From positions 3,175,341-3,239,340 of the forward strand of contig NC_015732.1 in the NCBI RefSeq assembly GCF_000219725.1: DNA of 64,000 nt. The letters are read 5' to 3'. Below are positions 1 to 64,000 of the stretch, piece after piece. This stretch comes from Gracilinema caldarium DSM 7334. GTDB taxonomy: Bacteria; Spirochaetota; Spirochaetia; Treponematales; Breznakiellaceae. Made by a program: the position numbers and the translations under genes. Each line of letters begins with the position of its first letter. The first letter of the stretch is position 1. The notes under the pieces are model-generated. The model did not search any database and was not told the DNA's origin. It saw only the letters and a list, made by a program, of their open reading frames with translations.

Positions 1-357
1 TTCATCCCAATTGATGACCCCATTCTTTGCCTGTTCGTTACCTAAAAAAATATTCTCTGCGATGGAAAGATAGGGAATCAGTGCCAGTTCCTGATGAATG
101 ATCACAATGCCCATATGTTCACTGTCGCGGATATCCCTGAACTGGCATTCTTTGCCTTTAAAATAGATGGTTCCCTCATAGGAACCATGGGGATACACAC
201 CACTCAGGACCTTCATCAACGTAGATTTTCCTGCCCCATTTTCACCAACGAGGGCATGTATCTCATCATCAAATACGGTAAGGCTGACCCGATCCAGAGC
301 ACGGACACCTGTAAAGTTTTTGGTGATTTCCTTCATTTCAAGAATAATTTCAGCCAT
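1..357 (-). CDS. Sugar ABC transporter ATP-binding protein, N-terminal part (cut by window edge)
   Basis: Only the first 119 codons are present, read leftward from an ATG at 355-357. The translation has Walker [10 protein letters not shown] at about residues 38-46 and a Q-loop (IHQELALIP) near residue 89. This is the first nucleotide-binding domain of the double-ATPase sugar importers (MglA, RbsA, XylG, GguA type), which power uptake of pentoses and hexoses at the inner membrane. It lies about 90 bases downstream of the sugar-binding lipoprotein gene on the same strand, so the two probably form one importer operon. A permease would be expected further left, outside the window. The substrate is inferred from the neighbouring arabinose genes and is not proven. 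Confidence 0.9.
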
Positions 358-449
358 TGTCTGTGACCTCAAATGTATGTATCCACTCATGAACATAGGG
401 CACTTTGACGAAATTATCGTCAAAGCACCCTATCCTCTCACAAATTATC

Positions 450-1538
450 TTACTTTAACTGGTCTTCGGTATAATAGCCGCTACCGATGAGCACTTGTTT
501 GTAATTCGAAATATCCACCGATACGGGTTCGCACAGATAGGAAGGAACAACCTTTACGCCGTTATCATAGGTTTTTGTATCGTTCACTTCTGCAGGTTTT
601 CCCTGAAGTACTGCATCGACCATATTTGCGGCTTTCTCGGCGAGTACACGGGTATCTTTGAATACGGTATGAGCCTGTTCACCGGCAATAATGGATTTTA
701 CTGAAGGAAGTTCTGCATCCTGTCCGGTCACGATGGGAAGCTTCTTGCCGCCACGGCCATAGCCAGAGCTCTTGAGTGCGGAAAGGATACCAATAGAAAT
801 TCCATCATAGGGGGAGAGCACTGCATCAACATTGGCTGAGGTATAGTAGGCGGTCAGGATGTTATCCATCCGCTGTTGAGCGGTAGCACCATCCCAACGG
901 AGGGTTGCGACCTTGGCAAATTCAATCTGTCCGGACCGCACCACCAGTTTCCCGCTTTTAATATAGGGATTCAGCTGATCCATAGCACCGTTATAGAAGA
1001 AGTAGGCATTGTTATCATCAGGGGAGCCCGCAAAAATTTCAATATTATATGGCCCCTTTCCTTCCTTCAATCCCAGTTTCTCCACGATATAACCGCCCTG
1101 CTGAACGCCGACCTTATAGTTATCGAAGGTCGCATAGTAGTCGACATGGGGACTGTTACGGATAAGCCGGTCATAGGCAATTACGGGGATTTTTGCCGCC
1201 GCAGCTTTCTTCAGAACATTAGTCAAAGATTCTCCGTCAATTGATGCAATAACCAGACAATTCACACCCTTGGTAATCATGTTTTCAAGCTGGGCAATCT
1301 GAGCATCAATATTGTCTTCTGCATACTGGAGATCTACTTTATAGCCTCGACCTTCAAGAATCTTTTTCATGTTTCCGCCATCCTGAATCCAGCGCTGAGA
1401 AGACTGGGTTGGCATGGCAATACCGACATAATTTTTCTTTGCCCCTGCATTTTTTTGACAACCGACCATTAGCAAAACGCTAACAGCAACCAGTGAACTG
1501 ACCAGTAACAGACTGGCAAATCGAATAAAACGTTTCAT
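450..1538 (-). CDS. ChvE/XylF-like periplasmic sugar-binding lipoprotein
   Basis: A 362-residue substrate-binding protein of the periplasmic-binding type I (LacI-like) fold, related to ChvE multiple-sugar-binding proteins. The start is taken at MKRFIRF, because AAAGGAG lies just upstream and a hydrophobic stretch then leads to a lipobox (MVGC) near residue 27. A longer in-frame extension upstream would run into the promoter and operator DNA. Binding-fold landmarks include [12 protein letters not shown] at the mature N-terminus and [16 protein letters not shown]. It would capture sugar outside the inner membrane for the ATPase encoded at 1-357. A promoter and two operator-like palindromes lie upstream. 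The sugar is probably L-arabinose or another aldose (inference from araA/araD and shared operators). Confidence 0.9.
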
Positions 1539-1584
1539 AGGCACTCCTTTTCCTAGGATTGATTGTTTTAGAACATTTATGCGA

Positions 1585-1600
1585 GCGGTAACGTACACGC
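1585..1600. promoter_or_regulatory. Operator-like palindrome 1 of the arabinose block
   Basis: On the + strand this reads GCGGTAACGTACACGC. It shares ACGTACACGC with the site at araA and the core ACGTACAC with the site at 1668. It sits about 25-40 bases downstream of the predicted start of transcription of the sugar-binding protein gene, a position suited to repression. The centre resembles the GTACGT centre of Bacillus AraR operators and also LacI-family operators, so the protein that binds cannot be named. Confidence 0.6.
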
Positions 1601-1629
1601 ATTGTTCTAAAACTTTCGTATATGATTGT

Positions 1630-1658
1630 ATCGTACACCCAGTTTTCGAATCTGTCAA
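1630..1658 (-). promoter_or_regulatory. Sigma-70 promoter for the sugar-binding protein gene
   Basis: On the minus strand there is a perfect -35 TTGACA (1653-1658), a 17-base spacer, and TACGAT (1630-1635) as a 4/6 match to the -10 box. It lies between the two operator-like palindromes, pointing at the gene that starts at 1538. Confidence 0.55.
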
Positions 1659-1667
1659 ATAAAAAAT

Positions 1668-1683
1668 GCGTTTACGTACACTT
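1668..1683. promoter_or_regulatory. Operator-like palindrome 2 of the arabinose block
   Basis: The + strand reads GCGTTTACGTACACTT, sharing GCGT and ACGTACAC with the other two sites; it is the weakest of the three. It lies upstream of the -35 box. Its centre is about 83 bases from the centre of palindrome 1, close to eight helical turns, which would suit a repressor that loops DNA. Confidence 0.5.
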
Positions 1684-1764
1684 TTTTTAATTATCTTAAT
1701 TGCTTAAATTCTGAGGCACGATGTATGATAAAATTATTATGATATAATCATAGAGGAGCCCTGT

Positions 1765-2550
1765 GTGTTTGCCTTAGAACGACACCGTCTTATCCGCAAC
1801 TACCTGCTTGAACATAAACAGGTCGATGTCCGCACCCTCACTGAACTACTTTCTGTGTCTGAGGTAACAATTCGCCGTGATCTGGAAAAACTTGAAGAAG
1901 ACCGATTTCTGGTAAGAACCCACGGCGGAGCAATTATTGTAGACTCACCTCATGATACCTATACTGCAAAAAAGGCAAACAACACCCTCGATATGTATGG
2001 TATTGGTAAAACCGCTTCCCGGTTAATCCAACCAGGCGACACTGTTTTACTGATAGCTGGGATACATTGTCGGGCAATTATCCAGCATATTCAAACTATA
2101 GAACCCCTTATCATACTTACTAACGACCTTTCCATTGCAATGGAAGTTGAAACTCATAAAAATAAGCAGGTAGTGCTTCTGGGTGGAGACCTTTCTCAGA
2201 AAGAACCAGCGGTCTATGGAGCCCTAACACTGGATGACATGAAACGGTTTCATGTTCATAAAATGTTTGTAACCATAGATGGTTTTTCTGAGCATTTTGA
2301 ATTATCGGTCTCTTCTCAGGAAAAGGCTCTGTTGATTCGGGAAGCAAGGAACAACACCAAGGATCTCATCATCCTCTGTAGTGCTGAGCACTTTAACCGT
2401 CCTGCATTCTATTCTTTTGGTGCAGCTAAAAATGGAGATACTATTGTTACGGACAGAAAAATCTCAGAAAGCCTCAAACAGCATTTATTTAAGGCTAATC
2501 TCAGACTTTTTACCACCGTGGATATTTATGAAGGGCCTAAACATGGATGA
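1765..2550 (+). CDS. DeoR-family transcriptional regulator
   Basis: A 261-residue protein. The N-terminal helix-turn-helix of the DeoR family spans about residues 5-60 (RNYLLEHKQVDVRTLTELL, VTIRRDLEKLEE), followed by the conserved THGGA hinge. The rest is a DeoR-type sugar-phosphate sensor domain, recognisable from LTNDLSIAMEV and VVLLGGDL. The start is GTG at 1765, with GAGGAG at 1753-1758. The gene overlaps the next one by eight bases, so a double-ATPase gene is co-translated with the regulator. Proteins of this family usually respond to phosphorylated sugars. It may act on the arabinose genes on either side, but the palindromes here look more AraR- or LacI-like, so that link is unproven. 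Confidence 0.88.
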   Translation: MFALERHRLIRNYLLEHKQVDVRTLTELLSVSEVTIRRDLEKLEEDRFLVRTHGGAIIVDSPHDTYTAKKANNTLDMYGIGKTASRLIQPGDTVLLIAGIHCRAIIQHIQTIEPLIILTNDLSIAMEVETHKNKQVVLLGGDLSQKEPAVYGALTLDDMKRFHVHKMFVTIDGFSEHFELSVSSQEKALLIREARNNTKDLIILCSAEHFNRPAFYSFGAAKNGDTIVTDRKISESLKQHLFKANLRLFTTVDIYEGPKHG

Positions 2551-4000
2551 GCATCCCATCATCACGTTAGACCATGTATCGAAACGAATTTCGGAAGAGT
2601 TCTCCCTTTCTGACATCAACCTGAGCTTATATCCCGGAAAAGTGCACGTATTAATCGGTGAAAATGGTTCTGGAAAAACCCGTCTCCTGCACATTATGGC
2701 AGGCATTGATATTCCTGACTCAGGGGAGCTGTTTCGTAATTGCCCAGCCAACTCAATTCTCTTCCTTCCTCAGGAACCCCAGGTTTTTGAGAATCTATCA
2801 GTGGCAGAAAACATTTTCTTTAACTGTTACCCCCGCTCATGGAATGGTTCTATTGAGTTCATGAAAATCATACAAACTACTAATAGTTTATTTCAGGAAC
2901 TCGGCATACTCCTGGATCCCAAAGTACTGGTCCGTCAGTTAGGGTATGCCCAGCGACAGCTCCTGTCCGCTGCAAAGGCTCTTGTGCATGATTGGAATCT
3001 CGTGATTTTTGATGAACCTTCTGCAGCCCTTGGAGAACCGGAGCGGAAAATTCTCTTTACCATAATCCAGAAATTAAAGACCAAAGGGACCGGCGTTCTC
3101 TACGTATCCCATCGTCTGGATGAAATTTTTAAAATAGGTGATGAGGTTTCTGTTATACGACAGGGTAAAATTCTTGGCACCAAAACGGTAATGGAAATTG
3201 ACCGAAAAAGTATTGTTAGGTTGATGTCAGGCAAATCCCTTATTGAACGGTATCCCCGTTTTACACGCCCCATCGGAAATCCGGTGCTCGAGGTTGAAAA
3301 ACTTTCTTCCTCTCCTATATTAAATAACATTTCTTTTTCGTTATACAAAAGAGAAATCCTGGGCATTACTGGTCTTATGGGTTCAGGCCGTACCAAACTT
3401 GCCCACTGTCTCTTCGGCGAAGAACCTGTTTCTTCAGGAACCATTAAAATTCATGGAAGAGATATCATTTTCAGATCCCCCATTGATGCACTGAGACAGG
3501 GAATTGCCCTCATTCCCGAGGATCGGAGCGTTAATGCTATTCTGCATTATCAGAATTTAATTCTTAATATCACCATAGCATCTCTTCCGCGCTTTAAGGG
3601 CTTCACAGGTTTACAAACAGGCCGCATGTTCCATACAGTACGGAAATACAGCGATCACATTGGTATTAAGACCGGAAATGTCAATGATTATCCGGATAAC
3701 TATTCAGGGGGAAACCAACAGAAGGTTGCCATTGCACGATGGCTCGCCTACCGGGCAGACATCTATATATTCGATGAACCGAGCCGCGGCATCGATGTTT
3801 CGTCCAGAATTGACCTCTATAATGCCATTAATGATATTGTAGCAAAGGGCGGCTCAGTAATTCTGATATCATCAGATATCGAAGAAATCATCGGCATGTG
3901 CGACCGAATCCTGGTACTCACCGGCGGCACCATCGTGGCTGAACTATCCCACGAAGCGGCAAGCCCGGAACGTATTCTAAAATACGCGACCCGGGCCTAA
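2543..4000 (+). CDS. Double-domain sugar ABC transporter ATPase without adjacent permease
   Basis: A 485-residue protein with two ABC ATPase domains of the RbsA/MglA/XylG type. Domain 1 has Walker A GENGSGKT (about 39-46) and Walker B LVIFDEPSAAL, but the signature region reads LGYAQRQ where LSVGQ-like sequence is usual. Domain 2 has the arginine-type P-loop GLMGSGRT (about 277), a regular signature SGGNQQK (about 388) and IYIFDEPSRGID. The start at 2543 (MDEHPIITLDH) is preferred because earlier in-frame codons lie inside the regulator gene. It overlaps the DeoR gene by eight bases. No permease or binding protein follows: the next gene converges on it. It may serve a permease encoded elsewhere, or be the leftover of a larger importer operon. 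Confidence 0.85.
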   Translation: MDEHPIITLDHVSKRISEEFSLSDINLSLYPGKVHVLIGENGSGKTRLLHIMAGIDIPDSGELFRNCPANSILFLPQEPQVFENLSVAENIFFNCYPRSWNGSIEFMKIIQTTNSLFQELGILLDPKVLVRQLGYAQRQLLSAAKALVHDWNLVIFDEPSAALGEPERKILFTIIQKLKTKGTGVLYVSHRLDEIFKIGDEVSVIRQGKILGTKTVMEIDRKSIVRLMSGKSLIERYPRFTRPIGNPVLEVEKLSSSPILNNISFSLYKREILGITGLMGSGRTKLAHCLFGEEPVSSGTIKIHGRDIIFRSPIDALRQGIALIPEDRSVNAILHYQNLILNITIASLPRFKGFTGLQTGRMFHTVRKYSDHIGIKTGNVNDYPDNYSGGNQQKVAIARWLAYRADIYIFDEPSRGIDVSSRIDLYNAINDIVAKGGSVILISSDIEEIIGMCDRILVLTGGTIVAELSHEAASPERILKYATRA

Positions 4001-4018
4001 CCGTATTTATTTCTGCAA

Positions 4019-4720
4019 TTACCGCTGCCCGTAGTAGGCATTAGCTCCATGCTTCCGGTCATAGTGCTTCTGCACAATGTAAGCCGGTAAACCCTTTATA
4101 TCATCGGACAGCACCCCGGTGAGATAGGCCATTTTGCAGATTTCTTCTAGAACTGCTGCATGATACACCGATTTGGCCGCAGAAGCCCCCCAGGTAAAGG
4201 GGCCATGACCGGCCACCAGCACCATAGGAATTTCTTCCGGATCCAGTTGCTGGCTCCGGAAGGTTGCCACAATCAGGTTTCCTGTCTCCTGTTCATAATC
4301 ATGCTTAAGAGCTTCTTCACTAATATACTCTGTACAGGGGATTGGATGGGTGCAGTGGTCCGCATGGGTGGTTCCCAAAACCGGAACCGACCGCCGGGCC
4401 TGAGCCCAGGCAACCGCATAGGTGGAATGGGTGTGGGTAACCCCGGCAATACCGGGGAAGACTCGGTAGAGCACAATATGGGTTTTTGTATCCGATGACG
4501 GATTCAGCTTTCCATCAACCTTTTTACCCTCAAGATCCATCACCACCATGTCACTAACCTTCAGGGCCTCATAGGCAACCCCGGAAGGTTTTATCGCAAG
4601 GATTGCCCGCTGTCGATCAAAGGCTGATACGTTACCCCAGGTATAGAGAGCTAAAGCTCGCCGAGGTATTTCCATATTCGCCTCATAGGCCTCTTCTCGG
4701 AGGCTTTTATAGGGATCCAT
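4019..4720 (-). CDS. araD: L-ribulose-5-phosphate 4-epimerase
   Basis: A 233-residue class II aldolase-fold enzyme that converts L-ribulose 5-phosphate to D-xylulose 5-phosphate in arabinose breakdown in the cytoplasm. Length and sequence fit AraD: TWGNVSAFDR near the N-terminus, zinc-binding histidines in THTHSTYAVAWAQA and THADHCTHPIPCTEY, and VLVAGHGPFTWG for the second metal-site region. It lies 7 bases downstream of araA on the same strand and is surely co-transcribed with it. No ribulokinase (araB) gene is seen in the window. The gene converges on the ABC ATPase gene ending at 4000, with 18 bases between. Confidence 0.96.
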   Translation of the reverse strand: MDPYKSLREEAYEANMEIPRRALALYTWGNVSAFDRQRAILAIKPSGVAYEALKVSDMVVMDLEGKKVDGKLNPSSDTKTHIVLYRVFPGIAGVTHTHSTYAVAWAQARRSVPVLGTTHADHCTHPIPCTEYISEEALKHDYEQETGNLIVATFRSQQLDPEEIPMVLVAGHGPFTWGASAAKSVYHAAVLEEICKMAYLTGVLSDDIKGLPAYIVQKHYDRKHGANAYYGQR

Positions 4721-4727
4721 AGTACAC

Positions 4728-6227
4728 CTATCTCCTGGACCAATAGGCTTCTGCCCACCTCAATTCATCCCGAAGCCTGACCGGGTCAGTGTGCTTGTTG
4801 ATGACCACAAGTTCTATTCCCATTATTTCTGCCCAGTCCCGGAGGTATTCGGTCGTTATGGCAAGCGAAAAGGCCGAATGATGGGCTCCGCCGGCCAAAA
4901 TCCAGCTCTCGGCAGCATCCTGCAGATTCGGATAAGGTTTCCAGAGGACCCGAGCTACGGGCAATTTCGGCATATCCTTTTCTATTTTAATCGATTCAAC
5001 CTCATTCACCACGAGCCGGAACCGGTCTCCTAGATCGATCAGGGATGCACAGACTGCCGGACCTGAGGCTGCATCAAAGACCATCCGGGCCGGATCCTTC
5101 TTTCCCCCAATACCGAGGGGATGTACCTCAATCCGCGGTTTTCGAGCCGCAATAGAGGGGCACACCTCTAGCATGTGGGCGCCCAGAATTGCTTCCTTTC
5201 CCGGCTCAAAGTGATAGGTGTAGTCTTCCATAAATGATGAGCCCCCGGGTAACCCTGTGGCCATCACTTTAACTGCCCGCACGAGCTGGGCAGTCTTCCA
5301 GTCACCCTCGGCGCCAAAACCATAGCCCTGCTCCATGAGCCGCTGAACCGCAAGCCCCGGAAGCTGTTCAAGCCCGTGAAGATCCTGAAAAGTGGTGGTA
5401 AAAGCCCGGGCATTCTGAAGCTCGAGGAACTGTTTCATTCCCAGTTCATACCGGGCCTGTTCCCGAATAGCCTTCATGGCATCCTTATTGGCTTTTAGTT
5501 CAGCACCAATTTCATAGGCTGCTTCATATTCTGCAACCAGGGCATCTATCTCTTGATCTGGTATCTGGGCTACTACAGCTGCGAGGTCGCCGATACCCCA
5601 TCCATTTACCTGCCAGCCAAACTGGATCTGGGCAGAGACCTTATTTCCCTCGGTAACGGCAACCTCCCGCATATTGTCACCCCAGCGAACCACCGTCGTC
5701 CGCTCGCCATCCGCAGCAGCTGCAGCAGCCCGCATCCACACACCAATTTTCCGCCTGACCTCTGGATCTTCCCAGTGGCCGACCACGATTTTTCTCGGCA
5801 GCCGCATCCGGGCATGAATGAACCCATGCTCCCGGTCTCCATGGGCAGACTGGTTCAGGTTCATAAAATCCATATCGATGCTCGCCCAGGGAATATCCCG
5901 GTTGTACTGCGTATGTAAATGCAGAATCGGCTTCCGGTTAATTGCAAGACCGGAAATCCACATCTTGGAGGGCGAAAAGGTATGCATCCAGGTGATAATC
6001 CCCGCACAGAAGGGATCCGCATTAGCCTGTTCAAAGAGCGTTCGGATTCCCAGGGGGGTTAACACGGTAGGTTTTAACACCAGGGTGCCTGGCAAAAGGG
6101 GATCGCCCTCCATGCCGGCTACCATTTTCTTTGCATGGTCCGAAACCTGCTGTAAGGTTGCTTCTCCATACAAGTCCTGACTGCCCACCACAAACCAGAA
6201 AGCAAATCGTTTTAATCCAGTATTCAT
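4728..6227 (-). CDS. araA: L-arabinose isomerase
   Basis: A 499-residue protein, the usual length for AraA, which converts L-arabinose to L-ribulose using Mn2+ in the cytoplasm. The N-terminus (FWFVVGSQDLYGEATLQQV) and internal segments such as WMHTFSPSKMWISGL, HTQYNRDIPW and MDFMNLNQSAHGDREHG are highly typical. It heads a two-gene operon with araD. A -35/-10 pair and an operator-like palindrome lie about 70-120 bases upstream, leaving an untranslated leader of about 80 bases. With no araB in the window, the kinase step must be encoded elsewhere. Confidence 0.97.
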   Translation of the reverse strand: MNTGLKRFAFWFVVGSQDLYGEATLQQVSDHAKKMVAGMEGDPLLPGTLVLKPTVLTPLGIRTLFEQANADPFCAGIITWMHTFSPSKMWISGLAINRKPILHLHTQYNRDIPWASIDMDFMNLNQSAHGDREHGFIHARMRLPRKIVVGHWEDPEVRRKIGVWMRAAAAAADGERTTVVRWGDNMREVAVTEGNKVSAQIQFGWQVNGWGIGDLAAVVAQIPDQEIDALVAEYEAAYEIGAELKANKDAMKAIREQARYELGMKQFLELQNARAFTTTFQDLHGLEQLPGLAVQRLMEQGYGFGAEGDWKTAQLVRAVKVMATGLPGGSSFMEDYTYHFEPGKEAILGAHMLEVCPSIAARKPRIEVHPLGIGGKKDPARMVFDAASGPAVCASLIDLGDRFRLVVNEVESIKIEKDMPKLPVARVLWKPYPNLQDAAESWILAGGAHHSAFSLAITTEYLRDWAEIMGIELVVINKHTDPVRLRDELRWAEAYWSRR

Positions 6228-6298
6228 AGTTCAACCTCCAGAAACAACAATTCTATGCCACCCAGCACCGCTCTTGATAACCAGGTGCCTCGCATAAA

Positions 6299-6314
6299 GC
6301 GTGTACGTTCACGC
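6299..6314. promoter_or_regulatory. Operator-like palindrome 3 at the araA promoter
   Basis: The sequence GCGTGTACGTTCACGC is a near-perfect 16-base palindrome (one mismatched pair). It begins four bases downstream of the predicted -10 box of the araA promoter, so a bound protein would block initiation. It matches the two sites upstream of the sugar-binding gene, which points to one regulator controlling both uptake and breakdown. Confidence 0.65.
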
Positions 6315-6317
6315 ATA

Positions 6318-6346
6318 ATGGTAAAACAGAATACCAGACTTGTCAA
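6318..6346 (-). promoter_or_regulatory. Sigma-70 promoter of araA-araD
   Basis: Minus-strand TTGACA (6341-6346), a 17-base spacer, and TACCAT (6318-6323, 4/6 match to TATAAT), directly followed by palindrome 3. The layout is the same as at the sugar-binding protein gene. Confidence 0.6.
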
Positions 6347-6352
6347 TGCTGA

Positions 6353-6856
6353 TTATTCGCTTATTTTGCCATAACGCATAAAGTATTGATTACATAATGA
6401 GGTAAGCTCATCAAACTTCATTTTGAGTGTGTTAGATGTTATTACAACAGGACTGCCGCAAAGATTGTAGTTTGCTTTGTTGATTATCCGTTTTAGGGGG
6501 CTACTATGTTCGATATACTTTTCCGGGTTTCGAATACCAACTACAAGCATTTTCTGCTTTTGAATCTCAAATATTGAAAACCCTGTCACCTCAGACCAGG
6601 GAATAAAGCCAGCACTCACAACGCTTGAATTATCGATTAAACCCTTTCCATTCAGTATAAGACCAGGTTTTTTATCAAAGAGTTTTATTACACTGAACAC
6701 AAGGCAAAGGCCAAAAAAACCTATCGCTAGTATCCCAACGATAAATTGCAATTGGAGCAACCAGATACCAAGGGCAACAAATATGCTAGCCCCTATGGTC
6801 AGCAAAACCACTTTCTTTTTACTTAATTCTATCACCGTTTCATGTTCAGAGATCAT
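6353..6856 (-). CDS. STM3941-like small membrane protein
   Basis: A 167-residue protein with two close hydrophobic segments (about residues 17-60) followed by a soluble region of about 100 residues. That region contains GLIDNSSVVSAGFIPWSEV and ends with FDELTSLCNQYF. This layout fits the STM3941 family, whose soluble part resembles bacterial PH-like domains; the function is unknown. It starts at MISEHETVIEL and ends the araA promoter region: only six bases separate its stop from the araA -35 box on the same strand. It lies four bases after the MATE gene stop and is probably co-transcribed with it. Family assignment is from memory of the pattern and is moderate. Confidence 0.6.
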   Translation of the reverse strand: MISEHETVIELSKKKVVLLTIGASIFVALGIWLLQLQFIVGILAIGFFGLCLVFSVIKLFDKKPGLILNGKGLIDNSSVVSAGFIPWSEVTGFSIFEIQKQKMLVVGIRNPEKYIEHSSPLKRIINKANYNLCGSPVVITSNTLKMKFDELTSLCNQYFMRYGKISE

Positions 6857-6860
6857 AGTT

Positions 6861-8237
6861 TTACTCCTTCACTGCAGACATTCGGATCTTTAATCGACCT
6901 GTTTCAAGGGCTCGAAAAAACAGAAGCCCTGCAAACATCCCACTACCCAGGGTGAGCAGAGAGGCCAGTACGATGGCCCCAAGTACCGAAGTCATCGTCT
7001 TTCCGATCACATAGGCGCCAAGCATACAGAAGGGGACATTGAGAAAATATATTCTATACGCAGTGAATGCCAAACTCATACCGGCAAAACCTGCGGTAGA
7101 CATAATAGTAGTAATCATGAAAACCGGAAGTACAAAGAATGTTGCCGTAGCCATCCATGGGGTAATCTGTCCCGCAGTAGCCAGCACCTGTGAATCGGTC
7201 TGGAATGCAGCAAAGAGCCAGGGAGATACAAGTACATAGCCAAGGAGCAGCAAACCACACACCAAAATCCCCATCCATGTTGAAGTCATTAAGGTCTGCT
7301 TCATCCGTTTAATATCCCCGGCGCCTGCAGCCTGTCCTGCGATAGCTGCGACTGCACTCGATAAGGACCAGATCGGAATAAGAGCAATCTGTTCAAGTCT
7401 CGAATACAACGTAAAAGATGTCAGTACAACCGGATCTATATCAGTCATAATCCGGTTATAAAAAATAAAACTGATTGATGAGAGAAGATTAAGTACACTT
7501 TGGGGTAAACCGACACGGAGTATCTCAACAATAACAGAACTTGATATATTCGATATTTTCCAATGTATAGTGACATTAGATGTGCGTATTAGAAACACCA
7601 CAACCAGATACACCAGACTGAGTGCATTGCTCAAACAGGTCGCGAAAGCTGCGCCTGCAATTCCCATACGGGCCCCAAAAATCAATAAGGGATCAAGCAC
7701 AATATTTGCGATAGTACCGATCATCATCGCCATCATCATGTGCTTTGTTCGGCCTTCACCCTGAAGAATCCCAGTGAACACTGCACCGGCCAGCATAAAG
7801 GGCACCGTTGGGAGCAACCATAAAAGATACTCAAGACCATACTCCAATAAGAGCCCCTTACCACCAAAGAGCTGTAATAAAGGAACTGCAAAGGGATACA
7901 TGAAAAGCATGATCACAGTACTGGCACTGAGAGCAAGGGCAAGGGCACTTTCAGCAGTCTGGTCAAGTTCCTTCGCACGACCAGCTCCAATTGCTCGGGC
8001 AACAAGAGAAGATACACCACCTGAAATACCGAAGCTCGCTGCAAGAAAAATAAAAAATAACGGGAACACAAGCCCTGTGGCACCCACAAGATACGGGTCA
8101 GATGGATTTATTTGGGCAATAAACCAGGTATCTACAATGTTGTAGAGAAGATTAAATGCCTGACCTGCAAGAACCGGCAGACCTAATCTGATAAGTAACG
8201 GACTAATTGGACCAGATCGTAGATTGATAGTATTCAT
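6861..8237 (-). CDS. MATE-family multidrug or metabolite efflux transporter
   Basis: A 458-residue integral membrane protein with about 12 hydrophobic segments. The MATE pattern is clear: GLPVLAGQAFNLLYNIVDTWFIAQ at the start of the first half (shown here as two parts of one helix-loop), then GISGGVSSLVARAIGAG, and the matching second half with SSAVAAIAGQAAGAG. Such proteins use sodium or proton gradients to export drugs or cationic metabolites. The start MNTINLRSGP (ATG at 8235-8237) is preferred; a TTG 39 bases upstream is in frame, and neither has a good ribosome-binding site. The STM3941-like gene follows four bases after the stop. Confidence 0.92.
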   Translation of the reverse strand: MNTINLRSGPISPLLIRLGLPVLAGQAFNLLYNIVDTWFIAQINPSDPYLVGATGLVFPLFFIFLAASFGISGGVSSLVARAIGAGRAKELDQTAESALALALSASTVIMLFMYPFAVPLLQLFGGKGLLLEYGLEYLLWLLPTVPFMLAGAVFTGILQGEGRTKHMMMAMMIGTIANIVLDPLLIFGARMGIAGAAFATCLSNALSLVYLVVVFLIRTSNVTIHWKISNISSSVIVEILRVGLPQSVLNLLSSISFIFYNRIMTDIDPVVLTSFTLYSRLEQIALIPIWSLSSAVAAIAGQAAGAGDIKRMKQTLMTSTWMGILVCGLLLLGYVLVSPWLFAAFQTDSQVLATAGQITPWMATATFFVLPVFMITTIMSTAGFAGMSLAFTAYRIYFLNVPFCMLGAYVIGKTMTSVLGAIVLASLLTLGSGMFAGLLFFRALETGRLKIRMSAVKE

Positions 8238-8326
8238 ATGGTATAACAGTAAAACCGGTACTAATATATTAGTCAATAATTATATTCATACTGTAAACCG
8301 CTGGTTAACAAATCAGACAAAAATGA

Positions 8327-8485
8327 AAGCACCGGTTGGTGGCATTTCTACTGCAGATTTTACACTATCTCAAAGATAACGGATATAAACAAAAAATGGT
8401 GGAGGATGTTCTTTCTTGTTTTGAACATGTATATCAGGCTGATGGTATCACCTTGATGGACGTGTATATTAATGTACTTAAGTAG
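8327..8485 (+). pseudogene. Short orphan open frame, probable gene remnant
   Basis: Between the MATE and esterase genes a 52-codon open frame reads on the + strand, with protein-like sequence such as ILHYLKDNGYKQKMVEDVL and QADGITLMDVYINVLK before a TAG at 8483-8485. The only ATG (8396) would give 29 residues; there is no ribosome-binding site for it, and a TGA precedes the frame. The amino-acid make-up looks like a real protein C-terminus, so it may be the 3' remnant of a lost gene. I cannot name the family. The rest of the 8238-8514 interval shows nothing else. Confidence 0.3.
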
Positions 8486-8514
8486 CTCTATCGTTTGTAG
8501 CTTGTGCAACCGAT

Positions 8515-9354
<840 letters not shown>

Positions 9355-9431
9355 CTATTTCTTACCAGATTTTAAACTTGAAAATATCGTCCTGACAAGT
9401 CAAAGGATTAAAATAATTAACACCACACAAC

Positions 9432-9746
9432 TTGAAAGCAAACATAAAAACTACTACACTTATCGAACTACATCGGTGGATGCCCCTCGCAAATAGCGTA
9501 ATACTCACCATCCCGCTTATCCTCTTTTACGGTTCTATTTATGTGCTGGTGCGGGCGTGGCGGGAATATCATTATCAGGGTCAGGTTGATGAATGGCTGG
9601 CGCATATCATACACCGTGCTCCACGGATTGCAGCCATCCTCATCATCCTATTTGTTAGCCTTTTTTCACTTGATGTGTTTGAAATGGATGCCAGTCCCCT
9701 AAAAATACTGGGCGCTTTTCTTATTCACAACATTCCTTCCTTATAA
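9432..9746 (+). pseudogene. Truncated small membrane protein (DUF7670-like)
   Basis: A 104-codon frame from a TTG at 9432, or 88 codons from the ATG at 9480. It has one hydrophobic segment at LANSVILTIPLILFYGSIYVL and a second at RIAAILIILFVSLFSLDVF, ending LGAFLIHNIPSL and a stop. As I recall the DUF7670-type family, the second part (R-I-A..LF.SLF.LDVF...L.HL.PSL) is usually followed by another one or two membrane segments; here the frame stops right after IPSL. It runs directly into the broken DUF362 gene, whose end is four bases away. I judge it a 3'-truncated remnant; a short functional version cannot be excluded. Confidence 0.4.
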
Positions 9747-9749
9747 CAT

Positions 9750-10375
9750 TCACGATCGTTTTCTAAATAGCCGGTACAGAAGGGGACTTTCCACATCTAT
9801 TGCTTTCTTGGGGCACATTTCCTGACAGCAAAAACAGCGGATACACTTGGAGTAGTTATAAACGGGCGGGCTTGTTCGTTTGCCATCATTGAACTGCAGA
9901 GCCTTGCCTTCGACGGGGCAGGCATCGACACAGATACCGCACTTAATACATTTCTGGGCCACAATGCGGGGCCAGGACGACCAGCGCTGGGCTGCATGTT
10001 TCCCGAGGGTAAGAAGCGCCTGCGGAACGAGGGTATGGTTGCCATTATCGTGTTTCAGGTGCAGGGGTTTGCGTACCACATCAAAATCGGGGGCCATGAG
10101 GGACGGGAGGGGATCCCCCAAAAATTCTATTTCATCCTCCAGATAGGTTCCAAGGCCGTATTCCTTTCCATAAAAATTGGTTGGTACAAAGGATGGGTCG
10201 TTACCGCTTCTTCCGGCCGGGAAGATGCCAGGTTATTGACCTTAAAGAGGACCCGTTCATCGAGGTTGATGAGCGATTCCAGCCCGCCGAGGAGTTCCAA
10301 ACCCTGGCGGACCCTTTCATAGACCGTGTTTTCATCATAGCTTTCGCAGCGCAGCAGTACTACCTGAGATTTCAT
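9750..10375 (-). pseudogene. DUF362/4Fe-4S ferredoxin-type protein with internal deletion and frameshift
   Basis: Two pieces of one gene in different frames. The 5' piece (MKSQVVLLRCESYDE, start at 10375, to VTTHPL) is the DUF362 N-terminus. Near 10190 the frame changes, and the other frame reads FYGKEYGLGTYLEDEIEFL, GDPLPSLMAPDFDVVRKP and two 4Fe-4S clusters (CIKCGICVDACP and CIRCFCCQEMCPKKA). Intact DUF362-ferredoxin proteins are roughly 370-400 residues, and the central part (over 200 residues, including the GDSPG-type region) is missing here. The deletion also breaks the frame, so full-length protein cannot be made. The C-terminal piece alone has an ATG at 10121 and could give a 123-residue ferredoxin, but it lacks a clear ribosome-binding site. 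Confidence 0.8.
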
Positions 10376-10435
10376 ATAGTGCATGACTCCTGTTTTACCT
10401 ATTGCTTGCCCCTCGGCTCTCGTACCCCGAAACGG

Positions 10436-10528
10436 CTTATTTCTGCATGGCCCGCTGGCGGCGGGCTTACTTTTGCGCGACCCTCTGACGGAATACTTAT
10501 TTCTCTCTAGCCCGCTGGCGGCGGGCTT
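10436..10528. repeat. Direct repeat with 60-base period at the 3' end of rlmB
   Basis: 33 bases at 10436-10468 and 10496-10528 match at 29 positions, offset by exactly 60 bases. The right copy is the last ten codons of rlmB and its stop; the left copy lies just after it. Each copy includes the inverted repeat GCCCGC-CGCCA-GCGGGC (minus strand), so the duplication doubles a GC-rich hairpin that could slow or stop transcription. Confidence 0.8.
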
Positions 10529-11228
10529 CGTAGAGGAGCACCCCGGCGGCTACGGACACATTGAGGGAATCGACCTGGCCGCTAGTGGGAATCGAAACCA
10601 TACCATCGCAGGTTTCCTTAAGGAGCCGCGATATACCTGAGCCTTCGCTCCCCATGATAAGAACGGTCCTGCCCCGGAGGTCCTTGTCATAGACCGCTTC
10701 TCCCTTCATATCAGCCCCATAGACCCAGAAACCTGCATCCTTGAGCTGTTCCACAGAACGAACCAGATTAGACACGATGGCAATAGGCACCCAGGCGACG
10801 GTACCGGCACTGGTTTTAGAAACCACTTCCGCATCCTTAGCGGACCGGCGGTTTGCAACAATAACCAGATCTGCACCAAACTGGTCACAGGACCTGAGGA
10901 TGGCCCCATAGTTATGGGGATCCGTTATGCCATCCAGAACAACCACCAGGGCATCCTGGCCTTCCTCGAGACCTGCAAGAAAGTCCTGAACCGTCGTCTC
11001 ATTGCTCTGGTCCTTACCTTCCACATAAAGGGCTATACCCCGGTTCCCCGGAGCGAGCCGGTTGAGTTCATATTCACCCACCCGGTCAATTCGTATCTTA
11101 TTATCCGTCGCCAGAGACATGATCGTTCGAGCCCGGGGGCCTGCATTGGCCACCAGCAGGGGCCCCTTAGCCTTGCCCGAACGGATTAATTCTTCTATTA
11201 CGTGAAAGCCTGTCAAATATGCCATCAA
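10497..11228 (-). CDS. rlmB: 23S rRNA (guanosine-2'-O-)-methyltransferase RlmB (TrmH/SpoU family)
   Basis: A 243-residue SPOUT methyltransferase with the family's N-terminal substrate-binding domain (about 1-80: LTGFHVIEELIRSGKAKG) and the C-terminal knot domain. All three SpoU motifs are visible: DGITDPHNYGAILRSCDQFGA, VLIMGSEGSGISRL and PTSGQVDSLNVSVAAGVLLYE. It methylates a guanosine of 23S rRNA (G2251 in E. coli numbering), or possibly a tRNA guanosine if it is a TrmH-like paralogue. Start and stop abut the metallo-beta-lactamase gene upstream with no spacer, so they form an operon. The 3' end is part of a 60-base direct duplication. Confidence 0.92.
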   Translation of the reverse strand: MMAYLTGFHVIEELIRSGKAKGPLLVANAGPRARTIMSLATDNKIRIDRVGEYELNRLAPGNRGIALYVEGKDQSNETTVQDFLAGLEEGQDALVVVLDGITDPHNYGAILRSCDQFGADLVIVANRRSAKDAEVVSKTSAGTVAWVPIAIVSNLVRSVEQLKDAGFWVYGADMKGEAVYDKDLRGRTVLIMGSEGSGISRLLKETCDGMVSIPTSGQVDSLNVSVAAGVLLYEARRQRAREK

Positions 11229-12641
11229 TTACTCCACATCGTAGCTTACACCATAGCGCACAATTTCCACATTAGTAAAACCGTTATCTGCCAGGTGCCG
11301 GCTGAAAACCTTTTGGGCATCCTTTTCACCGTGAACCAGGAATATCTTTTTAAGCCGAGAGGTATCGATCGCTTTGAGCCAATCGATGGTTTCCTGGTAG
11401 TCCGCATGGGCACTAAAGGCATCGATAGCCTCCACCTGGGCACGCAGTTTGAACCACTCGCCATGAATTTTCACTTCCCCTTCCCTGTCCCGGATCCGCC
11501 GGCCCAGGGTGTCTTCAGCCATATACCCCACAATGAGGATCGTAGTATTGGGATCCTCGATGCTGTGAATCAGATGATGCTGAATCCGGCCCGCTTCGCA
11601 CATACCATCGGCGGAAATGATAACCAGCGGGCCCTCCATATCGTTCAGGGCCTTCGATTCATCCACACTGGTGGTGAAATGGAGGGCATTAAACCCAAAG
11701 GGATTCTTATGATGTTTTATAAACGCCTCGTGGGTTTCTTCATCATAGCACTCCGGATGTACCTGAAAAATCGTAGTTGCATTGGTTGCCATGGGGGAAT
11801 CCACATAAATGGGGATTTCAGGGATTTCCCCCCGGTCCGTAAGCATATGAAAGTAGTACACCAGTTCCTGGGTTCGTTCGATGGCGAAGGAGGGGATAAG
11901 AATACGGCCCTTTGTTTTAACCGCCCTGCGGACAACCTCTGCAAGCCGTTTCATCGCATCTTCGGTCCCATCGTGCCGCCGATCGCCATAGGTGCTTTCC
12001 AGAACCAGATAGTCCGGCGCAGGGAGGTTCGTAGCCGGATCCCGGATAATGGGTTTTCCCTTGCGTCCCAGGTCTCCCGTATAGGCAATAATCCGTTCAG
12101 AGCCATTCTGTTTTATCTTGATGACCGCCATGGCGGATCCCAGAATGTGGCCCGCATCGTAAAACTCAAGCTGTACCCCGTCGCCGATCCACATTGGCCG
12201 CTGGTAGGACACGGACACAATCTGTCCTGTCGCCGCAATGGCATCCTGTTCGGTATACAGGGGCTGCCAGGTAAACTTTTCCCCCTTTTTAACCGCCTGT
12301 TTTCCTAAATATTCGGCGTCCCGGGCCTGTATCCGGGCGGAGTCCATCATGACCAGACTGGAAATATCCCTGGTAGCTGGGGTAGCATAGATCGTCCCTT
12401 TGTAACCGCTTTTAGGTAATAGCGGCAAGAGCCCGCAATGGTCAAAATGCCCATGGGTCAGCACCACCGACTCAATCCGGTCCGTATCGATGCCGAAGTC
12501 CCGGTTTTTCCGGTCCGCCTCAGCCCGCTTGCCCTGAAAGGCACCACAATCGATCAGGTATGACCTGCCATCAACTTCGAGCACATGCTTGGAGCCCGTT
12601 ACTTCCTCGGCCGCACCGAGGGAATAGAGTGTAATCGCCAT
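11229..12641 (-). CDS. Beta-CASP metallo-beta-lactamase fold ribonuclease
   Basis: A 470-residue protein of the metallo-beta-lactamase/beta-CASP family (RNase J/CPSF73/YsH1-like). Zinc motifs: HGHFDH at residues 63-68, the downstream histidine in FYDAGHILGSA, and YTGDLGR. The beta-CASP insert includes IPSFAIERTQELVYYFH, the segment with ISADGMCEAGRIQHHL, and the late histidine in SAHADYQETI. Proteins of this group are zinc-dependent RNA endo- or exonucleases acting in the cytoplasm. It starts the operon with rlmB, which suits a role in rRNA or mRNA processing (inference). The start ATG is at 12639-12641; the divergent dehydrogenase gene starts 65 bases away. Confidence 0.92.
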   Translation of the reverse strand: MAITLYSLGAAEEVTGSKHVLEVDGRSYLIDCGAFQGKRAEADRKNRDFGIDTDRIESVVLTHGHFDHCGLLPLLPKSGYKGTIYATPATRDISSLVMMDSARIQARDAEYLGKQAVKKGEKFTWQPLYTEQDAIAATGQIVSVSYQRPMWIGDGVQLEFYDAGHILGSAMAVIKIKQNGSERIIAYTGDLGRKGKPIIRDPATNLPAPDYLVLESTYGDRRHDGTEDAMKRLAEVVRRAVKTKGRILIPSFAIERTQELVYYFHMLTDRGEIPEIPIYVDSPMATNATTIFQVHPECYDEETHEAFIKHHKNPFGFNALHFTTSVDESKALNDMEGPLVIISADGMCEAGRIQHHLIHSIEDPNTTILIVGYMAEDTLGRRIRDREGEVKIHGEWFKLRAQVEAIDAFSAHADYQETIDWLKAIDTSRLKKIFLVHGEKDAQKVFSRHLADNGFTNVEIVRYGVSYDVE

Positions 12642-12706
12642 ATCTTCATCTTACTACACTTGTTGATGGTTTGCACCATCTGAGCCCTTCAGTGTATACT
12701 TAGTGC

Positions 12707-13666
12707 ATGGAGCATATTGCGTTTATTGGTACCGGAGTCATGGGAAACAGTATGGCCGGACACCTGCTTGCTTCGGGATATCCGGTTACAGCTTTTACGA
12801 GAACAAAAAGTCGGGCAGAACCTTTGCTGGCCCAGGGGGCCCGCTGGGCCGACTCGGTGAGGGAAGCGGTACAGGATGCGGACATGGTCATCACCATGGT
12901 TGGCTATCCCCAGGATGTGGAAGAACTCTACCTTGGCCCCGATGGAATCATCGCCTCGGCAAAACCCAAAGCCCTTCTTATCGACATGACCACCTCAAGC
13001 CCCCAGCTGGCGATACGCATCACCGCCGCCGCCAGGGAACGGGGACTGGAAGCCCTGGATGCTCCTGTTTCAGGGGGTGATGTAGGAGCCCGCAACGCCA
13101 CCCTTTCGATCATGGTGGGGGGCAGTGAAACTGCCTTTAACCGGGCAAAGCCTCTCTTTGAAAAGCTCGGTAAAACCATTGTCCTCCAGGGTGGCCCCGG
13201 AAGCGGCCAGCACTGCAAGATGTGCAACCAGATTGCCATCGCCTCAAACATGATGGGTGTGGTAGAAGCTCTAACTTATGGGCTGACCGCAGGACTTGAT
13301 CCCCGGACCATGCTTTCCAGCATCGAATCCGGAGCGGCAGGGAGCTGGTCCCTTTCCAACCTGGTACCGAGAATGCTCGACGGCAATGTAAAGCCTGGTT
13401 TTTATATCAAACATTTTATTAAAGACATGGGTATAGCCCTGGAAAGTGCCCGCCAAATGGGACTGAAACTTCCTGGCTTAACTCAGGCCGAGGCTTTATA
13501 TCAAAAACTAGCCGCCCTGGATACGAAAAGCCTGCAACAGATTGCTCGGGATATCGCGGCAGGAAATCAGGGCCTTACAGAGCCTCATATTCCTGCAGAA
13601 GCCCTTTCTGGTTCTGAATTGGGAACTCAGGCCCTGTACATATTATATTTAGCGAGGCTTATTTAA
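12707..13666 (+). CDS. NAD(P)-dependent beta-hydroxyacid dehydrogenase (3-hydroxyisobutyrate dehydrogenase/GarR family)
   Basis: A 319-residue reductase. The N-terminal Rossmann motif IGTGVMGNSMAGHLL occupies residues 7-21; substrate-binding DAPVSGGDVGARNATLSIMVGG is near 125, and the catalytic lysine is in GQHCKMCNQ (K171). The family includes 3-hydroxyisobutyrate, tartronate semialdehyde and succinic semialdehyde reductases; the exact substrate is not readable from these motifs. It is somewhat longer than the usual 290-300 residues because of a C-terminal tail (ARDIAAGNQGLTEPHIPAE). Its stop overlaps the start of the DUF2804 gene by one base (TAATG), so the two are translationally linked. 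Confidence 0.88.
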   Translation: MEHIAFIGTGVMGNSMAGHLLASGYPVTAFTRTKSRAEPLLAQGARWADSVREAVQDADMVITMVGYPQDVEELYLGPDGIIASAKPKALLIDMTTSSPQLAIRITAAARERGLEALDAPVSGGDVGARNATLSIMVGGSETAFNRAKPLFEKLGKTIVLQGGPGSGQHCKMCNQIAIASNMMGVVEALTYGLTAGLDPRTMLSSIESGAAGSWSLSNLVPRMLDGNVKPGFYIKHFIKDMGIALESARQMGLKLPGLTQAEALYQKLAALDTKSLQQIARDIAAGNQGLTEPHIPAEALSGSELGTQALYILYLARLI

Positions 13667-14715
13667 TGTATATTCGCGATGTAAGTCCACCACGTTCAAG
13701 TCCTATAGAAAAAGGAACTCCTATTTTTGGTACCTGGACCCGACCTTTTGATGATGTAGATCTAATCAGTATCAAACATCCTTTTCATTTTCCAACTATG
13801 AAATGGATCAAAAACCTTAGAGTTAAGGAGTGGCAAACCTTTCATGTTCAGAATGATACATACTTTCTCTTGGCTGTATTAACCAATGTAAAGTATTACC
13901 GCCTCGCTCAGGTGTTTCTGTGGAATAAAGAAATCAGAGAACGACTAATTTTTCGAAAAGCCTTACCCTTTGGTGCATGGAAGCTTCCCCGTTCCCTTTC
14001 TAATTCTTCTATTACCAGTAGTAGTTATGGATTCTATCTACGTATCCATGATTGGCTCGATGCAGATCTCATCGAACTTGATCTAGATATCGAACCTAAC
14101 CGGAAACGCCCCTCATTTACAGCCCATCTTGAATTCGATTTTTCCCAACTTAAAACCACACCACTCGTTACATGTCTTCCTTTTTCAGACCGCCGGTGTA
14201 TGTATAATTATAAAGCTATGGTTCCAGTACGAGGCGATATAGTTTTTGGCGGTAAACATGTAAGCCTTTCATTGAACACTACCTTTGGTATGTTCATGGA
14301 TTATAAAGGCTATTTCCCCTACCGTATGAGGCAGACCTGGTGTACCGGCCATGGATACCATAATGATGGTCGCCCATTTGGTTTTAGCGTAGTAGAAAGT
14401 CAGACGAAGGACAGCTTTCGCTACAACGAAAACGGTCTCTGGCTCGCAGGTCAGCTCACTCCATTACCACCTGTACGTATTACTATGCCTGAAGGACCAG
14501 ATTCTGATTGGGTTATTCAAGACCTAGAAGGTATGGTGGATCTCATCTTTACCCCTAAGGAGCCCATCAAAACAGGTTTCGACTTCTTCCTTACCCGTAG
14601 TGAATATATTGCCCCCTTTGGTATATATAATGGTATGCTACAAACCAAGGATGGAGAAAAGATCAATCTCCGCAATGTGTGGGGAACCGGTGAGCAAATT
14701 TACTTAAGAGTTTAA
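13666..14715 (+). CDS. DUF2804 domain-containing protein
   Basis: A 349-residue soluble protein with no signal peptide or membrane segment, matching the DUF2804 pattern. It has an N-terminal GTPIFGTWTRPFDDVDL, a central MYNYKAMVPVRGDIVFGG, and the conserved acidic and aromatic segments SLNTTFGMFMDYKGYFPYR and GHGYHNDGRPFGF. DUF2804 proteins are of unknown function, found widely in spirochaetes, bacteria and fungi, with a beta-rich lipocalin-like look. It begins on the last base of the dehydrogenase gene and is followed 13 bases later by the unknown 681-residue gene, so it is the middle gene of a three-gene operon. Family assignment is by recognition of the sequence style. Confidence 0.7.
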   Translation: MYIRDVSPPRSSPIEKGTPIFGTWTRPFDDVDLISIKHPFHFPTMKWIKNLRVKEWQTFHVQNDTYFLLAVLTNVKYYRLAQVFLWNKEIRERLIFRKALPFGAWKLPRSLSNSSITSSSYGFYLRIHDWLDADLIELDLDIEPNRKRPSFTAHLEFDFSQLKTTPLVTCLPFSDRRCMYNYKAMVPVRGDIVFGGKHVSLSLNTTFGMFMDYKGYFPYRMRQTWCTGHGYHNDGRPFGFSVVESQTKDSFRYNENGLWLAGQLTPLPPVRITMPEGPDSDWVIQDLEGMVDLIFTPKEPIKTGFDFFLTRSEYIAPFGIYNGMLQTKDGEKINLRNVWGTGEQIYLRV

Positions 14716-14728
14716 AATAGGGAATACT

Positions 14729-16774
14729 ATGGCAAAAAGACCAAAGGCTATTTACGAACCGGGAGAACTTGAACAAACAAGACAGCGCCTAGGAGATCTC
14801 GATCCAGAAGAAGCTCGGGCTATTGCTGAAAAATTGGGAGGCGAAATAGGGATTGAAAAATCACCCGAACCACCAAAACAAACTCGGAATAATTTTAATA
14901 GAAGCGAAACAGTTAACGTAAGCGTCAAGGGAGGTCTTCGTTCAAGTGTTCCAAAACACCGTGTAGAGGTTTTAGAAACTAAAGAACCCAACCCTCTTAC
15001 AATAAAACGAACGAGTCGTATTGATAAGGGCGATGATCCAGACCAACCTTTTAAAACCAATTACCGAGAACGGATAAAAATGGATAAGTTAGCCGCCCAG
15101 GTAGAATTTGAAATTAAAACCCCTATGCAAGTATTAATTTCACGGCTGTCTCTTTTTTCTGATCCTCCAGATATGCTGAATCCCGATTTTGTAACCCATA
15201 GAATGAATGAATATTATAGCCGATTCGAATCTTTAGTAACCTCTACGAGAAGTCTTCTTCCCCGTCAGAACATACGTCGTACTGAGCACTTTAAAAAGGT
15301 TTACCCTGAAGCCTTTGCAATCATAGATACTATAAGATTCTGGAATATTGATCTTATCAATACAGAATTAAGCCGCCTCCAAGCGCACCCCAGAAATGTA
15401 AAAACTTCAGATTTTTCTGATATTCTCAAAGCTATTTATAAACCTATACTTTTATTAGAACATCTTGATATAGAAAATGACATCAAAGAGGCTTATAAAC
15501 GACTTTATTCTATTTTGGTAGAAGAAGACCCAGTTGAAGCCAAGGAAAAATATCAGGGATATATTAAATCCGCAATTGTTGCCTATTCAATAATAATAAA
15601 AAGTATTCGATATCTTCTTTTCCCTCTTCTCATGAAGCTTGTATCAGACACCTGTTACTCCTATGAAAGCCTCTTTAAAGCTCGGCGAAAAAGGATTTTT
15701 TCATTCCTTAACATTTCTGAAAAAGACCGGCTCCAGCCAGTACCACCCCGGGAAACACAACATAAAGAACAACCTGCTGCCAATGAATCTCACAACAAAG
15801 AAGAACCAACAGAAGCTAAACATAAAGAACCGGATAAAGAACCAGAACCGATCAGCAAGGGTGTTCTACGAGGGCTCGAAACCCTGGAGAGTCTCTTTCC
15901 TGGGCTTCCCTGGCAAAAACTTTCGTCCTATCCTGACCTGTATCCATATTTTTCTAAACTTTTTTATTTAAAAAAGGAATATGAACTTATTGCACCTACA
16001 GATCCACTCCAACAAGTTGCAATACTTATGCACATTCTTGAAGAGCTCTATTATGGCCTACGGTATGTTTCATTCAGTGCAATTCAGGTTACAGATCAGG
16101 AAGTTGAACCAGTTGATATCATTATTAATAGAATCATCTCAAACTGGCCTCAGTATCAGGAGCAAATACTAGAAAAAGAATATTTACATCGACTGAATGA
16201 ATACTGCCAAATTCTTGAGAATTCAAGTGAGTCTAGAACTGGTTCTTATCCCAAACGGATACTTATGGACTTACATTGGATAAAACGGCTCTTCTTCCTA
16301 CCCTATTATAAATTTGATTCTTTTTCAGCCCCAACAATCCATAAATTGGATATTCCCTCCTTTTATTCAGAAGTTCATACACTAAAACGCTTGCTCACAA
16401 CTGTGGCAGCTTCCATCGACAAAGCAAAAAAGGCGGGAGGACCTGAAACGGGTGTAAATTGTGATGGGATTGATAATCCCTGGGATCCGTACCTATTCCA
16501 GGTACCGAATCCACTTTCGGTAAGAATCGATGCACTACTGGGGGGTAAAAACTCCAAACAGAGAACTAATGCAGCTCTGGTCTATTTTACTCTAGCAGTT
16601 ACGACAGTCCTTGATTATATTATCAACAACCAATCTAGCTGGGCTTACACCAATGATGCAGGTATTATCTTTAGAAGTGTTGACGGCGAAGGTGCCATAC
16701 CACTGTATGGCACCCAGACAGATATAGATCCAGACCTTCTATTTAAAGAAGCATTAAAAAACCGAAAATCTTAA
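14729..16774 (+). CDS. Uncharacterised 681-residue protein
   Basis: I do not recognise a family. The start is ATG 14729, 13 bases after the previous stop, with a weak purine-rich site (AATAGGGAA). The N-terminal 120 residues are charged and probably disordered (MAKRPKAIYEPGELEQTRQR, many Pro and Lys). Residues about 125-325 are mainly alpha-helical in look. A low-complexity linker rich in Glu, Lys and Pro (KEQPAANESHNKEEPTEAKH and following) spans about 335-375, and a second helical domain runs to about residue 610. No signal peptide, cysteine motif or nucleotide-binding motif is visible. Two helical domains with a charged linker suggest a scaffold or regulatory role, but this is only a description. 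Confidence 0.75.
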   Translation: MAKRPKAIYEPGELEQTRQRLGDLDPEEARAIAEKLGGEIGIEKSPEPPKQTRNNFNRSETVNVSVKGGLRSSVPKHRVEVLETKEPNPLTIKRTSRIDKGDDPDQPFKTNYRERIKMDKLAAQVEFEIKTPMQVLISRLSLFSDPPDMLNPDFVTHRMNEYYSRFESLVTSTRSLLPRQNIRRTEHFKKVYPEAFAIIDTIRFWNIDLINTELSRLQAHPRNVKTSDFSDILKAIYKPILLLEHLDIENDIKEAYKRLYSILVEEDPVEAKEKYQGYIKSAIVAYSIIIKSIRYLLFPLLMKLVSDTCYSYESLFKARRKRIFSFLNISEKDRLQPVPPRETQHKEQPAANESHNKEEPTEAKHKEPDKEPEPISKGVLRGLETLESLFPGLPWQKLSSYPDLYPYFSKLFYLKKEYELIAPTDPLQQVAILMHILEELYYGLRYVSFSAIQVTDQEVEPVDIIINRIISNWPQYQEQILEKEYLHRLNEYCQILENSSESRTGSYPKRILMDLHWIKRLFFLPYYKFDSFSAPTIHKLDIPSFYSEVHTLKRLLTTVAASIDKAKKAGGPETGVNCDGIDNPWDPYLFQVPNPLSVRIDALLGGKNSKQRTNAALVYFTLAVTTVLDYIINNQSSWAYTNDAGIIFRSVDGEGAIPLYGTQTDIDPDLLFKEALKNRKS

Positions 16775-16819
16775 GACCATAAGCTCAAGCTGCATTTTCG
16801 TCATGGTATTGTTTATTAA

Positions 16820-17797
16820 TCAATAGCCCAGGTCTTTATTAATGACATTTTTCAGTACTTCTCCCCGGTTATAGCGATCAAGATTTTCCAGGAATACCTG
16901 GAAGGCAAGCTCGTCATACTGGGGATGAAAGCCTGAAAAATGGCTCGTCAGCATCAGGTTTGGAAGATCCCAGAGGGGGGACCCGGCAGGTAATGGTTCT
17001 TCTGCAGTTACATCTAAAAGAGCGCCTTTAATGAGACCTGTTTGCAAGGCTTCCACCAGGTCATCCTCATTTACTGAACCGCCCCGGCCAATATTCACAA
17101 AGAGGGAAGACCGCTTCATAGCATGAAAAACATTCTTGTTATAGAGGCCCTTGGTTTGGGGGGTAAGGGGCAAAATATTTACTACAATATCTGCTTCACC
17201 AAGCCTGGGATACAGGTTTTCAAACACATCCAATGTGACACCATAGGGATCCGGTTCTGTGGGAGGAGTCCGTTTTACCCCAATAACATTCATATCAAAG
17301 GCATTCGCCACTCTTGCCACCCGCTGGCCTATGGTACCATACCCCACAATGAGCATCGTTTTATCAGCAAGAACGTCCATATCAGGATAGGAAAACGTGA
17401 GCCATTCATGCCGGCCCTGGGCTGCAAAGGCAGCAGGGAATTTTCGATACCAAGCTATGAGCATACCGAAAAGGTGTTCCGACATTTGAACCCCATGAAT
17501 ACCAGATGAATTAGTCAGTACAAAAGGATTACTTTTTGCTTCAGGAAATTTCTGGAGCCAGTCTGCCCCGGCATACCAGGACTGATACCATTTCAGCTGA
17601 GGCATCCGGGAAATGAATGGGGGCGGTACTTCGCCGCCAGCAATCTCAATACGATCCAGAAGCGGTTCAAGCTGATTTTTATCGGTAATAATCATAACCA
17701 ATCTGCCTCTGGCATGGTCCTGAAGCCGTTTCTGAGCATCCCTGGGGACACGATGTTCTGGAAGTACCAGAACAAGCAGTGATTGTTTAGTGTTCAT
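16820..17797 (-). CDS. D-isomer-specific 2-hydroxyacid dehydrogenase family protein
   Basis: A 325-residue NAD(P)-dependent oxidoreductase. The dinucleotide-binding motif VGYGTIGQRVARV is near residue 151; the catalytic arginine region is FVNIGRGGSVNEDDLVEAL, followed by GALLDVTAEEPLPAGSPLW with the helper glutamate. The usual catalytic histidine is in LTSHFSGF near residue 290. The layout fits the glyoxylate/hydroxypyruvate or phosphoglycerate-like reductase group; the N-terminal substrate domain (WYQSWYAGADWL) resembles the GhrA-like subgroup. Substrate unknown. It stands alone, converging with the unknown gene ending at 16774 and downstream of metH on the same strand with about 115 bases between. 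Confidence 0.88.
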   Translation of the reverse strand: MNTKQSLLVLVLPEHRVPRDAQKRLQDHARGRLVMIITDKNQLEPLLDRIEIAGGEVPPPFISRMPQLKWYQSWYAGADWLQKFPEAKSNPFVLTNSSGIHGVQMSEHLFGMLIAWYRKFPAAFAAQGRHEWLTFSYPDMDVLADKTMLIVGYGTIGQRVARVANAFDMNVIGVKRTPPTEPDPYGVTLDVFENLYPRLGEADIVVNILPLTPQTKGLYNKNVFHAMKRSSLFVNIGRGGSVNEDDLVEALQTGLIKGALLDVTAEEPLPAGSPLWDLPNLMLTSHFSGFHPQYDELAFQVFLENLDRYNRGEVLKNVINKDLGY

Positions 17798-17913
17798 AGG
17801 TCTATTATAACATCATTTTCATAGTATTGGAAATTTTACATTTGTATTTTAGTAATGTATATGAGTATATTGATGAAATGCAGGCCCGATCTTTATGGGC
17901 CAGCTCATTCTGT

Positions 17914-20900
17914 TTACAGCCTTCCGATTCTGTCCCGAGCATCTTCTATAGAAATGCCCTTTCGCCGAGCCCAATCCTCAAGCTGATCCTCACCTACACG
18001 GCCCACACCAAAATAATAGGAGGCTGGATGGGCAAAATACATACCACACACCGAAGCGGCAGGCTGCATCATGGAAGATTCAGTTAATTTGATGCCGCAC
18101 CGCTGTTCTGCTTCCAGCACCTTGCAGGCGATCCGTTTATCATGGTGATCGGGGCATGCGGGATAACCGAAGGCTGGCCTGATTCCCCGGTATTTACCTT
18201 CAAAAAGTTCCTTAGCATTAAGGTTTTCCTCTGCGACATAGCCCCACAGCTCGGTCCGCACGAGGGCATGCAGTTTTTCGGCAAAGGCTTCCGCCAGCCG
18301 GTCAGCCAGGGATGCCGCTAAAAGGGCGGTATAATCGTCTCCCCGGGCTTTACAGTCAGCCACAAAGGTTTCCAGGCCATGACCAGCAGTTACAGCAAAG
18401 AGACCAATCCAATCGGTTCTGCCAGATGACTCAGGAGCAATAAAATCTGAAAGACAGGGATTAAAACCGCCAGCCAGTTTCTTTTCCTGGTTCCGCAAAA
18501 AGGAGAACCGGGCGATGGGCGTACCGAAACCATTTAAATCCGCCCCGGAAGGATCCGCGCTAAACAAGAGAATATCATCTCCCAGCGACTGAGCAGAGAA
18601 AAAACCAGCTACCCCGTGGGCAGTAAGGATATGTTCCGATACAAGACGATCAAGCAGGACCTGAGCATCATCGTACAGTTTCCTGGCCGCCTCCCCCTTT
18701 TCAGGATCTTCCAGTATCCGCTCAAAACCATGGCCTAAATCCCAGCCATAAAAAAAGTAGGACCAGTCGATATAGGGTACCAGGGATTCGAGGGGGAAAT
18801 CATGAAAAGTTACCAGCCCTTTCTGCCGGGGCTCGACAATTTCCATATGGGACCAGTCTGTGGGAAGCTTATTGCTGCGGGCTTTTTCTATGGGTATCAG
18901 TTCTATCCGGTCCTGAATGGTTTCATGACGGGTAATTGCTTCAGCATATTTAGTTTCCAGTTCCTCAAGGAATCGTGCTTTTTCGGTATTCGAAAGGAGT
19001 GCGCGTACCACCGCAGCCGCCCTACTCGCATCCTTCACATATACCACCGGCCCCGAATAGGCTGGTGCAATCCGAAGAGCCGTATGGGCTTCACTGGTGG
19101 TTGCGCCTCCTATCAATAGAGGAATAGATACCCCCCGACGTTCCAATTCACGGGCAGTGTGAACCATCTCATCAAGGGAGGGAGTGATAAGCCCCGACAG
19201 CCCTACCAAATCGGCCTGTTCCCGAATGATAGCCTCGGCAATTTCGTCGGGAGGTATCATGACCCCCAAATCGTGCACCTCATAGCCGTTACAACCGAGC
19301 ACAACGCCGACGATATTTTTACCAATATCATGAACATCGCCTTTGACAGTAGCCATGATAATTTTGGTCGCCCCGGATTTTCTCTTAGGCTCGGATTTTT
19401 TCTCAGATCCATCCTCAGATCTTTTCACCGCATCCTGGGATGTGAGCCTTGCGTCGGCGAGCTTTTCCTCCTGAATAAAGGGTTCTAGGACCGCCACAGC
19501 CTTTTTCATTACCCGGGCACTGCGGATAACTTGGGGTAAAAACATCTTACCAGCGCCGAATCGGTCCCCCACTTCATTCATCCCTTTCATTAAAGGGCCT
19601 TCAATTACATCGAGGGAACGTTGATACCGGCTCCGGGCTTCCAGAATATCAGGTTCAATATAATCCTCGATACCCTTTACCAAGGCATATTGGAGCCGTT
19701 CCTCCACCGGGAGGGTGCGCCAGACATTTTTATCGGCAGCACTGTGGGTGGAGCCAGTGCTTGAATCGCTACCAACGGTTCCATGCCCATCAGCAACATC
19801 AGAAGCTTCTTTCAGTTCCAGTGCCAGCGCCAACAACCGTTCTGCGGCATCGCTTCTGCGCGCCAGAACCACATCTTCCGCAACTTCCCGGAGCCGCGGT
19901 TCCAGTTCATCATAGGGAACGAGGCCTGCAGGGTTTACAATGGCCATCGTAAGACCCGCTTCAATGGCATACTTCAGAAACACCGCATGCATCGCTTCCC
20001 GAACGAGATCATATCCACGGAAGCTGAAAGATAGGTTAGACACGCCTCCCGAAATCTTTGCACCGGGACAATTAGCCCGGATCCAACGGCAAGCCTTAAT
20101 AAAATCAAGGGCATACCGGTCATGTTCAGGGATTCCCGTTGCAATGGCCAGCACATTAGGATCAAAAATGATATCCTCACCCTTCATCCCATCCTGAATC
20201 AGAAGCTGATAGGATCGCTGAGCTACCTCAACTTTCCGCTCATAGGAATCGGCCTGGCCCCGCTCATCAAAGAGCATCACCACCACCGCCGCACCCATCC
20301 TGCGGGCAATACGGCTTTTCCGTAAAAACGCTTCTTCTCCCTCTTTCAAGCTGATTGAATTGACAATCCCCTTTCCCTGCAGGCATTTAAGTCCTGCTTC
20401 TATGGCCTCCCAGCGTGAACTGTCTACCATAACCGGAAGGCGGGCAATTTCTGGATCCGCAAGAGCCAGGTTCAAAAACTTTTGCATTGCCCTGGGCGCA
20501 TCCAGAAGAGCATCATCCATACACACATCGATGATAGAAGCTCCGGCTTCGACCATGTCCCGGGCTATGCTCAGGGCTTCGTCATAGCGTTCTTCTTTAA
20601 TAAGCCGTAAAAATTTGCGGCTCCCCGCCACATTGGTCCGCTCCCCCACATCGATAAAACCGATAGCTGGGTCCACCACCAGGGGTTCAAGCCCGGCCAG
20701 CACCGTCTTACGGGGCAATGCAGGGATCACCCGGGGCTGATAATTCATGGTTACACGGGCAATTTCAGCGATATGCGCCGGGGTAGAACCGCAGCAGCCC
20801 CCCACAATGTTCACGAGCCCGTCCCGCAGGAAGGCTTCTATAAAGCCTGCCATGGTTTGGGCGGACTCATCATATTGGCCAAAACGGTTCGGAAGCCCCG

Positions 20901-21726
20901 CATTAGGATGGGCACTCACCAAACAGGGGGCAATTTCTGAGAGGGCTGCCACATGGGGATAGAGCCGTTCAGCACCGAGGGAACAGTTTAGACCGATGGA
21001 CCAGGGCTTGGCATGCATGACCGATACACAGAAGGCTTCCACGGTCTGACCGGAAAGGGTCCGGCCTGCGGCATCGACAATGGTCCCGGAAATCATAATC
21101 GGAACCTCAGGAAGTCCCGCCGAAGCCCGCGCTTCGAAAAGCCGTTGGATGGCGGCGATGGCGGCCTTCGCATTCAGGGTGTCAAAGATCGTCTCAATCA
21201 TGAGGATATCCGCGCCACCGGCCAAAAGGCCCCGGGCATTGTCATAATAGGCTGCTTCCAGCTCTTCCCAGGTAACCGCCCGGGCTCCCGGATCATTCAC
21301 ATCCGGAGAAATACTTGCGGTTTTACTGGTAGGCCCCAGGACCCCCGCGACAAAACGGGGCCGTTCCGCAGTGCTGTACAGATCCGCCGATTCCCGGGCG
21401 ACACGGGCAGCAGCACGGCTTATTTCAAACGCATAGGACTCAAGGTTATAATCGGCCAGGGAGATTGCATTGGCATTAAAAGAATTGGTCTCGATAATAT
21501 CAGAGCCCGCCCTAAGATAGGCCTGATGAATCGATGCAATAACACTAGGTTTGGTAATGCACAAAATATCATTACAACCAAGGAGCGGCTTGGGGTGGTT
21601 TTGAAATTCAGCACCCCGAAAATCTGCTTCTGTTAAACCAAATTTTTGTATCATAGTACCCATGGCACCGTCCAATAACAGGATCCGTTTTGCTGCCAGG
21701 ACATCTAATTGTTCGCGTACCGTCAT
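17914..21726 (-). CDS. metH: Cobalamin-dependent methionine synthase
   Basis: A 1270-residue multidomain enzyme (E. coli MetH has 1227) that transfers methyl from methyltetrahydrofolate to homocysteine through bound B12. Domains in order: homocysteine-binding (1-~320; zinc cysteines in [11 protein letters not shown] and [11 protein letters not shown]), pterin-binding (~345-620; [12 protein letters not shown]), cap (~690-790), B12-binding (~795-930; [12 protein letters not shown] with the cobalt-ligand histidine), and a C-terminal activation domain (~960-1270; [15 protein letters not shown], which binds S-adenosylmethionine). The extra length comes from two low-complexity linkers, one rich in Ser/Gly/Thr before the cap and one charged before the B12 domain. 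No B12 riboswitch is evident in the short upstream interval. A short MetF-like gene is read divergently two genes away. Confidence 0.97.
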
Positions 21727-21829
21727 ATAATTATTGTACCGAAAAGCTTAATCATTAAAAAGATAAGCCCCAACTTTTCTCTGCCTTATTGACGTTATGC
21801 CGTCATTTTGTCACCATACCTGTATACTT

Positions 21830-22630
21830 ATGAAAGCGTTATGGACAGAACAATTTACCGTACGAACCTGGGATGTGGACCGAAACAACCGATTAAGTCC
21901 CTCATCACTGTTTAATTATTTTCAGGAAGTGGCCGGGAACCATGCCACAGAGCTCGGCGTCGGAAAAGATGCCCTGCTGCGGGGCAACCAGGCATGGATA
22001 CTTTCCCGAATGACGACACTCCTCTATCGGCGCCCTGGTTGGGGAGAAACCATAACAGTCCGCACTTGGCCCCGGGGCACAGAAAAGCTTTTTGCTATCC
22101 GGGACTATGACATTATAGACGGCTTTGGCAGTACCATAGCCCAGGGCCGCAGTGCATGGCTGTTAGTCGATGTAGAAAAACTCCGTCCTCTGCGACCACA
22201 AAGTCTGACAGAAAACTTGCCAACCAATACGGATATGCCCGCCATACCAGACGGAGCGCAGGCTCTTACTGCACTGCCCGAACTCCAGGCTGCAGGTACA
22301 AGAACCGCTGCTTATTCCGATATCGACTACAACGGCCATGTTAACAATGCCCGCTACATCGAGTGGATACAGGATATACTAGATGCATCGATTCTAGAAC
22401 AGACCAATCATTTTCGAATTGATATCAATTACCTGGCTGAAATTCGTCCCCAGGAAACCATAAGTCTCTGGAAAGAACCTCTTCCAAACCAGGATGCAGG
22501 AACCGAGGAGCATGCGGGGGAGAGACCCCCCTTTACGCCCTTTGAAGTAACCGAACTTTGGGCCTTCGAAGGCAAACATATCGATTCCGGCCAAAGTTCC
22601 TTCCGGGCCGAATTACGCTGTGGAGCATAA
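21830..22630 (+). CDS. Acyl-ACP thioesterase (fat family)
   Basis: A 266-residue protein from MKALWTEQFTVRTW; an upstream in-frame ATG would add 11 residues unlike the family. It shows two hot-dog-fold repeats typical of acyl-ACP thioesterases (PF01643). The first contains NYFQEVAGNHATELGVGKD and AWILSRMTTLLYRRP. The second has the conserved catalytic segment YSDIDYNGHVNNARYIEWI, with the Asn and His of the active site. It releases fatty acids from acyl carrier protein in the cytoplasm. Lengths of 245-270 residues are usual for bacterial members. The next gene starts four bases after its stop, so they are co-transcribed. Confidence 0.92.
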   Translation: MKALWTEQFTVRTWDVDRNNRLSPSSLFNYFQEVAGNHATELGVGKDALLRGNQAWILSRMTTLLYRRPGWGETITVRTWPRGTEKLFAIRDYDIIDGFGSTIAQGRSAWLLVDVEKLRPLRPQSLTENLPTNTDMPAIPDGAQALTALPELQAAGTRTAAYSDIDYNGHVNNARYIEWIQDILDASILEQTNHFRIDINYLAEIRPQETISLWKEPLPNQDAGTEEHAGERPPFTPFEVTELWAFEGKHIDSGQSSFRAELRCGA

Positions 22631-22633
22631 CCA

Positions 22634-23368
22634 ATGAATATATCCCTTGAACTCGTGCCCCGGGATACACAGGCCGTCACCGAGGGCCTTGCGGTAGTTT
22701 CCCGCTATCCCGATATCAGCCTCATCAATATCCCGGACTTGCTCCGTTTCCCCATCCGTTCATGGCAAGCCTGCACCCTTATTCCGCCGCAGTACCATAC
22801 CATACCCCATCTGCGGGCCATCGATTTTAATCTCGAAGAACCCTTTCCCCTGACCGCATATTTTAAAGAACACCATATTGATACGGTGCTGGTTGTTGCC
22901 GGCGACCCGCCCCAGGATATGAAACACCGGGTGTACCCTACCCACACCACGGATTTCATCAAAAAATTAAAACTAGAGATGCCACAGCTCACCATTTACG
23001 CCGCCTTTGACCCCTATCGCTCCAATATCCGCTATGAACTGGATTATCTCAATGCAAAGGAAGACAGCGGTGCCGACGGTTTCATGAGCCAGCCCTTTTT
23101 TGATGTACGGCTCCTGGAGATTTATGCCGAATACCTGGAGGGCCGCAGGGTCTTTTGGGGTGTATCACCGGTGCTGTCGGAAAAAAGCCGCAACTACTGG
23201 GAAGCCCGCAACAGAGCTATCTTTCCCCGTTCCTTCCGGCCGGACCTGCACTGGAACATCAGCTTTGGCCGGCAGGTCCTGCAGTTCTGCAAAACCCATC
23301 ACTTTGATCTCTACCTCATGCCCATCAAGGTCGATCTGGATACCTACCTGCAGGGCCTGTTCAGTTAA
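22634..23368 (+). CDS. Short methylenetetrahydrofolate reductase-like protein
   Basis: A 244-residue protein with the beta/alpha-barrel pattern of MetF but shorter than the usual 280-300. The N-terminal MNISLELVPRD takes the place of the SFEFFPP segment of MetF. The barrel shows VLVVAGDPPQD (cf. the LRGDPP loop), a region near THTTDFIKKL, and GADGFMSQPFFDVRLLEIY, the counterpart of the GADF.ITQ.FFD motif. If active, it would reduce methylenetetrahydrofolate to methyltetrahydrofolate, the methyl donor for MetH encoded nearby. It could instead be a related oxidoreductase. It follows the thioesterase gene by three bases, and its stop overlaps the 3' end of the radical-SAM gene by eight bases. 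Confidence 0.65.
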   Translation: MNISLELVPRDTQAVTEGLAVVSRYPDISLINIPDLLRFPIRSWQACTLIPPQYHTIPHLRAIDFNLEEPFPLTAYFKEHHIDTVLVVAGDPPQDMKHRVYPTHTTDFIKKLKLEMPQLTIYAAFDPYRSNIRYELDYLNAKEDSGADGFMSQPFFDVRLLEIYAEYLEGRRVFWGVSPVLSEKSRNYWEARNRAIFPRSFRPDLHWNISFGRQVLQFCKTHHFDLYLMPIKVDLDTYLQGLFS

Positions 23369-24789
23369 AAACTATCCAGTTCTCAAGGGCCTGCCGCAGG
23401 GCACTGCGGTCTATGCCCCAATTTTTACCAAAACGGCGCAATAAAAAGCGGGATAGTTCGATAAAGGCTTCAAAGGCATTACCCTGTTCCGGAATAAGCC
23501 GGGGAAGCAGGTCTTCAAAATGCCCCCGATTTACAATGAGCTCCCAGAAACGGGCAAAGTTCTTTACCTCATCCAGTTCCGATCGGGAAAAGCTCCCCGT
23601 TTCCAGCACTTCGTAGGGAGGCTGGTCCACATAGTGCATCCCAAAGGGCCCATCATGACGGGCAATGGGTGTGCCGGGGAGCTTTTTCAGAATCCCCAGC
23701 TGAATTTCACCGGGCCGAACCTGCCAGAGCTGGTTAAAACTCCTTGCAAAACTTTCCAGCGTTTCTCCCGGGAGACCTGCAATAAGGTCCGCATGAACAA
23801 TCGCCTGGGTCTTTTCTCTCAGGAACCGTAAAGCTTCCTGTTCCTTTTCAGGATTGCTGGGCCGCCCAATTGTTCGAGCCACCTCAGGAGTAAAGGTTTG
23901 AATACCCACCTCAAGCCGCAGGGTACCCGCTGGGAACTGCTCTAAAAGGGTCCTCAAACGGTCAGGAAACCGGGAGGGGACCATTTCAAAATGCACATAT
24001 CCCGGCGGTTTTATTCGTTCAAGGAAAAAACGAAGAATCTGCTCTGCCCGCTCATAGTCGAGGTTAAAGGTCCGGTCAAGGAATTTAAAAGACCGCCCCC
24101 CCCCGAGCAAGAAGTTCTTCCATATCAGATAAAAAGTCACCCAGGGGAAATTCCCGTACACGCCGGTCCAGAGAGCTCAGGCAAAATTCACAGCCAAAGG
24201 GACAGCCCCGAGAGGCTTCTACATAGATGAGTTTTCTCGAGATATCCTCATCGGTATAGAGGTGATAAGCTGTCTTTATGTCCGACAAAACTACAGGCTT
24301 TGCGATAATCCATTTCCCTTCTATGACACCATAGGGTTCGAGGGCATCGAGCGGCCTTCCAAGCAGGAGGTGCTCACAGAGCAGTCGAAACACCGCTTCT
24401 CCCTCTCCGCGGACAATCCAGTCAGCTTTGCGCACCAGCGGCGCATCTTCCGGCAGATAGGAAACTTCTGGACCGCCCAGGACCACCACCGGCTTCGTCC
24501 AGCCCGGTCCTCCCCGGGTCCTTGCCCCAGACCAGTAGGTTTCCAGCTCTTCGAGCAACGCAAGTGTCGCCTCATGGTTCCAGATAGAAACAGAGAGGGC
24601 AAGGACCCGGGGCGCCGCCTCAACAAGAGGGGCGACCTTTTCTTCCAAAGGCTGCCGCAGGGCAAATTCGAAGATCCGGCTCCGTTCAGCCAAGGGGCCC
24701 AAATTCGCCTGTAACAGGCGCAATGCGAGAGATGGATGTATCCACTTCGCATTGATGGTTGCAAGAACAATATCGGCCATACAAGACAT
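23361..24789 (-). pseudogene. B12-binding domain radical SAM protein (DUF4080-type), frameshifted at a 9-G run
   Basis: One gene in two overlapping frames. The 5' part (24789 or 24780 leftward) starts MADIVLATINAKWIHPSL, the N-terminus of a B12-binding domain, and reaches the radical-SAM cluster CPFGCEFC. At a run of nine G (24096-24104) it slips into AVF and a stop. With eight G the frame would join ARGG directly to RSFKFLDRTFNLDYERA and continue to the stop at 23361, giving a full protein of about 475 residues. The ATG at 24787-24789 overlaps the TGA of the upstream nucleotidase gene (TGATG), a coupled start. So the gene is off in this sequence, by sequencing error, mutation or phase variation; everything on both sides of the run is intact. 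Confidence 0.88.
24096..24104. repeat. Homopolymer run of nine C (nine G on the coding strand)
   Basis: It lies inside the radical-SAM gene exactly where the reading frame breaks. Loss of one base restores the frame. Poly-G runs are known sites of slipped-strand phase variation in treponemes. Confidence 0.95.
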
Positions 24790-25415
24790 CAGCGGGGAAA
24801 ACTGGAAGCCCCAAAGAGATTCAGCGTACCGGTACGCCATTCATCATAGGCTTCCATCACCAGCCGTTCCACATCCTGCCAGGTATCGGCCCGAGGACCC
24901 GGAAGTTGCAGATTGGTAGAATTGGAAAACACAATAGTGCGGCATCCCTGTTCCCGCAGGCGCTCCACATTGCTTGGGGAATCATCAATATAGACATGGG
25001 CTCCGACGGCTCCCTTATCCTTCATGAAGCAGAGATCCCAGTAGGGGATATCATGGGCGTCGAGCCACTCCACGGTCTGAGTAATGGAGGTTTTATGAAA
25101 ATATTTTAAAAAAAGCCGGTGGGTGATAATCCGAATCCGGATACCCCGAACTGAAAGCTTCCTGAGGGTCGCCGGGGCATCCTTTATGGGCTTCATCACC
25201 CGAAAGAGGTCCCGCTGGGTAACGGCAAAGCGGTGCAGCCGGTCATATCCCCCGTACTCATCAATACCCCATTCATGAAGCCCGAAGGAAACCTCTTTTT
25301 TAAGACTTTCAAGGGGCCGGTCGAGCCATTCGGCGGCTATTTCCCGCATGGCACCATAAAAATCTCCGACCACGCCGTCTAGGTCTACGCCAAGGATAAA
25401 ACTACTCTCATCCAT
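24789..25415 (-). CDS. 5'-nucleotidase (NT5C-type, HAD superfamily)
   Basis: A 208-residue HAD-superfamily phosphatase. Motif I is GVDLDGVVGDFYGAM, with the nucleophile and acid/base aspartates near residues 11-13. A threonine in IRIITHRLF and a lysine near FMKDKGAVGA follow, and the last motif is YIDDSPSNVERL near residue 143. The arrangement and length match the NT5C group (PF06941) of 5'(3')-deoxyribonucleotidases, which remove phosphate from nucleoside monophosphates; other small phosphate esters are possible. It sits between the ABC ATPase gene (17 bases upstream) and the radical-SAM gene (overlapping by one base), so the three form an operon. Confidence 0.82.
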   Translation of the reverse strand: MDESSFILGVDLDGVVGDFYGAMREIAAEWLDRPLESLKKEVSFGLHEWGIDEYGGYDRLHRFAVTQRDLFRVMKPIKDAPATLRKLSVRGIRIRIITHRLFLKYFHKTSITQTVEWLDAHDIPYWDLCFMKDKGAVGAHVYIDDSPSNVERLREQGCRTIVFSNSTNLQLPGPRADTWQDVERLVMEAYDEWRTGTLNLFGASSFPR

Positions 25416-25432
25416 TATTGATTTATCTCCAG

Positions 25433-26284
25433 TTAGTTAGTCCCCGGTTCACCCTGCTGTTGAGATGCACCTTGGCTCGTTTCTTCTTGCTTTTGCGATA
25501 CAAGCAGGTCATATTCTTCTTCAAGTTTTTTCCGATCCAGATATTCCTTTTGTTTCAGCATCGCTGCAGGAACCCCATAGGCTTCTTCTAGATGGGACGG
25601 AGTCAAGAGTTCCGCAGGACTTCCCATATCAATTGACCGGTCTTTTTTAAAGAGGAGCACCGTTTCGGCATACTTCTTGGTGAGATCCAGTTCATGGAGG
25701 GACACATAGATGGTCACCCCCGTAGCTTTCTGATAGGATCGGAAAAAGTCGAGGGCCGCTTCCTTTTGCCGATCTTCCATTGCAAACACAGGCTCATCCA
25801 TAAAAAGTGACCGGGATCCGTAAAGTGCAGAAAAGGCAAGAAGGGTCCGCTGCATTTCACCCTTGGAAAGCCGGGCCAGGGGCCGAGTAAGAAGCCCTGT
25901 CAACTCAAAGACCGAGAGTACCTCTTTGTAAAAGTCGTCCCCTTTCAGGGCATGAAAACCGCCAGCATAGATCTGCTCAAGGAGCTGTCCCAGAGGATCT
26001 TCGGTTTCGAATTCCATATTTTGATATATGAACGATGCATAGGCATTCCGTTCATCCTCGCTGACAAAAAGCCGGGTATCTCGCCCCAGTAAGCTTATGG
26101 TTCCTTCCTGAGGGAGCAGCCGCCCTGCTGCAAGAAGCATCAGGGTTGATTTACCAGCCCCATTAGGCCCTACGAGGCTCACAAAGCCCGAGGGTAAGGT
26201 TGCTGAAAAGCCGGAAAATATCGGTTCAGCCGATTCCGGGTACTGGAATCGCACCTGGTGAAACACAGAAAATCCATTACTCAT
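25433..26284 (-). CDS. ABC transporter ATP-binding protein
   Basis: A 283-residue single ABC domain. Walker A GPNGAGKST lies at about residues 38-46, the Q-loop is in FIYQNMEFE, the signature is LSKGEMQR, Walker B is SLFMDEPVFAM, and the switch histidine is in VSLHELDL. It resembles the FepC/BtuD type of iron or cobalamin ATPases, but no permease or binding protein is adjacent. The C-terminal 45 residues are a charged, glutamine-rich tail (DLLVSQKQEETSQGASQQQG) not needed for the fold. It begins the three-gene operon with the nucleotidase and the B12/radical-SAM gene, so cobalamin uptake is an attractive but unproven substrate. Confidence 0.85.
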   Translation of the reverse strand: MSNGFSVFHQVRFQYPESAEPIFSGFSATLPSGFVSLVGPNGAGKSTLMLLAAGRLLPQEGTISLLGRDTRLFVSEDERNAYASFIYQNMEFETEDPLGQLLEQIYAGGFHALKGDDFYKEVLSVFELTGLLTRPLARLSKGEMQRTLLAFSALYGSRSLFMDEPVFAMEDRQKEAALDFFRSYQKATGVTIYVSLHELDLTKKYAETVLLFKKDRSIDMGSPAELLTPSHLEEAYGVPAAMLKQKEYLDRKKLEEEYDLLVSQKQEETSQGASQQQGEPGTN

Positions 26285-26342
26285 AACAATATTCTAGCAT
26301 GAAGGACCTTCTTATCCTATACTTTTATAAAGAAGGGTAAGG

Positions 26343-27428
26343 ATGATGAAACACTTCATGTTAAGACTGATGACAGTCCTATGTATGACATTTTTAACGA
26401 GCTGTATTCAGCCTTCGATACAAGTCGCCCTCCTTACGAAGCTCGATGCCGGTTCTATCATTGGAACCAGCGAAATCGCTGCAGTAAAAGAGTTTGAGAG
26501 GACCCATCCCAATAGCCGTATACAGATTATCCCCTTCGATGATGGATGGGATCCGGAACGGACAAAACAGGCCTATAAAGAAGTTCAAAACATGAATATC
26601 CAGTTCCTAATAACCAGTCACACCTCAACCTGTGCCATAGAGATCGCCAAAGATATCAATCTAGATAAACGACTTACCATTATCGCCGGAGCGACCACCA
26701 CAGTTTTAAGCGATAAGGATGATTATATCCTGCGCATCATTCCCGATTTGAACCAAGAACAGGCTGTGATTGCTCAAAAAATAAGCTCATTACAACCAAA
26801 AAAACTACTCATCATTCGGGATCTTTCTAATTCCGGGTATACCATACCCGCACAGGAAGCCTTTTTAACAGAATTGAACCGTGTATCGCCAAACATAACA
26901 GTTCGCACCTTTGACTTCGACGCAAACCAGTTCAATATAGAGGAGCTGGATCCTGTACTACAGGCTGAGATTTTTAATGTCCTGTACCTGCTTATTGGGG
27001 GTTATAAAAATATTGCAGGCAACATTGCCCAATATAGTTATCAATTCCAGCCTCAAAGTACCATTGTCTTTACTCCCTGGATGCACAATAGAGAGCTAGT
27101 GAATTCCGCTGGGCCTGCAATCAACCATGCTCTGCTTCCCTCGCTTTTTCCTTCTCGAAAAATAGATCCTAAAATAGAAGCATACATGTCCGCACTTGAA
27201 ACCAATTTTCATGTAAGTCCGACTATTATTAGCCTCAAAGTTTACCAGGCTCTCGAACTTCTCGATCAAGCATTTAAAGCCAAAGCGGTGACACCCGATC
27301 AGGCAAAAAAATGGCTTCTTTCCAAAAAAATTTTATCAACCCGACTGGGGACTATCACCTTTAATGCTTTCGGTGAAACAATAGAAGATTATTACTTTAT
27401 CACCGATATTTCAGGAGAATTTCATTGA
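26343..27428 (+). CDS. Periplasmic-binding (type I) lipoprotein paired with a histidine kinase
   Basis: A 361-residue lipoprotein: a hydrophobic N-terminus leads to LTSC with Cys 21 as the lipid site. The rest has the LivJ/LacI-like binding-protein layout: VALLTKLDAGSIIGTSEIAA at the start, then LITSHTSTCAIEIAKD and TIIAGATTTVLSDKDDYILR (the region where these proteins contact ligand) and PKKLLIIRDLSNSGY between the lobes. Instead of importer genes, a sensor kinase gene follows, overlapping its stop as TGATG. The likely role is to bind a ligand outside the membrane and present it to the kinase, as LuxP does for LuxQ and TorT for TorS. The ligand is unknown, possibly an amino acid or a small organic acid. 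Confidence 0.82.
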   Translation: MMKHFMLRLMTVLCMTFLTSCIQPSIQVALLTKLDAGSIIGTSEIAAVKEFERTHPNSRIQIIPFDDGWDPERTKQAYKEVQNMNIQFLITSHTSTCAIEIAKDINLDKRLTIIAGATTTVLSDKDDYILRIIPDLNQEQAVIAQKISSLQPKKLLIIRDLSNSGYTIPAQEAFLTELNRVSPNITVRTFDFDANQFNIEELDPVLQAEIFNVLYLLIGGYKNIAGNIAQYSYQFQPQSTIVFTPWMHNRELVNSAGPAINHALLPSLFPSRKIDPKIEAYMSALETNFHVSPTIISLKVYQALELLDQAFKAKAVTPDQAKKWLLSKKILSTRLGTITFNAFGETIEDYYFITDISGEFH

Positions 27429-29416
27429 TGAAAAAGCCCCAGAGTCTCCGATTTTATCTAGTAACACTCGAAATAATAACTATTTTCCTGGGGATACTGT
27501 TTATCTTTGGTTCCTTTAATTTTATACAATTAAAAATCTCTCAGGATTTTTCACAACGGAGAAAAGCAGAACTATCGGCCATAGAAATGCTCTTTTATTC
27601 AAAATTACAACAGGCAGTTACTACTCTTGAATCTTTGGCTGCTTCCGACACCTTATTGGGGGCACAATTTATTAGTGAATTTTCAGATATGTATATTATT
27701 TCGGATAATACAATTACCCACATACTTAAAAAAAGTCCCCAATCAGCCCTGTTCACCGGCTTTCAATTTTCACAAAATCTTACTTCGTTTTTTTCTTATC
27801 ATTTTTTTACTACTGTACGAAAATCCAAGGTGTTCTATGCTCCAGAAGACGAGAAACCAAGCATTTATCTTTCAATCCCTATACATCAGGATTTACTGGT
27901 AGGACGCCTTAAAATTGATTCGATCAATAACGATATAGCCCGGCTTGTTCAGTTCGATGGATCTATTGTGGTGATAACCAATTCAGACGGTATACCTTTT
28001 TCAAGCATAGGTGGAAATTTACCTAGTCTCATTCTAAATCAGCCTAATGGTTCTGCACTCACTATAAATCAAAAACAATTTGTTTTAAATCGAATTTCAA
28101 GTGTCTGGCTTTCTACAGATATTGTATTACTTACTCCAACCAATCAACTCCAATACTTTTTTTCTCAAATTCAAATCCTCACTTTATTTACTTTAACAGC
28201 AATTATTGGTCTCCTCTTCTTAAGATTTTTCTTACTACATTGGTTACTTATCAAGCCAATCGAACAATTTATTAAAGCATTAAATCAATGGGAAAGTTCC
28301 CATAATCTTCCGGAAGTACCTGTAAGTATTCAGGGAGTAACAGAAATACAACTCTTGGCAAAAACTTTTTATAATAAAGCACAGGAAATAACCAAAATGA
28401 ATGAAAAACTTGAAAAGCAGGTACATGATATGGGCGAGCAACTTGCAACTGCATTGGATAAGGTTTTGGTTTCAGAAAAGCTCGCTGTTCTTGGAAATCT
28501 TACCGCAGGACTGGCCCATGAATTAAATACGCCTTTAGGAGCTATAATATCTACTGCAGAAACTATAAAAAATGCGATTTCTAGAATAAAACAGGATCTT
28601 TGTAATCTTTTAACTAAAAACGATCCTGAGGAAAATAATTTTTTTATTCAATTATTAGATGCTTCTGGAAAAACCAAAGCAAGTCTTCGCGAGCGAATGA
28701 CCTTTATCAACACTATTGAATTAAAACCAATATCAAATGCAGAAGAAATTGCTGATGATCTTATTGATATGGAAATATCTCTGAAGGATCAGAAACTAAC
28801 ACAAAAAATATTAACGCTTAAACAAGCACCAAATATTATTAAAACAGCCTATTATTTTAATATTTTAGAAAAGGACAATGCTATTATTCAGAATGCGGCT
28901 GAACGGGCATCTTTGACCCTTAAGGCTCTAAAACAATGGACCTATGAAGAAAAGGGGTATGCTGTTCCAGTATGTATTAAAAATGAAATGGAAACCATCC
29001 TTACCATGTACTATAACCATACAAAATATACTATTCAGATAATACGTAATTTTCTCGATGAAGGATGGGTTTTAGCAAACCCAGAACGACTAAATGCCGT
29101 ATGGGTAAACCTCATCAACAATGCCCTGCAAGCCATGGAACAGGGTGGAACTTTAACGATACAAATCAAAAAACTACATCATGAAAGTGATATAATTCAG
29201 GTTCAAGTAACCGATACTGGTATAGGGATTCCTGAAGAGAATAAACCTAAAATTTTTACTCCTTTCTTCACGACAAAACCTCGAGGTACCGGAACTGGGA
29301 TTGGTCTAGATCTCAGCAAGCGAATTATTGAAGGATTTTCCGGAACCATATCCTTTACCAGTGAGCCTGGACATACTACTTTTACGGTAACCTTACCTGC
29401 TTACATAACTGAATAG
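27428..29416 (+). CDS. Membrane sensor histidine kinase
   Basis: A 662-residue kinase from the ATG at 27428 (a TTG one codon earlier is also in frame). Order: transmembrane segment (about 14-36); an extracytoplasmic sensor of about 200 residues; a second membrane segment (about 243-265, FTLTAIIGLLFLRFFLLHWLL); a HAMP-like and coiled-coil linker; the H-box GNLTAGLAHELNTPLGA with the phosphorylated His at residue 364; and a C-terminal ATPase with NAVWVNLINNALQAM, DTGIGIPEE and GTGIGLDLSKRII. An unusually long helical insert of about 115 residues separates the H-box from the ATPase. No response regulator is adjacent. The gene is visibly more AT-rich than its neighbours. It overlaps the binding-protein gene and should respond to that protein. 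Confidence 0.93.
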   Translation: MKKPQSLRFYLVTLEIITIFLGILFIFGSFNFIQLKISQDFSQRRKAELSAIEMLFYSKLQQAVTTLESLAASDTLLGAQFISEFSDMYIISDNTITHILKKSPQSALFTGFQFSQNLTSFFSYHFFTTVRKSKVFYAPEDEKPSIYLSIPIHQDLLVGRLKIDSINNDIARLVQFDGSIVVITNSDGIPFSSIGGNLPSLILNQPNGSALTINQKQFVLNRISSVWLSTDIVLLTPTNQLQYFFSQIQILTLFTLTAIIGLLFLRFFLLHWLLIKPIEQFIKALNQWESSHNLPEVPVSIQGVTEIQLLAKTFYNKAQEITKMNEKLEKQVHDMGEQLATALDKVLVSEKLAVLGNLTAGLAHELNTPLGAIISTAETIKNAISRIKQDLCNLLTKNDPEENNFFIQLLDASGKTKASLRERMTFINTIELKPISNAEEIADDLIDMEISLKDQKLTQKILTLKQAPNIIKTAYYFNILEKDNAIIQNAAERASLTLKALKQWTYEEKGYAVPVCIKNEMETILTMYYNHTKYTIQIIRNFLDEGWVLANPERLNAVWVNLINNALQAMEQGGTLTIQIKKLHHESDIIQVQVTDTGIGIPEENKPKIFTPFFTTKPRGTGTGIGLDLSKRIIEGFSGTISFTSEPGHTTFTVTLPAYITE

Positions 29417-29443
29417 GTAGTTTTATTTAAATCGGTAACATAT

Positions 29444-31597
29444 CTATATCCATTTAGACATGAGAATAACCGTTGTTCGTTCATGAACATAATAATCTTT
29501 TTGGGATGAGATTGCCTGTTCAAGCCCGGGATGTACTATATCTTCTGGAGATGGGCGACTTGTGTCCACCACTCGGAACCATTTTTTCCCCTTGGGGGCT
29601 TCTGCAATAGTAAAGAGACAGCCTTCTTTGCTCGCATTGAACATGATATAAAAATCATTATCATCTCGATCGGCAAAGGTGTCCGCTTTACTACCATCTA
29701 GCCGATATGCTAAACGTTTATCAATCTTTGCCCAATCGGGGCTATTACCATGTTCATCGAACCAAGTAATATCAGGGATAGCATTATAATCACCATCTTT
29801 GCCAGTAAAAAACTCAGGACGTAAAAATGCCGGGTGTTTTATTCTGAATGCAAGCATTTCCTTCACAAAGCGGAAAAAATCCCGATTTTTATCGAGCAGT
29901 TTCCAATCATACCAGGAAATCTCATTGTCCTGACAGTAGGCATTGTTATTTCCCCGTTGGGTCCGACCTATTTCATCACCTCCTAAAAGCATCGGAGTAC
30001 CCAACGAAATCATAAGGGTAGTTATAAAGTTACGCATCTGCCTAAAGCGGATTGTTTCAATAGCTGGATTTTCTGTAGGTCCCTCAAAACCATAGTTGCA
30101 ACTGAAATTTGCCCCATGACCATCCCGGTTTTCTTCTCCATTTTCTTCGTTATGCTTTTCTGCATAGGACACCAAATCTCGAAGAGTAAATCCATCATGA
30201 CTTGTCACAAAATTGATAGAATGGAAGGGTTTTCTACCATCCCGGAGATAAAGATCCGAACTACCGGAAAGCCGGGTCGCAAAATGCCTGGCCTCGTAAG
30301 CATCACCCCGCCAGAATTTTCGTACATCATCTCGGTACCGATCATTCCATTCTGCCCAGCGGCCTCCAGGAAACCATCCTACCTGGTATGCACCTCCTGC
30401 ATCCCAGGCTTCTGCTATAATTTTTGTATTTCGGAGGACAGGATCCTCTGCAATCCGTTCAAGCATGGGTGGGTTCTCCATAAGATGTCCCTGCTGGTTT
30501 CTACCTAATATGGAACCAAGATCAAAGCGGAATCCATCTACATGCATTTCAATTACCCAATAACGCAGACAATCTAAAATAAAGGTACGTACCACCGGGT
30601 GATTACAGTTTAAGGTATTACCACAACCGGAGTAGTTTTTATAATATCGTTTATTTTCATCAAGCATGTAATAGATCGTATTGTCGATCCCCCGAAATGA
30701 AAAGGTTGGCCCCAGTTCATTTCCTTCGGCAGTATGATTAAAGACTATATCAAGAATAACCTCGATACCTGCCCGATGTAAGGCCTTTACCATTTCTTTA
30801 AATTCTCGAACCTGCGCACCAGGAGTCCGGTCGGCAGAATAGGATCCTTTCGGAGCAAAAAAGGCCACCGTAGAATAACCCCAATAATTTTTTAATGGTT
30901 CCCCAGTCCGAGGATTTATTCGGGGGATTTCTTGCTCATTGAATTCCTGAATTGGCATAAGTTCAAGACTGGTTATCCAAAGTTCCTTAAAATAGGGTAT
31001 TTTTTCTATGACACCCCGATACGTTCCTGGGTGCTCCACTCCAGAACTTGGATGCATGGTAAGTCCCTTTACATGGGTTTCATATAACACGCTAAACCTT
31101 AAGGGATAGTTAAGGGGCTTATCCCCTTCCCAGTTAAAAGTATCATCGATAACAATACATTTCGGCTGGTAAGGTGCATCATCTTCATACGAAAAGGAGA
31201 GGTCAGCATCGGGCATATTAGGGTTATAGCCCATACATTTTGTCAGATCCCAATTTGATAAATCCGTTAATGCCTTTGCGTAAGGATCGATAAGCGTTTT
31301 ATTCGAATTAAAACGAAAGCCCTTTTCTGGTAAGTAAGGGCCATCAACTCGATAGAGATATAAAGCTCCTGCTGCAAGTCCCCGTACATGACAGTGCCAG
31401 ATGTCACCGGTCCGATTTTTATGGGGGTCCAGAATAATTTCTTCTATAGGCTCAGTAGTATCTGGATCTTCAAAAAGTACTAAGGATACAGCAGTAGCAT
31501 GTCGAGAAAAAAGAGAAAAATTAACCCCTGTACTGGTAATTTCTGTACCCAGGGGTAGGGGTTTACCGTTTTCTATGCTATATTGGAGTTTAGCCAT
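29444..31597 (-). CDS. glgX: Glycogen debranching enzyme (isoamylase type)
   Basis: A 717-residue enzyme with an N-terminal CBM48 domain (about 15-110: GVNFSLFSRHATAVSLVLF) and a GH13 barrel. Active-site motifs: DIVFNHTAEGNE, the nucleophile in DGFRFDLGSILGR, the acid in KIIAEAWDAGGAYQVG and the third acid in FVTSHDGFTLRDLVSYAEKH. These segments and the length are standard for GlgX/isoamylase-type debranching enzymes, which cut alpha-1,6 branches from limit dextrins of glycogen. No other glycogen gene is adjacent; it reads divergently from the ATPase/cyclic-nucleotide gene across 67 bases. Confidence 0.95.
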   Translation of the reverse strand: MAKLQYSIENGKPLPLGTEITSTGVNFSLFSRHATAVSLVLFEDPDTTEPIEEIILDPHKNRTGDIWHCHVRGLAAGALYLYRVDGPYLPEKGFRFNSNKTLIDPYAKALTDLSNWDLTKCMGYNPNMPDADLSFSYEDDAPYQPKCIVIDDTFNWEGDKPLNYPLRFSVLYETHVKGLTMHPSSGVEHPGTYRGVIEKIPYFKELWITSLELMPIQEFNEQEIPRINPRTGEPLKNYWGYSTVAFFAPKGSYSADRTPGAQVREFKEMVKALHRAGIEVILDIVFNHTAEGNELGPTFSFRGIDNTIYYMLDENKRYYKNYSGCGNTLNCNHPVVRTFILDCLRYWVIEMHVDGFRFDLGSILGRNQQGHLMENPPMLERIAEDPVLRNTKIIAEAWDAGGAYQVGWFPGGRWAEWNDRYRDDVRKFWRGDAYEARHFATRLSGSSDLYLRDGRKPFHSINFVTSHDGFTLRDLVSYAEKHNEENGEENRDGHGANFSCNYGFEGPTENPAIETIRFRQMRNFITTLMISLGTPMLLGGDEIGRTQRGNNNAYCQDNEISWYDWKLLDKNRDFFRFVKEMLAFRIKHPAFLRPEFFTGKDGDYNAIPDITWFDEHGNSPDWAKIDKRLAYRLDGSKADTFADRDDNDFYIMFNASKEGCLFTIAEAPKGKKWFRVVDTSRPSPEDIVHPGLEQAISSQKDYYVHERTTVILMSKWI

Positions 31598-31664
31598 ACT
31601 TCTATAATAACATATTTATGATGGTTTGTTACATATTACGTTATAATTAAGAGGGGTTCTGAGC

Positions 31665-33053
31665 ATGTTTCGAGTACCAGTTATTACCAAAGATATTGAA
31701 CTGATAGAACAAATCCAATCAGCTGCTTATACCTTACAAACAAATCTGCAGCCCGTGTTTATCTCTGGTGTAGAACCTGTACTCGAATATTTAAAATATG
31801 AACTACCTGAACTGAAAATTCTTGATTTTTGTGGGGAAGGGCCATGTAAAGATGCGGCTATCGCAATACTCGAAGCAATTAAAGAAGACCCTTGGCTTCA
31901 CTACGGCGGACTCATTGTTATTCATACTATAGAAAATGATAAAGAATTAGCTGAACATCTTCATGAATCAAATATTATTGCGGTTATTCACAAAAGTGAA
32001 TTTAGAAACAACTGTGAGCGACTCCTTCGTATCCTTGCCCATAACAAACAATTCCTCTTTCAACGGGGTATGCAACAACATTTGCTGAGAACTATTTCTG
32101 GGACTTTTATTATTGATAATGATCCCCTGGATATTGTGGTATACACCAATTTGGTTACGAATTATCTATATAACGCAAACCTAGTAAACCGGGATGACCG
32201 GGAAAAACTCCATGTAGCATTACAAGAGCTTTTAGTAAATGCTATTGAACATGGTAATTGTAAAATTAGCTTTGACGAAAAGTCAGCTTGGCTAGAAAAA
32301 GGCAAGAATGCCATGGAGCTTATCCGAGAAAAAAACAAGGACCCAAATATTTCTGCAAAAAAGGTTCGTCTTTCATATACGATCCGCCCTGACAAATCTA
32401 CCTTTACAATAACCGATGACGGCGATGGTTTTGATTGGCGAAGTAGAATGAATGCAAAACCAACTCTTGGGCTTCATGGTATGGGAATTCGAATGGCTGG
32501 TGTCTATGTGCAGGATTTGTCTTATAATGATAAAGGGAACGAGGTGCGTTTTTCGATTAATCATCAAAAAGATGCAAGCAATATGGTTCCTCGTATATTT
32601 AGCGATCAGGAGGAAGTCCATTTTAAAGTCAAGGAAATTGTTGTTCGGGAAGGAGATACTTCGGACTACCTGTACTATATTGTTTCAGGCAGGTATCTTG
32701 TTTTCTCTGGAAACCGCTGTGTTTCTTATTTAACTCCCGATGATATGTTTATCGGGGAAATGTCCTTTTTACTTTCAAACCAGAGGACTGCTACAGTTGT
32801 TGCTAAGGATGGAGGAACCTGCATTAAAGTGTCGAAACAGGACTTCGTGGACCTTATAAAGCGAAATCCCCACTATGGTATCTTCCTGGCACGACTCCTT
32901 GCCCAACGGCTTACCCGACTGAACGCACGAACGGTAAAACTGAATGCAGAATATATGAAAGTAAAAGAGGAACTAAAACAGTTAAAAGCCCTTTCAGCTA
33001 CTGAGAAGACTCAAGAACCGGTTGGATCATACGGGCCTGACGAAATTGGTTAA
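31665..33053 (+). CDS. Serine-kinase-type ATPase domain fused to a cyclic nucleotide-binding domain
   Basis: A 462-residue cytoplasmic protein in three parts. The first 130 residues have a receiver-like alternating pattern (LKILDFCGEGPCKDAAIAIL, GGLIVIHTIENDKELAEHL) without the clear phosphorylation aspartate set. A histidine-kinase-like ATPase fold of the anti-sigma type follows, with LHVALQELLVNAIEHGNC and the G-box region FTITDDGDGFDWRSRM and GLHGMGIRMAG. The C-terminus is a cNMP-binding domain (FKVKEIVVREGDTSDYLYYI, MFIGEMSFLLSNQRTATVVA). The combination suggests a serine-kinase or anti-sigma-like switch under cyclic nucleotide control. The last 56 bases overlap the 3' end of the convergent Aat-like gene. 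Confidence 0.8.
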   Translation: MFRVPVITKDIELIEQIQSAAYTLQTNLQPVFISGVEPVLEYLKYELPELKILDFCGEGPCKDAAIAILEAIKEDPWLHYGGLIVIHTIENDKELAEHLHESNIIAVIHKSEFRNNCERLLRILAHNKQFLFQRGMQQHLLRTISGTFIIDNDPLDIVVYTNLVTNYLYNANLVNRDDREKLHVALQELLVNAIEHGNCKISFDEKSAWLEKGKNAMELIREKNKDPNISAKKVRLSYTIRPDKSTFTITDDGDGFDWRSRMNAKPTLGLHGMGIRMAGVYVQDLSYNDKGNEVRFSINHQKDASNMVPRIFSDQEEVHFKVKEIVVREGDTSDYLYYIVSGRYLVFSGNRCVSYLTPDDMFIGEMSFLLSNQRTATVVAKDGGTCIKVSKQDFVDLIKRNPHYGIFLARLLAQRLTRLNARTVKLNAEYMKVKEELKQLKALSATEKTQEPVGSYGPDEIG

Positions 33054-33711
33054 TAAAGCGACTGCGATTTAGATTTTCTGCCCCCAATCGTTCCTTATAT
33101 TCAAGGGGCATCCCAAAATCCCAGAATATATATCCCATTTTTTCAAGATACTGGGCAGTCAGAATCATTTGTACAGTACCAGCACAGTTTTCCCAATAAA
33201 AACCGGAATAGCTTGTATACACCCCACCACAAAACACCCCAAATTCCCCTGCTACTAATCTTGAATCTCGATATAAACCAAAGGCAGAACAGAAGGGCAC
33301 CCTTGGCATGTAAATAGCCTGTTCAGAAAGGGATGGATTCCATTCCAAATAATTTAATACTTCCTGTAAAGGTGGTGTCAACCAATCTTCACCGTGAGAC
33401 TCAACACAGGCTTTTATAATTGGTTGCAAAGCATCAAAGGGTTTTAAGGTGTACCGGCTAAGCCTGCTTTTTACCGATTTAGGAATATGCAGGTTATTAA
33501 AAAGGAGCACACAACGTTCAAGATGTAATTTCGGTATTAGAAGGCTTGTTTCCTTATTCTGAATGGACATAATCAGAAAACCAGCCCACATAAGCTGCTG
33601 TAAAAATTGCATATCAAATGATTGGACGAGGCAAAATTCATTTGGATAATCTTGCTGTATAAGAGTATCGACTACCTGATCACAATCCATCCCTGGCTCA
33701 AGATAAAGCAT
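32998..33711 (-). CDS. Leucyl/phenylalanyl-tRNA-protein transferase-like protein
   Basis: A 237-residue protein with the acyltransferase fold of Aat. In the C-terminal half, SRLVAGEFGVFCGGVYTSYSG stands for the usual GG.YGV..G..F.GES, and QMILTAQYLEKMGYIFWDF for the helix and strand that follow. The N-terminal domain LLIPKLHLERCVLLFNNLHI replaces the ..R.vf....l.vsrslrr pattern. Aat attaches Leu or Phe to N-terminal Arg or Lys, marking proteins for ClpS/ClpAP. Several canonical residues differ (for example no clear FGESMFS), so it may have a different acceptor. It follows trkA by two bases and is the third gene of a trkH-trkA operon; its 3' end overlaps the convergent gene by 56 bases. Confidence 0.6.
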   Translation of the reverse strand: MLYLEPGMDCDQVVDTLIQQDYPNEFCLVQSFDMQFLQQLMWAGFLIMSIQNKETSLLIPKLHLERCVLLFNNLHIPKSVKSRLSRYTLKPFDALQPIIKACVESHGEDWLTPPLQEVLNYLEWNPSLSEQAIYMPRVPFCSAFGLYRDSRLVAGEFGVFCGGVYTSYSGFYWENCAGTVQMILTAQYLEKMGYIFWDFGMPLEYKERLGAENLNRSRFINQFRQARMIQPVLESSQ

Positions 33712-33713
33712 AC

Positions 33714-34424
33714 CTATTTCTTAGAAAAAATCTCCCTTATTGAGTTAAAGATACTACGTTTTGCTCCTTCTTTTTCAAGCCGGCCAGTAAACTGGTCCAC
33801 ATCGAACTCAGTTCCCGAAACAAGGGCGATATCTTTTTCCTGAAAGCGGTACTCAGGGGTAAACAAAGTATACTCTGTTTCAGATGACCGGACTGATATA
33901 AGATTAAGACCAAATTTCTTACGCAGATCCAATTCTAATACAGTCTTACCTATAAAAGAATCAGGTATTTCTATTTCCGCTATCACCAGGTTCCCGCCAA
34001 CGGGAAGGTAGTTTAAAACCAGGTTAGAAACAATCTGGGGTACAATCCTTTTTGCGGCCTCCCGATTTGGAAACACTACTTTTGTAGCACCCACTATACC
34101 AAGAATTTCACCATGCGCATCGGTTTCTGCCTTAGCGATGATGGTTCCAATCTCCAATTTTTTACAATAGCTTGCAGCCAAAATTGAGGCTTCGATATTT
34201 TTACCCATATCGATAATCACTGCATCAATATGTTTTGGAAGCGTCTTTTCTAGAGCTTCCTGGTTAATAACATCCATACCGATGGCTGCAGACACCGTAT
34301 CCCGATACCGGTCAAGTACTTCCCGATCTTTATCTATGAGAAGGATATCTACATCCATTTCTAATAATTCATCTAAAACAGCTTGTCCAAAATAACTTAA
34401 ACCTAAAATTGCAACCTGTTTCAT
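33714..34424 (-). CDS. Potassium uptake protein, TrkA/KtrA type (RCK domains)
   Basis: A 236-residue cytoplasmic regulator of a potassium channel. RCK-N domain (about 1-135): ILGLSYFGQAVLDELLEM is the NAD-binding P-loop, with SYFGQ where GxGxxG is usual; IDKDREVLDRYRD ends the second strand, and AVIIDMGKNIEASILAA and IIAKAETDAHGEIL are typical. The RCK-C domain (about 140-225) contains EIEIPDSFIGKTVLELDLR. The single RCK-N/RCK-C unit and the KtrB-like partner indicate the KtrA type rather than the two-unit TrkA. It lies 15 bases downstream of the channel gene. Confidence 0.92.
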   Translation of the reverse strand: MKQVAILGLSYFGQAVLDELLEMDVDILLIDKDREVLDRYRDTVSAAIGMDVINQEALEKTLPKHIDAVIIDMGKNIEASILAASYCKKLEIGTIIAKAETDAHGEILGIVGATKVVFPNREAAKRIVPQIVSNLVLNYLPVGGNLVIAEIEIPDSFIGKTVLELDLRKKFGLNLISVRSSETEYTLFTPEYRFQEKDIALVSGTEFDVDQFTGRLEKEGAKRSIFNSIREIFSKK

Positions 34425-34439
34425 TGTTTACCCCACTAT

Positions 34440-35774
34440 CTATCCCAATAAGACCGATCCTTCCGGATAGGTGATATCATAGTTTTTAGCCCGTATCAGA
34501 GAAAAAGAAAGCGCTACGAGTCCTATTCTGCCAGCAAACATAATACCGATAATCACCATTTTACCTGCCACAGAAAGCTGGGGCGTTAAACCAAGGCTGA
34601 GTCCTACAGTACCAAACGCAGACACCACTTCAAACACAATAGCGTCAAAGGCCACACCCCGGTGACCTTCGATAAGGCTCAAGGCCAGAGCACCCAACAG
34701 CAAGAGACTCAGGGCCTTTAAAAAATAAACCGTCGCTCTGTTTAACGTATAACTTGTAATACGGTGCTTACCGATACGAATATCCCCTGCAGGATCAGGA
34801 TATCGAATCATCAATATAATGATGATAAAAATTGTAGTTACCTTAATTCCTCCAGCAATTGATCCAGGGCCAGCACCAATAAGCATATAGAGAATGGTAA
34901 ATACTTTCGATGGTTGGCTTAATGCATATTGGGGAATCGTATCAAAACCAGCAGTTCGAGGCGTTACTGATTGAAATAACGCGTTCATAATACGATCACG
35001 CAAAGAGAAATCAGACAAAGTTCCTTTACTTTCAAAAAAAAAGAATATTAAAAATCCAAATAGTATTAAACCAGCAGTCATTCCCAATACCACCCGGGAA
35101 TGATAATTTAAATATCTACGTTTTCGGGTAATACGCTGATAAACATCCTGTAAAACAATAAATCCCAGACCACCAGAAATAATAAGCAACATAATGATTG
35201 TTAAAATAGCAGGATTTTTAGAAAAACCTTCAAGGCTATCCGAAAAAAGAGAAAACCCAGCATTACAAAAAGCAGAAACAGCATGAAATACCCCATAATA
35301 ACCATAGTTTAAAACACCTGCTTGCATAAAAAACCAAGCAAGCAATAAAGCACCAATCGCTTCTATACCCAGGGTGGTTACCACAATAGTGCTAATAATT
35401 TTTTTTGGATCATACTCGACCCCATCAACATAAAAACTGCGAATGGTCGATATACGCCGGAAAGGGATACGGCCTCCTGGCAAAATGAGCAGCAGTGATG
35501 TAAAGCTAATAATGCCAAGCCCACCTAACTGGATAAGAAGCAGTAGTACGGTTTGGCCAAAGAGACTGAAGGTGGCCATATCTACTGTGGTAAGACCGGT
35601 TACACAGACCGCAGAGGTGGCCATAAAAAGGGCATCAATGTAGGAAATATGGGTTGCATTACCCGGGTATCCAGCCTGTGATAGGGGTAATACCAACAGT
35701 ATACTTCCAACACTGATCAGTGTTATAAAAAGGGCAACCAGATACCAAGAGTCGGAACGAAACCGGGGCCGCAT
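34440..35774 (-). CDS. Potassium uptake channel subunit, TrkH/KtrB family
   Basis: A 444-residue membrane protein with four M1-P-M2 repeats. The P-loops carry the filter glycines in TSAVCVTGLTTVD, SAFCNAGFSLFSDS, QSVTPRTAGFDT and FGTVGLSLGLTP. Hydrophobic segments are spread along the whole chain (about 10-12). It admits K+ (with Na+ or H+) and is gated by the KtrA-type RCK protein encoded just after it. The length matches KtrB. It is the first gene of the operon; the reductase gene is divergent, 60 bases away. Confidence 0.93.
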   Translation of the reverse strand: MRPRFRSDSWYLVALFITLISVGSILLVLPLSQAGYPGNATHISYIDALFMATSAVCVTGLTTVDMATFSLFGQTVLLLLIQLGGLGIISFTSLLLILPGGRIPFRRISTIRSFYVDGVEYDPKKIISTIVVTTLGIEAIGALLLAWFFMQAGVLNYGYYGVFHAVSAFCNAGFSLFSDSLEGFSKNPAILTIIMLLIISGGLGFIVLQDVYQRITRKRRYLNYHSRVVLGMTAGLILFGFLIFFFFESKGTLSDFSLRDRIMNALFQSVTPRTAGFDTIPQYALSQPSKVFTILYMLIGAGPGSIAGGIKVTTIFIIIILMIRYPDPAGDIRIGKHRITSYTLNRATVYFLKALSLLLLGALALSLIEGHRGVAFDAIVFEVVSAFGTVGLSLGLTPQLSVAGKMVIIGIMFAGRIGLVALSFSLIRAKNYDITYPEGSVLLG

Positions 35775-35834
35775 AGTAAAACTATATGCAAATTTTATCG
35801 GAGCGTCTATAATAAAAACAACACGGAGGATACC

Positions 35835-36800
35835 ATGAAAGACATTGAACGAGTATTGGTTGTTGGGTCTGGTGCGGTTGGTACCGCTATTGCTTCAATC
35901 ATTTCAGAACATATACCGGGTTCAGTCTCCGTACTTGCCGATGGAGAACGCTTTGAACGGTATAACCGGGACGGTTTTATCGTAAACGGGAAAACCTACC
36001 ATTTCCCCGTGATATCCCCCGTTTCAACCCACAGCCACTATGATCTTATTATTGTAGCGGTGAAACATCATCATCTTCCAGAAGCTATCGAACAAATGAA
36101 AGCCCATGTAGGGGACAATACTAGTATTCTTTCGTTGATGAACGGTATTTCCAGCGAAGAACAGTTGGGAGCCCGATTTGGCGCCGGGCCCGGTGCGCCC
36201 GATGGCGTCCGGCTTCCCCCTTATGCTATGATTTTAGGGATTGATGCGGTTCGAATCGGCAATGAAACCCGTTTTGCCTCTACAGGAAAAATATTTTTTG
36301 GTGAAGCTACTAACAATACATCGGCCTTAAGTCCCCGGATCCAGCGGATTGCCGCCTTTTTTGAAAAAGCCTGCGTTCCCTATGAAATTCCAGAAAACAT
36401 GCTTCGAGCGCTCTGGTTTAAATTTATGATCAATGTGGGCATTAATCAGGCCTCAGCTATACTCCGTGCACCCTACCGGCTGTTTCAGACCAACACTAAC
36501 GCCAAGGCTGTTATGGAAACCCTTCAGCGGGAGGTTATTGCTCTCTCCCAGGCCATGGGCATTAACTTGAACGAACAGGACCTCGTAAATTGGGAAAAGA
36601 CCCTGGCAGGACTGCATCCAGACAATCTGACTTCCATGTGCCAGGATGTGCTGGCAAACCGTAAAACAGAAGTTGAGATGTTTGCCGGAACAGTGGTCCA
36701 CCTGGGTAAGCAATATCAGGTTCCTACACCAGCGAACGAACTGGTCTTTAACCTTATCAAAGCAATCGAAGCCTCGTACAACCCGACGGTTATCCCTTAA
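35835..36800 (+). CDS. Ketopantoate reductase family protein
   Basis: A 321-residue NADPH-dependent oxidoreductase with the PanE/ApbA fold. The N-terminal Rossmann motif VLVVGSGAVGTAIASII occupies residues 7-23. The second half shows the substrate helix ALWFKFMINVGINQASAILR, followed by TSMCQDVLANRKTEVEMFAG, in which the Asp-Ala/Asn-..-TE region is conserved. It would reduce ketopantoate to pantoate for coenzyme A synthesis or act on a related 2-oxo acid; no other pantothenate gene is near. The stop overlaps the end of the convergent permease gene by 11 bases. A clear AGGA site (CACGGAGGATACC) precedes the ATG. Confidence 0.85.
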   Translation: MKDIERVLVVGSGAVGTAIASIISEHIPGSVSVLADGERFERYNRDGFIVNGKTYHFPVISPVSTHSHYDLIIVAVKHHHLPEAIEQMKAHVGDNTSILSLMNGISSEEQLGARFGAGPGAPDGVRLPPYAMILGIDAVRIGNETRFASTGKIFFGEATNNTSALSPRIQRIAAFFEKACVPYEIPENMLRALWFKFMINVGINQASAILRAPYRLFQTNTNAKAVMETLQREVIALSQAMGINLNEQDLVNWEKTLAGLHPDNLTSMCQDVLANRKTEVEMFAGTVVHLGKQYQVPTPANELVFNLIKAIEASYNPTVIP

Positions 36801-37608
36801 CCGCACCCATGGTGAGGCCCCGGACCACATATTTCTGAAACAGCATGGTCAGAATAATTGCCGGGGCAATGATCACCACCGTTGCGGCCATCACAGCCCC
36901 CCAATCGACTTCTGCATAGGAAACAAAATTGTAAACTGCAATGGGGAGCGTTTTTGTTTTTTCCATGCTGAGCACCTGGGAAAACATAAAATTGTTCCAG
37001 GAAAAAAGAAATGCCAGGGTTGTAGAAGTTACAATGCCCGGTGTAGAAACAGGAAGCACAATTTCTAAAAACGTTCGTTGATGGGTTGCACCATCAACCC
37101 GGGCAGATTCTTCTATTTCCAGAGGTACCGAAGCAAAAAAACTCGTCATTATCCAGACTACAATGGGTAAACTTATAAGCATGTGACTTAAAATAAGAGC
37201 AACATAGGTATCTACTAGCATTAAACGGGAAAACAATAAATACCAGGGTAAGAGCAGGGCAATACCCGGCATGAGACGGGCTACCAGAATGAGAAGTCCG
37301 AGTTTTTCTTGTTTATATCGGGCAATAGAATAAGCCGCAGGAAGTCCCAAAATGAGAGAAAAAACAACAGCAGTTACACCAACAACGGTCGAATTATAAA
37401 AAAATTGAATAAAATTCTGTTCGGTAAATACCCTGCTGTAATTTTGTAACGTAGGTGTAAAGATCCATTTTGGAGGATAGGCCGTTATATCAACCTGTGT
37501 TTTTATTGATGAAATGAATATCCAAATAAGTGGAAACAGAACAGGAACAACAATACATAATATGAGAATGAAAAATAAAAGTTTACCTGCAAATCGTTTT
37601 GCTGTCAT
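36790..37608 (-). CDS. Carbohydrate ABC transporter permease (MalG/UgpE type)
   Basis: A 272-residue inner-membrane permease with six hydrophobic segments and the binding-protein-dependent transport EAA loop EIEESARVDGATHQRTFLEI, a hallmark of CUT1-family sugar importers. The N-terminus (LLFFILILCIVVPVLFPLIW) is the first membrane helix. It follows the other permease gene by three bases and the binding-protein gene in the same operon. No ATPase gene is included; as in many spirochaetes and Gram-positive bacteria, a shared MsiK/MalK-like ATPase elsewhere is likely. Its 3' end overlaps the convergent reductase gene by 11 bases. Confidence 0.93.
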   Translation of the reverse strand: MTAKRFAGKLLFFILILCIVVPVLFPLIWIFISSIKTQVDITAYPPKWIFTPTLQNYSRVFTEQNFIQFFYNSTVVGVTAVVFSLILGLPAAYSIARYKQEKLGLLILVARLMPGIALLLPWYLLFSRLMLVDTYVALILSHMLISLPIVVWIMTSFFASVPLEIEESARVDGATHQRTFLEIVLPVSTPGIVTSTTLAFLFSWNNFMFSQVLSMEKTKTLPIAVYNFVSYAEVDWGAVMAATVVIIAPAIILTMLFQKYVVRGLTMGAVKG

Positions 37609-37611
37609 TCC

Positions 37612-38490
37612 CTATTCCTCCAGTTTCTGCCGCAGACGGGCTACCAGATAACTCATAATCATAACCACCACAAAGAGGAAGAATAACACTACTGAAGCAT
37701 GTCCAAGACGGAAATAGTTAAAGGATAAATTATATGCGTATATATTTAATGTTTCTGATGCAAAACCAGGGCCACCGTTAGTCATGGAATAAATAATATC
37801 GTAAGTTTTCAGTGCATCGATAGAACGAAGCACCACAGCAGTCAGAACTACTGGAGCTACCATCGGAAGGGTAATCTTCCAGAAGATTTGAATACTATTT
37901 GCTCCGTCTACCCTAGCTGATTCATAGGGTTCAACAGAAAGTCCCGCGAGCCCTGCAAGCATGATAAGGGCCATCATGGGGGTCCATTGCCAAATATCAA
38001 CAATAACTAACGAAGGTATTACAAGCTGTTTGTCAGCGATCCATTTCAGAGGACTTAAACCGGCACTCCTTAAAACCCAGTTAGCCAATCCAATAGTGGG
38101 TTCATAGAACAGGGTCCAGGCAATACCAATGGCTACAGGTGTAGAAACCATCGGAAGTAAAAGACTCATTTTAACCAGGTTTTTCCCTAGAAATTCTCTA
38201 TTTAATATGAGGGCCCAAATCATTCCCAGTATCGTTTCAACACTCACTGCAAAAGCGGTAAAATAAAAAGTACGTCCCAGAGCAGCCCAAAAACGTGGTT
38301 CTTGCAAAATAGAAAGATAGGTTTTTAAACCGACAAATCGAGGGGGTAAACCAGAGGTTAAATTCCAGTTAGAAAAACTGATGGTAAAGGTGTAAAAAAC
38401 AGGAAATACCATCATGAGGGCAACAAACAATACTGCCGGCAAAGGAAATAAAACCTTAATATGTCGATCTATAAAAGAACTCTCTAACAT
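37612..38490 (-). CDS. Carbohydrate ABC transporter permease (MalF/UgpA type)
   Basis: A 292-residue permease, partner of the gene at 36790-37608. It has six hydrophobic segments, starting LFPLPAVLFVALMMVFPVFY, and the EAA loop EPYESARVDGANSIQIFWKI. MTNGGPGFASETLNIYAYN near the last loops is typical of MalF/UgpA-type CUT1 permeases. The ATG at 38488-38490 is preferred over the preceding GTG because it is better spaced from AAGGAGAG. It sits 71 bases after the binding-protein gene stop and is followed by the second permease. Confidence 0.93.
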   Translation of the reverse strand: MLESSFIDRHIKVLFPLPAVLFVALMMVFPVFYTFTISFSNWNLTSGLPPRFVGLKTYLSILQEPRFWAALGRTFYFTAFAVSVETILGMIWALILNREFLGKNLVKMSLLLPMVSTPVAIGIAWTLFYEPTIGLANWVLRSAGLSPLKWIADKQLVIPSLVIVDIWQWTPMMALIMLAGLAGLSVEPYESARVDGANSIQIFWKITLPMVAPVVLTAVVLRSIDALKTYDIIYSMTNGGPGFASETLNIYAYNLSFNYFRLGHASVVLFFLFVVVMIMSYLVARLRQKLEE

Positions 38491-38561
38491 CACCTCTCCT
38501 TAAAAACACAACGGGGGTTTATAATATTACACTATAAGCCCCCATTCATCTCATTTATTAT

Positions 38562-39845
38562 CTATTTACCTAACTCACCCGCCGCATCCAATAATTCATT
38601 TACTTTCTTTGCAGCATTTTTAGCTGCAGTAGCTATATCTCCGGTCCCACCTGTTTCAATAGCTAGAACAATGACATCGCCAATGGCATCACGGGCTTCG
38701 CCAACAGCAGTCATGAGCGGTCTATCATAGGGTGTACCAATGGGGCCCATTTTAACTGCAGTTGTAGCCAGTTGCTGATCAAATTTAGCGAGAATATTAG
38801 CATCGGTCCAAACAGAATTCCGAGCCATGGTAATACCCTTATCTATCATTGCCTTAATCGCAAGCTCTTTGCTGGTAGCCCACATGAGGAAGTCATAGGC
38901 TAGATCTTTATTTTTTGACTGTTTAGAAACAGCCATTCCCCAGGAAACAACAATAAAGGGATGATTCCCCTTTGGACCTGCTGGCATCAACGCTACACCA
39001 ACCTTATCTGCAACCTGGGATTTTGTCGGATCTTTAAGGTTCCCCAGGAATACACTCGCATCGGTCCACATGGCAACCTGACCAGCCTGGAACAGAGCCT
39101 GTCCCTGAGCCCAGCTCATATTAGTAACACCCGGAGGCCCATATTCTTTGAGCATTTTGCCGTAAAATTTAAATGCTTCTATTGCTTCAGGGCTGTCAAT
39201 CACTGCTTTTCCATTTTTTAAGAAATCACCACCGAAGTTATAAAGATATGTAGAGAATTGAGTAACCGCCGCACCACGCTGACCACGAGAAACGATACCG
39301 TAAATATTTTTATCTGGATTATGAAGTTTCTTCGCTGCTGCTAGCAGTTCATCAAAAGTTGTTGGCGGTTTCAAACCAGCCTGATTGAATAAGTCGGTCC
39401 GATAATAAAGGACTTGCCACTCAGTGACCAGCGGGATAGTATAAACTGACTTTGCATAGGTAACCGCATCTACAGCACTCTTGGAATAGTCGGCAAAATT
39501 ATAATTAGCTGGTGTTTTTTTTGCATTATTGATGTAAGGCGTCAGATTTTCGTACCATCCATTTCTGTAGAATAATTTGCCTTCCTGCAGAGGACGGGTC
39601 ATGAAAACATCTACTGTGGAGGACCTGGTTGCAAATTCGGTGGTAAGCTTCTGGGTAAGTTGATTCTCATCATAGCTTTCCACATTCACTTTAACACCTG
39701 TTTTTGCTTCATATTCTGCAATCAAAGGTTTTAAAGTTTCCGCATAGGGATGATTCGCCAGCAAAACCCGGATTGCCTTGGTCTGTGCGGTGACGCCAAA
39801 GACGACTCCTATCGTCATAATTAGAATGATTAGTCTTCGTTTCAT
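38562..39845 (-). CDS. Extracellular sugar-binding protein of an ABC importer (CUT1 type)
   Basis: A 427-residue periplasmic binding protein of the MalE/UgpB group. The signal peptide is MKRRLIILIMTIGVVFGVTAQ, with cleavage likely after TAQ or soon after; there is no lipobox cysteine. The body has ATKLTTEFATRSSTVDVFM-like binding landmarks (LTTEFATRSSTVDVF), YTIPLVTEWQVLYYRTDLF, NQAGLKPPTTFDELLAAAK and AMWTDASVFLG, the conserved SBP_bac_1 pattern. It starts the importer operon behind a promoter with flanking palindromes. The sugar or polyol is unknown; the divergent dehydrogenases suggest a polyol or an inositol-like compound. Confidence 0.93.
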   Translation of the reverse strand: MKRRLIILIMTIGVVFGVTAQTKAIRVLLANHPYAETLKPLIAEYEAKTGVKVNVESYDENQLTQKLTTEFATRSSTVDVFMTRPLQEGKLFYRNGWYENLTPYINNAKKTPANYNFADYSKSAVDAVTYAKSVYTIPLVTEWQVLYYRTDLFNQAGLKPPTTFDELLAAAKKLHNPDKNIYGIVSRGQRGAAVTQFSTYLYNFGGDFLKNGKAVIDSPEAIEAFKFYGKMLKEYGPPGVTNMSWAQGQALFQAGQVAMWTDASVFLGNLKDPTKSQVADKVGVALMPAGPKGNHPFIVVSWGMAVSKQSKNKDLAYDFLMWATSKELAIKAMIDKGITMARNSVWTDANILAKFDQQLATTAVKMGPIGTPYDRPLMTAVGEARDAIGDVIVLAIETGGTGDIATAAKNAAKKVNELLDAAGELGK

Positions 39846-39878
39846 AGAGCCTCCTTTCTCAAAATTGAGCTTAATACA

Positions 39879-39951
39879 ATTATTAATCGATTTTATTGAA
39901 CCGTCAATAAAATATTGAAATAAAATTTTATTGTATGAAACTATTTTTCAT
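39879..39951. promoter_or_regulatory. Divergent promoter region with three inverted repeats (probable RpiR operators)
   Basis: A minus-strand promoter for the importer reads TTGACG (39902-39907), a 17-base spacer and AATAAT (39879-39884). Over its -35 box is a perfect inverted repeat: two 9-base arms around ACCG (39891-39912, arm TTTTATTGA). Next come a perfect 14-base palindrome AATAAAATTTTATT (39919-39932) and ATGAAA-CTATT-TTTCAT (39935-39951). RpiR-family regulators often bind TGAAA-type repeats, so this fits autoregulation by the adjacent regulator. On the + strand a -10-like TATGAT lies 7 bases before the regulator ATG, which would leave almost no leader. Confidence 0.6.
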
Positions 39952-39965
39952 GCTATGATATACTT

Positions 39966-40811
39966 ATGCTTCATAGTAGCTGTATTATTAAAATCCACGA
40001 AGCCCGTTCTTCTTATAGTGCCAAAGAGACGATAATCGCAGACTATATCCTGCAACATCCCCAATCTTCGGTTTATCCCACTATTGAAGAATTGGCTGAA
40101 CAAATTGGGGTTTCTGAGGCAACTCTGTTTCGCTTTGTAAAAAAATTAGGTTATTCAGGATACCAACAATTCAGAATTGCTCTTGCCACCGACATCGCCA
40201 GCCCCCAGCAACGAGTTTATGAAACAGCTCTAGAAAACAATCATGGTTCAACGGTATCCTTGGTTTTCAAAACCAATATAACCGCACTGGAAGAAACCCA
40301 AAAACATTTAAACCCGGATCAGATTGAACAAATTGCCCGCTTATGCATTACTAGCAGAGGACTCTACTTTTTTGGTCTCGGAGGTTCATCAATTGTTGCT
40401 CTCGATGCATACCATAAATTAGTACGAACCGGTCTCACTTGCTGTGCCCCTATGGATTTTCATATGCAATTGATGCAGGTATCACAGCTTACATCTAAAG
40501 ATACGGCGTTCCTCATTTCTCACACTGGTGTAAATCGGGATGCCTTGCATCTTGCAGAAACAATTCAAGAACAGGGAGCTCATCTTATTGTCATTACCGA
40601 TGCAAAACGATCTCCCTTGTTAAAACTGGCCCAATACAGTCTGTTTGCTTACTCACAAACCTCTCCCTATGTCTCTGAAGCTTTTTCGGCCAGAATCGTA
40701 CAACTGGCCATCATCGATTGCTTGTATGTATCAATAATGAAACAGTTGGGTCAAAGAGGTTTTGAAAATCTTGAGCGGATGCGGGCAGTTATTGCCCAAC
40801 GGAGAATTTAG
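39966..40811 (+). CDS. MurR/RpiR-family transcriptional regulator
   Basis: A 281-residue regulator. The N-terminal HTH domain (about 10-80) contains SSYSAKETIIADYILQHP and IEELAEQIGVSEATLFRFVK, then KLGYSGYQQFRIAL, the RpiR pattern. The C-terminal SIS sugar-phosphate-binding domain (about 110-245) has GLYFFGLGGSSIVALDAYHK and AFLISHTGVNRDALHLAETI. The ligand is probably a phosphorylated sugar or polyol. It is divergent from the importer operon and followed by the two dehydrogenase genes, so it likely controls the whole unit. No Shine-Dalgarno sequence is seen before the ATG; the message may be leaderless. Confidence 0.92.
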   Translation: MLHSSCIIKIHEARSSYSAKETIIADYILQHPQSSVYPTIEELAEQIGVSEATLFRFVKKLGYSGYQQFRIALATDIASPQQRVYETALENNHGSTVSLVFKTNITALEETQKHLNPDQIEQIARLCITSRGLYFFGLGGSSIVALDAYHKLVRTGLTCCAPMDFHMQLMQVSQLTSKDTAFLISHTGVNRDALHLAETIQEQGAHLIVITDAKRSPLLKLAQYSLFAYSQTSPYVSEAFSARIVQLAIIDCLYVSIMKQLGQRGFENLERMRAVIAQRRI

Positions 40812-40838
40812 ACTAATCATAAATGATCAGAGGTACCT

Positions 40839-41870
40839 ATGAAAGCCTTGCTATTAGATAATGTTAAGCACTTCAGTTATACAGATGTACCAGAACCATC
40901 GATTACTGAGCCAGACCACGTGTTGATACAAATAAAAGCAGCATCTATTTGTGGCAGTGATGTTCATGGAATAGATGGTTCAACAGGACGGCGTATTCCA
41001 CCCATCATCATGGGCCACGAAGCATCCGGGATTATAAAAGCAACAGGGCCAGCAGTTCATCATTTTAGTCCTGGAGATCGGGTTACCTTCGATTCCACTA
41101 TATATTGCGGCAATTGTTTTTATTGCCGTCGTGGAGAGGTAAATCTCTGTGATGATCGCCGGGTTATCGGGGTTTCCTGTAAGGAATATAAACAGGATGG
41201 AGCATTCGCAGAATACCTCGTTGTACCAGAACGAGTTCTCTATGCACTACCCGATGAGGTGGATTTTATTCATGGAGCACTTACTGAACCGGTAGCGGTT
41301 GTAGCCCATGCGTTACGTCTTGCCAGACTTAGTCCTGGCGACTCGGTTCTCATCGTAGGAACCGGTCTTATTGGGTTATTGCTCCTTCAACTTGTTCGGC
41401 TTCACACATCCGGTCAGATTATTGCTGTGGATATCGATGAAAAACGGCTTAAACTCGCAGAAAAATTAGGAGCCGATGCAGCTATTCTTGTTGGACCTGA
41501 TGTTAGCTACCAGATACAATCCTTAACACATGGTCGTGGCGTTGATCAGGCTTTTGAAGTGGTTGGATCAGAAAAAACCGTTACTACTGCCATAGAAGGG
41601 CTTCGAAAAGGAGGGCATTTAACCTTAGTAGGCAATGTCAGTCCATCAATCAATCTCCCCCTCCAGGCTGTGGTAACCCGTCAACTTGATTTGCAAGGTT
41701 CCTGTGCTATTTCAGGAGAATATGAGTTTGCCCTCCAACTCATGGCTTCTCAAAAAATTAATGTAGATTCTATTATCAGTGCTGTAGCGCCCCTCAAGGA
41801 TGGAGCTCTCTGGTTTGAAAGGCTCTATAATCGGGAACCAGGGTTATTAAAGGTTGTACTGGAGCTTTGA
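40839..41870 (+). CDS. Zinc-dependent medium-chain alcohol/polyol dehydrogenase
   Basis: A 343-residue MDR-superfamily dehydrogenase. The catalytic zinc site includes CGSDVHGIDG (Cys 38 region) and GHEASGIIKATG. The structural zinc cysteines are in DSTIYCGNCFYCRRGEVNLC. The NAD-binding motif is VLIVGTGLIGLLLLQL, with IAVDIDEKRLKLAEKLGAD behind it. The sequence is most like sorbitol, threonine or galactitol-1-phosphate dehydrogenases and would oxidise the imported polyol or its phosphate in the cytoplasm. It lies 27 bases downstream of the regulator gene and one base before the next dehydrogenase gene. Confidence 0.92.
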   Translation: MKALLLDNVKHFSYTDVPEPSITEPDHVLIQIKAASICGSDVHGIDGSTGRRIPPIIMGHEASGIIKATGPAVHHFSPGDRVTFDSTIYCGNCFYCRRGEVNLCDDRRVIGVSCKEYKQDGAFAEYLVVPERVLYALPDEVDFIHGALTEPVAVVAHALRLARLSPGDSVLIVGTGLIGLLLLQLVRLHTSGQIIAVDIDEKRLKLAEKLGADAAILVGPDVSYQIQSLTHGRGVDQAFEVVGSEKTVTTAIEGLRKGGHLTLVGNVSPSINLPLQAVVTRQLDLQGSCAISGEYEFALQLMASQKINVDSIISAVAPLKDGALWFERLYNREPGLLKVVLEL

Positions 41871-41871
41871 A

Positions 41872-42945
41872 ATGAACAAAGTACGATTTGGTATCCTTAC
41901 CTATGGAAAAGTTGCCCACCTCCACGCTCAGGCAATTCGGTCCAATCCAGAGCTTGAGCTTGTTGCAGTATGGGGCCGTGATCGACAAAAACGAGAACAA
42001 TTTGCAGCAACCTATGGAATCCAAGCTTTCAATAGTATTTCAGAGATGATTCAAAGAGCTCACCTTGATGCAGTGCTAGTCGCATCACCTCATCCTCAGC
42101 ACGTACAACATAGCCTGGAAGCCCTCGAAGCGGGAGCCCACGTTCTCATTGAAAAGCCGATGGCCCTTACAAAAACCGATTGCGATAGGGTTATTGAAAC
42201 CGCCGAAAGATTTGGACTAAAGGTTGGAGTTATAAGCCAACGCCGCTGGTATCCAGCGGTACAACGAATTAGGGAAGCTATAAATGCAGGGAAAATAGGT
42301 ACACCCATGATTGGCCAGGTGACCATGCTTGGCTGGCGCGATGAAGCTTATTATAAAAGTGATCCCTGGCGCGGTAGTTGGTCTAGAGAAGGTGGCGGAG
42401 TCCTCGTTAATCAGGCACCTCATCAATTAGACCTGCTGCAATGGTTTATGGGACCGGCAACGGAAGTTTTTGCCTATTGGGACAACATCAATCATCCATA
42501 CATTGAAGTTGAAGATACAGCGTTGGCCCTCATCCGCTTTACTTCAGGAGGAATGGCTACAATTTTAGTGAGTAATTCTCAAAAACCCGGTATCTATGCC
42601 AAGGTCCATATACACGGCTCTTCAGGTGCCTCGGTCGGTGTTCAAACCGATGGTGGGGCTATGTTTGTAGCAGGGCTTTCAAAAATAACCGAAGCTCCCT
42701 TTAATGATATTTGGACCATACCAGGAGAAGAAGACAACCTGAAACTATGGAAAGCTCAGGATGCAGATTTCTTTGGTATTATTGATACAACACTCTATTT
42801 TCATGGGCTTCAAATTAAGGACTTCGCAGATGCCATAGTTCAAAATCGTCCACCCCTTGTAGATGGCAAAGAAGGTAGAAAAACAGTAGCCCTTATTGAA
42901 GCAATCTATCAATCCGGAAAGGAACGTCGACCAATTAGCCTATAA
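41872..42945 (+). CDS. Gfo/Idh/MocA-family oxidoreductase
   Basis: A 357-residue NAD(P)-dependent sugar or polyol dehydrogenase. The Rossmann region RFGILTYGKVAHLHAQAI departs from the usual GxGxxG by having TYGKVA. The family signature EKPMALTKTDCDRVIE is at about residues 95-110. The catalytic lysine is in this EKP motif, and a histidine follows in NQAPHQLDLLQW. The start at 41872 (MNKVRFGIL) follows the previous stop by one base; longer in-frame extensions overlap the dehydrogenase gene. Members oxidise inositols, glucose or deoxy sugars. With the neighbouring zinc dehydrogenase and importer it makes a catabolic unit for an unknown polyol or sugar. Confidence 0.9.
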   Translation: MNKVRFGILTYGKVAHLHAQAIRSNPELELVAVWGRDRQKREQFAATYGIQAFNSISEMIQRAHLDAVLVASPHPQHVQHSLEALEAGAHVLIEKPMALTKTDCDRVIETAERFGLKVGVISQRRWYPAVQRIREAINAGKIGTPMIGQVTMLGWRDEAYYKSDPWRGSWSREGGGVLVNQAPHQLDLLQWFMGPATEVFAYWDNINHPYIEVEDTALALIRFTSGGMATILVSNSQKPGIYAKVHIHGSSGASVGVQTDGGAMFVAGLSKITEAPFNDIWTIPGEEDNLKLWKAQDADFFGIIDTTLYFHGLQIKDFADAIVQNRPPLVDGKEGRKTVALIEAIYQSGKERRPISL

Positions 42946-42986
42946 TTATTGAAAGCTGCTGCTCATAATGCTATGCTGGAAGCATA

Positions 42987-43934
42987 ATGGATTATAAAGA
43001 CGTCCCTTCGGCACTGTTGCAGGGTGCTAGTCAAGTAATTAAAGGAAAGGAAACCTTCCTCGAATATCTCATTAGTGTACTGCTTGCTGGTGGTCATGTT
43101 CTTTTAGAAGACCTGCCAGGCCTCGGGAAAACAACGGTAGCAAAAACCATCTCCCGTTTAATCGCCGCTGAAAATGGGGGCTTTTTAGCCTTTAAACGTA
43201 TTCAATTTACTCCCGACTTGTTACCTTATGATATAACCGGCGTTGATATTTTTGACCCGGACCTACATAGCTTTCGTTTTGTACCGGGACCAATTTTTGC
43301 AAATCTTATCCTAGCCGATGAAATAAACCGTACAACACCCAAGGTTCAATCGGCCCTCCTTGAGGTTATGGCAGAACTACAGGTTACAGTTGGTTCGGTC
43401 ACCCGCCCGGTACCTGCTCCCTTTATGGTCATTGCAACACAGAATCCAGTAGAAAGCGAAGGCACCTTTCCCCTTCCCGCGGCTCAGCTCGACCGGTTCA
43501 TGATGCGACTTTCCCTGGGATATCCCCCAAAAGAAGCGGAACTGGAAATTCTGGATACCAATCCGGCTGAGCTGGTATTAACCCACCTGGAGCCGATTAT
43601 TTCGATACAAGATTTTCTCCAAGCTCGGGCTTTTGTTGACCAAGTATACTGCCACCCCGGACTTAAGGAAACGATAGTAGACCTGGTCAGGGCAACACGA
43701 AACCATAGTGACATACGGCTTGGTGCAAGTTCCCGTTCTGCCCTTCACCTCCTGAAAACAGCCAGAGCCTACGCCTTTGTGAAAGGCCGGGATTATGTGA
43801 TAGATGAAGATATTATCAACTTAAGTTCCCTTGTCCTTGCTCATCGGATAAAAATGACAGATCCCCGTACTGATCCATCCCCCCTCCTCAGGAGGCTTGC
43901 CCTTGAAAACTGTAAAAAGCATGATTTCCAATAA
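42987..43934 (+). CDS. MoxR-family AAA+ ATPase
   Basis: A 315-residue AAA+ protein with Walker A EDLPGLGKTTVAKTI, Walker B LILADEINRTTPKVQSALLE, sensor MVIATQNPVESEGTFPLP and the arginine region AQLDRFMMRLSLGYP; the MoxR lid is near LGASSRSALHLLKTAR. MoxR ATPases act as chaperones that help assemble or activate extracytoplasmic complexes. The gene precedes a DUF58 gene, overlapping it by 32 bases, and then a transglutaminase gene, which is the conserved MoxR-DUF58-TgpA arrangement. The three are surely one operon. Confidence 0.95.
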   Translation: MDYKDVPSALLQGASQVIKGKETFLEYLISVLLAGGHVLLEDLPGLGKTTVAKTISRLIAAENGGFLAFKRIQFTPDLLPYDITGVDIFDPDLHSFRFVPGPIFANLILADEINRTTPKVQSALLEVMAELQVTVGSVTRPVPAPFMVIATQNPVESEGTFPLPAAQLDRFMMRLSLGYPPKEAELEILDTNPAELVLTHLEPIISIQDFLQARAFVDQVYCHPGLKETIVDLVRATRNHSDIRLGASSRSALHLLKTARAYAFVKGRDYVIDEDIINLSSLVLAHRIKMTDPRTDPSPLLRRLALENCKKHDFQ

Positions 43935-45120
43935 AACTTCTCATATAGAGCTTACCATTACATCCTGGGCTGTCGCCATGATAATGCTTATAACGGGGCT
44001 ATTTCTTAAAGAAAGTGTGCTTACCCTTATAGGGCTATTCTCATTGTTTGTATTAAGCTATGCGCTAATGAGTATCCTAGTGCTCACCCTACTCTCCAGG
44101 GAAGTAATAAAGGGGCTTTCTTATGTCATTATACCTGAAGATGCACCAGCTGGCGATCCTATCGAATTTATCCTTAGAATAATCTCAACTAATCTATCAT
44201 TCTGTTTTAAGCTAGCAGGTGTTATTGCTTTTTGTGAAATCAGACTAAGCACCAGGGACAATAAAGCTATCGAAGCAATCTTACCTCTTTCATCTACAGT
44301 GATTCAAAAAGGTATCGATTCATTTCATATTACAACAAATCCTGCTTCTCGAGGTGTATACGTTCCTGAATATGCACAAGTTTCTCTCTATGATGTTTTT
44401 GGTTTTTATCATATTGCTATTCCTCTTATACACAAAACTACCGAAGAACTCATCCTGAGGCCAAAACCTGCACAGAATGGAACCCCGATCACTTTTCATT
44501 CGGGTGGTACAACTCATCGAGAAGAACAGACTTATCAGCGAACCGAAGAATTAACGGAACACCGCCCTTATGTTCCTGGGGATGATCCACGGCGTATTAA
44601 CTGGAAACTATTTGGACATTCAGGAGACCTTTTCATCAGGCAGGGAGAACAGGAACCACCGCCTGTTGCAGAATATGTATTGGTACTAGATACTTCGATA
44701 GACTACACAATCTTTTCGCAGGAAGAGGGACGTCTTTTAGTTGATGGCATCTGTCAGGAAGCTTTGACCTTAGCCTTGGAGCTTTCACGCAAACGCTATG
44801 CTATTACCCTTTGTTACCCTGGGAGCGCGCTTCTCTCTGCAGATGAATCTACTATATCCAGATTATTAGCCTATCCAGTCGCAATTGATATCACTTTTGC
44901 TCAACCATTCCCTGTAATTCCACCTTCAACAAGCCTTCTTATTATATCAATTCCCCGTACCATACAACAAAACAGTACGCTACTCGATGAAATCCTTTCG
45001 AGACCTGCACAGGCTAAAAAAGTAACTTTTATAAATCCTACAAAACTACTCGCTACAAGCAAGTACCAGAACTATTATGAAGCCATCATTCGCTACTATG
45101 GACAGGTCCATGGAACATAA
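43903..45120 (+). CDS. DUF58 domain-containing protein
   Basis: A protein of about 405 residues. Two hydrophobic segments near the N-terminus (AVAMIMLITGLFLKESVLTL and SLFVLSYALMSILVLTLL) anchor it. The DUF58 signature is seen at TEELTEHRPYVPGDDPRRIN followed by WKLFGHSGDLFIRQ, then a von Willebrand-type fold with YVLVLDTSIDY. I chose TTG at 43903, because AGGAGG ends seven bases before it; ATG 43921 is the alternative and would give 399 residues. The gene overlaps moxR and, at its 3' end, the transglutaminase gene. Its role is unknown but probably assembly at the membrane with MoxR. Confidence 0.88.
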   Translation: MKTVKSMISNKTSHIELTITSWAVAMIMLITGLFLKESVLTLIGLFSLFVLSYALMSILVLTLLSREVIKGLSYVIIPEDAPAGDPIEFILRIISTNLSFCFKLAGVIAFCEIRLSTRDNKAIEAILPLSSTVIQKGIDSFHITTNPASRGVYVPEYAQVSLYDVFGFYHIAIPLIHKTTEELILRPKPAQNGTPITFHSGGTTHREEQTYQRTEELTEHRPYVPGDDPRRINWKLFGHSGDLFIRQGEQEPPPVAEYVLVLDTSIDYTIFSQEEGRLLVDGICQEALTLALELSRKRYAITLCYPGSALLSADESTISRLLAYPVAIDITFAQPFPVIPPSTSLLIISIPRTIQQNSTLLDEILSRPAQAKKVTFINPTKLLATSKYQNYYEAIIRYYGQVHGT

Positions 45121-48100
45121 ACGTCCGCCTTTGGTAAGTACCATTTTTTATGGACTTTCGATAGGGCTTATCCTGCTGCATATTCAGCAACTTACGATTC
45201 CCCTTGCGAACCTTACTTTTTTCATAAGTGCCTTAACACTTGGTTGTATCCTCAGCCTTTTCTGTCTACGGATACCGCAAAAAAACCACCGCTGGAAACT
45301 TCTCATATTGTTATCGTTTCCCTGGATTATAAAAAGCGCACTTGTAGGCATCAGCTTTTTTATTGCACCAATGGACGTCGGCTTTGACCGGCGGTTACTT
45401 TTCTTTGACCGTAATTTTCTCATCGTCCTGTTCCCCTGGTATTGGATTACCCTAAGCACCTATATGGCAGGAAGTTCCTATTCTGGTTTACATTGGAATA
45501 GAATTTTAAATGGTATTTTCCTTATATGCTTCTTTATCATTATAAAAAGCCGCCAGTTTATCTTGTATACCTGGCCCATGGAGCTGCTTGCAATTTTTGC
45601 ACTGATCATGCTCCTCCAGTTTCTCGCTCTTATGCTGGCCCATCCATTACAAACCAGAGGTTTCAAGTATAATAGTATCGCCACATTAGTGGTTTTACTG
45701 GTTCTTGGACTTTTTTCTGTGGTTTTGTTACGGAAGCCCGCAGAAGAACAAGCAACCGAACAAGGCGGCGGTCTTATCAAACCGGACCTTTTCCGTTTTG
45801 ACTTTTCCCAGTTTCTCCGTCTCGAAAGTGAAATATCCCTAAAGGAGGATATGGTCCTCATTGTCCATAAAGATCCTGAGGCTTCCTCTATTTTTATTCG
45901 TCGCTACATACTGTCCGGTTATGATACCAGAAAGGGGTTCTATCGGGCCCCTGAACTTGATGATGCAGAACATCCCCAGGAACTCCCCCCTGCGGAGCTT
46001 GAATTATTCATTCCCCAGTGGCAGGATCGGCGAACAACAGAGCAGGAATATTTCCTCGTCAACTTTGATCCATCAGCCTTTCTGGGGATGAATACCCCCC
46101 GGCTCATCAGCCCCCTTAAAACCTGGGACACCACCTCATTTTCATCGGCCTATCGGGTACTCAGTGAAACCAGTGAAGCTCTGCCCTTCGAACTCCTCGA
46201 TGCGGTATCTGACAAGGATTATGCCCGCACCAAGATTGGTCTCACGGAACAGGAATACCAGTGGTATACCAACTATGGGAAGGACCAGCGGATCAAGGAT
46301 CTGGGAGACCGTATTACCGAAGGTCTTGAGCTGTATTGGGAAAAAGTTCAGGCTATTTATGAATATTTAAAGAACGGCGAGTACCGCTACAGTCTTAAAC
46401 CGGGACTTGCATCCGATGGGGACCAGCTCGGCAGGTTTCTTTTTGATACAAAACGAGGCTACTGTTCCTATTTTGCCTTTTCTATGGCGCTCCTCCTCCG
46501 TTCTCAGGGCATACCTGCCCGGGTGGCGGTGGGCTTTTTCATCGATCCCGATTCAGGGGCGTTTAACTACTATCCGATTCTTTCCAATATGGCCCACGCC
46601 TGGGTAGAAGTATACTATCCTAAGTATGGATGGATAGACTACGACCCTACCACCACTTTTCTTGCGGAAGGAGAGACCTTCCGTTTTTCCCAGGGAGCTC
46701 AACAACAGACCTTTGAGCGGCTCCTCGGTGAAATTCTGCAAAATCGGGACAAACTCGCAGTAATGAATAATGAAACAGTTACTCCAGCAGCACAGGGTTT
46801 CTCTGTAATTGTACGGAGTACAGGCCTCTGGCTTAAAGCGCATTGGCCCGGTTTCGTGTTCTTTTTCTATGTAATAACCATGATATGCCTTCGATACGGT
46901 TATTACTTGTTGTATTGGTACCATCTAACAATTTCAAGAAACTACCGGCATGCGGCACAGAAAGGCTTCTCCCACAGTCTCCGGATACTTCGCCTTGCGG
47001 GCATCTATCAACCCAAACTGAATCAAACCCAATCGTTACAGGAACAGGTTCAAATAATAGAACAAAACCAGGGACTCATCATTATCCCGCTTTTTAATAT
47101 ATACGAAGAAGCACGCTTTACTTTTCCCAGTCACTCCATCTCAGTGTCATCCATTCAGGAGAGCTATGCCCACTTTATAGGTTCCTATAAACAGCACATT
47201 CCTCTTACACGGCGAATCTTTGCCCAGGCTTTTCCTTTTATCACGATGGCACTTCCCCCAAAGCGTAACACCAACAGCATCTTTTTAATCATCCTTTTAA
47301 CCGCAACCCTTTTCCTGGGCCGTTCAAGTCTTATTGCAGAAAGCTCTTCTGAATTGCTTCAGAATACTATGGCCCAGGAACTCCTACGCACAGCCCAGGA
47401 GTTACGCCAGGAAGAACGATGGGAACAGGCTATTGAACTGCTTCAAAAGGGAGAAAAGCTGTACCCATCAGACAGCCGTTTCCCTGCTGCATTGGGAGAC
47501 ATCTACCAAAACCGAGGACTCTACAGTCTTGCATGGAATGAATACCACCGTGCTGAAGCCCTCGACCAAAACAATAGAGAACTGTGGTATGAATTATCTA
47601 TTGTAGCTGGTCGGCTTAATAAAAATGATGAATCTATCTGGTATCTGGAACGACTACTCTCAGAGGAGCCTAATAACAAGGATGCTATCGGAGACCTTGG
47701 CTGGATGTACTTTAAAACCCATCGTCTATCAGAAGGTGAAGAACTACTGCGAAAAGCCCTGGAACGACTCGGTCCCGATCAGGGACTGGAGATGACCCTG
47801 GCAACCATTTATTCCGATCAATACCGTTATGATGATGCAAAGCATTACTATATAAGCGCAATACAGCATGCGGAAAAAAGCGGCTTTAAACTTTTTCTCG
47901 CCGTAGCTTATTATAATCTTTCTATACTAGAATCCCGTTTTTATCGTTTCGCCGATGCCTTTAACAGCACTCACCATTCTCTGCAATATACAGAACGAGC
48001 TTCAGGGCATCTGGCTCGGGGTGAATTATTCCAGCGTAGACTCGATTTCTCTAAAGCTCATGGTGAATACACAGCCGCCTATGAGCTCGATACATCACCC

Positions 48101-49072
48101 CTGTCAAAAATTAACATAGCCCAGCTGTACCAACAGACCGGAAATCTCAAGGAAGCAAAAACCTATGCAGAAAACACCCTGCAACAGCGGGACCTTTCCT
48201 GGATGCTCAACTATGGCACCGATATCGACCGGTATCACAAGGATCTGCACCAAATTCTCCGCGACGTCTATCGCGGTCTCGTAAATACGGAAAAACTGAG
48301 CTATAGGGGAAATCTCTGGCAGTATGTGCAAAGCCATATTACCACATTGAAATACAGCATCCACGCTTTTTGGCAGGATCAACTCTTTACCTATTACACT
48401 CTGCAAGCTGCCGACGCCTATGGGGTCGAAAACCAGCGGCTCGATGCCCTACTCCATTATTATCTCGCTTTACAACAATACCCCTGGCGGGCAAAACCAT
48501 ACCTGCAAGCGGCTATGGACTATGAAACTCGCCTTATCGAAGCATCCCGGCCCAGCTATCTATATGAAATGGGCAAGCTCGAACAAAAGAGCAGCCTGCT
48601 CCTGCAAGCAATCGACCTGTTTGACCCGATCTGGGAACGGGACATGATTGCCGATGCTTATGCAGAACTGGCACATATATATCAGAAACAGGGTAATATT
48701 GATGGAATTCAGGCAAGCATCGAAGCCCTCTATGCCCTGAACCGGGGAGCCCTGCTGCAACGGGGGCTCAGGCTTCCCATCAATCTGGAAATAGACGGAG
48801 TTTTTACAACCCCTACAGAACAGAGGAACTACCAGAACATCATTACCACCGTTGTAAACAAATCGGGCTTACGAAGCCTGAACGCCACCCCTGCCCGTTT
48901 CAAACTCATCCTGAACTATCACGGTGATACCATCAAAGCTACACTGTGGGATTCAGTAAAAGGCACAAACATCCGGGAGCACCTAATCCCGCTCTCCAAC
49001 CTGTCCCCCGAAAACCTGCAGCAGTTCAGCCGTGAACTGCAGAAAACACTCTTTTCTGAATTAGGCCAATAA
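45110..49072 (+). CDS. Transglutaminase-like (TgpA-type) membrane protein fused to an exported TPR protein
   Basis: A protein of about 1320 residues. N-terminal part: five or six membrane helices (about 1-215), an extracytoplasmic transglutaminase-like domain with the triad C452 (GYCSYFAFSMALL), H496 (MAHAWVEVYY) and D512 (DYDPTTTF), a helix at about 570-590, and a cytoplasmic segment to about 710. From M713 comes what looks like a signal peptide or anchor (NSIFLIILLTATLFLGRSS), then about 580 residues of TPR repeats (WEQAIELLQKGEKLYPSDSR, FPAALGDIYQNRGLYSLAWN and others). No stop separates them. TgpA proteins and TPR lipoproteins are normally separate genes of one operon. The ATG at 45110 overlaps the DUF58 stop by 11 bases; 45077 is also in frame. 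Confidence 0.85.
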   Translation: MEHKRPPLVSTIFYGLSIGLILLHIQQLTIPLANLTFFISALTLGCILSLFCLRIPQKNHRWKLLILLSFPWIIKSALVGISFFIAPMDVGFDRRLLFFDRNFLIVLFPWYWITLSTYMAGSSYSGLHWNRILNGIFLICFFIIIKSRQFILYTWPMELLAIFALIMLLQFLALMLAHPLQTRGFKYNSIATLVVLLVLGLFSVVLLRKPAEEQATEQGGGLIKPDLFRFDFSQFLRLESEISLKEDMVLIVHKDPEASSIFIRRYILSGYDTRKGFYRAPELDDAEHPQELPPAELELFIPQWQDRRTTEQEYFLVNFDPSAFLGMNTPRLISPLKTWDTTSFSSAYRVLSETSEALPFELLDAVSDKDYARTKIGLTEQEYQWYTNYGKDQRIKDLGDRITEGLELYWEKVQAIYEYLKNGEYRYSLKPGLASDGDQLGRFLFDTKRGYCSYFAFSMALLLRSQGIPARVAVGFFIDPDSGAFNYYPILSNMAHAWVEVYYPKYGWIDYDPTTTFLAEGETFRFSQGAQQQTFERLLGEILQNRDKLAVMNNETVTPAAQGFSVIVRSTGLWLKAHWPGFVFFFYVITMICLRYGYYLLYWYHLTISRNYRHAAQKGFSHSLRILRLAGIYQPKLNQTQSLQEQVQIIEQNQGLIIIPLFNIYEEARFTFPSHSISVSSIQESYAHFIGSYKQHIPLTRRIFAQAFPFITMALPPKRNTNSIFLIILLTATLFLGRSSLIAESSSELLQNTMAQELLRTAQELRQEERWEQAIELLQKGEKLYPSDSRFPAALGDIYQNRGLYSLAWNEYHRAEALDQNNRELWYELSIVAGRLNKNDESIWYLERLLSEEPNNKDAIGDLGWMYFKTHRLSEGEELLRKALERLGPDQGLEMTLATIYSDQYRYDDAKHYYISAIQHAEKSGFKLFLAVAYYNLSILESRFYRFADAFNSTHHSLQYTERASGHLARGELFQRRLDFSKAHGEYTAAYELDTSPLSKINIAQLYQQTGNLKEAKTYAENTLQQRDLSWMLNYGTDIDRYHKDLHQILRDVYRGLVNTEKLSYRGNLWQYVQSHITTLKYSIHAFWQDQLFTYYTLQAADAYGVENQRLDALLHYYLALQQYPWRAKPYLQAAMDYETRLIEASRPSYLYEMGKLEQKSSLLLQAIDLFDPIWERDMIADAYAELAHIYQKQGNIDGIQASIEALYALNRGALLQRGLRLPINLEIDGVFTTPTEQRNYQNIITTVVNKSGLRSLNATPARFKLILNYHGDTIKATLWDSVKGTNIREHLIPLSNLSPENLQQFSRELQKTLFSELGQ

Positions 49073-49090
49073 CATTTTGCCAGGGCTACG

Positions 49091-49468
49091 CTACAGCCAA
49101 AAACGTCTTACAAGACACCATATAACCAGCAACCAGATGCACAGAATAACGAGGGCCACCCCCCACTGCTTTTTCAGGGAAACCGGGTGCGCCTCTGCTT
49201 CTGCTGCACAGACCGATAGGAGTTCCTTTGGCACAAGCTTTATGGCAAGCCCCACCAGGAGGGGCAGAATGATAAAATCATCAAGATAGCCAAGAAGAGG
49301 AATAAAATCCGGTATCAGATCGATGGGCGAAAGGGCGTAAGCAAGAGCAATACCGGTAAGTAGTTTAGCAAGCCAGGGTGTTTCAGGATGTTTTGAAACA
49401 TAATAGAGCGTACCGATGGTCTGTTTTGCCCAGGAAGCAAGGGATTTAAAAAAGTGCTTTATGTTCAT
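49091..49468 (-). CDS. YkvA-family (DUF1232) membrane protein
   Basis: A 125-residue protein. DUF1232 core: LAKLLTGIALAYALSPIDLI, then PDFIPLLGYLDDFIILPLLV, the conserved SPIDLIPD...G..DD pattern. An additional C-terminal membrane helix (WGVALVILCIWLLVIWCLV) is present. Function unknown; members are small membrane proteins. It converges on the transglutaminase-TPR gene with 18 bases between, and is followed upstream by the FMN-binding gene and its terminator. Confidence 0.9.
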   Translation of the reverse strand: MNIKHFFKSLASWAKQTIGTLYYVSKHPETPWLAKLLTGIALAYALSPIDLIPDFIPLLGYLDDFIILPLLVGLAIKLVPKELLSVCAAEAEAHPVSLKKQWGVALVILCIWLLVIWCLVRRFWL

Positions 49469-49480
49469 ACACCTCCCCTC

Positions 49481-49521
49481 AAAAAAAATCCTGCAGAAAC
49501 CGTATTCGTCTCTGCAGGATT
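49481..49521 (-). terminator. Rho-independent terminator of the FMN-binding protein gene
   Basis: On the minus strand, a perfect 11-base stem (AATCCTGCAGA with TCTGCAGGATT, at 49487-49497 and 49511-49521) with a 13-base loop is followed by a run of eight T (49481-49488 on the + strand, partly in the stem). It lies 27 bases after the stop of the FMN-binding gene. Confidence 0.85.
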
Positions 49522-49547
49522 CATTGTAAGCTGAGAACTCAATACCC

Positions 49548-50369
49548 TTATTTTGCAGCTTTCAGAGCATTTGCAGCCAGTTGCAGGAACGGAGCAACAT
49601 GAATCGAAACCCCTGCGATAGCATCGGTTTTTCCATCGGCTTTCACCGCAATCTTAGCCGGATCCTGGGCGGCAATGAGGGCAGCCTGTGCCTTTGCAGC
49701 CTGTTCGTGCCATTCAGCTTGGGCATTGCCGAATTTCACCATGTTGTAGTTTCCGCTTACTGATTCTACAATCTTAGATTTTTTAGCACTGTCATTGGAA
49801 ATACCGTTCCAGACCACATCCACAATCCGTCCATTGACAACAGTAAGCAGAACCGTATCCTTCCAGCCCGATTGTTTGTCAAACTCAGCTTGCTCAGCAT
49901 AGTACCAGCCGTCTTTGGCATACAAACCCTTGGCTACAGGACCTGCGGCAATAGCCTTCTGAGCCAGGTCAAAAAATTCCTTTACATGGATTGATGCACC
50001 TGAAATGGCATCGGTATGTCCTTCTGCATCCTTATATTTATTAAATTTATAATCCTGGGTTTTGACCAGATACTGTTCGACTTTTTCTGCCTGCTGGTAC
50101 CATTCAGCCTGGGCTTTACCGAATTTTACCATGTTATATTTACCCGCTTTGTCGTGGGTTTTCTTGTCCTGTGCGCCGGCAATGTTGCTTACCCCATTCC
50201 AATTGGCAGCGGTGATTTTTCCACCCTTTACTTCCAGAACAATCTGGCTTTTCCAGCCAGAGGAACCAAATCCATCCTGTTGAGCAAAGTACTTTCCATC
50301 TTTCAAAGTTTGCGCGCCTAAGGAAACACCAAAGGCGGCTAGCACTACAATAAATCCCCATCGTTTCAT
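49548..50369 (-). CDS. Exported protein with two tandem FMN-binding domains
   Basis: A 273-residue protein with a signal peptide (MKRWGFIVVLAAFGVSLGAQ) and two similar domains of about 120 residues. Repeat 1 has YNMVKFGKAQAEWYQQAEKV and ends TDAISGASIHVKEFFDLA. Repeat 2 has YNMVKFGNAQAEWHEQAAKA and ends TDAIAGVSIHVAPFLQLA. In FMN_bind proteins the end motif is D..SGAT, the Thr receiving FMN from ApbE; here both sites have Ser, and repeat 2 reads AGVS. So flavin attachment may be weak, absent or Ser-linked. AGGTCG precedes the ATG at 50369, and a perfect promoter and terminator flank it, so it is a single-gene, strongly expressed unit. It probably moves electrons or binds flavin in the periplasm. 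Confidence 0.85.
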   Translation of the reverse strand: MKRWGFIVVLAAFGVSLGAQTLKDGKYFAQQDGFGSSGWKSQIVLEVKGGKITAANWNGVSNIAGAQDKKTHDKAGKYNMVKFGKAQAEWYQQAEKVEQYLVKTQDYKFNKYKDAEGHTDAISGASIHVKEFFDLAQKAIAAGPVAKGLYAKDGWYYAEQAEFDKQSGWKDTVLLTVVNGRIVDVVWNGISNDSAKKSKIVESVSGNYNMVKFGNAQAEWHEQAAKAQAALIAAQDPAKIAVKADGKTDAIAGVSIHVAPFLQLAANALKAAK

Positions 50370-50418
50370 GTACGACCTCCATAGAATTGTTAATATATAA
50401 TGCAATTCTTATCTATAA

Positions 50419-50447
50419 ATTATAATCGATATCTAAATACTTGTCAA
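50419..50447 (-). promoter_or_regulatory. Perfect sigma-70 promoter of the FMN-binding gene
   Basis: On the minus strand TTGACA (50442-50447), exactly 17 bases, and TATAAT (50419-50424). This is the full consensus at the optimal spacing, about 50 bases before the start codon at 50369, which predicts strong expression. Confidence 0.88.
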
Positions 50448-50630
50448 GGCTGACTTTTTTAGTCTTCATTTGTGAGTATTTTTACGCTAGTGTATCAAGG
50501 TAGCCGTTTATAGTGGTTCTCAAACAAGTCGGTCAGATTTTGAAAACACCTAAGTAAATCGAGACGTGTACAAATATGAGATAAGTTGTTATAGTAGCAC
50601 TATTACACGGCCACTCGAGAAGGAGATCCT

Positions 50631-52556
50631 ATGCGGCAAACATTATTCGAAATGGTTCGTCAAGCAAGCACTCGTTTTGGTGACAAACCATTTACCTTTA
50701 AAAAAACTGATTCCGGCTGGGTATCCAAAACATTCAATCAAAGTTTTCATGAAAGCCGCTGCTTTGCAGCGTTTCTTTTAGAACGGGGCTATTCATTAGA
50801 AGATAGGGTTGCCATTTATGCCGAAGGCAGTCCCAACTGGATTGTCGGTGAATATGGTATCATCATGGCAGGCATGATCGCGGTCCCCCTCTCATTTAAA
50901 CTCCTGCCGGAAGAAATCTATTACCGCCTGGACCATTCCGAAGCCCGAATGGTTCTGACCAATGCAAACCACCTGGAAAAAATCTGCCGGGTCGCCCAGG
51001 ACATTCAGACAAAAACCGGTCGATCCATCGATGTGGTATCCCTCGATGAAGATCAGGATCTTTCTACCAGCACCTACCCCCGGAATCAGCTCTTCAGGAT
51101 TGATGAAGTGCTCGCACAAGGTGCGGCGGTATTAGAAAAACATCGCCCCCGGCTTGATACGATAGAAGCAGAGTGCAGCGAAGACAGGGTCGTAACCATC
51201 TCCTATACCTCAGGAACGACAGGCAATCCCAAGGGGATCATGCTCACCCATAAAAACTACTATATCAACAGCCTCGACTCGGTAAACATCTTTAAGGTTC
51301 CTGAAACAGGCTACCGTAACTTTGTTATTCTGCCGGTGGACCACTCCTTTGCCCAAACCGTTGGTATCCATGCATCGATTCAGCGGGGCATAGAATTGTG
51401 GTTTGTCGATTCCCGGGGCGGCGGTATGGCCATCCTGAGAAACATCCCCATCAATATGAAGGAAGCCGAACCGGTATTCCTTATGACCGTCCCCGCCCTT
51501 TCAGGGAATTTCATGAAAAAAATGCAGGCCGAGATTGATAAACGGGGTGGTATTATAAAGTTCCTGTTCGATACGGGTATTAAGGCCGGTATTTCCTACT
51601 GGGGCGATGGTTCCTTTCCTGAACGGAACCTGAAAACCTTTCTCAACGCTCTTGTTTATTTCCCCTTAAAAAAACTGGTACTCGATAAGGTTAAAACAGA
51701 AGTCTTTGGCAAACGGGCTCAATTCTTTACCGGTGGAGGCGCCAGCTTTGATATCGGTCAACAGCGTTTTTACCGGGCCCTGGGCATGCCTCTTTATCAG
51801 GGCTATGGTATGACCGAAGCCTCACCGGTTATCTCTACCAATATCGAAGGCCACACCAAACTGGGAACTTCCGGCATTGCTCTGGACCACGTAGAAATCC
51901 GTATCATACGGGATGATGGTACCTTTGCAGAGCCCGGCGAAAAGGGTGAAATTTGTGTTCGGGGCCCCAATGTCATGAAGGGCTATTTTAAAAATCCCGA
52001 AGCAACCAGGGAAACCCTTGTCGACGGCTGGCTCCATACGGGAGACCTGGGCTGGCTCGATAAGGATGGCTATTTAACCGTCGCCGGCCGGGCTAAAGCC
52101 CTCCTTATTTCTGCAGATGGTGAAAAATACAGCCCCGAAGGGATCGAGGAGGCCATTGCCAATTCAGCCAAAGTCGTAAACCAGGTCATGGTCTGGAACG
52201 ATCATAAACGGTTTACCTGTGCCCTCATCACCCTCGAGGATGAGCAGGTGAAAAAGCTGATCAAAGAGCATCATCCTAAAACACGGGAAGCCCTTTTGGA
52301 ACTGATCAAAGCATCTTTCTACAGTTTCCGGTCAGATCCATCCTATAAAAACATGGTACCCCTTAACTGGACCCCGGCTACGTTCCAGATTGTTCCGGAA
52401 GCCTTTAGTGAAAAAGATGGTCTCATCAATTCTACTATGAAACTGGTTCGTTATAAGGTGGTCGAAAAATACTCAGAACTGATTGAATATATCTATTCCG
52501 AGGGTTCAAGCTATAAAAACAATCGAAACCTAGAAGCCCTCTCAAAATACCTGTAA
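50631..52556 (+). CDS. Long-chain fatty acid-CoA ligase (AMP-binding)
   Basis: A 641-residue ANL-superfamily ligase. The AMP-binding motif [19 protein letters not shown] is near residue 190, the A5 motif is [12 protein letters not shown], and the A7/A8 region is [20 protein letters not shown]. The protein is of the long type that activates fatty acids to acyl-CoA, at the membrane or in the cytoplasm. AAGGAG lies directly upstream of ATG 50631. The upstream 225 bases, divergent from the FMN-binding gene, hold that gene's promoter but I see no clear promoter for this one. metK follows 10 bases after the stop. Confidence 0.92.
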
Positions 52557-52566
52557 GGAGTGTTAC

Positions 52567-53739
52567 ATGGAAAACAGGACCTATCTGTTCACCTCTGAGT
52601 CTGTCGGCGAAGGCCACCCCGATAAACTCTGCGATCAAATATCCGACGCCATCCTTGACGCCTGCCTTGCCGAGGATCCTATGAGCCGCGTGGCTTGCGA
52701 AACCTTTGCATCTACCGCCATGGTCCTTGTGGGAGGAGAAATCACCACCAGCACCTTTGTAGATATTCAACAGGTGGTACGGGATGTGGTTAAAGAAGTA
52801 GGTTACACCAACCCTGCCTATGGCCTCGATTACGAGTCTATGGCCGTCCTCGATATGATACACAGCCAATCGCCGGATATCAGTCAGGGAGTATCAGGAA
52901 CAGGACTCGAAGAGTTTAAGGGCCAGCAGGGCGCAGGGGATCAGGGCATGATGTTTGGTTTTGCCTGTACAGAGACACCCAACTACATGCCTGCCCCTAT
53001 CACCCTGGCTCATCAAATTCTCGATAAAGCAACCCTCATGAGGAAAGCTAAAATCATTCCCTGGCTCCGGCCCGATGCAAAAAGCCAGGTAACCATCCAG
53101 TATGAAGGCCACAAACCGATACGGATTGATACGGTTGTCGTCTCTCATCAACATGACGATGGCATTGCCTATGAAAACATCAAAGAAGCAATTATCGAGG
53201 AAATTATAAAGCCCGTACTCGAACCTACAGGACTCCTGGATGCAAAAACCCGGTATTTCATCAATCCTACGGGCCGCTTTGTGATTGGCGGTCCCTATGG
53301 GGACACGGGGCTTACGGGACGGAAAATAATTGTCGATACCTATGGCGGTATGGGCCGCCATGGCGGCGGGGCCTTCTCCGGCAAGGACCCAACCAAGGTA
53401 GACCGCTCTGCAGCCTATATGGCCCGCTATGTGGCTAAAAATGTTGTTGCCGCTGGTTTTGCTGAACGCAGTGAAGTCCAGCTGGCCTATGCAATCGGCG
53501 TCCCCTTCCCGGTTTCCGTCATGGTCGATACCTTCGGAACAAACACCGTGAGCGAGTCGGCCATAGAAAAGGCCATTCAGGAGGTCTTTGACCTATCTCC
53601 TGCAGGTATTATACAAACCCTTGACTTAAGAAAACCAGTATATAGAAAAACATCTACATACGGACATTTTGGCCGTGATGGCTTTAACTGGGAAAAAACC
53701 AATAAGGTCGAAGCCCTCCAGCGGGCTATTACAAAATAA
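52567..53739 (+). CDS. metK: S-adenosylmethionine synthetase
   Basis: A 390-residue enzyme that makes S-adenosylmethionine from methionine and ATP. Signature stretches: [19 protein letters not shown] near the N-terminus, [15 protein letters not shown] and [19 protein letters not shown]. Length is as usual (380-400). AAGGAG lies a few bases before the ATG. It follows the acyl-CoA ligase gene and is one base from arfB, so it is part of an operon; together with metH it covers the methyl cycle in this window. No SAM riboswitch is seen before it. Confidence 0.97.
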
Positions 53740-53740
53740 C

Positions 53741-54175
53741 ATGGATCCGGTTCGCCTGAGATCATCTATCGAGGAACATGCACAACTGCGTTTTTCCCGC
53801 TCAGGCGGACCTGGCGGACAAAATGTAAATAAGGTAAACAGCCGGGTCGAAATCCGCATCTCTATTGATGAACTTCAGGGGATATCCGATGCGGAACGAC
53901 AGCGGCTTACTACCGTTCTTTCAAAGAGAATCACTACCCAGGGAGAACTGATCCTCTTTGTTGATGAAGAACGTTCTCAACTGGAGAACCGATCCCGGGC
54001 ATTTCAACGCCTGGAACAGATGATCCTGTCGGCTGCAAAGATCCCGAAAGCACGAAAACCAACCAAGCCGACCAAGGCTTCCCGGGAACAACGGCTGTTA
54101 CATAAAAAACTGTCTAGTATAAAAAAATCTCGTCGAAGATTTCATCAACCTGAAGAATATGGATATAGCATATGA
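53741..54175 (+). CDS. arfB: Alternative ribosome-rescue factor ArfB (peptidyl-tRNA hydrolase domain)
   Basis: A 144-residue release-factor-like protein with the GGQ motif in SRSGGPGGQNVNKVNSRVEI (about residues 20-38). A basic C-terminal tail (HKKLSSIKKSRRRFH) would sit in the mRNA channel of stalled ribosomes. Length and features match ArfB/YaeJ, which rescues ribosomes on non-stop messages. The start is ATG 53741, one base after the metK stop. It overlaps the aminopeptidase gene by four bases (ATGA). Confidence 0.93.
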   Translation: MDPVRLRSSIEEHAQLRFSRSGGPGGQNVNKVNSRVEIRISIDELQGISDAERQRLTTVLSKRITTQGELILFVDEERSQLENRSRAFQRLEQMILSAAKIPKARKPTKPTKASREQRLLHKKLSSIKKSRRRFHQPEEYGYSI

Positions 54176-55290
54176 AAGATCCTCGTCTACAAAAACTGGC
54201 TCATATTTTAGTGAATTATTCACTGAAGCTTAAAGCCGGAGAAAAGGTGCTGATCCAGAACACGAATCTGGAACTCGATTTTGTTAAAGAACTCATCAAT
54301 GCGGTGCATGATGTAGGGGCCATTCCCTTTGTGCAGCTCAGCGATAAAAACCTGGAACGGACCCTCTTCAGCCGGGCAACGGAAGAACAATTTAAATGGC
54401 AGGCGAAATTTGAACGGGACCGGATGAAAGAGATGGATGCCTATATTGGGTTTACTTCTCCCCGCAATGTCTATGCCTGGTCCGATATGCCCGCTGATAA
54501 ACAGGATTTATATAATCGCTACATCACCAAACTGGTCCATATGGAAGAACGGGTTCCCAATACCCGCTGGGTTGTTTTACGCTATCCTTCTCCAGCCTTT
54601 GCCCAGATGGCTTCAATGAGCGAAGATGCCTTTGAAGAGTTTTATTTTAATGTGTGCACCCTGGACTATCAAAGGATGTCAAAAGCGATGGACCCGCTGG
54701 TCGATCTTATGGAAAAGACAGACCGGGTTCGAATCGTCAGTCCGGGTACAGACCTTTCTTTTTCCATTAAAGGAATGCCCGCTATCAAATGTGATGGAAC
54801 CATGAATATTCCCGATGGCGAGGTCTATAGCGCCCCCATTAAGGATTCAGTTAACGGAACCATTTCCTACAACACCCCTAACGATTATCAGGGTTTTGTG
54901 TATGAATCAATCTCCTTCGAATTTAAACAGGGGAAAATCGTTTCAGCCCGTTCAAATGATACGGAACGGATCAACCGGATCCTCGATATCGATGAAGGAG
55001 CCCGCTATGTGGGTGAATTCGCCATTGGGGTAAACCCCTATATCACCAACCCCATGAAAGAAACCCTTTTTGATGAAAAGATTGCCGGATCCATCCATTT
55101 TACTCCGGGGAATTCCTATGATGACTGTGATAACGGCAATAAGTCGGCCCTTCACTGGGACCTGGTCCTCATACAGCGGCCTGAATGGGGCGGCGGCGAA
55201 ATCTGGTTTGATAACCGCCTGATCCGAAAGGATGGCCGTTTTGTCATTCCTGAGCTGGAAGGTCTTAATCCGGAAAATTTGATAAAGTAG
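54172..55290 (+). CDS. M29-family aminopeptidase (thermophilic-type)
   Basis: A 372-residue metallopeptidase of the M29 (AmpS/PepS/AmpT) family. Recognisable stretches: NYSLKLKAGEKVLIQ, PDGEVYSAPIKDSVNGTISY (with a metal ligand Glu), DEGARYVGEFAIGVNP and SIHFTPGNSYDDCDNGNKSA, then HWDLVLIQRP near the C-terminus. These include the histidine, aspartate and glutamate residues that bind two metal ions. It removes N-terminal residues from peptides in the cytoplasm. It is coupled to arfB through an ATGA overlap and ends at a perfect hairpin. Confidence 0.93.
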   Translation: MKDPRLQKLAHILVNYSLKLKAGEKVLIQNTNLELDFVKELINAVHDVGAIPFVQLSDKNLERTLFSRATEEQFKWQAKFERDRMKEMDAYIGFTSPRNVYAWSDMPADKQDLYNRYITKLVHMEERVPNTRWVVLRYPSPAFAQMASMSEDAFEEFYFNVCTLDYQRMSKAMDPLVDLMEKTDRVRIVSPGTDLSFSIKGMPAIKCDGTMNIPDGEVYSAPIKDSVNGTISYNTPNDYQGFVYESISFEFKQGKIVSARSNDTERINRILDIDEGARYVGEFAIGVNPYITNPMKETLFDEKIAGSIHFTPGNSYDDCDNGNKSALHWDLVLIQRPEWGGGEIWFDNRLIRKDGRFVIPELEGLNPENLIK

Positions 55291-55308
55291 TTAGTATCCT
55301 AACATCTT

Positions 55309-55335
55309 GTCCCTCTTGGCTAAGCCAAGAGGGAC
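55309..55335 (+). terminator. Terminator-like hairpin after the aminopeptidase gene
   Basis: A perfect 12-base stem (GTCCCTCTTGGC with GCCAAGAGGGAC) around a TAA loop, 18 bases after the stop codon. It is followed by CCCATCTTATTT rather than a pure T run, so it may be weak or need help. Confidence 0.6.
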
Positions 55336-55373
55336 CCCATCTTATTTATAACCAATGAACTTGCAGAGGGTTT

Positions 55374-55904
55374 ATGAATATCCGAACAGCAGAAACACGG
55401 GATTATGATGATATCAGAAGGCTCTATTTGTCTGCGTTCCCTGAAAGTGAAAACGAAATTGTTGCAAAACTTGCCACAGACCTGCTTTTTGAACATTCAA
55501 ATCCCCCAATAATAGCTCTGGCTGCAGAAATTGATGGATCAATAGTGGGTCACATAGCTTTCAGTCCTGTCAGGATAGATACTTTTGAGCAGTGTCAGGC
55601 CTATATTTTAGCACCCCTGGCGGTAAAACCTGATTTTCAAAAACAAGGCATTGGATCGGCTCTCATTACCTATGGTATGGAACAGTTATCCGATAGGGGT
55701 GTACATATCGTTTTTGTCTACGGTGACCCGAATTATTATGGAAGATTCGGTTTTAAAACTTATCTTGCCCAAAACTATAAAACTCCCTACCCCCTGCAAT
55801 ATCCTTTTGGGTGGCAAGCCATCACAATCTGCGAATGTAACTTAAAAAACTCACCGGCATCTATACATTGTGTCAGCTCTTTATGCGATCCCCTATTATG
55901 GTGA
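55374..55904 (+). CDS. GNAT-family N-acetyltransferase
   Basis: A 176-residue acyltransferase starting MNIRTAETRDYDDIRRL, the usual GNAT opening. The core motif A is AVKPDFQKQGIGSALITYGM (Q/R-x-x-G-x-A), with ILAPLAV before it. GDPNYYGRFGFKT is the substrate loop seen in the YhbS-like subgroup. It would acetylate a small amine or protein; the substrate is unknown. A GAGGG site precedes the ATG. It is the last ordinary gene before the AT-rich patch with the parS sites. Confidence 0.9.
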   Translation: MNIRTAETRDYDDIRRLYLSAFPESENEIVAKLATDLLFEHSNPPIIALAAEIDGSIVGHIAFSPVRIDTFEQCQAYILAPLAVKPDFQKQGIGSALITYGMEQLSDRGVHIVFVYGDPNYYGRFGFKTYLAQNYKTPYPLQYPFGWQAITICECNLKNSPASIHCVSSLCDPLLW

Positions 55905-55925
55905 TCTTGTTAAAGTACTGTTGAA

Positions 55926-55941
55926 TGTTTCACGTGAAACA
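55926..55941. other. parS chromosome-partition site 1
   Basis: TGTTTCACGTGAAACA, a perfect 16-base palindrome identical to the ParB-binding consensus TGTTNCACGTGAAACA. It lies 21 bases after the GNAT stop, in non-coding DNA, about 8 kb from the probable replication origin, as expected for chromosomal parS. Confidence 0.93.
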
Positions 55942-56040
55942 GTATGACAGGTTGACCCATCGCACATAATGACAATAATGTTATCTATCAAGGTTAATCT
56001 TTCAAAATTTGTCTGCATTTTGAAAGATACTCTACATACT

Positions 56041-56586
56041 ATGAGTAATAATCATAAAGTTGTTTTGCTTATTATTACAATTCTATCTTTTCTCATTTCT
56101 AACTGTGCTATTAATTCAGATAATTTTTTAAAGCAAATTGAAGTTACAGATATAGAAGCAAAGCAAGCTTTAGATCTAGCATTATCAAAAATTAATAGTG
56201 AGTATCTATGGGGCGGAAATGGTCCTGATAGCTTTGATTGTTCAGGTTTAATTGTTTGGTCATATCAAAACATGTTTAAAGACAATTATATTTTTACTAA
56301 TGGAATTGAACTAGTAAATGATGTAACAATAAATGAACTATATAATTTCAATGCCAACAACAGAACAAAGGATAATGTAAAACCAGGAGATATAATTTTC
56401 ATATCAAACATGAATGATTTTATTACTCATGGAGGTCTAGTAATTGAAGCTAAAGAAAATAGTGTAAAATTTATCAATGCTTCTTCTTATTATGAAAAAG
56501 TGATAATTGACGAATGGGATTATAATGAGTTAGTTCGTGGTCAATGGATTGTTGGTTTCGGAAGATTTCTTAGAAGCAAAAAATAA
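56041..56586 (+). CDS. NlpC/P60-type lipoprotein (cell-wall hydrolase)
   Basis: A 181-residue protein from ATG 56041 (MSNNHKVVLLIITILSFLISNC), with a lipobox LISNC placing the lipidated Cys at 22. An earlier in-frame ATG at 55969 would put 24 residues before the signal. The catalytic domain has SEYLWGGNGPDSFDCSGLIV with the nucleophile Cys 67, and DFITHGGLVIEAKE with His 130, the NlpC/P60 arrangement. It would cut peptidoglycan peptides at the cell envelope. Length is minimal for the family. The gene is strikingly AT-rich and sits between two parS sites, so it may be acquired. No close operon partner. Confidence 0.82.
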   Translation: MSNNHKVVLLIITILSFLISNCAINSDNFLKQIEVTDIEAKQALDLALSKINSEYLWGGNGPDSFDCSGLIVWSYQNMFKDNYIFTNGIELVNDVTINELYNFNANNRTKDNVKPGDIIFISNMNDFITHGGLVIEAKENSVKFINASSYYEKVIIDEWDYNELVRGQWIVGFGRFLRSKK

Positions 56587-56635
56587 ATTCACCAAAAAAA
56601 ACTCCTTAAATCTTGCAATTATTCTTGTCATGAAA

Positions 56636-56651
56636 TGTTTCACGTGAAACA
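56636..56651. other. parS chromosome-partition site 2
   Basis: A second perfect TGTTTCACGTGAAACA, 710 bases after the first and on the other side of the NlpC/P60 gene. Two perfect parS sites this close are enough to nucleate a ParB complex. Confidence 0.93.
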
Positions 56652-56697
56652 CAATTAACATATCTAAACAGGGCTATTAGCCTGTCGGATTTGTAGT

Positions 56698-56733
56698 TTT
56701 TTAATCCCCAAAGTATATTTTGGGGATTAAAAA
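56698..56733. repeat. Perfect hairpin next to the repeat element
   Basis: A 12-base stem (TTAATCCCCAAA, TTTGGGGATTAA) with the loop GTATAT (56701-56730), extendable by T/A pairs on each side. T bases lie 5' and A bases 3', the reverse of a terminator, so this is structural rather than a transcription stop. It borders copy 1 of the inverted repeat at 56726. Confidence 0.7.
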
Positions 56734-56831
56734 TCCCGATTAACTGGGCTCCTTTGGCAGTTTGCGAGGTAAAAAATCGCGTATGCCCGCGATTTTTAAT
56801 GATTAAACGGACAAGTCCGACAAACTGCTAG
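56726..56831 (-). repeat. Copy 1 of an inverted repeat element with internal hairpins
   Basis: Read on the minus strand, this stretch matches 57313-57434 on the + strand. Both have CTAGCAGT, then CTTGTCCGTTT, an A-rich/T-rich hairpin and an identical 21-base block (56726-56746 here) in the same order. Internal hairpin: AAAAATCGCG, loop TATGCC, CGCGATTTTT (56772-56797); also GCAGTTTG and CAAACTGC arms. The two copies point in opposite directions and flank the YdeI-like gene. It could be a miniature transposon end, a recombination site or a structured RNA. The interval 56587-56976 holds no other gene. Confidence 0.8.
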
Positions 56832-56976
56832 CCTTTTATATCATCTTTGAGGAAATCCTTACAAAGTTTGCTTTTAAGCTATGATGAACTTTTAAAATTT
56901 AAAGTTTTAGAATTCTTATCATTATAAAAGAACCGTTATCGTTTCCTTTTTTACTGATAAATATTATCTTGTACTA

Positions 56977-57270
56977 ATGATAGATAAAATTCCTGGTGGT
57001 ATAGCCCATGAGTTGCCAGAAGATATAGAGTCCGCTTTATCTTTAGATGCAACCCTGTTGGATGCTTGGGTTAGATTAACCCCCATAGCGAGAAATGAAT
57101 GTTTTTGCTGGGTAATTTCTCCTAAAAAAGCAAAAACACGAGAACAACATATTAAACGCATGTTTTCTGAACTAAAAGAGGGTAAACATCGGCCCTGTTG
57201 TTGGATGGGATGTATCCACAGAACAGAAAAAGAACTAAGTCCATCTCAGAAATTTCTGCTTACTACCTAA
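56977..57270 (+). CDS. YdeI/OmpD-associated family small protein
   Basis: A 97-residue protein matching the C-terminal helical module of the YdeI/OmpD-associated family: HELPEDIESALSLDATLLDA, WVRLTPIARNECFCWVISP, KKAKTREQHIKRMFSELKEG and the ending RPCCWMGCIHR. It occurs as a short stand-alone form in many genomes; the family has been linked to bacteriocin protection, but the molecular function is unknown. No Shine-Dalgarno sequence is visible before ATG 56977. The gene is alone between inverted copies of a repeat element, which is how a mobile cassette might look. Confidence 0.75.
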   Translation: MIDKIPGGIAHELPEDIESALSLDATLLDAWVRLTPIARNECFCWVISPKKAKTREQHIKRMFSELKEGKHRPCCWMGCIHRTEKELSPSQKFLLTT

Positions 57271-57312
57271 ATTTTGCGATTCCATCCCAAATGGTGTGAG
57301 TTCAACCATATT

Positions 57313-57434
57313 CTAGCAGTATTTCGGTCTTGTCCGTTTCTAATAATAAAAATCTCAGGAATCTATGATTTTTACCTTGCTAACTGCTCAAGAAGTGAAG
57401 CTTCTCAAGAGCACAGTTAATCGGGATTTTTAAT
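57313..57434 (+). repeat. Copy 2 of the inverted repeat element, with a short attC-like foldback
   Basis: Homologous to 56726-56831 in opposite orientation, with a 21-base identical block at 57414-57434. It carries an extra foldback at 57379-57422: GCTAAC, TGCTC, AGAAG, loop, CTTCT, GAGCA, CA, GTTAATC. Arms TAAC/GTTA, TGCTC/GAGCA and AGAAG/CTTCT pair. This arrangement of R- and L-like boxes is what short integron attC sites show. It overlaps the end of the transposase remnant. Confidence 0.75.
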
Positions 57435-57883
57435 ACCCAAAGCAGTACTGGTAACCTCAGGTATTTTTAAAATCATGCGGAGTCCATGATGAATAATCTG
57501 TCCCGCGATATCAAGCACCCCTTTTCTGAAGGTTTCGTTATACCAGGTTATTTCAATTACCGGTGAGTCAACATCGTATTTGAAGGATTCAAACAATACA
57601 GAGGTAATCTCATTGAGTATACCAAAATTGGTGCAGAAAACCACATCGGGCAGCTGATCAACAGTTTCTTTGATGTCCTGATACAGTTTACCTCCCACAA
57701 TAAGGCCAACCTTCAGCCGTTCACAGTGCTCAAGAACCGCTTGATCAAATAAACGGTATCGGCTACGAATATAATGGGAACATCGGCATCGTTGTTATTC
57801 AGCACCAAAGTGTCTATTCTGACTTTGATAATCTTCGTTTGTTCTATGGACAGCCTCCATACAAAGAGCTGTTTAAATAACAT
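57417..57883 (-). pseudogene. Degraded IS1380-like transposase remnant
   Basis: Two open stretches in different frames on the minus strand together read like pieces of a DDE_Tnp_1 (IS1380-type) transposase. The 5' piece (57883-57713) has LFVWRLSIEQTKIIKVRIDT and LVLNNNDADVPIIFVADT. The other frame (about 57780-57417) has LFDQAVLEHCERLKVGLIVG, GKLYQDIKE, and SVLFESFKYDVDSPVIEITW near the end. In intact members about 60 residues lie between VRIDT..LDNDDA and the D-VPII segment and over 100 between later blocks; these are missing here. So the gene has internal deletions and a frameshift and cannot encode a full transposase. Family identification is from memory of the conserved blocks. Confidence 0.65.
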
Positions 57884-57981
57884 TGGTTTAAGCGGTAACG
57901 CGTATATGGCGCGTGTTTTTGCGAGCTTAGCGATAGCAAAAACCGTGACATAGCGTTATCCGCTTGAAGCCTCTGTTAGCC
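57878..57981. other. attC-like foldback site next to the mazEF pair
   Basis: A quasi-palindrome of about 100 bases. Outer TAAC (57878-57881) pairs with GTTA (57975-57978); three unpaired bases follow on each side; then GGTTTAAGCGG pairs with CCGCTTGAAGCC with a bulged G; GTAACGC pairs with GCGTTATC with one extra base; the inner stem is GTTTTTGC/GCAAAAAC. R box, unpaired spacer, L box with extrahelical base and variable loop make up the architecture of integron attC sites. It ends 34 bases from the mazF stop, on its 3' side. No integrase gene is present in the window. Confidence 0.5.
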
Positions 57982-58014
57982 GTATTATCGTATAACTCAA
58001 TTATTCTTATTGTA

Positions 58015-58356
58015 TTATATTAAGCCAAGAATTAACTTTATTCCTTCTTCTACTTCTTCCATAACGGAATAATGTAGCTTATTTTCTAATGATACTAACC
58101 TAGTTTTATCAAGAACAGATATTTGTGAAACTACTAATACAGAATCTTTTGATAGTCCTGATTCTATTGTTTCTACATAAACATTTCCAGGGGAATCCGC
58201 CAATATTGTATTTGTAGTAAATGGAATGACGATAACAGTATTTATATTGCTTCGATTAAATGAATCATCTTGAATTATTAATACAGGTCTATGAAATCCA
58301 GGTTCACTGCCAAATGGTATTCCAAAATCAGCCCACCATATTTCACCACGAGTCAT
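58015..58356 (-). CDS. MazF/PemK-family toxin (endoribonuclease)
   Basis: A 113-residue toxin with the MazF/PemK pattern: MTRGEIWWADFGIPFGSEPG at the N-terminus, FHRPVLIIQDDSFNRSNINT with the basic residue of the active site, VIVIPFTTNT, and LVVSQISVLDKTRLV near the C-terminus. Such toxins cut mRNA at short sequences. It overlaps the upstream antitoxin gene by 14 bases, the usual arrangement, and is followed by the attC-like foldback. The gene is AT-rich. Confidence 0.92.
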   Translation of the reverse strand: MTRGEIWWADFGIPFGSEPGFHRPVLIIQDDSFNRSNINTVIVIPFTTNTILADSPGNVYVETIESGLSKDSVLVVSQISVLDKTRLVSLENKLHYSVMEEVEEGIKLILGLI

Positions 58357-58588
58357 TTTTTGTTAATTCCCTTAGAGATTCAAGATTAACATCAACAATT
58401 CTATCATTGCCTAGTAATTCTTTTTTATATATAGAATTAAGCTTATCTGTTATTCTATCTTTCTTATGATGATTAATAAATTCCTCTAAAGCCTTAGCAA
58501 ATAATTGACTACGGGGAATGCCCATGTCTTTTGCTATCTTTTCTGCGTCATTATATAACGTATCAGGCAATGATATTGCTGTTTTCAT
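58343..58588 (-). CDS. Ribbon-helix-helix antitoxin (MazE-like)
   Basis: An 81-residue antitoxin starting MKTAISLPDTLYNDAEKIAK, a ribbon-helix-helix DNA-binding N-terminus that includes GIPRSQLFAKALEEFI. The charged C-terminal half (HKKDRITDKLNSIYKKELL) would wrap and block the toxin. It begins the operon with the toxin gene and probably represses its own promoter. Overlap with the toxin start is 14 bases. Confidence 0.9.
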   Translation of the reverse strand: MKTAISLPDTLYNDAEKIAKDMGIPRSQLFAKALEEFINHHKKDRITDKLNSIYKKELLGNDRIVDVNLESLRELTKNDSW

Positions 58589-58807
58589 AATTTCAGTATA
58601 ACCATGGTATAACTAAAAGTCAACAACTTTTTGCGAGCGAAGCGAGTCCGGCTAACTCCCGCATAGCCTACGTCCTGTTTCAGATGATCCAACCAGCTAA
58701 CTGTAGCTAGACCTACGAGGGATGAAAACCGTTCATGAGTAGTCTAGAAATTCTCCTGGGTGTTTTTGTGTCGTTTGCTAACTCATTACACCACATGGAG
58801 GATTTTT
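58589..58807. other. Gene-free stretch with repeated GCTAAC motifs and small hairpins
   Basis: No gene is seen upstream of the antitoxin. GCTAAC occurs at 58651-58656, 58696-58701 and 58777-58782 (GTTAGC on the minus strand, the reading direction of mazEF). Small palindromes include AGCTA/TAGCT at 58695-58708 and GGCTA/TAGCC around 58650-58669. GCGAGCGAAGCGAG before the first motif is also self-complementary. These could be the worn end of another attC-like site. Confidence 0.4.
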
Positions 58808-58915
58808 TTAACATGGAATAATTGCGGCTAAACGTACCCATCGATTATCTTCTCGTAAATGTCCTCCGAAGGGTACATAAAAGTCTTCAAACTCAGGTTC
58901 CTTTTCCTTATACAT
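58808..58915 (-). pseudogene. N-terminal fragment of an IS5-family transposase
   Basis: A 35-codon open frame reads MYKEKEPEFEDFYVPFGGHL, then REDNRWVRLAAIIPC and a stop. This is the characteristic start of IS5-group transposases (..F.DF..PFGG.L..DNRWV.LA..IPW..). In intact genes the next residues would be W-D/A-E-I-E; here the frame ends at PC-stop, and nothing recognisable follows. It is the 5' stub of an insertion sequence. Confidence 0.65.
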
Positions 58916-59025
58916 CGTTACCCCATATTAAGGTGCACGCTTTTAAGGCCTTACCCTCCTTTTTCATGCACTTTGTATTGGGATTATCTCTGTATTTGCT
59001 TATTTTGTATAGAGTTGTTTGTTTT

Positions 59026-59106
59026 TCAGGAAGCCCGACTTAGATTAACAACATCTCTATTTATTGTATAATCCTGCGATAAATAGTTATACAAGTCATT
59101 CTTCAT
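59026..59106 (-). pseudogene. Short ORF immediately downstream of gyrA, probably truncated
   Basis: A 26-codon frame (MKNDLYNYLSQDYTINRDVV to a stop) preceded by GGAGG at good spacing, 34 bases after the gyrA stop on the same strand. The strong ribosome-binding site and place in the operon suggest a real gene start. The frame then runs into the region with the IS5 remnant, so the gene was probably cut by that insertion. Family unknown. The rest of 58916-59025 holds nothing recognisable. Confidence 0.4.
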
Positions 59107-59140
59107 AACCTGCCTCCATATAAAAATATATTATTATATA

Positions 59141-61654
59141 CTACTCCTCAATCTGTTTATCAACTCCAGCCTCTGGATCTTCTTCAGTAAGGACCTCATC
59201 GGTTTCCTCTGGCAGATCCTGCTCATCCTTTTCCCGGGCAATCCGGTCTACACCGATCACAAAGTCGGGCCGTTCAATATTGACGATCCGTACCCCCTGA
59301 GCTGATCTTCCCATTACCGAGATTTCGTTGACCGCAACCTTTATCGATTTTCCCTGGCTGGTTATACACATGATAGCATCTTCATCGCCGACAGAGACAC
59401 AGCCCACAAGCTCACCGGTTTTTTCGCTGACCGTATAGATGCGCTGGCCTCCGGTTGCCCTGCCATGGGATGAGAATTCAGAGTACTCTACCCGCTTACC
59501 ATAACCAAATTCTGAGAGAATCAGCATTTTTTCGTTATTATTTACCCGAAGCACGCCCGCTAGTTCATCATCCGAATCGAGCTTTATTCCACAGACACCC
59601 CGGGAAGACCGTCCGCTTGCCCGAACTTCTACTTCTTCGGTTCTCAGAGCCTGACCTTTACGGGTAATAAGAACAATCTCATCCGTTCCGGTGGTCAGTA
59701 AGGCACTGACAAGACTATCCCCTTCATCCAGATTGATGGCGATAATACCCCGGGTTTTCGCATTGGCAAACTCCACGGTTTGCACCTTCTTTACCACCCC
59801 GCGGGCTGTTCCCATAAAGATAAACTGATCTTCCGAAAAGTCTTTAAAGGCAACCACGGTGGTTATATCCTCATTAGGTGAAACCGCTAAAAGAGACTTG
59901 ATATGGGCACCCCGAGAGGTACGGGAACCCTCTGGGATTTCATGAACCTTCATCCAGTACGCTTTGCCTGCACTGGTGATATACATAATATAATCATGGG
60001 TCGAGGCTACAAAGAGCTGTTTGACAAAATCATCTTCGGTCAATTTTACGCTGTTCATCCCCTTCCCGCCCCGGCCTTGGCTCTTGTAGGCACTGACCGG
60101 AACCCGCTTGATATATCCCAGATTGGAAATGAGGATGACCATCTCTTCTTTTTTAATAAGATCTTCTATATTGATGGACTCCACCTCGTCGGCTACGATT
60201 TCGGTCCTTCGGGGGTCTCCATATTTTTCGGCGATAATTCGTATCTCATCCTTAATCACGCCCCGAAGTTTCTGGGGATCATCGAGCAGGGATTGCAGAT
60301 AGGCAATAAGGGTCCGCAGTTCCTCCAATTCCTGTTTAAGTTTTTCGACCTCGAGGCTGGTGAGACGGCCGAGACGCATATCAACAATAGCCTGAGCCTG
60401 GGCTTCTGAAAGCAGGAACCGTTCCATCAAATTCTTTTTAGCCAGGTCCACATCCCGGGAACCTTTTATGATGGCAATAACTTCATCGATGTTAGCCAGG
60501 GCGATAACAAGACCTTCTAAAATGTGGGCCCGTTCCTGGGCTTTGCGCAGATCAAATTTAGTACGCCGGGTGACCACATCAATGCGATGCTGGACATAAT
60601 AATGGATGAGCTCTTTCAGATTGAGACAACGGGGCCGGCCTTCGACCAGGGCAAGATTGATGACCCCAAAGGACGACTGCAGCGCCGTGTGGGAAAAGAG
60701 CTGATTCAGCACCACTTTCACGATGGTACCTTTTTTAAGCTCTATAACAACACGTAAACCATCCCTGTCCGATTCATCCCGGATTTCAGAGATACCATCA
60801 ACAACCTTGTCACGGACAAGTTCTGCAATCTTTGTCAAAAGATTCGCTTTATTAACAGAATAGGGAATTTCATTGAAAATTATCGATTCCTTACCTGTTT
60901 TTGACGTTTCTATAACAAATTTGCCCCGGGTAATAATTTTACCCCGACCGGTCTTATAGGCTTCCCGAATACCCCGCCGGCCAAATATGATGCCCCCCGT
61001 AGGATAATCGGGCCCCTTAATGTAGTGCATTAATTCATCAACGGTAATATCCGGGTTGTCGATAAAGGCACAAATGGCATCGCAGACTTCCTTGAGGTTA
61101 TGGGGCGGCATATTGGTAGCCATACCAACGGCAATACCGCTTGAACCATTCACCAGCAGATTGGGCACCGCTGCAGGAAGAACCACCGGTTCGGTGAGCG
61201 ATTCATCATAGTTTGGTACAAAATCGACGGTTTCTTTTTTCAAATCCGCCAGCATTTCATCGCCGATACGGGAGAGTTTTGCTTCGGTATAACGGGATGC
61301 AGCGGGAGGGTCCCCATCGATGGAACCAAAGTTACCCTGTCCCTGCACAAGGGGATAGCGAAGGGAGAAATCCTGGGCCATACGCACGAGGGCATCGTAC
61401 AAAGACATATCACCATGGGGATGATATTTACCCATGGCGTCACCCGTAATACGGGCGCTTTTCTTTGTTGCCGCATTCGGATGGAGCCCCAGTTCGTCCA
61501 TGGCGTACAGAAGCCGCCGGTGTACCGGCTTAAGGCCATCCCGCACATCGGGAAGAGCCCGGCTTACAATAACCGACATGGCATAATTAAGGTATGCGGT
61601 CTTTATTTCATCTTCTATTGCAACTGGTATTATTTTTCCGCCCGATTCAGCCAT
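59141..61654 (-). CDS. gyrA: DNA gyrase subunit A
   Basis: An 837-residue subunit that cuts and rejoins DNA. The start is set at [17 protein letters not shown] (ATG 61652-61654), with AAAGG nine bases before it; further upstream in-frame codons lie in a hairpin region. The active-site tyrosine is Tyr 122 in AASRYTE. The quinolone region reads [12 protein letters not shown], with Met at the position of E. coli Ser 83 and Asp at 87. The GyrA box that wraps DNA appears as SQGRGGKG. The C-terminal beta-pinwheel is complete and ends in an acidic tail ([14 protein letters not shown]). It follows gyrB on the same strand. Confidence 0.97.
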
Positions 61655-61671
61655 AACATCAACCTTTAGAG

Positions 61672-61778
61672 GACATCTAAAAACTTCAGTTTTTAGATGT
61701 CTACCGCTATATATACGCAAATCCTGTAAGGATTTGCTCAGGCGCCTCTAAAAATCTAATCGAGTTTTTAGAGGCGCC
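61672..61778 (-). promoter_or_regulatory. Three perfect hairpins between gyrB and gyrA
   Basis: Three consecutive stems fill the intergenic gap: 13 pairs with a 4-base loop (61672-61701, arm GACATCTAAAAAC), 8 pairs (61717-61737, GCAAATCC/GGATTTGC) and 14 pairs with a 10-base loop (61741-61778, arm GGCGCCTCTAAAAA). All are perfect. The first ends 17 bases before the gyrA start. No U run follows any of them on the minus strand, so they are not simple terminators; attenuation, RNA processing or messenger stability are possible roles. Confidence 0.8.
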
Positions 61779-61780
61779 CT

Positions 61781-63688
61781 TTATACATCAAGATAGGAAA
61801 CAGCAAGAGCGTTTTCTTCAATAAATATCCGCCGCGGTTCCACCTGTTCACCCATAAGGGTCGAGAAAATCCGCTCTGCCTCTACCGCATCATCCATATG
61901 AACCTGGACAATGTTCCGCCGTTCCGGATCCATCGTCGTTTCCCACAGCTGGTCCGGATTCATTTCACCCAAACCTTTGTAGCGTTGGATAGCAACCTTT
62001 TCCGGGTCCTTTCCAGACTCTGCAAGAATCCGGTCTTTTTCTGCATCATCGTAGGCGTAGAAGACCTTCTTTTCGTAGGTAATCTTGTACAGAGGAGGCA
62101 TGGCCAGATAGACATGGCCCCGCTCGATCAATTCGGTCATATAACGATAAAAAAAGGTCAGCAAAAGGGTTCTGATGTGAGAACCGTCCACGTCTGCATC
62201 GGCCATAATGATAATTTTATGGTACCGCAGTTTTGATATATCAAAACTATCACCTATCCCTGCACCAATACTGGCTATAATCGGCTGAAGTTTATCATTG
62301 GTAATTACTTTTTCGATATGGGTCTTTTCTACGTTAAGCATCTTACCCCAGAGGGACAAAATTGCCTGAAACGCCCGGTTCCGGCCCATTTTGGCAGACC
62401 CCCCGGCTGAATCACCCTCGACAATAAAGAGTTCGCATTTTGTCGGGTCCTTTTCCGAACAGTCCGCAAGTTTTCCCGGAAGACCCGCACTTTCCATGAG
62501 GTTTTTGCGGCGGGTTGCATCCCTTGCCTGCCGGGCAGCGATTCGGGCCTTTGCTGCAAGAACGCTTTTTTCCAGAATGGCATTAACAATATCCGGATGT
62601 TGGTCAAGAAATAATTCCAGCTGTTCATTAACCAGGGACTCGACAATACCCTTCACTTCCGAGTTACCCAGCTTTCCCTTAGTCTGACCTTCGAACTGTG
62701 GATTTGGTACCTTAACAGAAAGGACCGCAGTAAGCCCTTCCCGCACATCATCGCCGGAAAGACTTTCTTCCATTTTTTTTGCAAGCTTTGACTTTTTTAA
62801 ATACTCGTTCAAAGTTCTTGTAAGGGCAGACTTAAAGCCTACCAGATGGGTACCACCTTCTCGGGTATTGATGTCATTAACAAAGGAAAACATTATTTCG
62901 TTAAAACCATCGTTATATTGGATGGCACACTCGACTTCTATGTCATCCCTCGTACCAGCAATATAAATACATTCTTTATGGAGGACCGTTTTATTTTGAT
63001 TCAGATATTCGACAAAGCTAACCACCCCTCCTTCGAAGATAAACTCATGGCTCTTCGGCGTAGTTAGTCGTTCATCTCGAATGGAGATCCTAATGCCTTT
63101 ATTTAAAAAGGCGAGTTCCCTCAGCCGGTTCGAGAGAACATCAAAATTATAAGTCGTTGTTTCGAATATCGTTGCATCTGCAAGGAATCGGACTATGGTA
63201 CCCCGTTTATTAGTGGTTCCTATGACTTTTACCGATTCTTCCGGAACCCCAATATGATATTTTTGATAATGTATCTTTCCATCCCTATGGACAAATACTT
63301 CACACCAAGTAGAAAGAGCATTTACAACAGAAACACCGACACCATGCAGACCGCCCGACACCTTATAAGAGTTTTTATCGAACTTACCACCCGCATGAAG
63401 CTTGGTCATAACAAGCTCCAGGGCACTCACCTTTTCAGAGGGATGAATATCAACGGGGATACCTCGACCATTATCTTCTACCCGAACGATATCATTTTTT
63501 TCCAATACAACGAGAATATCTGTACAATGGCCCTGCATGGCCTCATCGACAGAGTTATCAACCACTTCATAAACAAGATGGTGTAACCCATCGATGCCCG
63601 TCGAACCGATGTACATACCAGGGCGTTTTCGTACTGCCTCCAGGCCTTTTAACACCTGAATACTTTGCGCTGAATAGCTTGAATCCAT
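61781..63688 (-). CDS. gyrB: DNA gyrase subunit B
   Basis: A 635-residue ATPase subunit of DNA gyrase. ATP-binding GHKL motifs: VYEVVDNSVDEAMQG, DNGRGIPVD and GGLHGVGVSVVNALS. The TOPRIM domain has EGDSAGGSAKMGRNRAFQAI and the metal-binding DADVDGSHIRTLLLTFF, and the C-terminus carries QRYKGLGEMNPDQLWET. The start MDSSYSAQSIQVLKGLEAVR gives the usual length. It lies next to the origin-like region, as in many bacteria, with a promoter 35-70 bases upstream, and is followed by three hairpins and gyrA. Confidence 0.97.
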   Translation of the reverse strand: MDSSYSAQSIQVLKGLEAVRKRPGMYIGSTGIDGLHHLVYEVVDNSVDEAMQGHCTDILVVLEKNDIVRVEDNGRGIPVDIHPSEKVSALELVMTKLHAGGKFDKNSYKVSGGLHGVGVSVVNALSTWCEVFVHRDGKIHYQKYHIGVPEESVKVIGTTNKRGTIVRFLADATIFETTTYNFDVLSNRLRELAFLNKGIRISIRDERLTTPKSHEFIFEGGVVSFVEYLNQNKTVLHKECIYIAGTRDDIEVECAIQYNDGFNEIMFSFVNDINTREGGTHLVGFKSALTRTLNEYLKKSKLAKKMEESLSGDDVREGLTAVLSVKVPNPQFEGQTKGKLGNSEVKGIVESLVNEQLELFLDQHPDIVNAILEKSVLAAKARIAARQARDATRRKNLMESAGLPGKLADCSEKDPTKCELFIVEGDSAGGSAKMGRNRAFQAILSLWGKMLNVEKTHIEKVITNDKLQPIIASIGAGIGDSFDISKLRYHKIIIMADADVDGSHIRTLLLTFFYRYMTELIERGHVYLAMPPLYKITYEKKVFYAYDDAEKDRILAESGKDPEKVAIQRYKGLGEMNPDQLWETTMDPERRNIVQVHMDDAVEAERIFSTLMGEQVEPRRIFIEENALAVSYLDV

Positions 63689-63726
63689 CTTGTTTCCTTG
63701 TTATAACGACAGAAAAATGACAATTG

Positions 63727-63755
63727 AGTATAACCATTTACATATAAAAAGTAAA
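63727..63755 (-). promoter_or_regulatory. Likely sigma-70 promoter of gyrB
   Basis: Minus-strand TTTACT (63750-63755, 4/6), a 17-base spacer and TATACT (63727-63732, 5/6), about 40 bases before the gyrB ATG. Confidence 0.5.
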
Positions 63756-63759
63756 GGCA

Positions 63760-64000
63760 ACGAATTATTCAATACTATGTGTACAACTTGTGGATAATTT
63801 GTTAGAATATTATTATAATACTTATAATGATTTAGCAAATTGCAATAAACTAATTATTATTATCACTAAAAAACTTTTATTTTATTATTATATATAGTTT
63901 TATTTTAAAACTACTATTCATATTTAACGTGGTTTTATCAAAAAATGATTGCTATATTACAAAAAATCTATTTGAAATTTTTGAGATAATTGTGGATAAT
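63760..64000. other. Probable replication origin region (oriC, left part)
   Basis: Non-coding, strongly AT-rich DNA beyond gyrB. Two perfect DnaA boxes occur as TGTGGATAA (63789-63797 and 63991-63999), the complement of TTATCCACA. Between them lie about 190 bases that are nearly pure A/T, suited to unwinding. Nearby gyrB-gyrA and two parS sites support an origin. The dnaA gene would be expected just to the right, outside the window. Confidence 0.75.

What the first reader, a model, noticed from the sequence alone, without database searches (positions are those of the whole stretch)
23361..24789. Possible phase-variable B12/radical-SAM gene switched off by a nine-G run
The two frames fit together perfectly except for one base at a nine-G homopolymer; eight G would give an intact protein. 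Poly-G runs control on/off switching in Treponema pallidum and other bacteria. The gene is otherwise intact and coupled to a nucleotidase and an ABC ATPase, which suits a switch rather than simple decay.
Basis: partly seen in the sequence, partly recalled or inferred. Interest (0 to 1): 0.65.

Follow-up and report, generated by a model that had tools for sequence, protein, structure and literature searches.

The report
Enzyme gene split at nine-G run
In the sequenced strain of a hot-spring spirochaete, a conserved B12-dependent radical-SAM enzyme gene is cut in two by a one-base frame error at a run of nine Gs; relatives show an intact gene without such a run, so this looks like a strain-level slip or leftover sequencing error rather than an evolved on/off switch.

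Summary
The window is the end of a complete 3,239,340-bp genome, the published size of Treponema (now Gracilinema) caldarium H1T. A nine-G run (C9 on +, 24096-24104) splits a gene for a B12-binding/radical-SAM/DUF4080 protein into two overlapping frames. Every relative in which both halves were found (about 100 loci) reads them in one frame.

The 'switch' reading is weakly supported. The run is private to this strain: congeners have six G there, and no G run in 90 relative ORFs exceeds seven. The gene is a single-copy, predicted cytoplasmic enzyme. The half behind the run is as constrained as in congeners, so any change is recent. Genuine strain- or culture-level slippage and a residual 454/Illumina homopolymer error both fit; only reads or re-sequencing can decide. 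If nine G is real, the tract should slip back at some rate, but nothing shows selection for that.

The genome does hold a far better poly-G switch candidate elsewhere. A G13 tract lies between TTGACA and TATAAT upstream of a small secreted leader-peptide gene, divergent from a C39 peptidase. The same promoter, with G7 to G13, recurs at six loci in two genera. It is reported as noticed in passing.

The parts
24096..24104 (-). nine-G run (C9 on + strand) where the reading frame is lost
   Evidence: exact nine also (G000:C1:3199435-3199445)
24085..24780 (-). upstream piece of the gene: B12-binding domain and first part of radical-SAM core, ends in TAA just after the run
   Evidence: Pfam B12-binding PF02310 E 7.6e-8; 72-73% identical to congeners; alignment
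24181..24204 (-). CPFGCEFC, the CxxxCxxC [4Fe-4S] motif of radical-SAM enzymes, in the upstream piece
   Evidence: conserved in congeners
23361..24095 (-). downstream piece of the gene: rest of radical-SAM barrel and DUF4080 domain
   Evidence: Pfam Radical_SAM E 2.9e-9 and DUF4080 E 2.6e-8; 79-82% identical to congeners
24789..25415 (-). 5' nucleotidase (NT5C) gene, its stop overlapping the possible start of the split gene (TGATG)
   Evidence: Pfam NT5C E 9.2e-46; found beside the split gene's orthologue in 63 loci
25433..26284 (-). ABC transporter ATPase, first gene of the likely operon
   Evidence: Pfam ABC_tran E 1.6e-16; synteny only in close relatives
22634..23368 (+). MetF-like (methylenetetrahydrofolate reductase family) gene, convergent, overlapping the 3' end by 8 bases
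   Evidence: Pfam MTHFR E 2.2e-7

Best explanation
This is the single H1T copy of a conserved B12-binding radical-SAM DUF4080 enzyme. In the sequenced DNA, or in its consensus, it carries a strain-specific one-base length change in a G run that lies over a conserved R-G-(A/G) stretch and is long only in this lineage. Shown: the frame break, the intact state of all relatives found, the absence of the run in them, and no decay of the downstream half. Inferred: the change came from slipped-strand mispairing in the strain or during culture (somewhat more likely) or is a homopolymer error that survived 454/Illumina finishing. Predicted effect if real: a product of about 230 residues with the B12 domain and cluster motif but without most of the barrel, presumably inactive. 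A nine-G tract would also be expected to slip back at some rate, but as an incidental property rather than an evolved switch.
For: Each relative locus where both halves could be placed has both in one frame. The three congeneric genomes have six G at the site and an uninterrupted frame of 475-481 codons. The longest G run in 90 relative ORFs is seven. H1T versus congener dN in the downstream half (0.158-0.163) equals that between congeners (0.163-0.171), with 3 unique residues in H1T against 2-4 in each congener, so no relaxation is visible. The genome was built from 454 plus Illumina GAii reads with a stated error rate under 1 in 100,000 and 80 pseudogenes (PMC3739177). A survey of prokaryotic frameshifts treats lone frameshifted genes confirmed by a homologue as probable sequencing errors (PMC3711429). 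Other long runs inside genes are called in frame (C9 in a ManC-like gene and a GH32-like gene, eight-base runs in mutS, recJ and a mur ligase), so the assembly is not systematically wrong at such runs.
Against: No raw reads and no second strain of the species could be examined, so error, fixed mutation and mixed population are not separated. 283x Illumina polishing makes a plain error less likely. Runs of exactly nine are more frequent in this genome than its 7-to-8 decline predicts (12 against about 2), which leaves room for a real class of length-variable tracts, although most of these lie between genes.
Confidence: 0.8

Rival explanations
1. Evolved translational phase variation: slipped-strand mispairing at the G run turns the enzyme on and off in a fraction of cells.
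For: Nine G is in the range that varies in T. pallidum (7-11 G, PMC7864442). Campylobacter fetus has core phase-variable radical-SAM genes with G9-G10 (PMC6321876). The gene is otherwise intact. The same genome has a convincing poly-G promoter elsewhere.
Against: The tract is not conserved even in the genus. The gene is single-copy and conserved in frame, with no sign of a variable or surface function.
Confidence: 0.1
2. Sub-case of the best explanation: residual sequencing or assembly error; the gene is intact in the organism.
For: 454 homopolymer errors are well known (general knowledge); the case is a lone frameshift with both halves matching one homologue (PMC3711429); no decay of the second half.
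Against: Illumina polishing at 283x (PMC3739177); two other nine-base runs spanned by Pfam domains are called in frame.
Confidence: 0.38
3. Sub-case of the best explanation: a fixed or culture-arisen loss-of-function mutation, the first step of a pseudogene.
For: 80 pseudogenes are annotated in the genome (PMC3739177); nine-G runs are expected to slip (general knowledge); the stop follows immediately.
Against: No second inactivating change and full constraint in the other half, so it must be very recent.
Confidence: 0.42
4. Recoding: transcriptional slippage or ribosomal frameshifting at the G run makes the full protein.
For: Long runs can be slippery for polymerase and ribosome (general knowledge).
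Against: All relatives are in frame with no such run, so there is no conserved recoding site.
Confidence: 0.05

Closest known systems
B12-binding radical-SAM proteins with a DUF4080 domain (PF02310 + PF04055 + PF13311) of treponemes
   Same: domain order, CxxxCxxC motif, about 70-82% identity to congeners, neighbouring NT5C nucleotidase gene
   Different: only the H1T copy is split at a nine-G run
Phase-variable radical-SAM genes of Campylobacter fetus (CFT03427_1545 and _1558, G9-G10; PMC6321876)
   Same: a radical-SAM gene carrying a G tract of nine
   Different: there the tract is part of a core set present in most isolates and varies in length; here it is seen in one genome and is absent from congeners; listed there as MoaA/NifB/PqqE/SkfB family, not the B12/DUF4080 type
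Poly-G promoter switches of Treponema pallidum (tp0126, tprE/G/J, tprL; PMC7864442)
   Same: poly-G of similar length, in a related spirochaete
   Different: those lie in promoters and tune transcription; this run is inside a coding sequence

Membership tests
B12-binding radical-SAM DUF4080 family | B12-binding, Radical_SAM and DUF4080 domains in that order | tested here: met
   across the two pieces
B12-binding radical-SAM DUF4080 family | CxxxCxxC cluster motif | tested here: met
   CPFGCEFC at 24181-24204
B12-binding radical-SAM DUF4080 family | single open reading frame | tested here: not met
   split at 24096-24104 in this genome; single in relatives. It is a split copy of a family member, not an intact member
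Slipped-strand phase-variable gene (translational) | long mononucleotide tract inside the coding sequence whose length decides the frame | tested here: met
   G9, frame lost at the run
Slipped-strand phase-variable gene (translational) | tract kept, with varying length, in related strains or species | tested here: not met
   congeners have six G; no G run over seven in 90 relative ORFs; same-species strains not available
Slipped-strand phase-variable gene (translational) | mixed tract lengths in one population | not testable with these tools
   no reads available

The most novel reading that the evidence does not exclude
The nine-G tract is a real, population-variable switch of a B12-dependent radical-SAM enzyme in a free-living thermophilic spirochaete, newly arisen in this lineage.
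Probability: 0.1. Interest if true: 0.45.

Novelty: new member of a known kind. Interest (0 to 1): 0.2.

Why it matters
For this gene: it should be annotated as one conserved enzyme interrupted in the H1T record, and strain-level run length should be checked before calling it lost or phase-variable. More broadly, the follow-up separates an incidental coding G run from a conserved poly-G promoter in the same genome, which suggests that poly-G transcriptional switching of the kind known from T. pallidum also exists in free-living relatives.

Tried and rejected
Conserved recoding: rejected, because no relative has such a run or two frames. Pseudogene decay: no second lesion and no relaxed constraint. 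A systematic assembly fault at long G runs: not seen in the other runs inside genes. No paper in the library names DUF4080 with radical SAM, so the enzyme's substrate stays unknown; the closest solved structure by sequence to the upstream piece is a radical-SAM core protein (9ccb, E 1.9e-6). My first dN/dS run used a wrong frame for the upstream piece and was redone. YN00 estimates failed on most pairs, so only NG86 values are used, and dS is saturated.

Full report
Identity of the window. The window is the last 64,000 bases of a one-contig genome of 3,239,340 bases. That is exactly the published length of Spirochaeta/Treponema caldaria type strain H1 (DSM 7334, CP002868; PMC3739177), now Gracilinema caldarium. 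It is a free-living hot-spring spirochaete. Its genome was finished from 454 (26.8x) and Illumina GAii (283x) reads with Polisher correction, a stated error rate under 1 in 100,000, and 80 pseudogenes.

The observation. On the - strand a run of nine G lies at 24104-24096. The frame that starts at ATG 24780 (or at about 24791 within TGATG, overlapping the nucleotidase stop) ends in TAA directly after the run. The other frame continues to 23361. The first piece carries a B12-binding domain and CxxxCxxC; the second carries Radical_SAM from profile position 46 on and DUF4080. They are two parts of one gene.

Relatives. A search of 58 genomes of the genus, family and order and of the GTDB contig collection brought in about 100 loci. 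In each one where both halves could be placed they lie in one frame. The three congeneric genomes have six G at the site and open frames of 475-481 codons. Across 90 relative ORFs the longest G run anywhere is seven. The run is therefore private to H1T within the available sample. H1T has one copy. The NT5C gene was found next to the gene in 63 loci, not all of which hold enough flank; the ABC ATPase only in close relatives.

Constraint. The two pieces were compared separately with congeners. In the downstream half, NG86 dN between H1T and congeners (0.158-0.163) equals that between congeners (0.163-0.171), and unique residues are 3 of 244 in H1T against 2-4 in each congener. The upstream half behaves alike. 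dS is saturated for most pairs, so this says only that there is no visible excess of amino-acid change. The frame change is recent, or is not in the organism.

Genome context of G runs. The genome has 83 G/C runs of exactly seven, 13 of eight, 12 of nine, two of ten, one of twelve and one of thirteen. The 7-to-8 decline predicts about two nines (crude Poisson P about 2e-6); an independent-base model predicts about six. So long runs are somewhat over-represented. Of the 16 runs of nine or more, 12 appear to lie between genes and four inside open frames. In two of the other three, a Pfam domain spans the run, so they are in frame (ManC-like NTP_transferase and a GH32-like protein). Eight-base runs in mutS, recJ and a mur ligase are also in frame. 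Selection keeps true lengths in frame, so these controls exclude a systematic assembly fault but not an occasional one.

Interpretation. What is shown: a conserved enzyme gene, split only in this record, at a run absent from relatives, with no decay. Three accounts remain: a slip in the strain or culture, a residual consensus error, and, less likely, an evolved switch. A published survey of frameshifted prokaryotic genes treats lone cases confirmed by a homologue as probable sequencing errors (PMC3711429). Against that stand the deep Illumina reads. For a switch, precedents exist: the tprL poly-G tract of T. pallidum, in a promoter, varies from 7 to 11 G in vivo (PMC7864442), and Campylobacter fetus has core phase-variable radical-SAM genes with G9-G10 (PMC6321876). 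But the hallmark of such loci, a tract kept with varying length among relatives, was tested here and is not met.

A contrast found on the way. The G13 tract at G000:C1:296444-296456 lies between TTGACA and TATAAT (spacer 20 nt) in front of a 118-residue protein that looks like a Sec signal peptide followed by a GG-type leader. It is divergent from a C39 peptidase (PF03412; nearest NCBIfam models FapD and FilB, below their cut-offs) and an adjacent protein of about 286 residues without a Pfam match. The same promoter, CTTGACAATAACAC-Gn-TATAATCAAG with small variations, occurs at six loci in two genera with n = 13, 8, 9, 7, 13, 13 and spacers of 20, 15, none visible, 23, 21 and 20 nt. A pattern scan of 195 family genomes found exactly these six places and none with the reversed control. 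The leader is conserved and the cores differ widely; in one copy (L173) the frame stops after 45 residues. This is what a conserved poly-G promoter switch looks like, like T. pallidum tp0126 and meningococcal porA as described in PMC7864442. Length variation within a population was not tested.

Verdict. Observation confirmed; switch interpretation not established and improbable (about 0.1). Interest is low for the gene itself.

Noticed in passing
L121 2532-2563 (G000:C1:296431-296462); also L151, L150, L152, L173, L174: Conserved promoter with a poly-G tract (G7-G13) between -35 and -10, upstream of small secreted leader-peptide genes with highly variable cores, divergent from a C39 peptidase; six loci in two genera, none elsewhere in 195 family genomes. 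A strong candidate for transcriptional phase variation in free-living treponemes; the peptides' role (bacteriocin-like or fibril-like) is unknown.
   Followed up: partly
L132 2517-2524 (G000:C1:1529216-1529223): mutS contains an in-frame eight-G run (Q-G-V-V-G-G-E); congener G002 encodes the same residues without the run. A slip there would be expected to inactivate mismatch repair.
   Followed up: partly
L135 2460-2468 (G000:C1:1858759-1858767): G9 run three bases before an ATG, in the place of a Shine-Dalgarno sequence; length changes could alter translation.
   Followed up: no
L122, L130 and L140 around the runs: Some G/C runs between genes appear to lie in short, similar, GC-rich intergenic elements with inverted repeats, judged by eye.
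   Followed up: no
L126 2537-2548 (G000:C1:1000336-1000347): G12 run upstream of a helix-turn-helix regulator gene.
   Followed up: no
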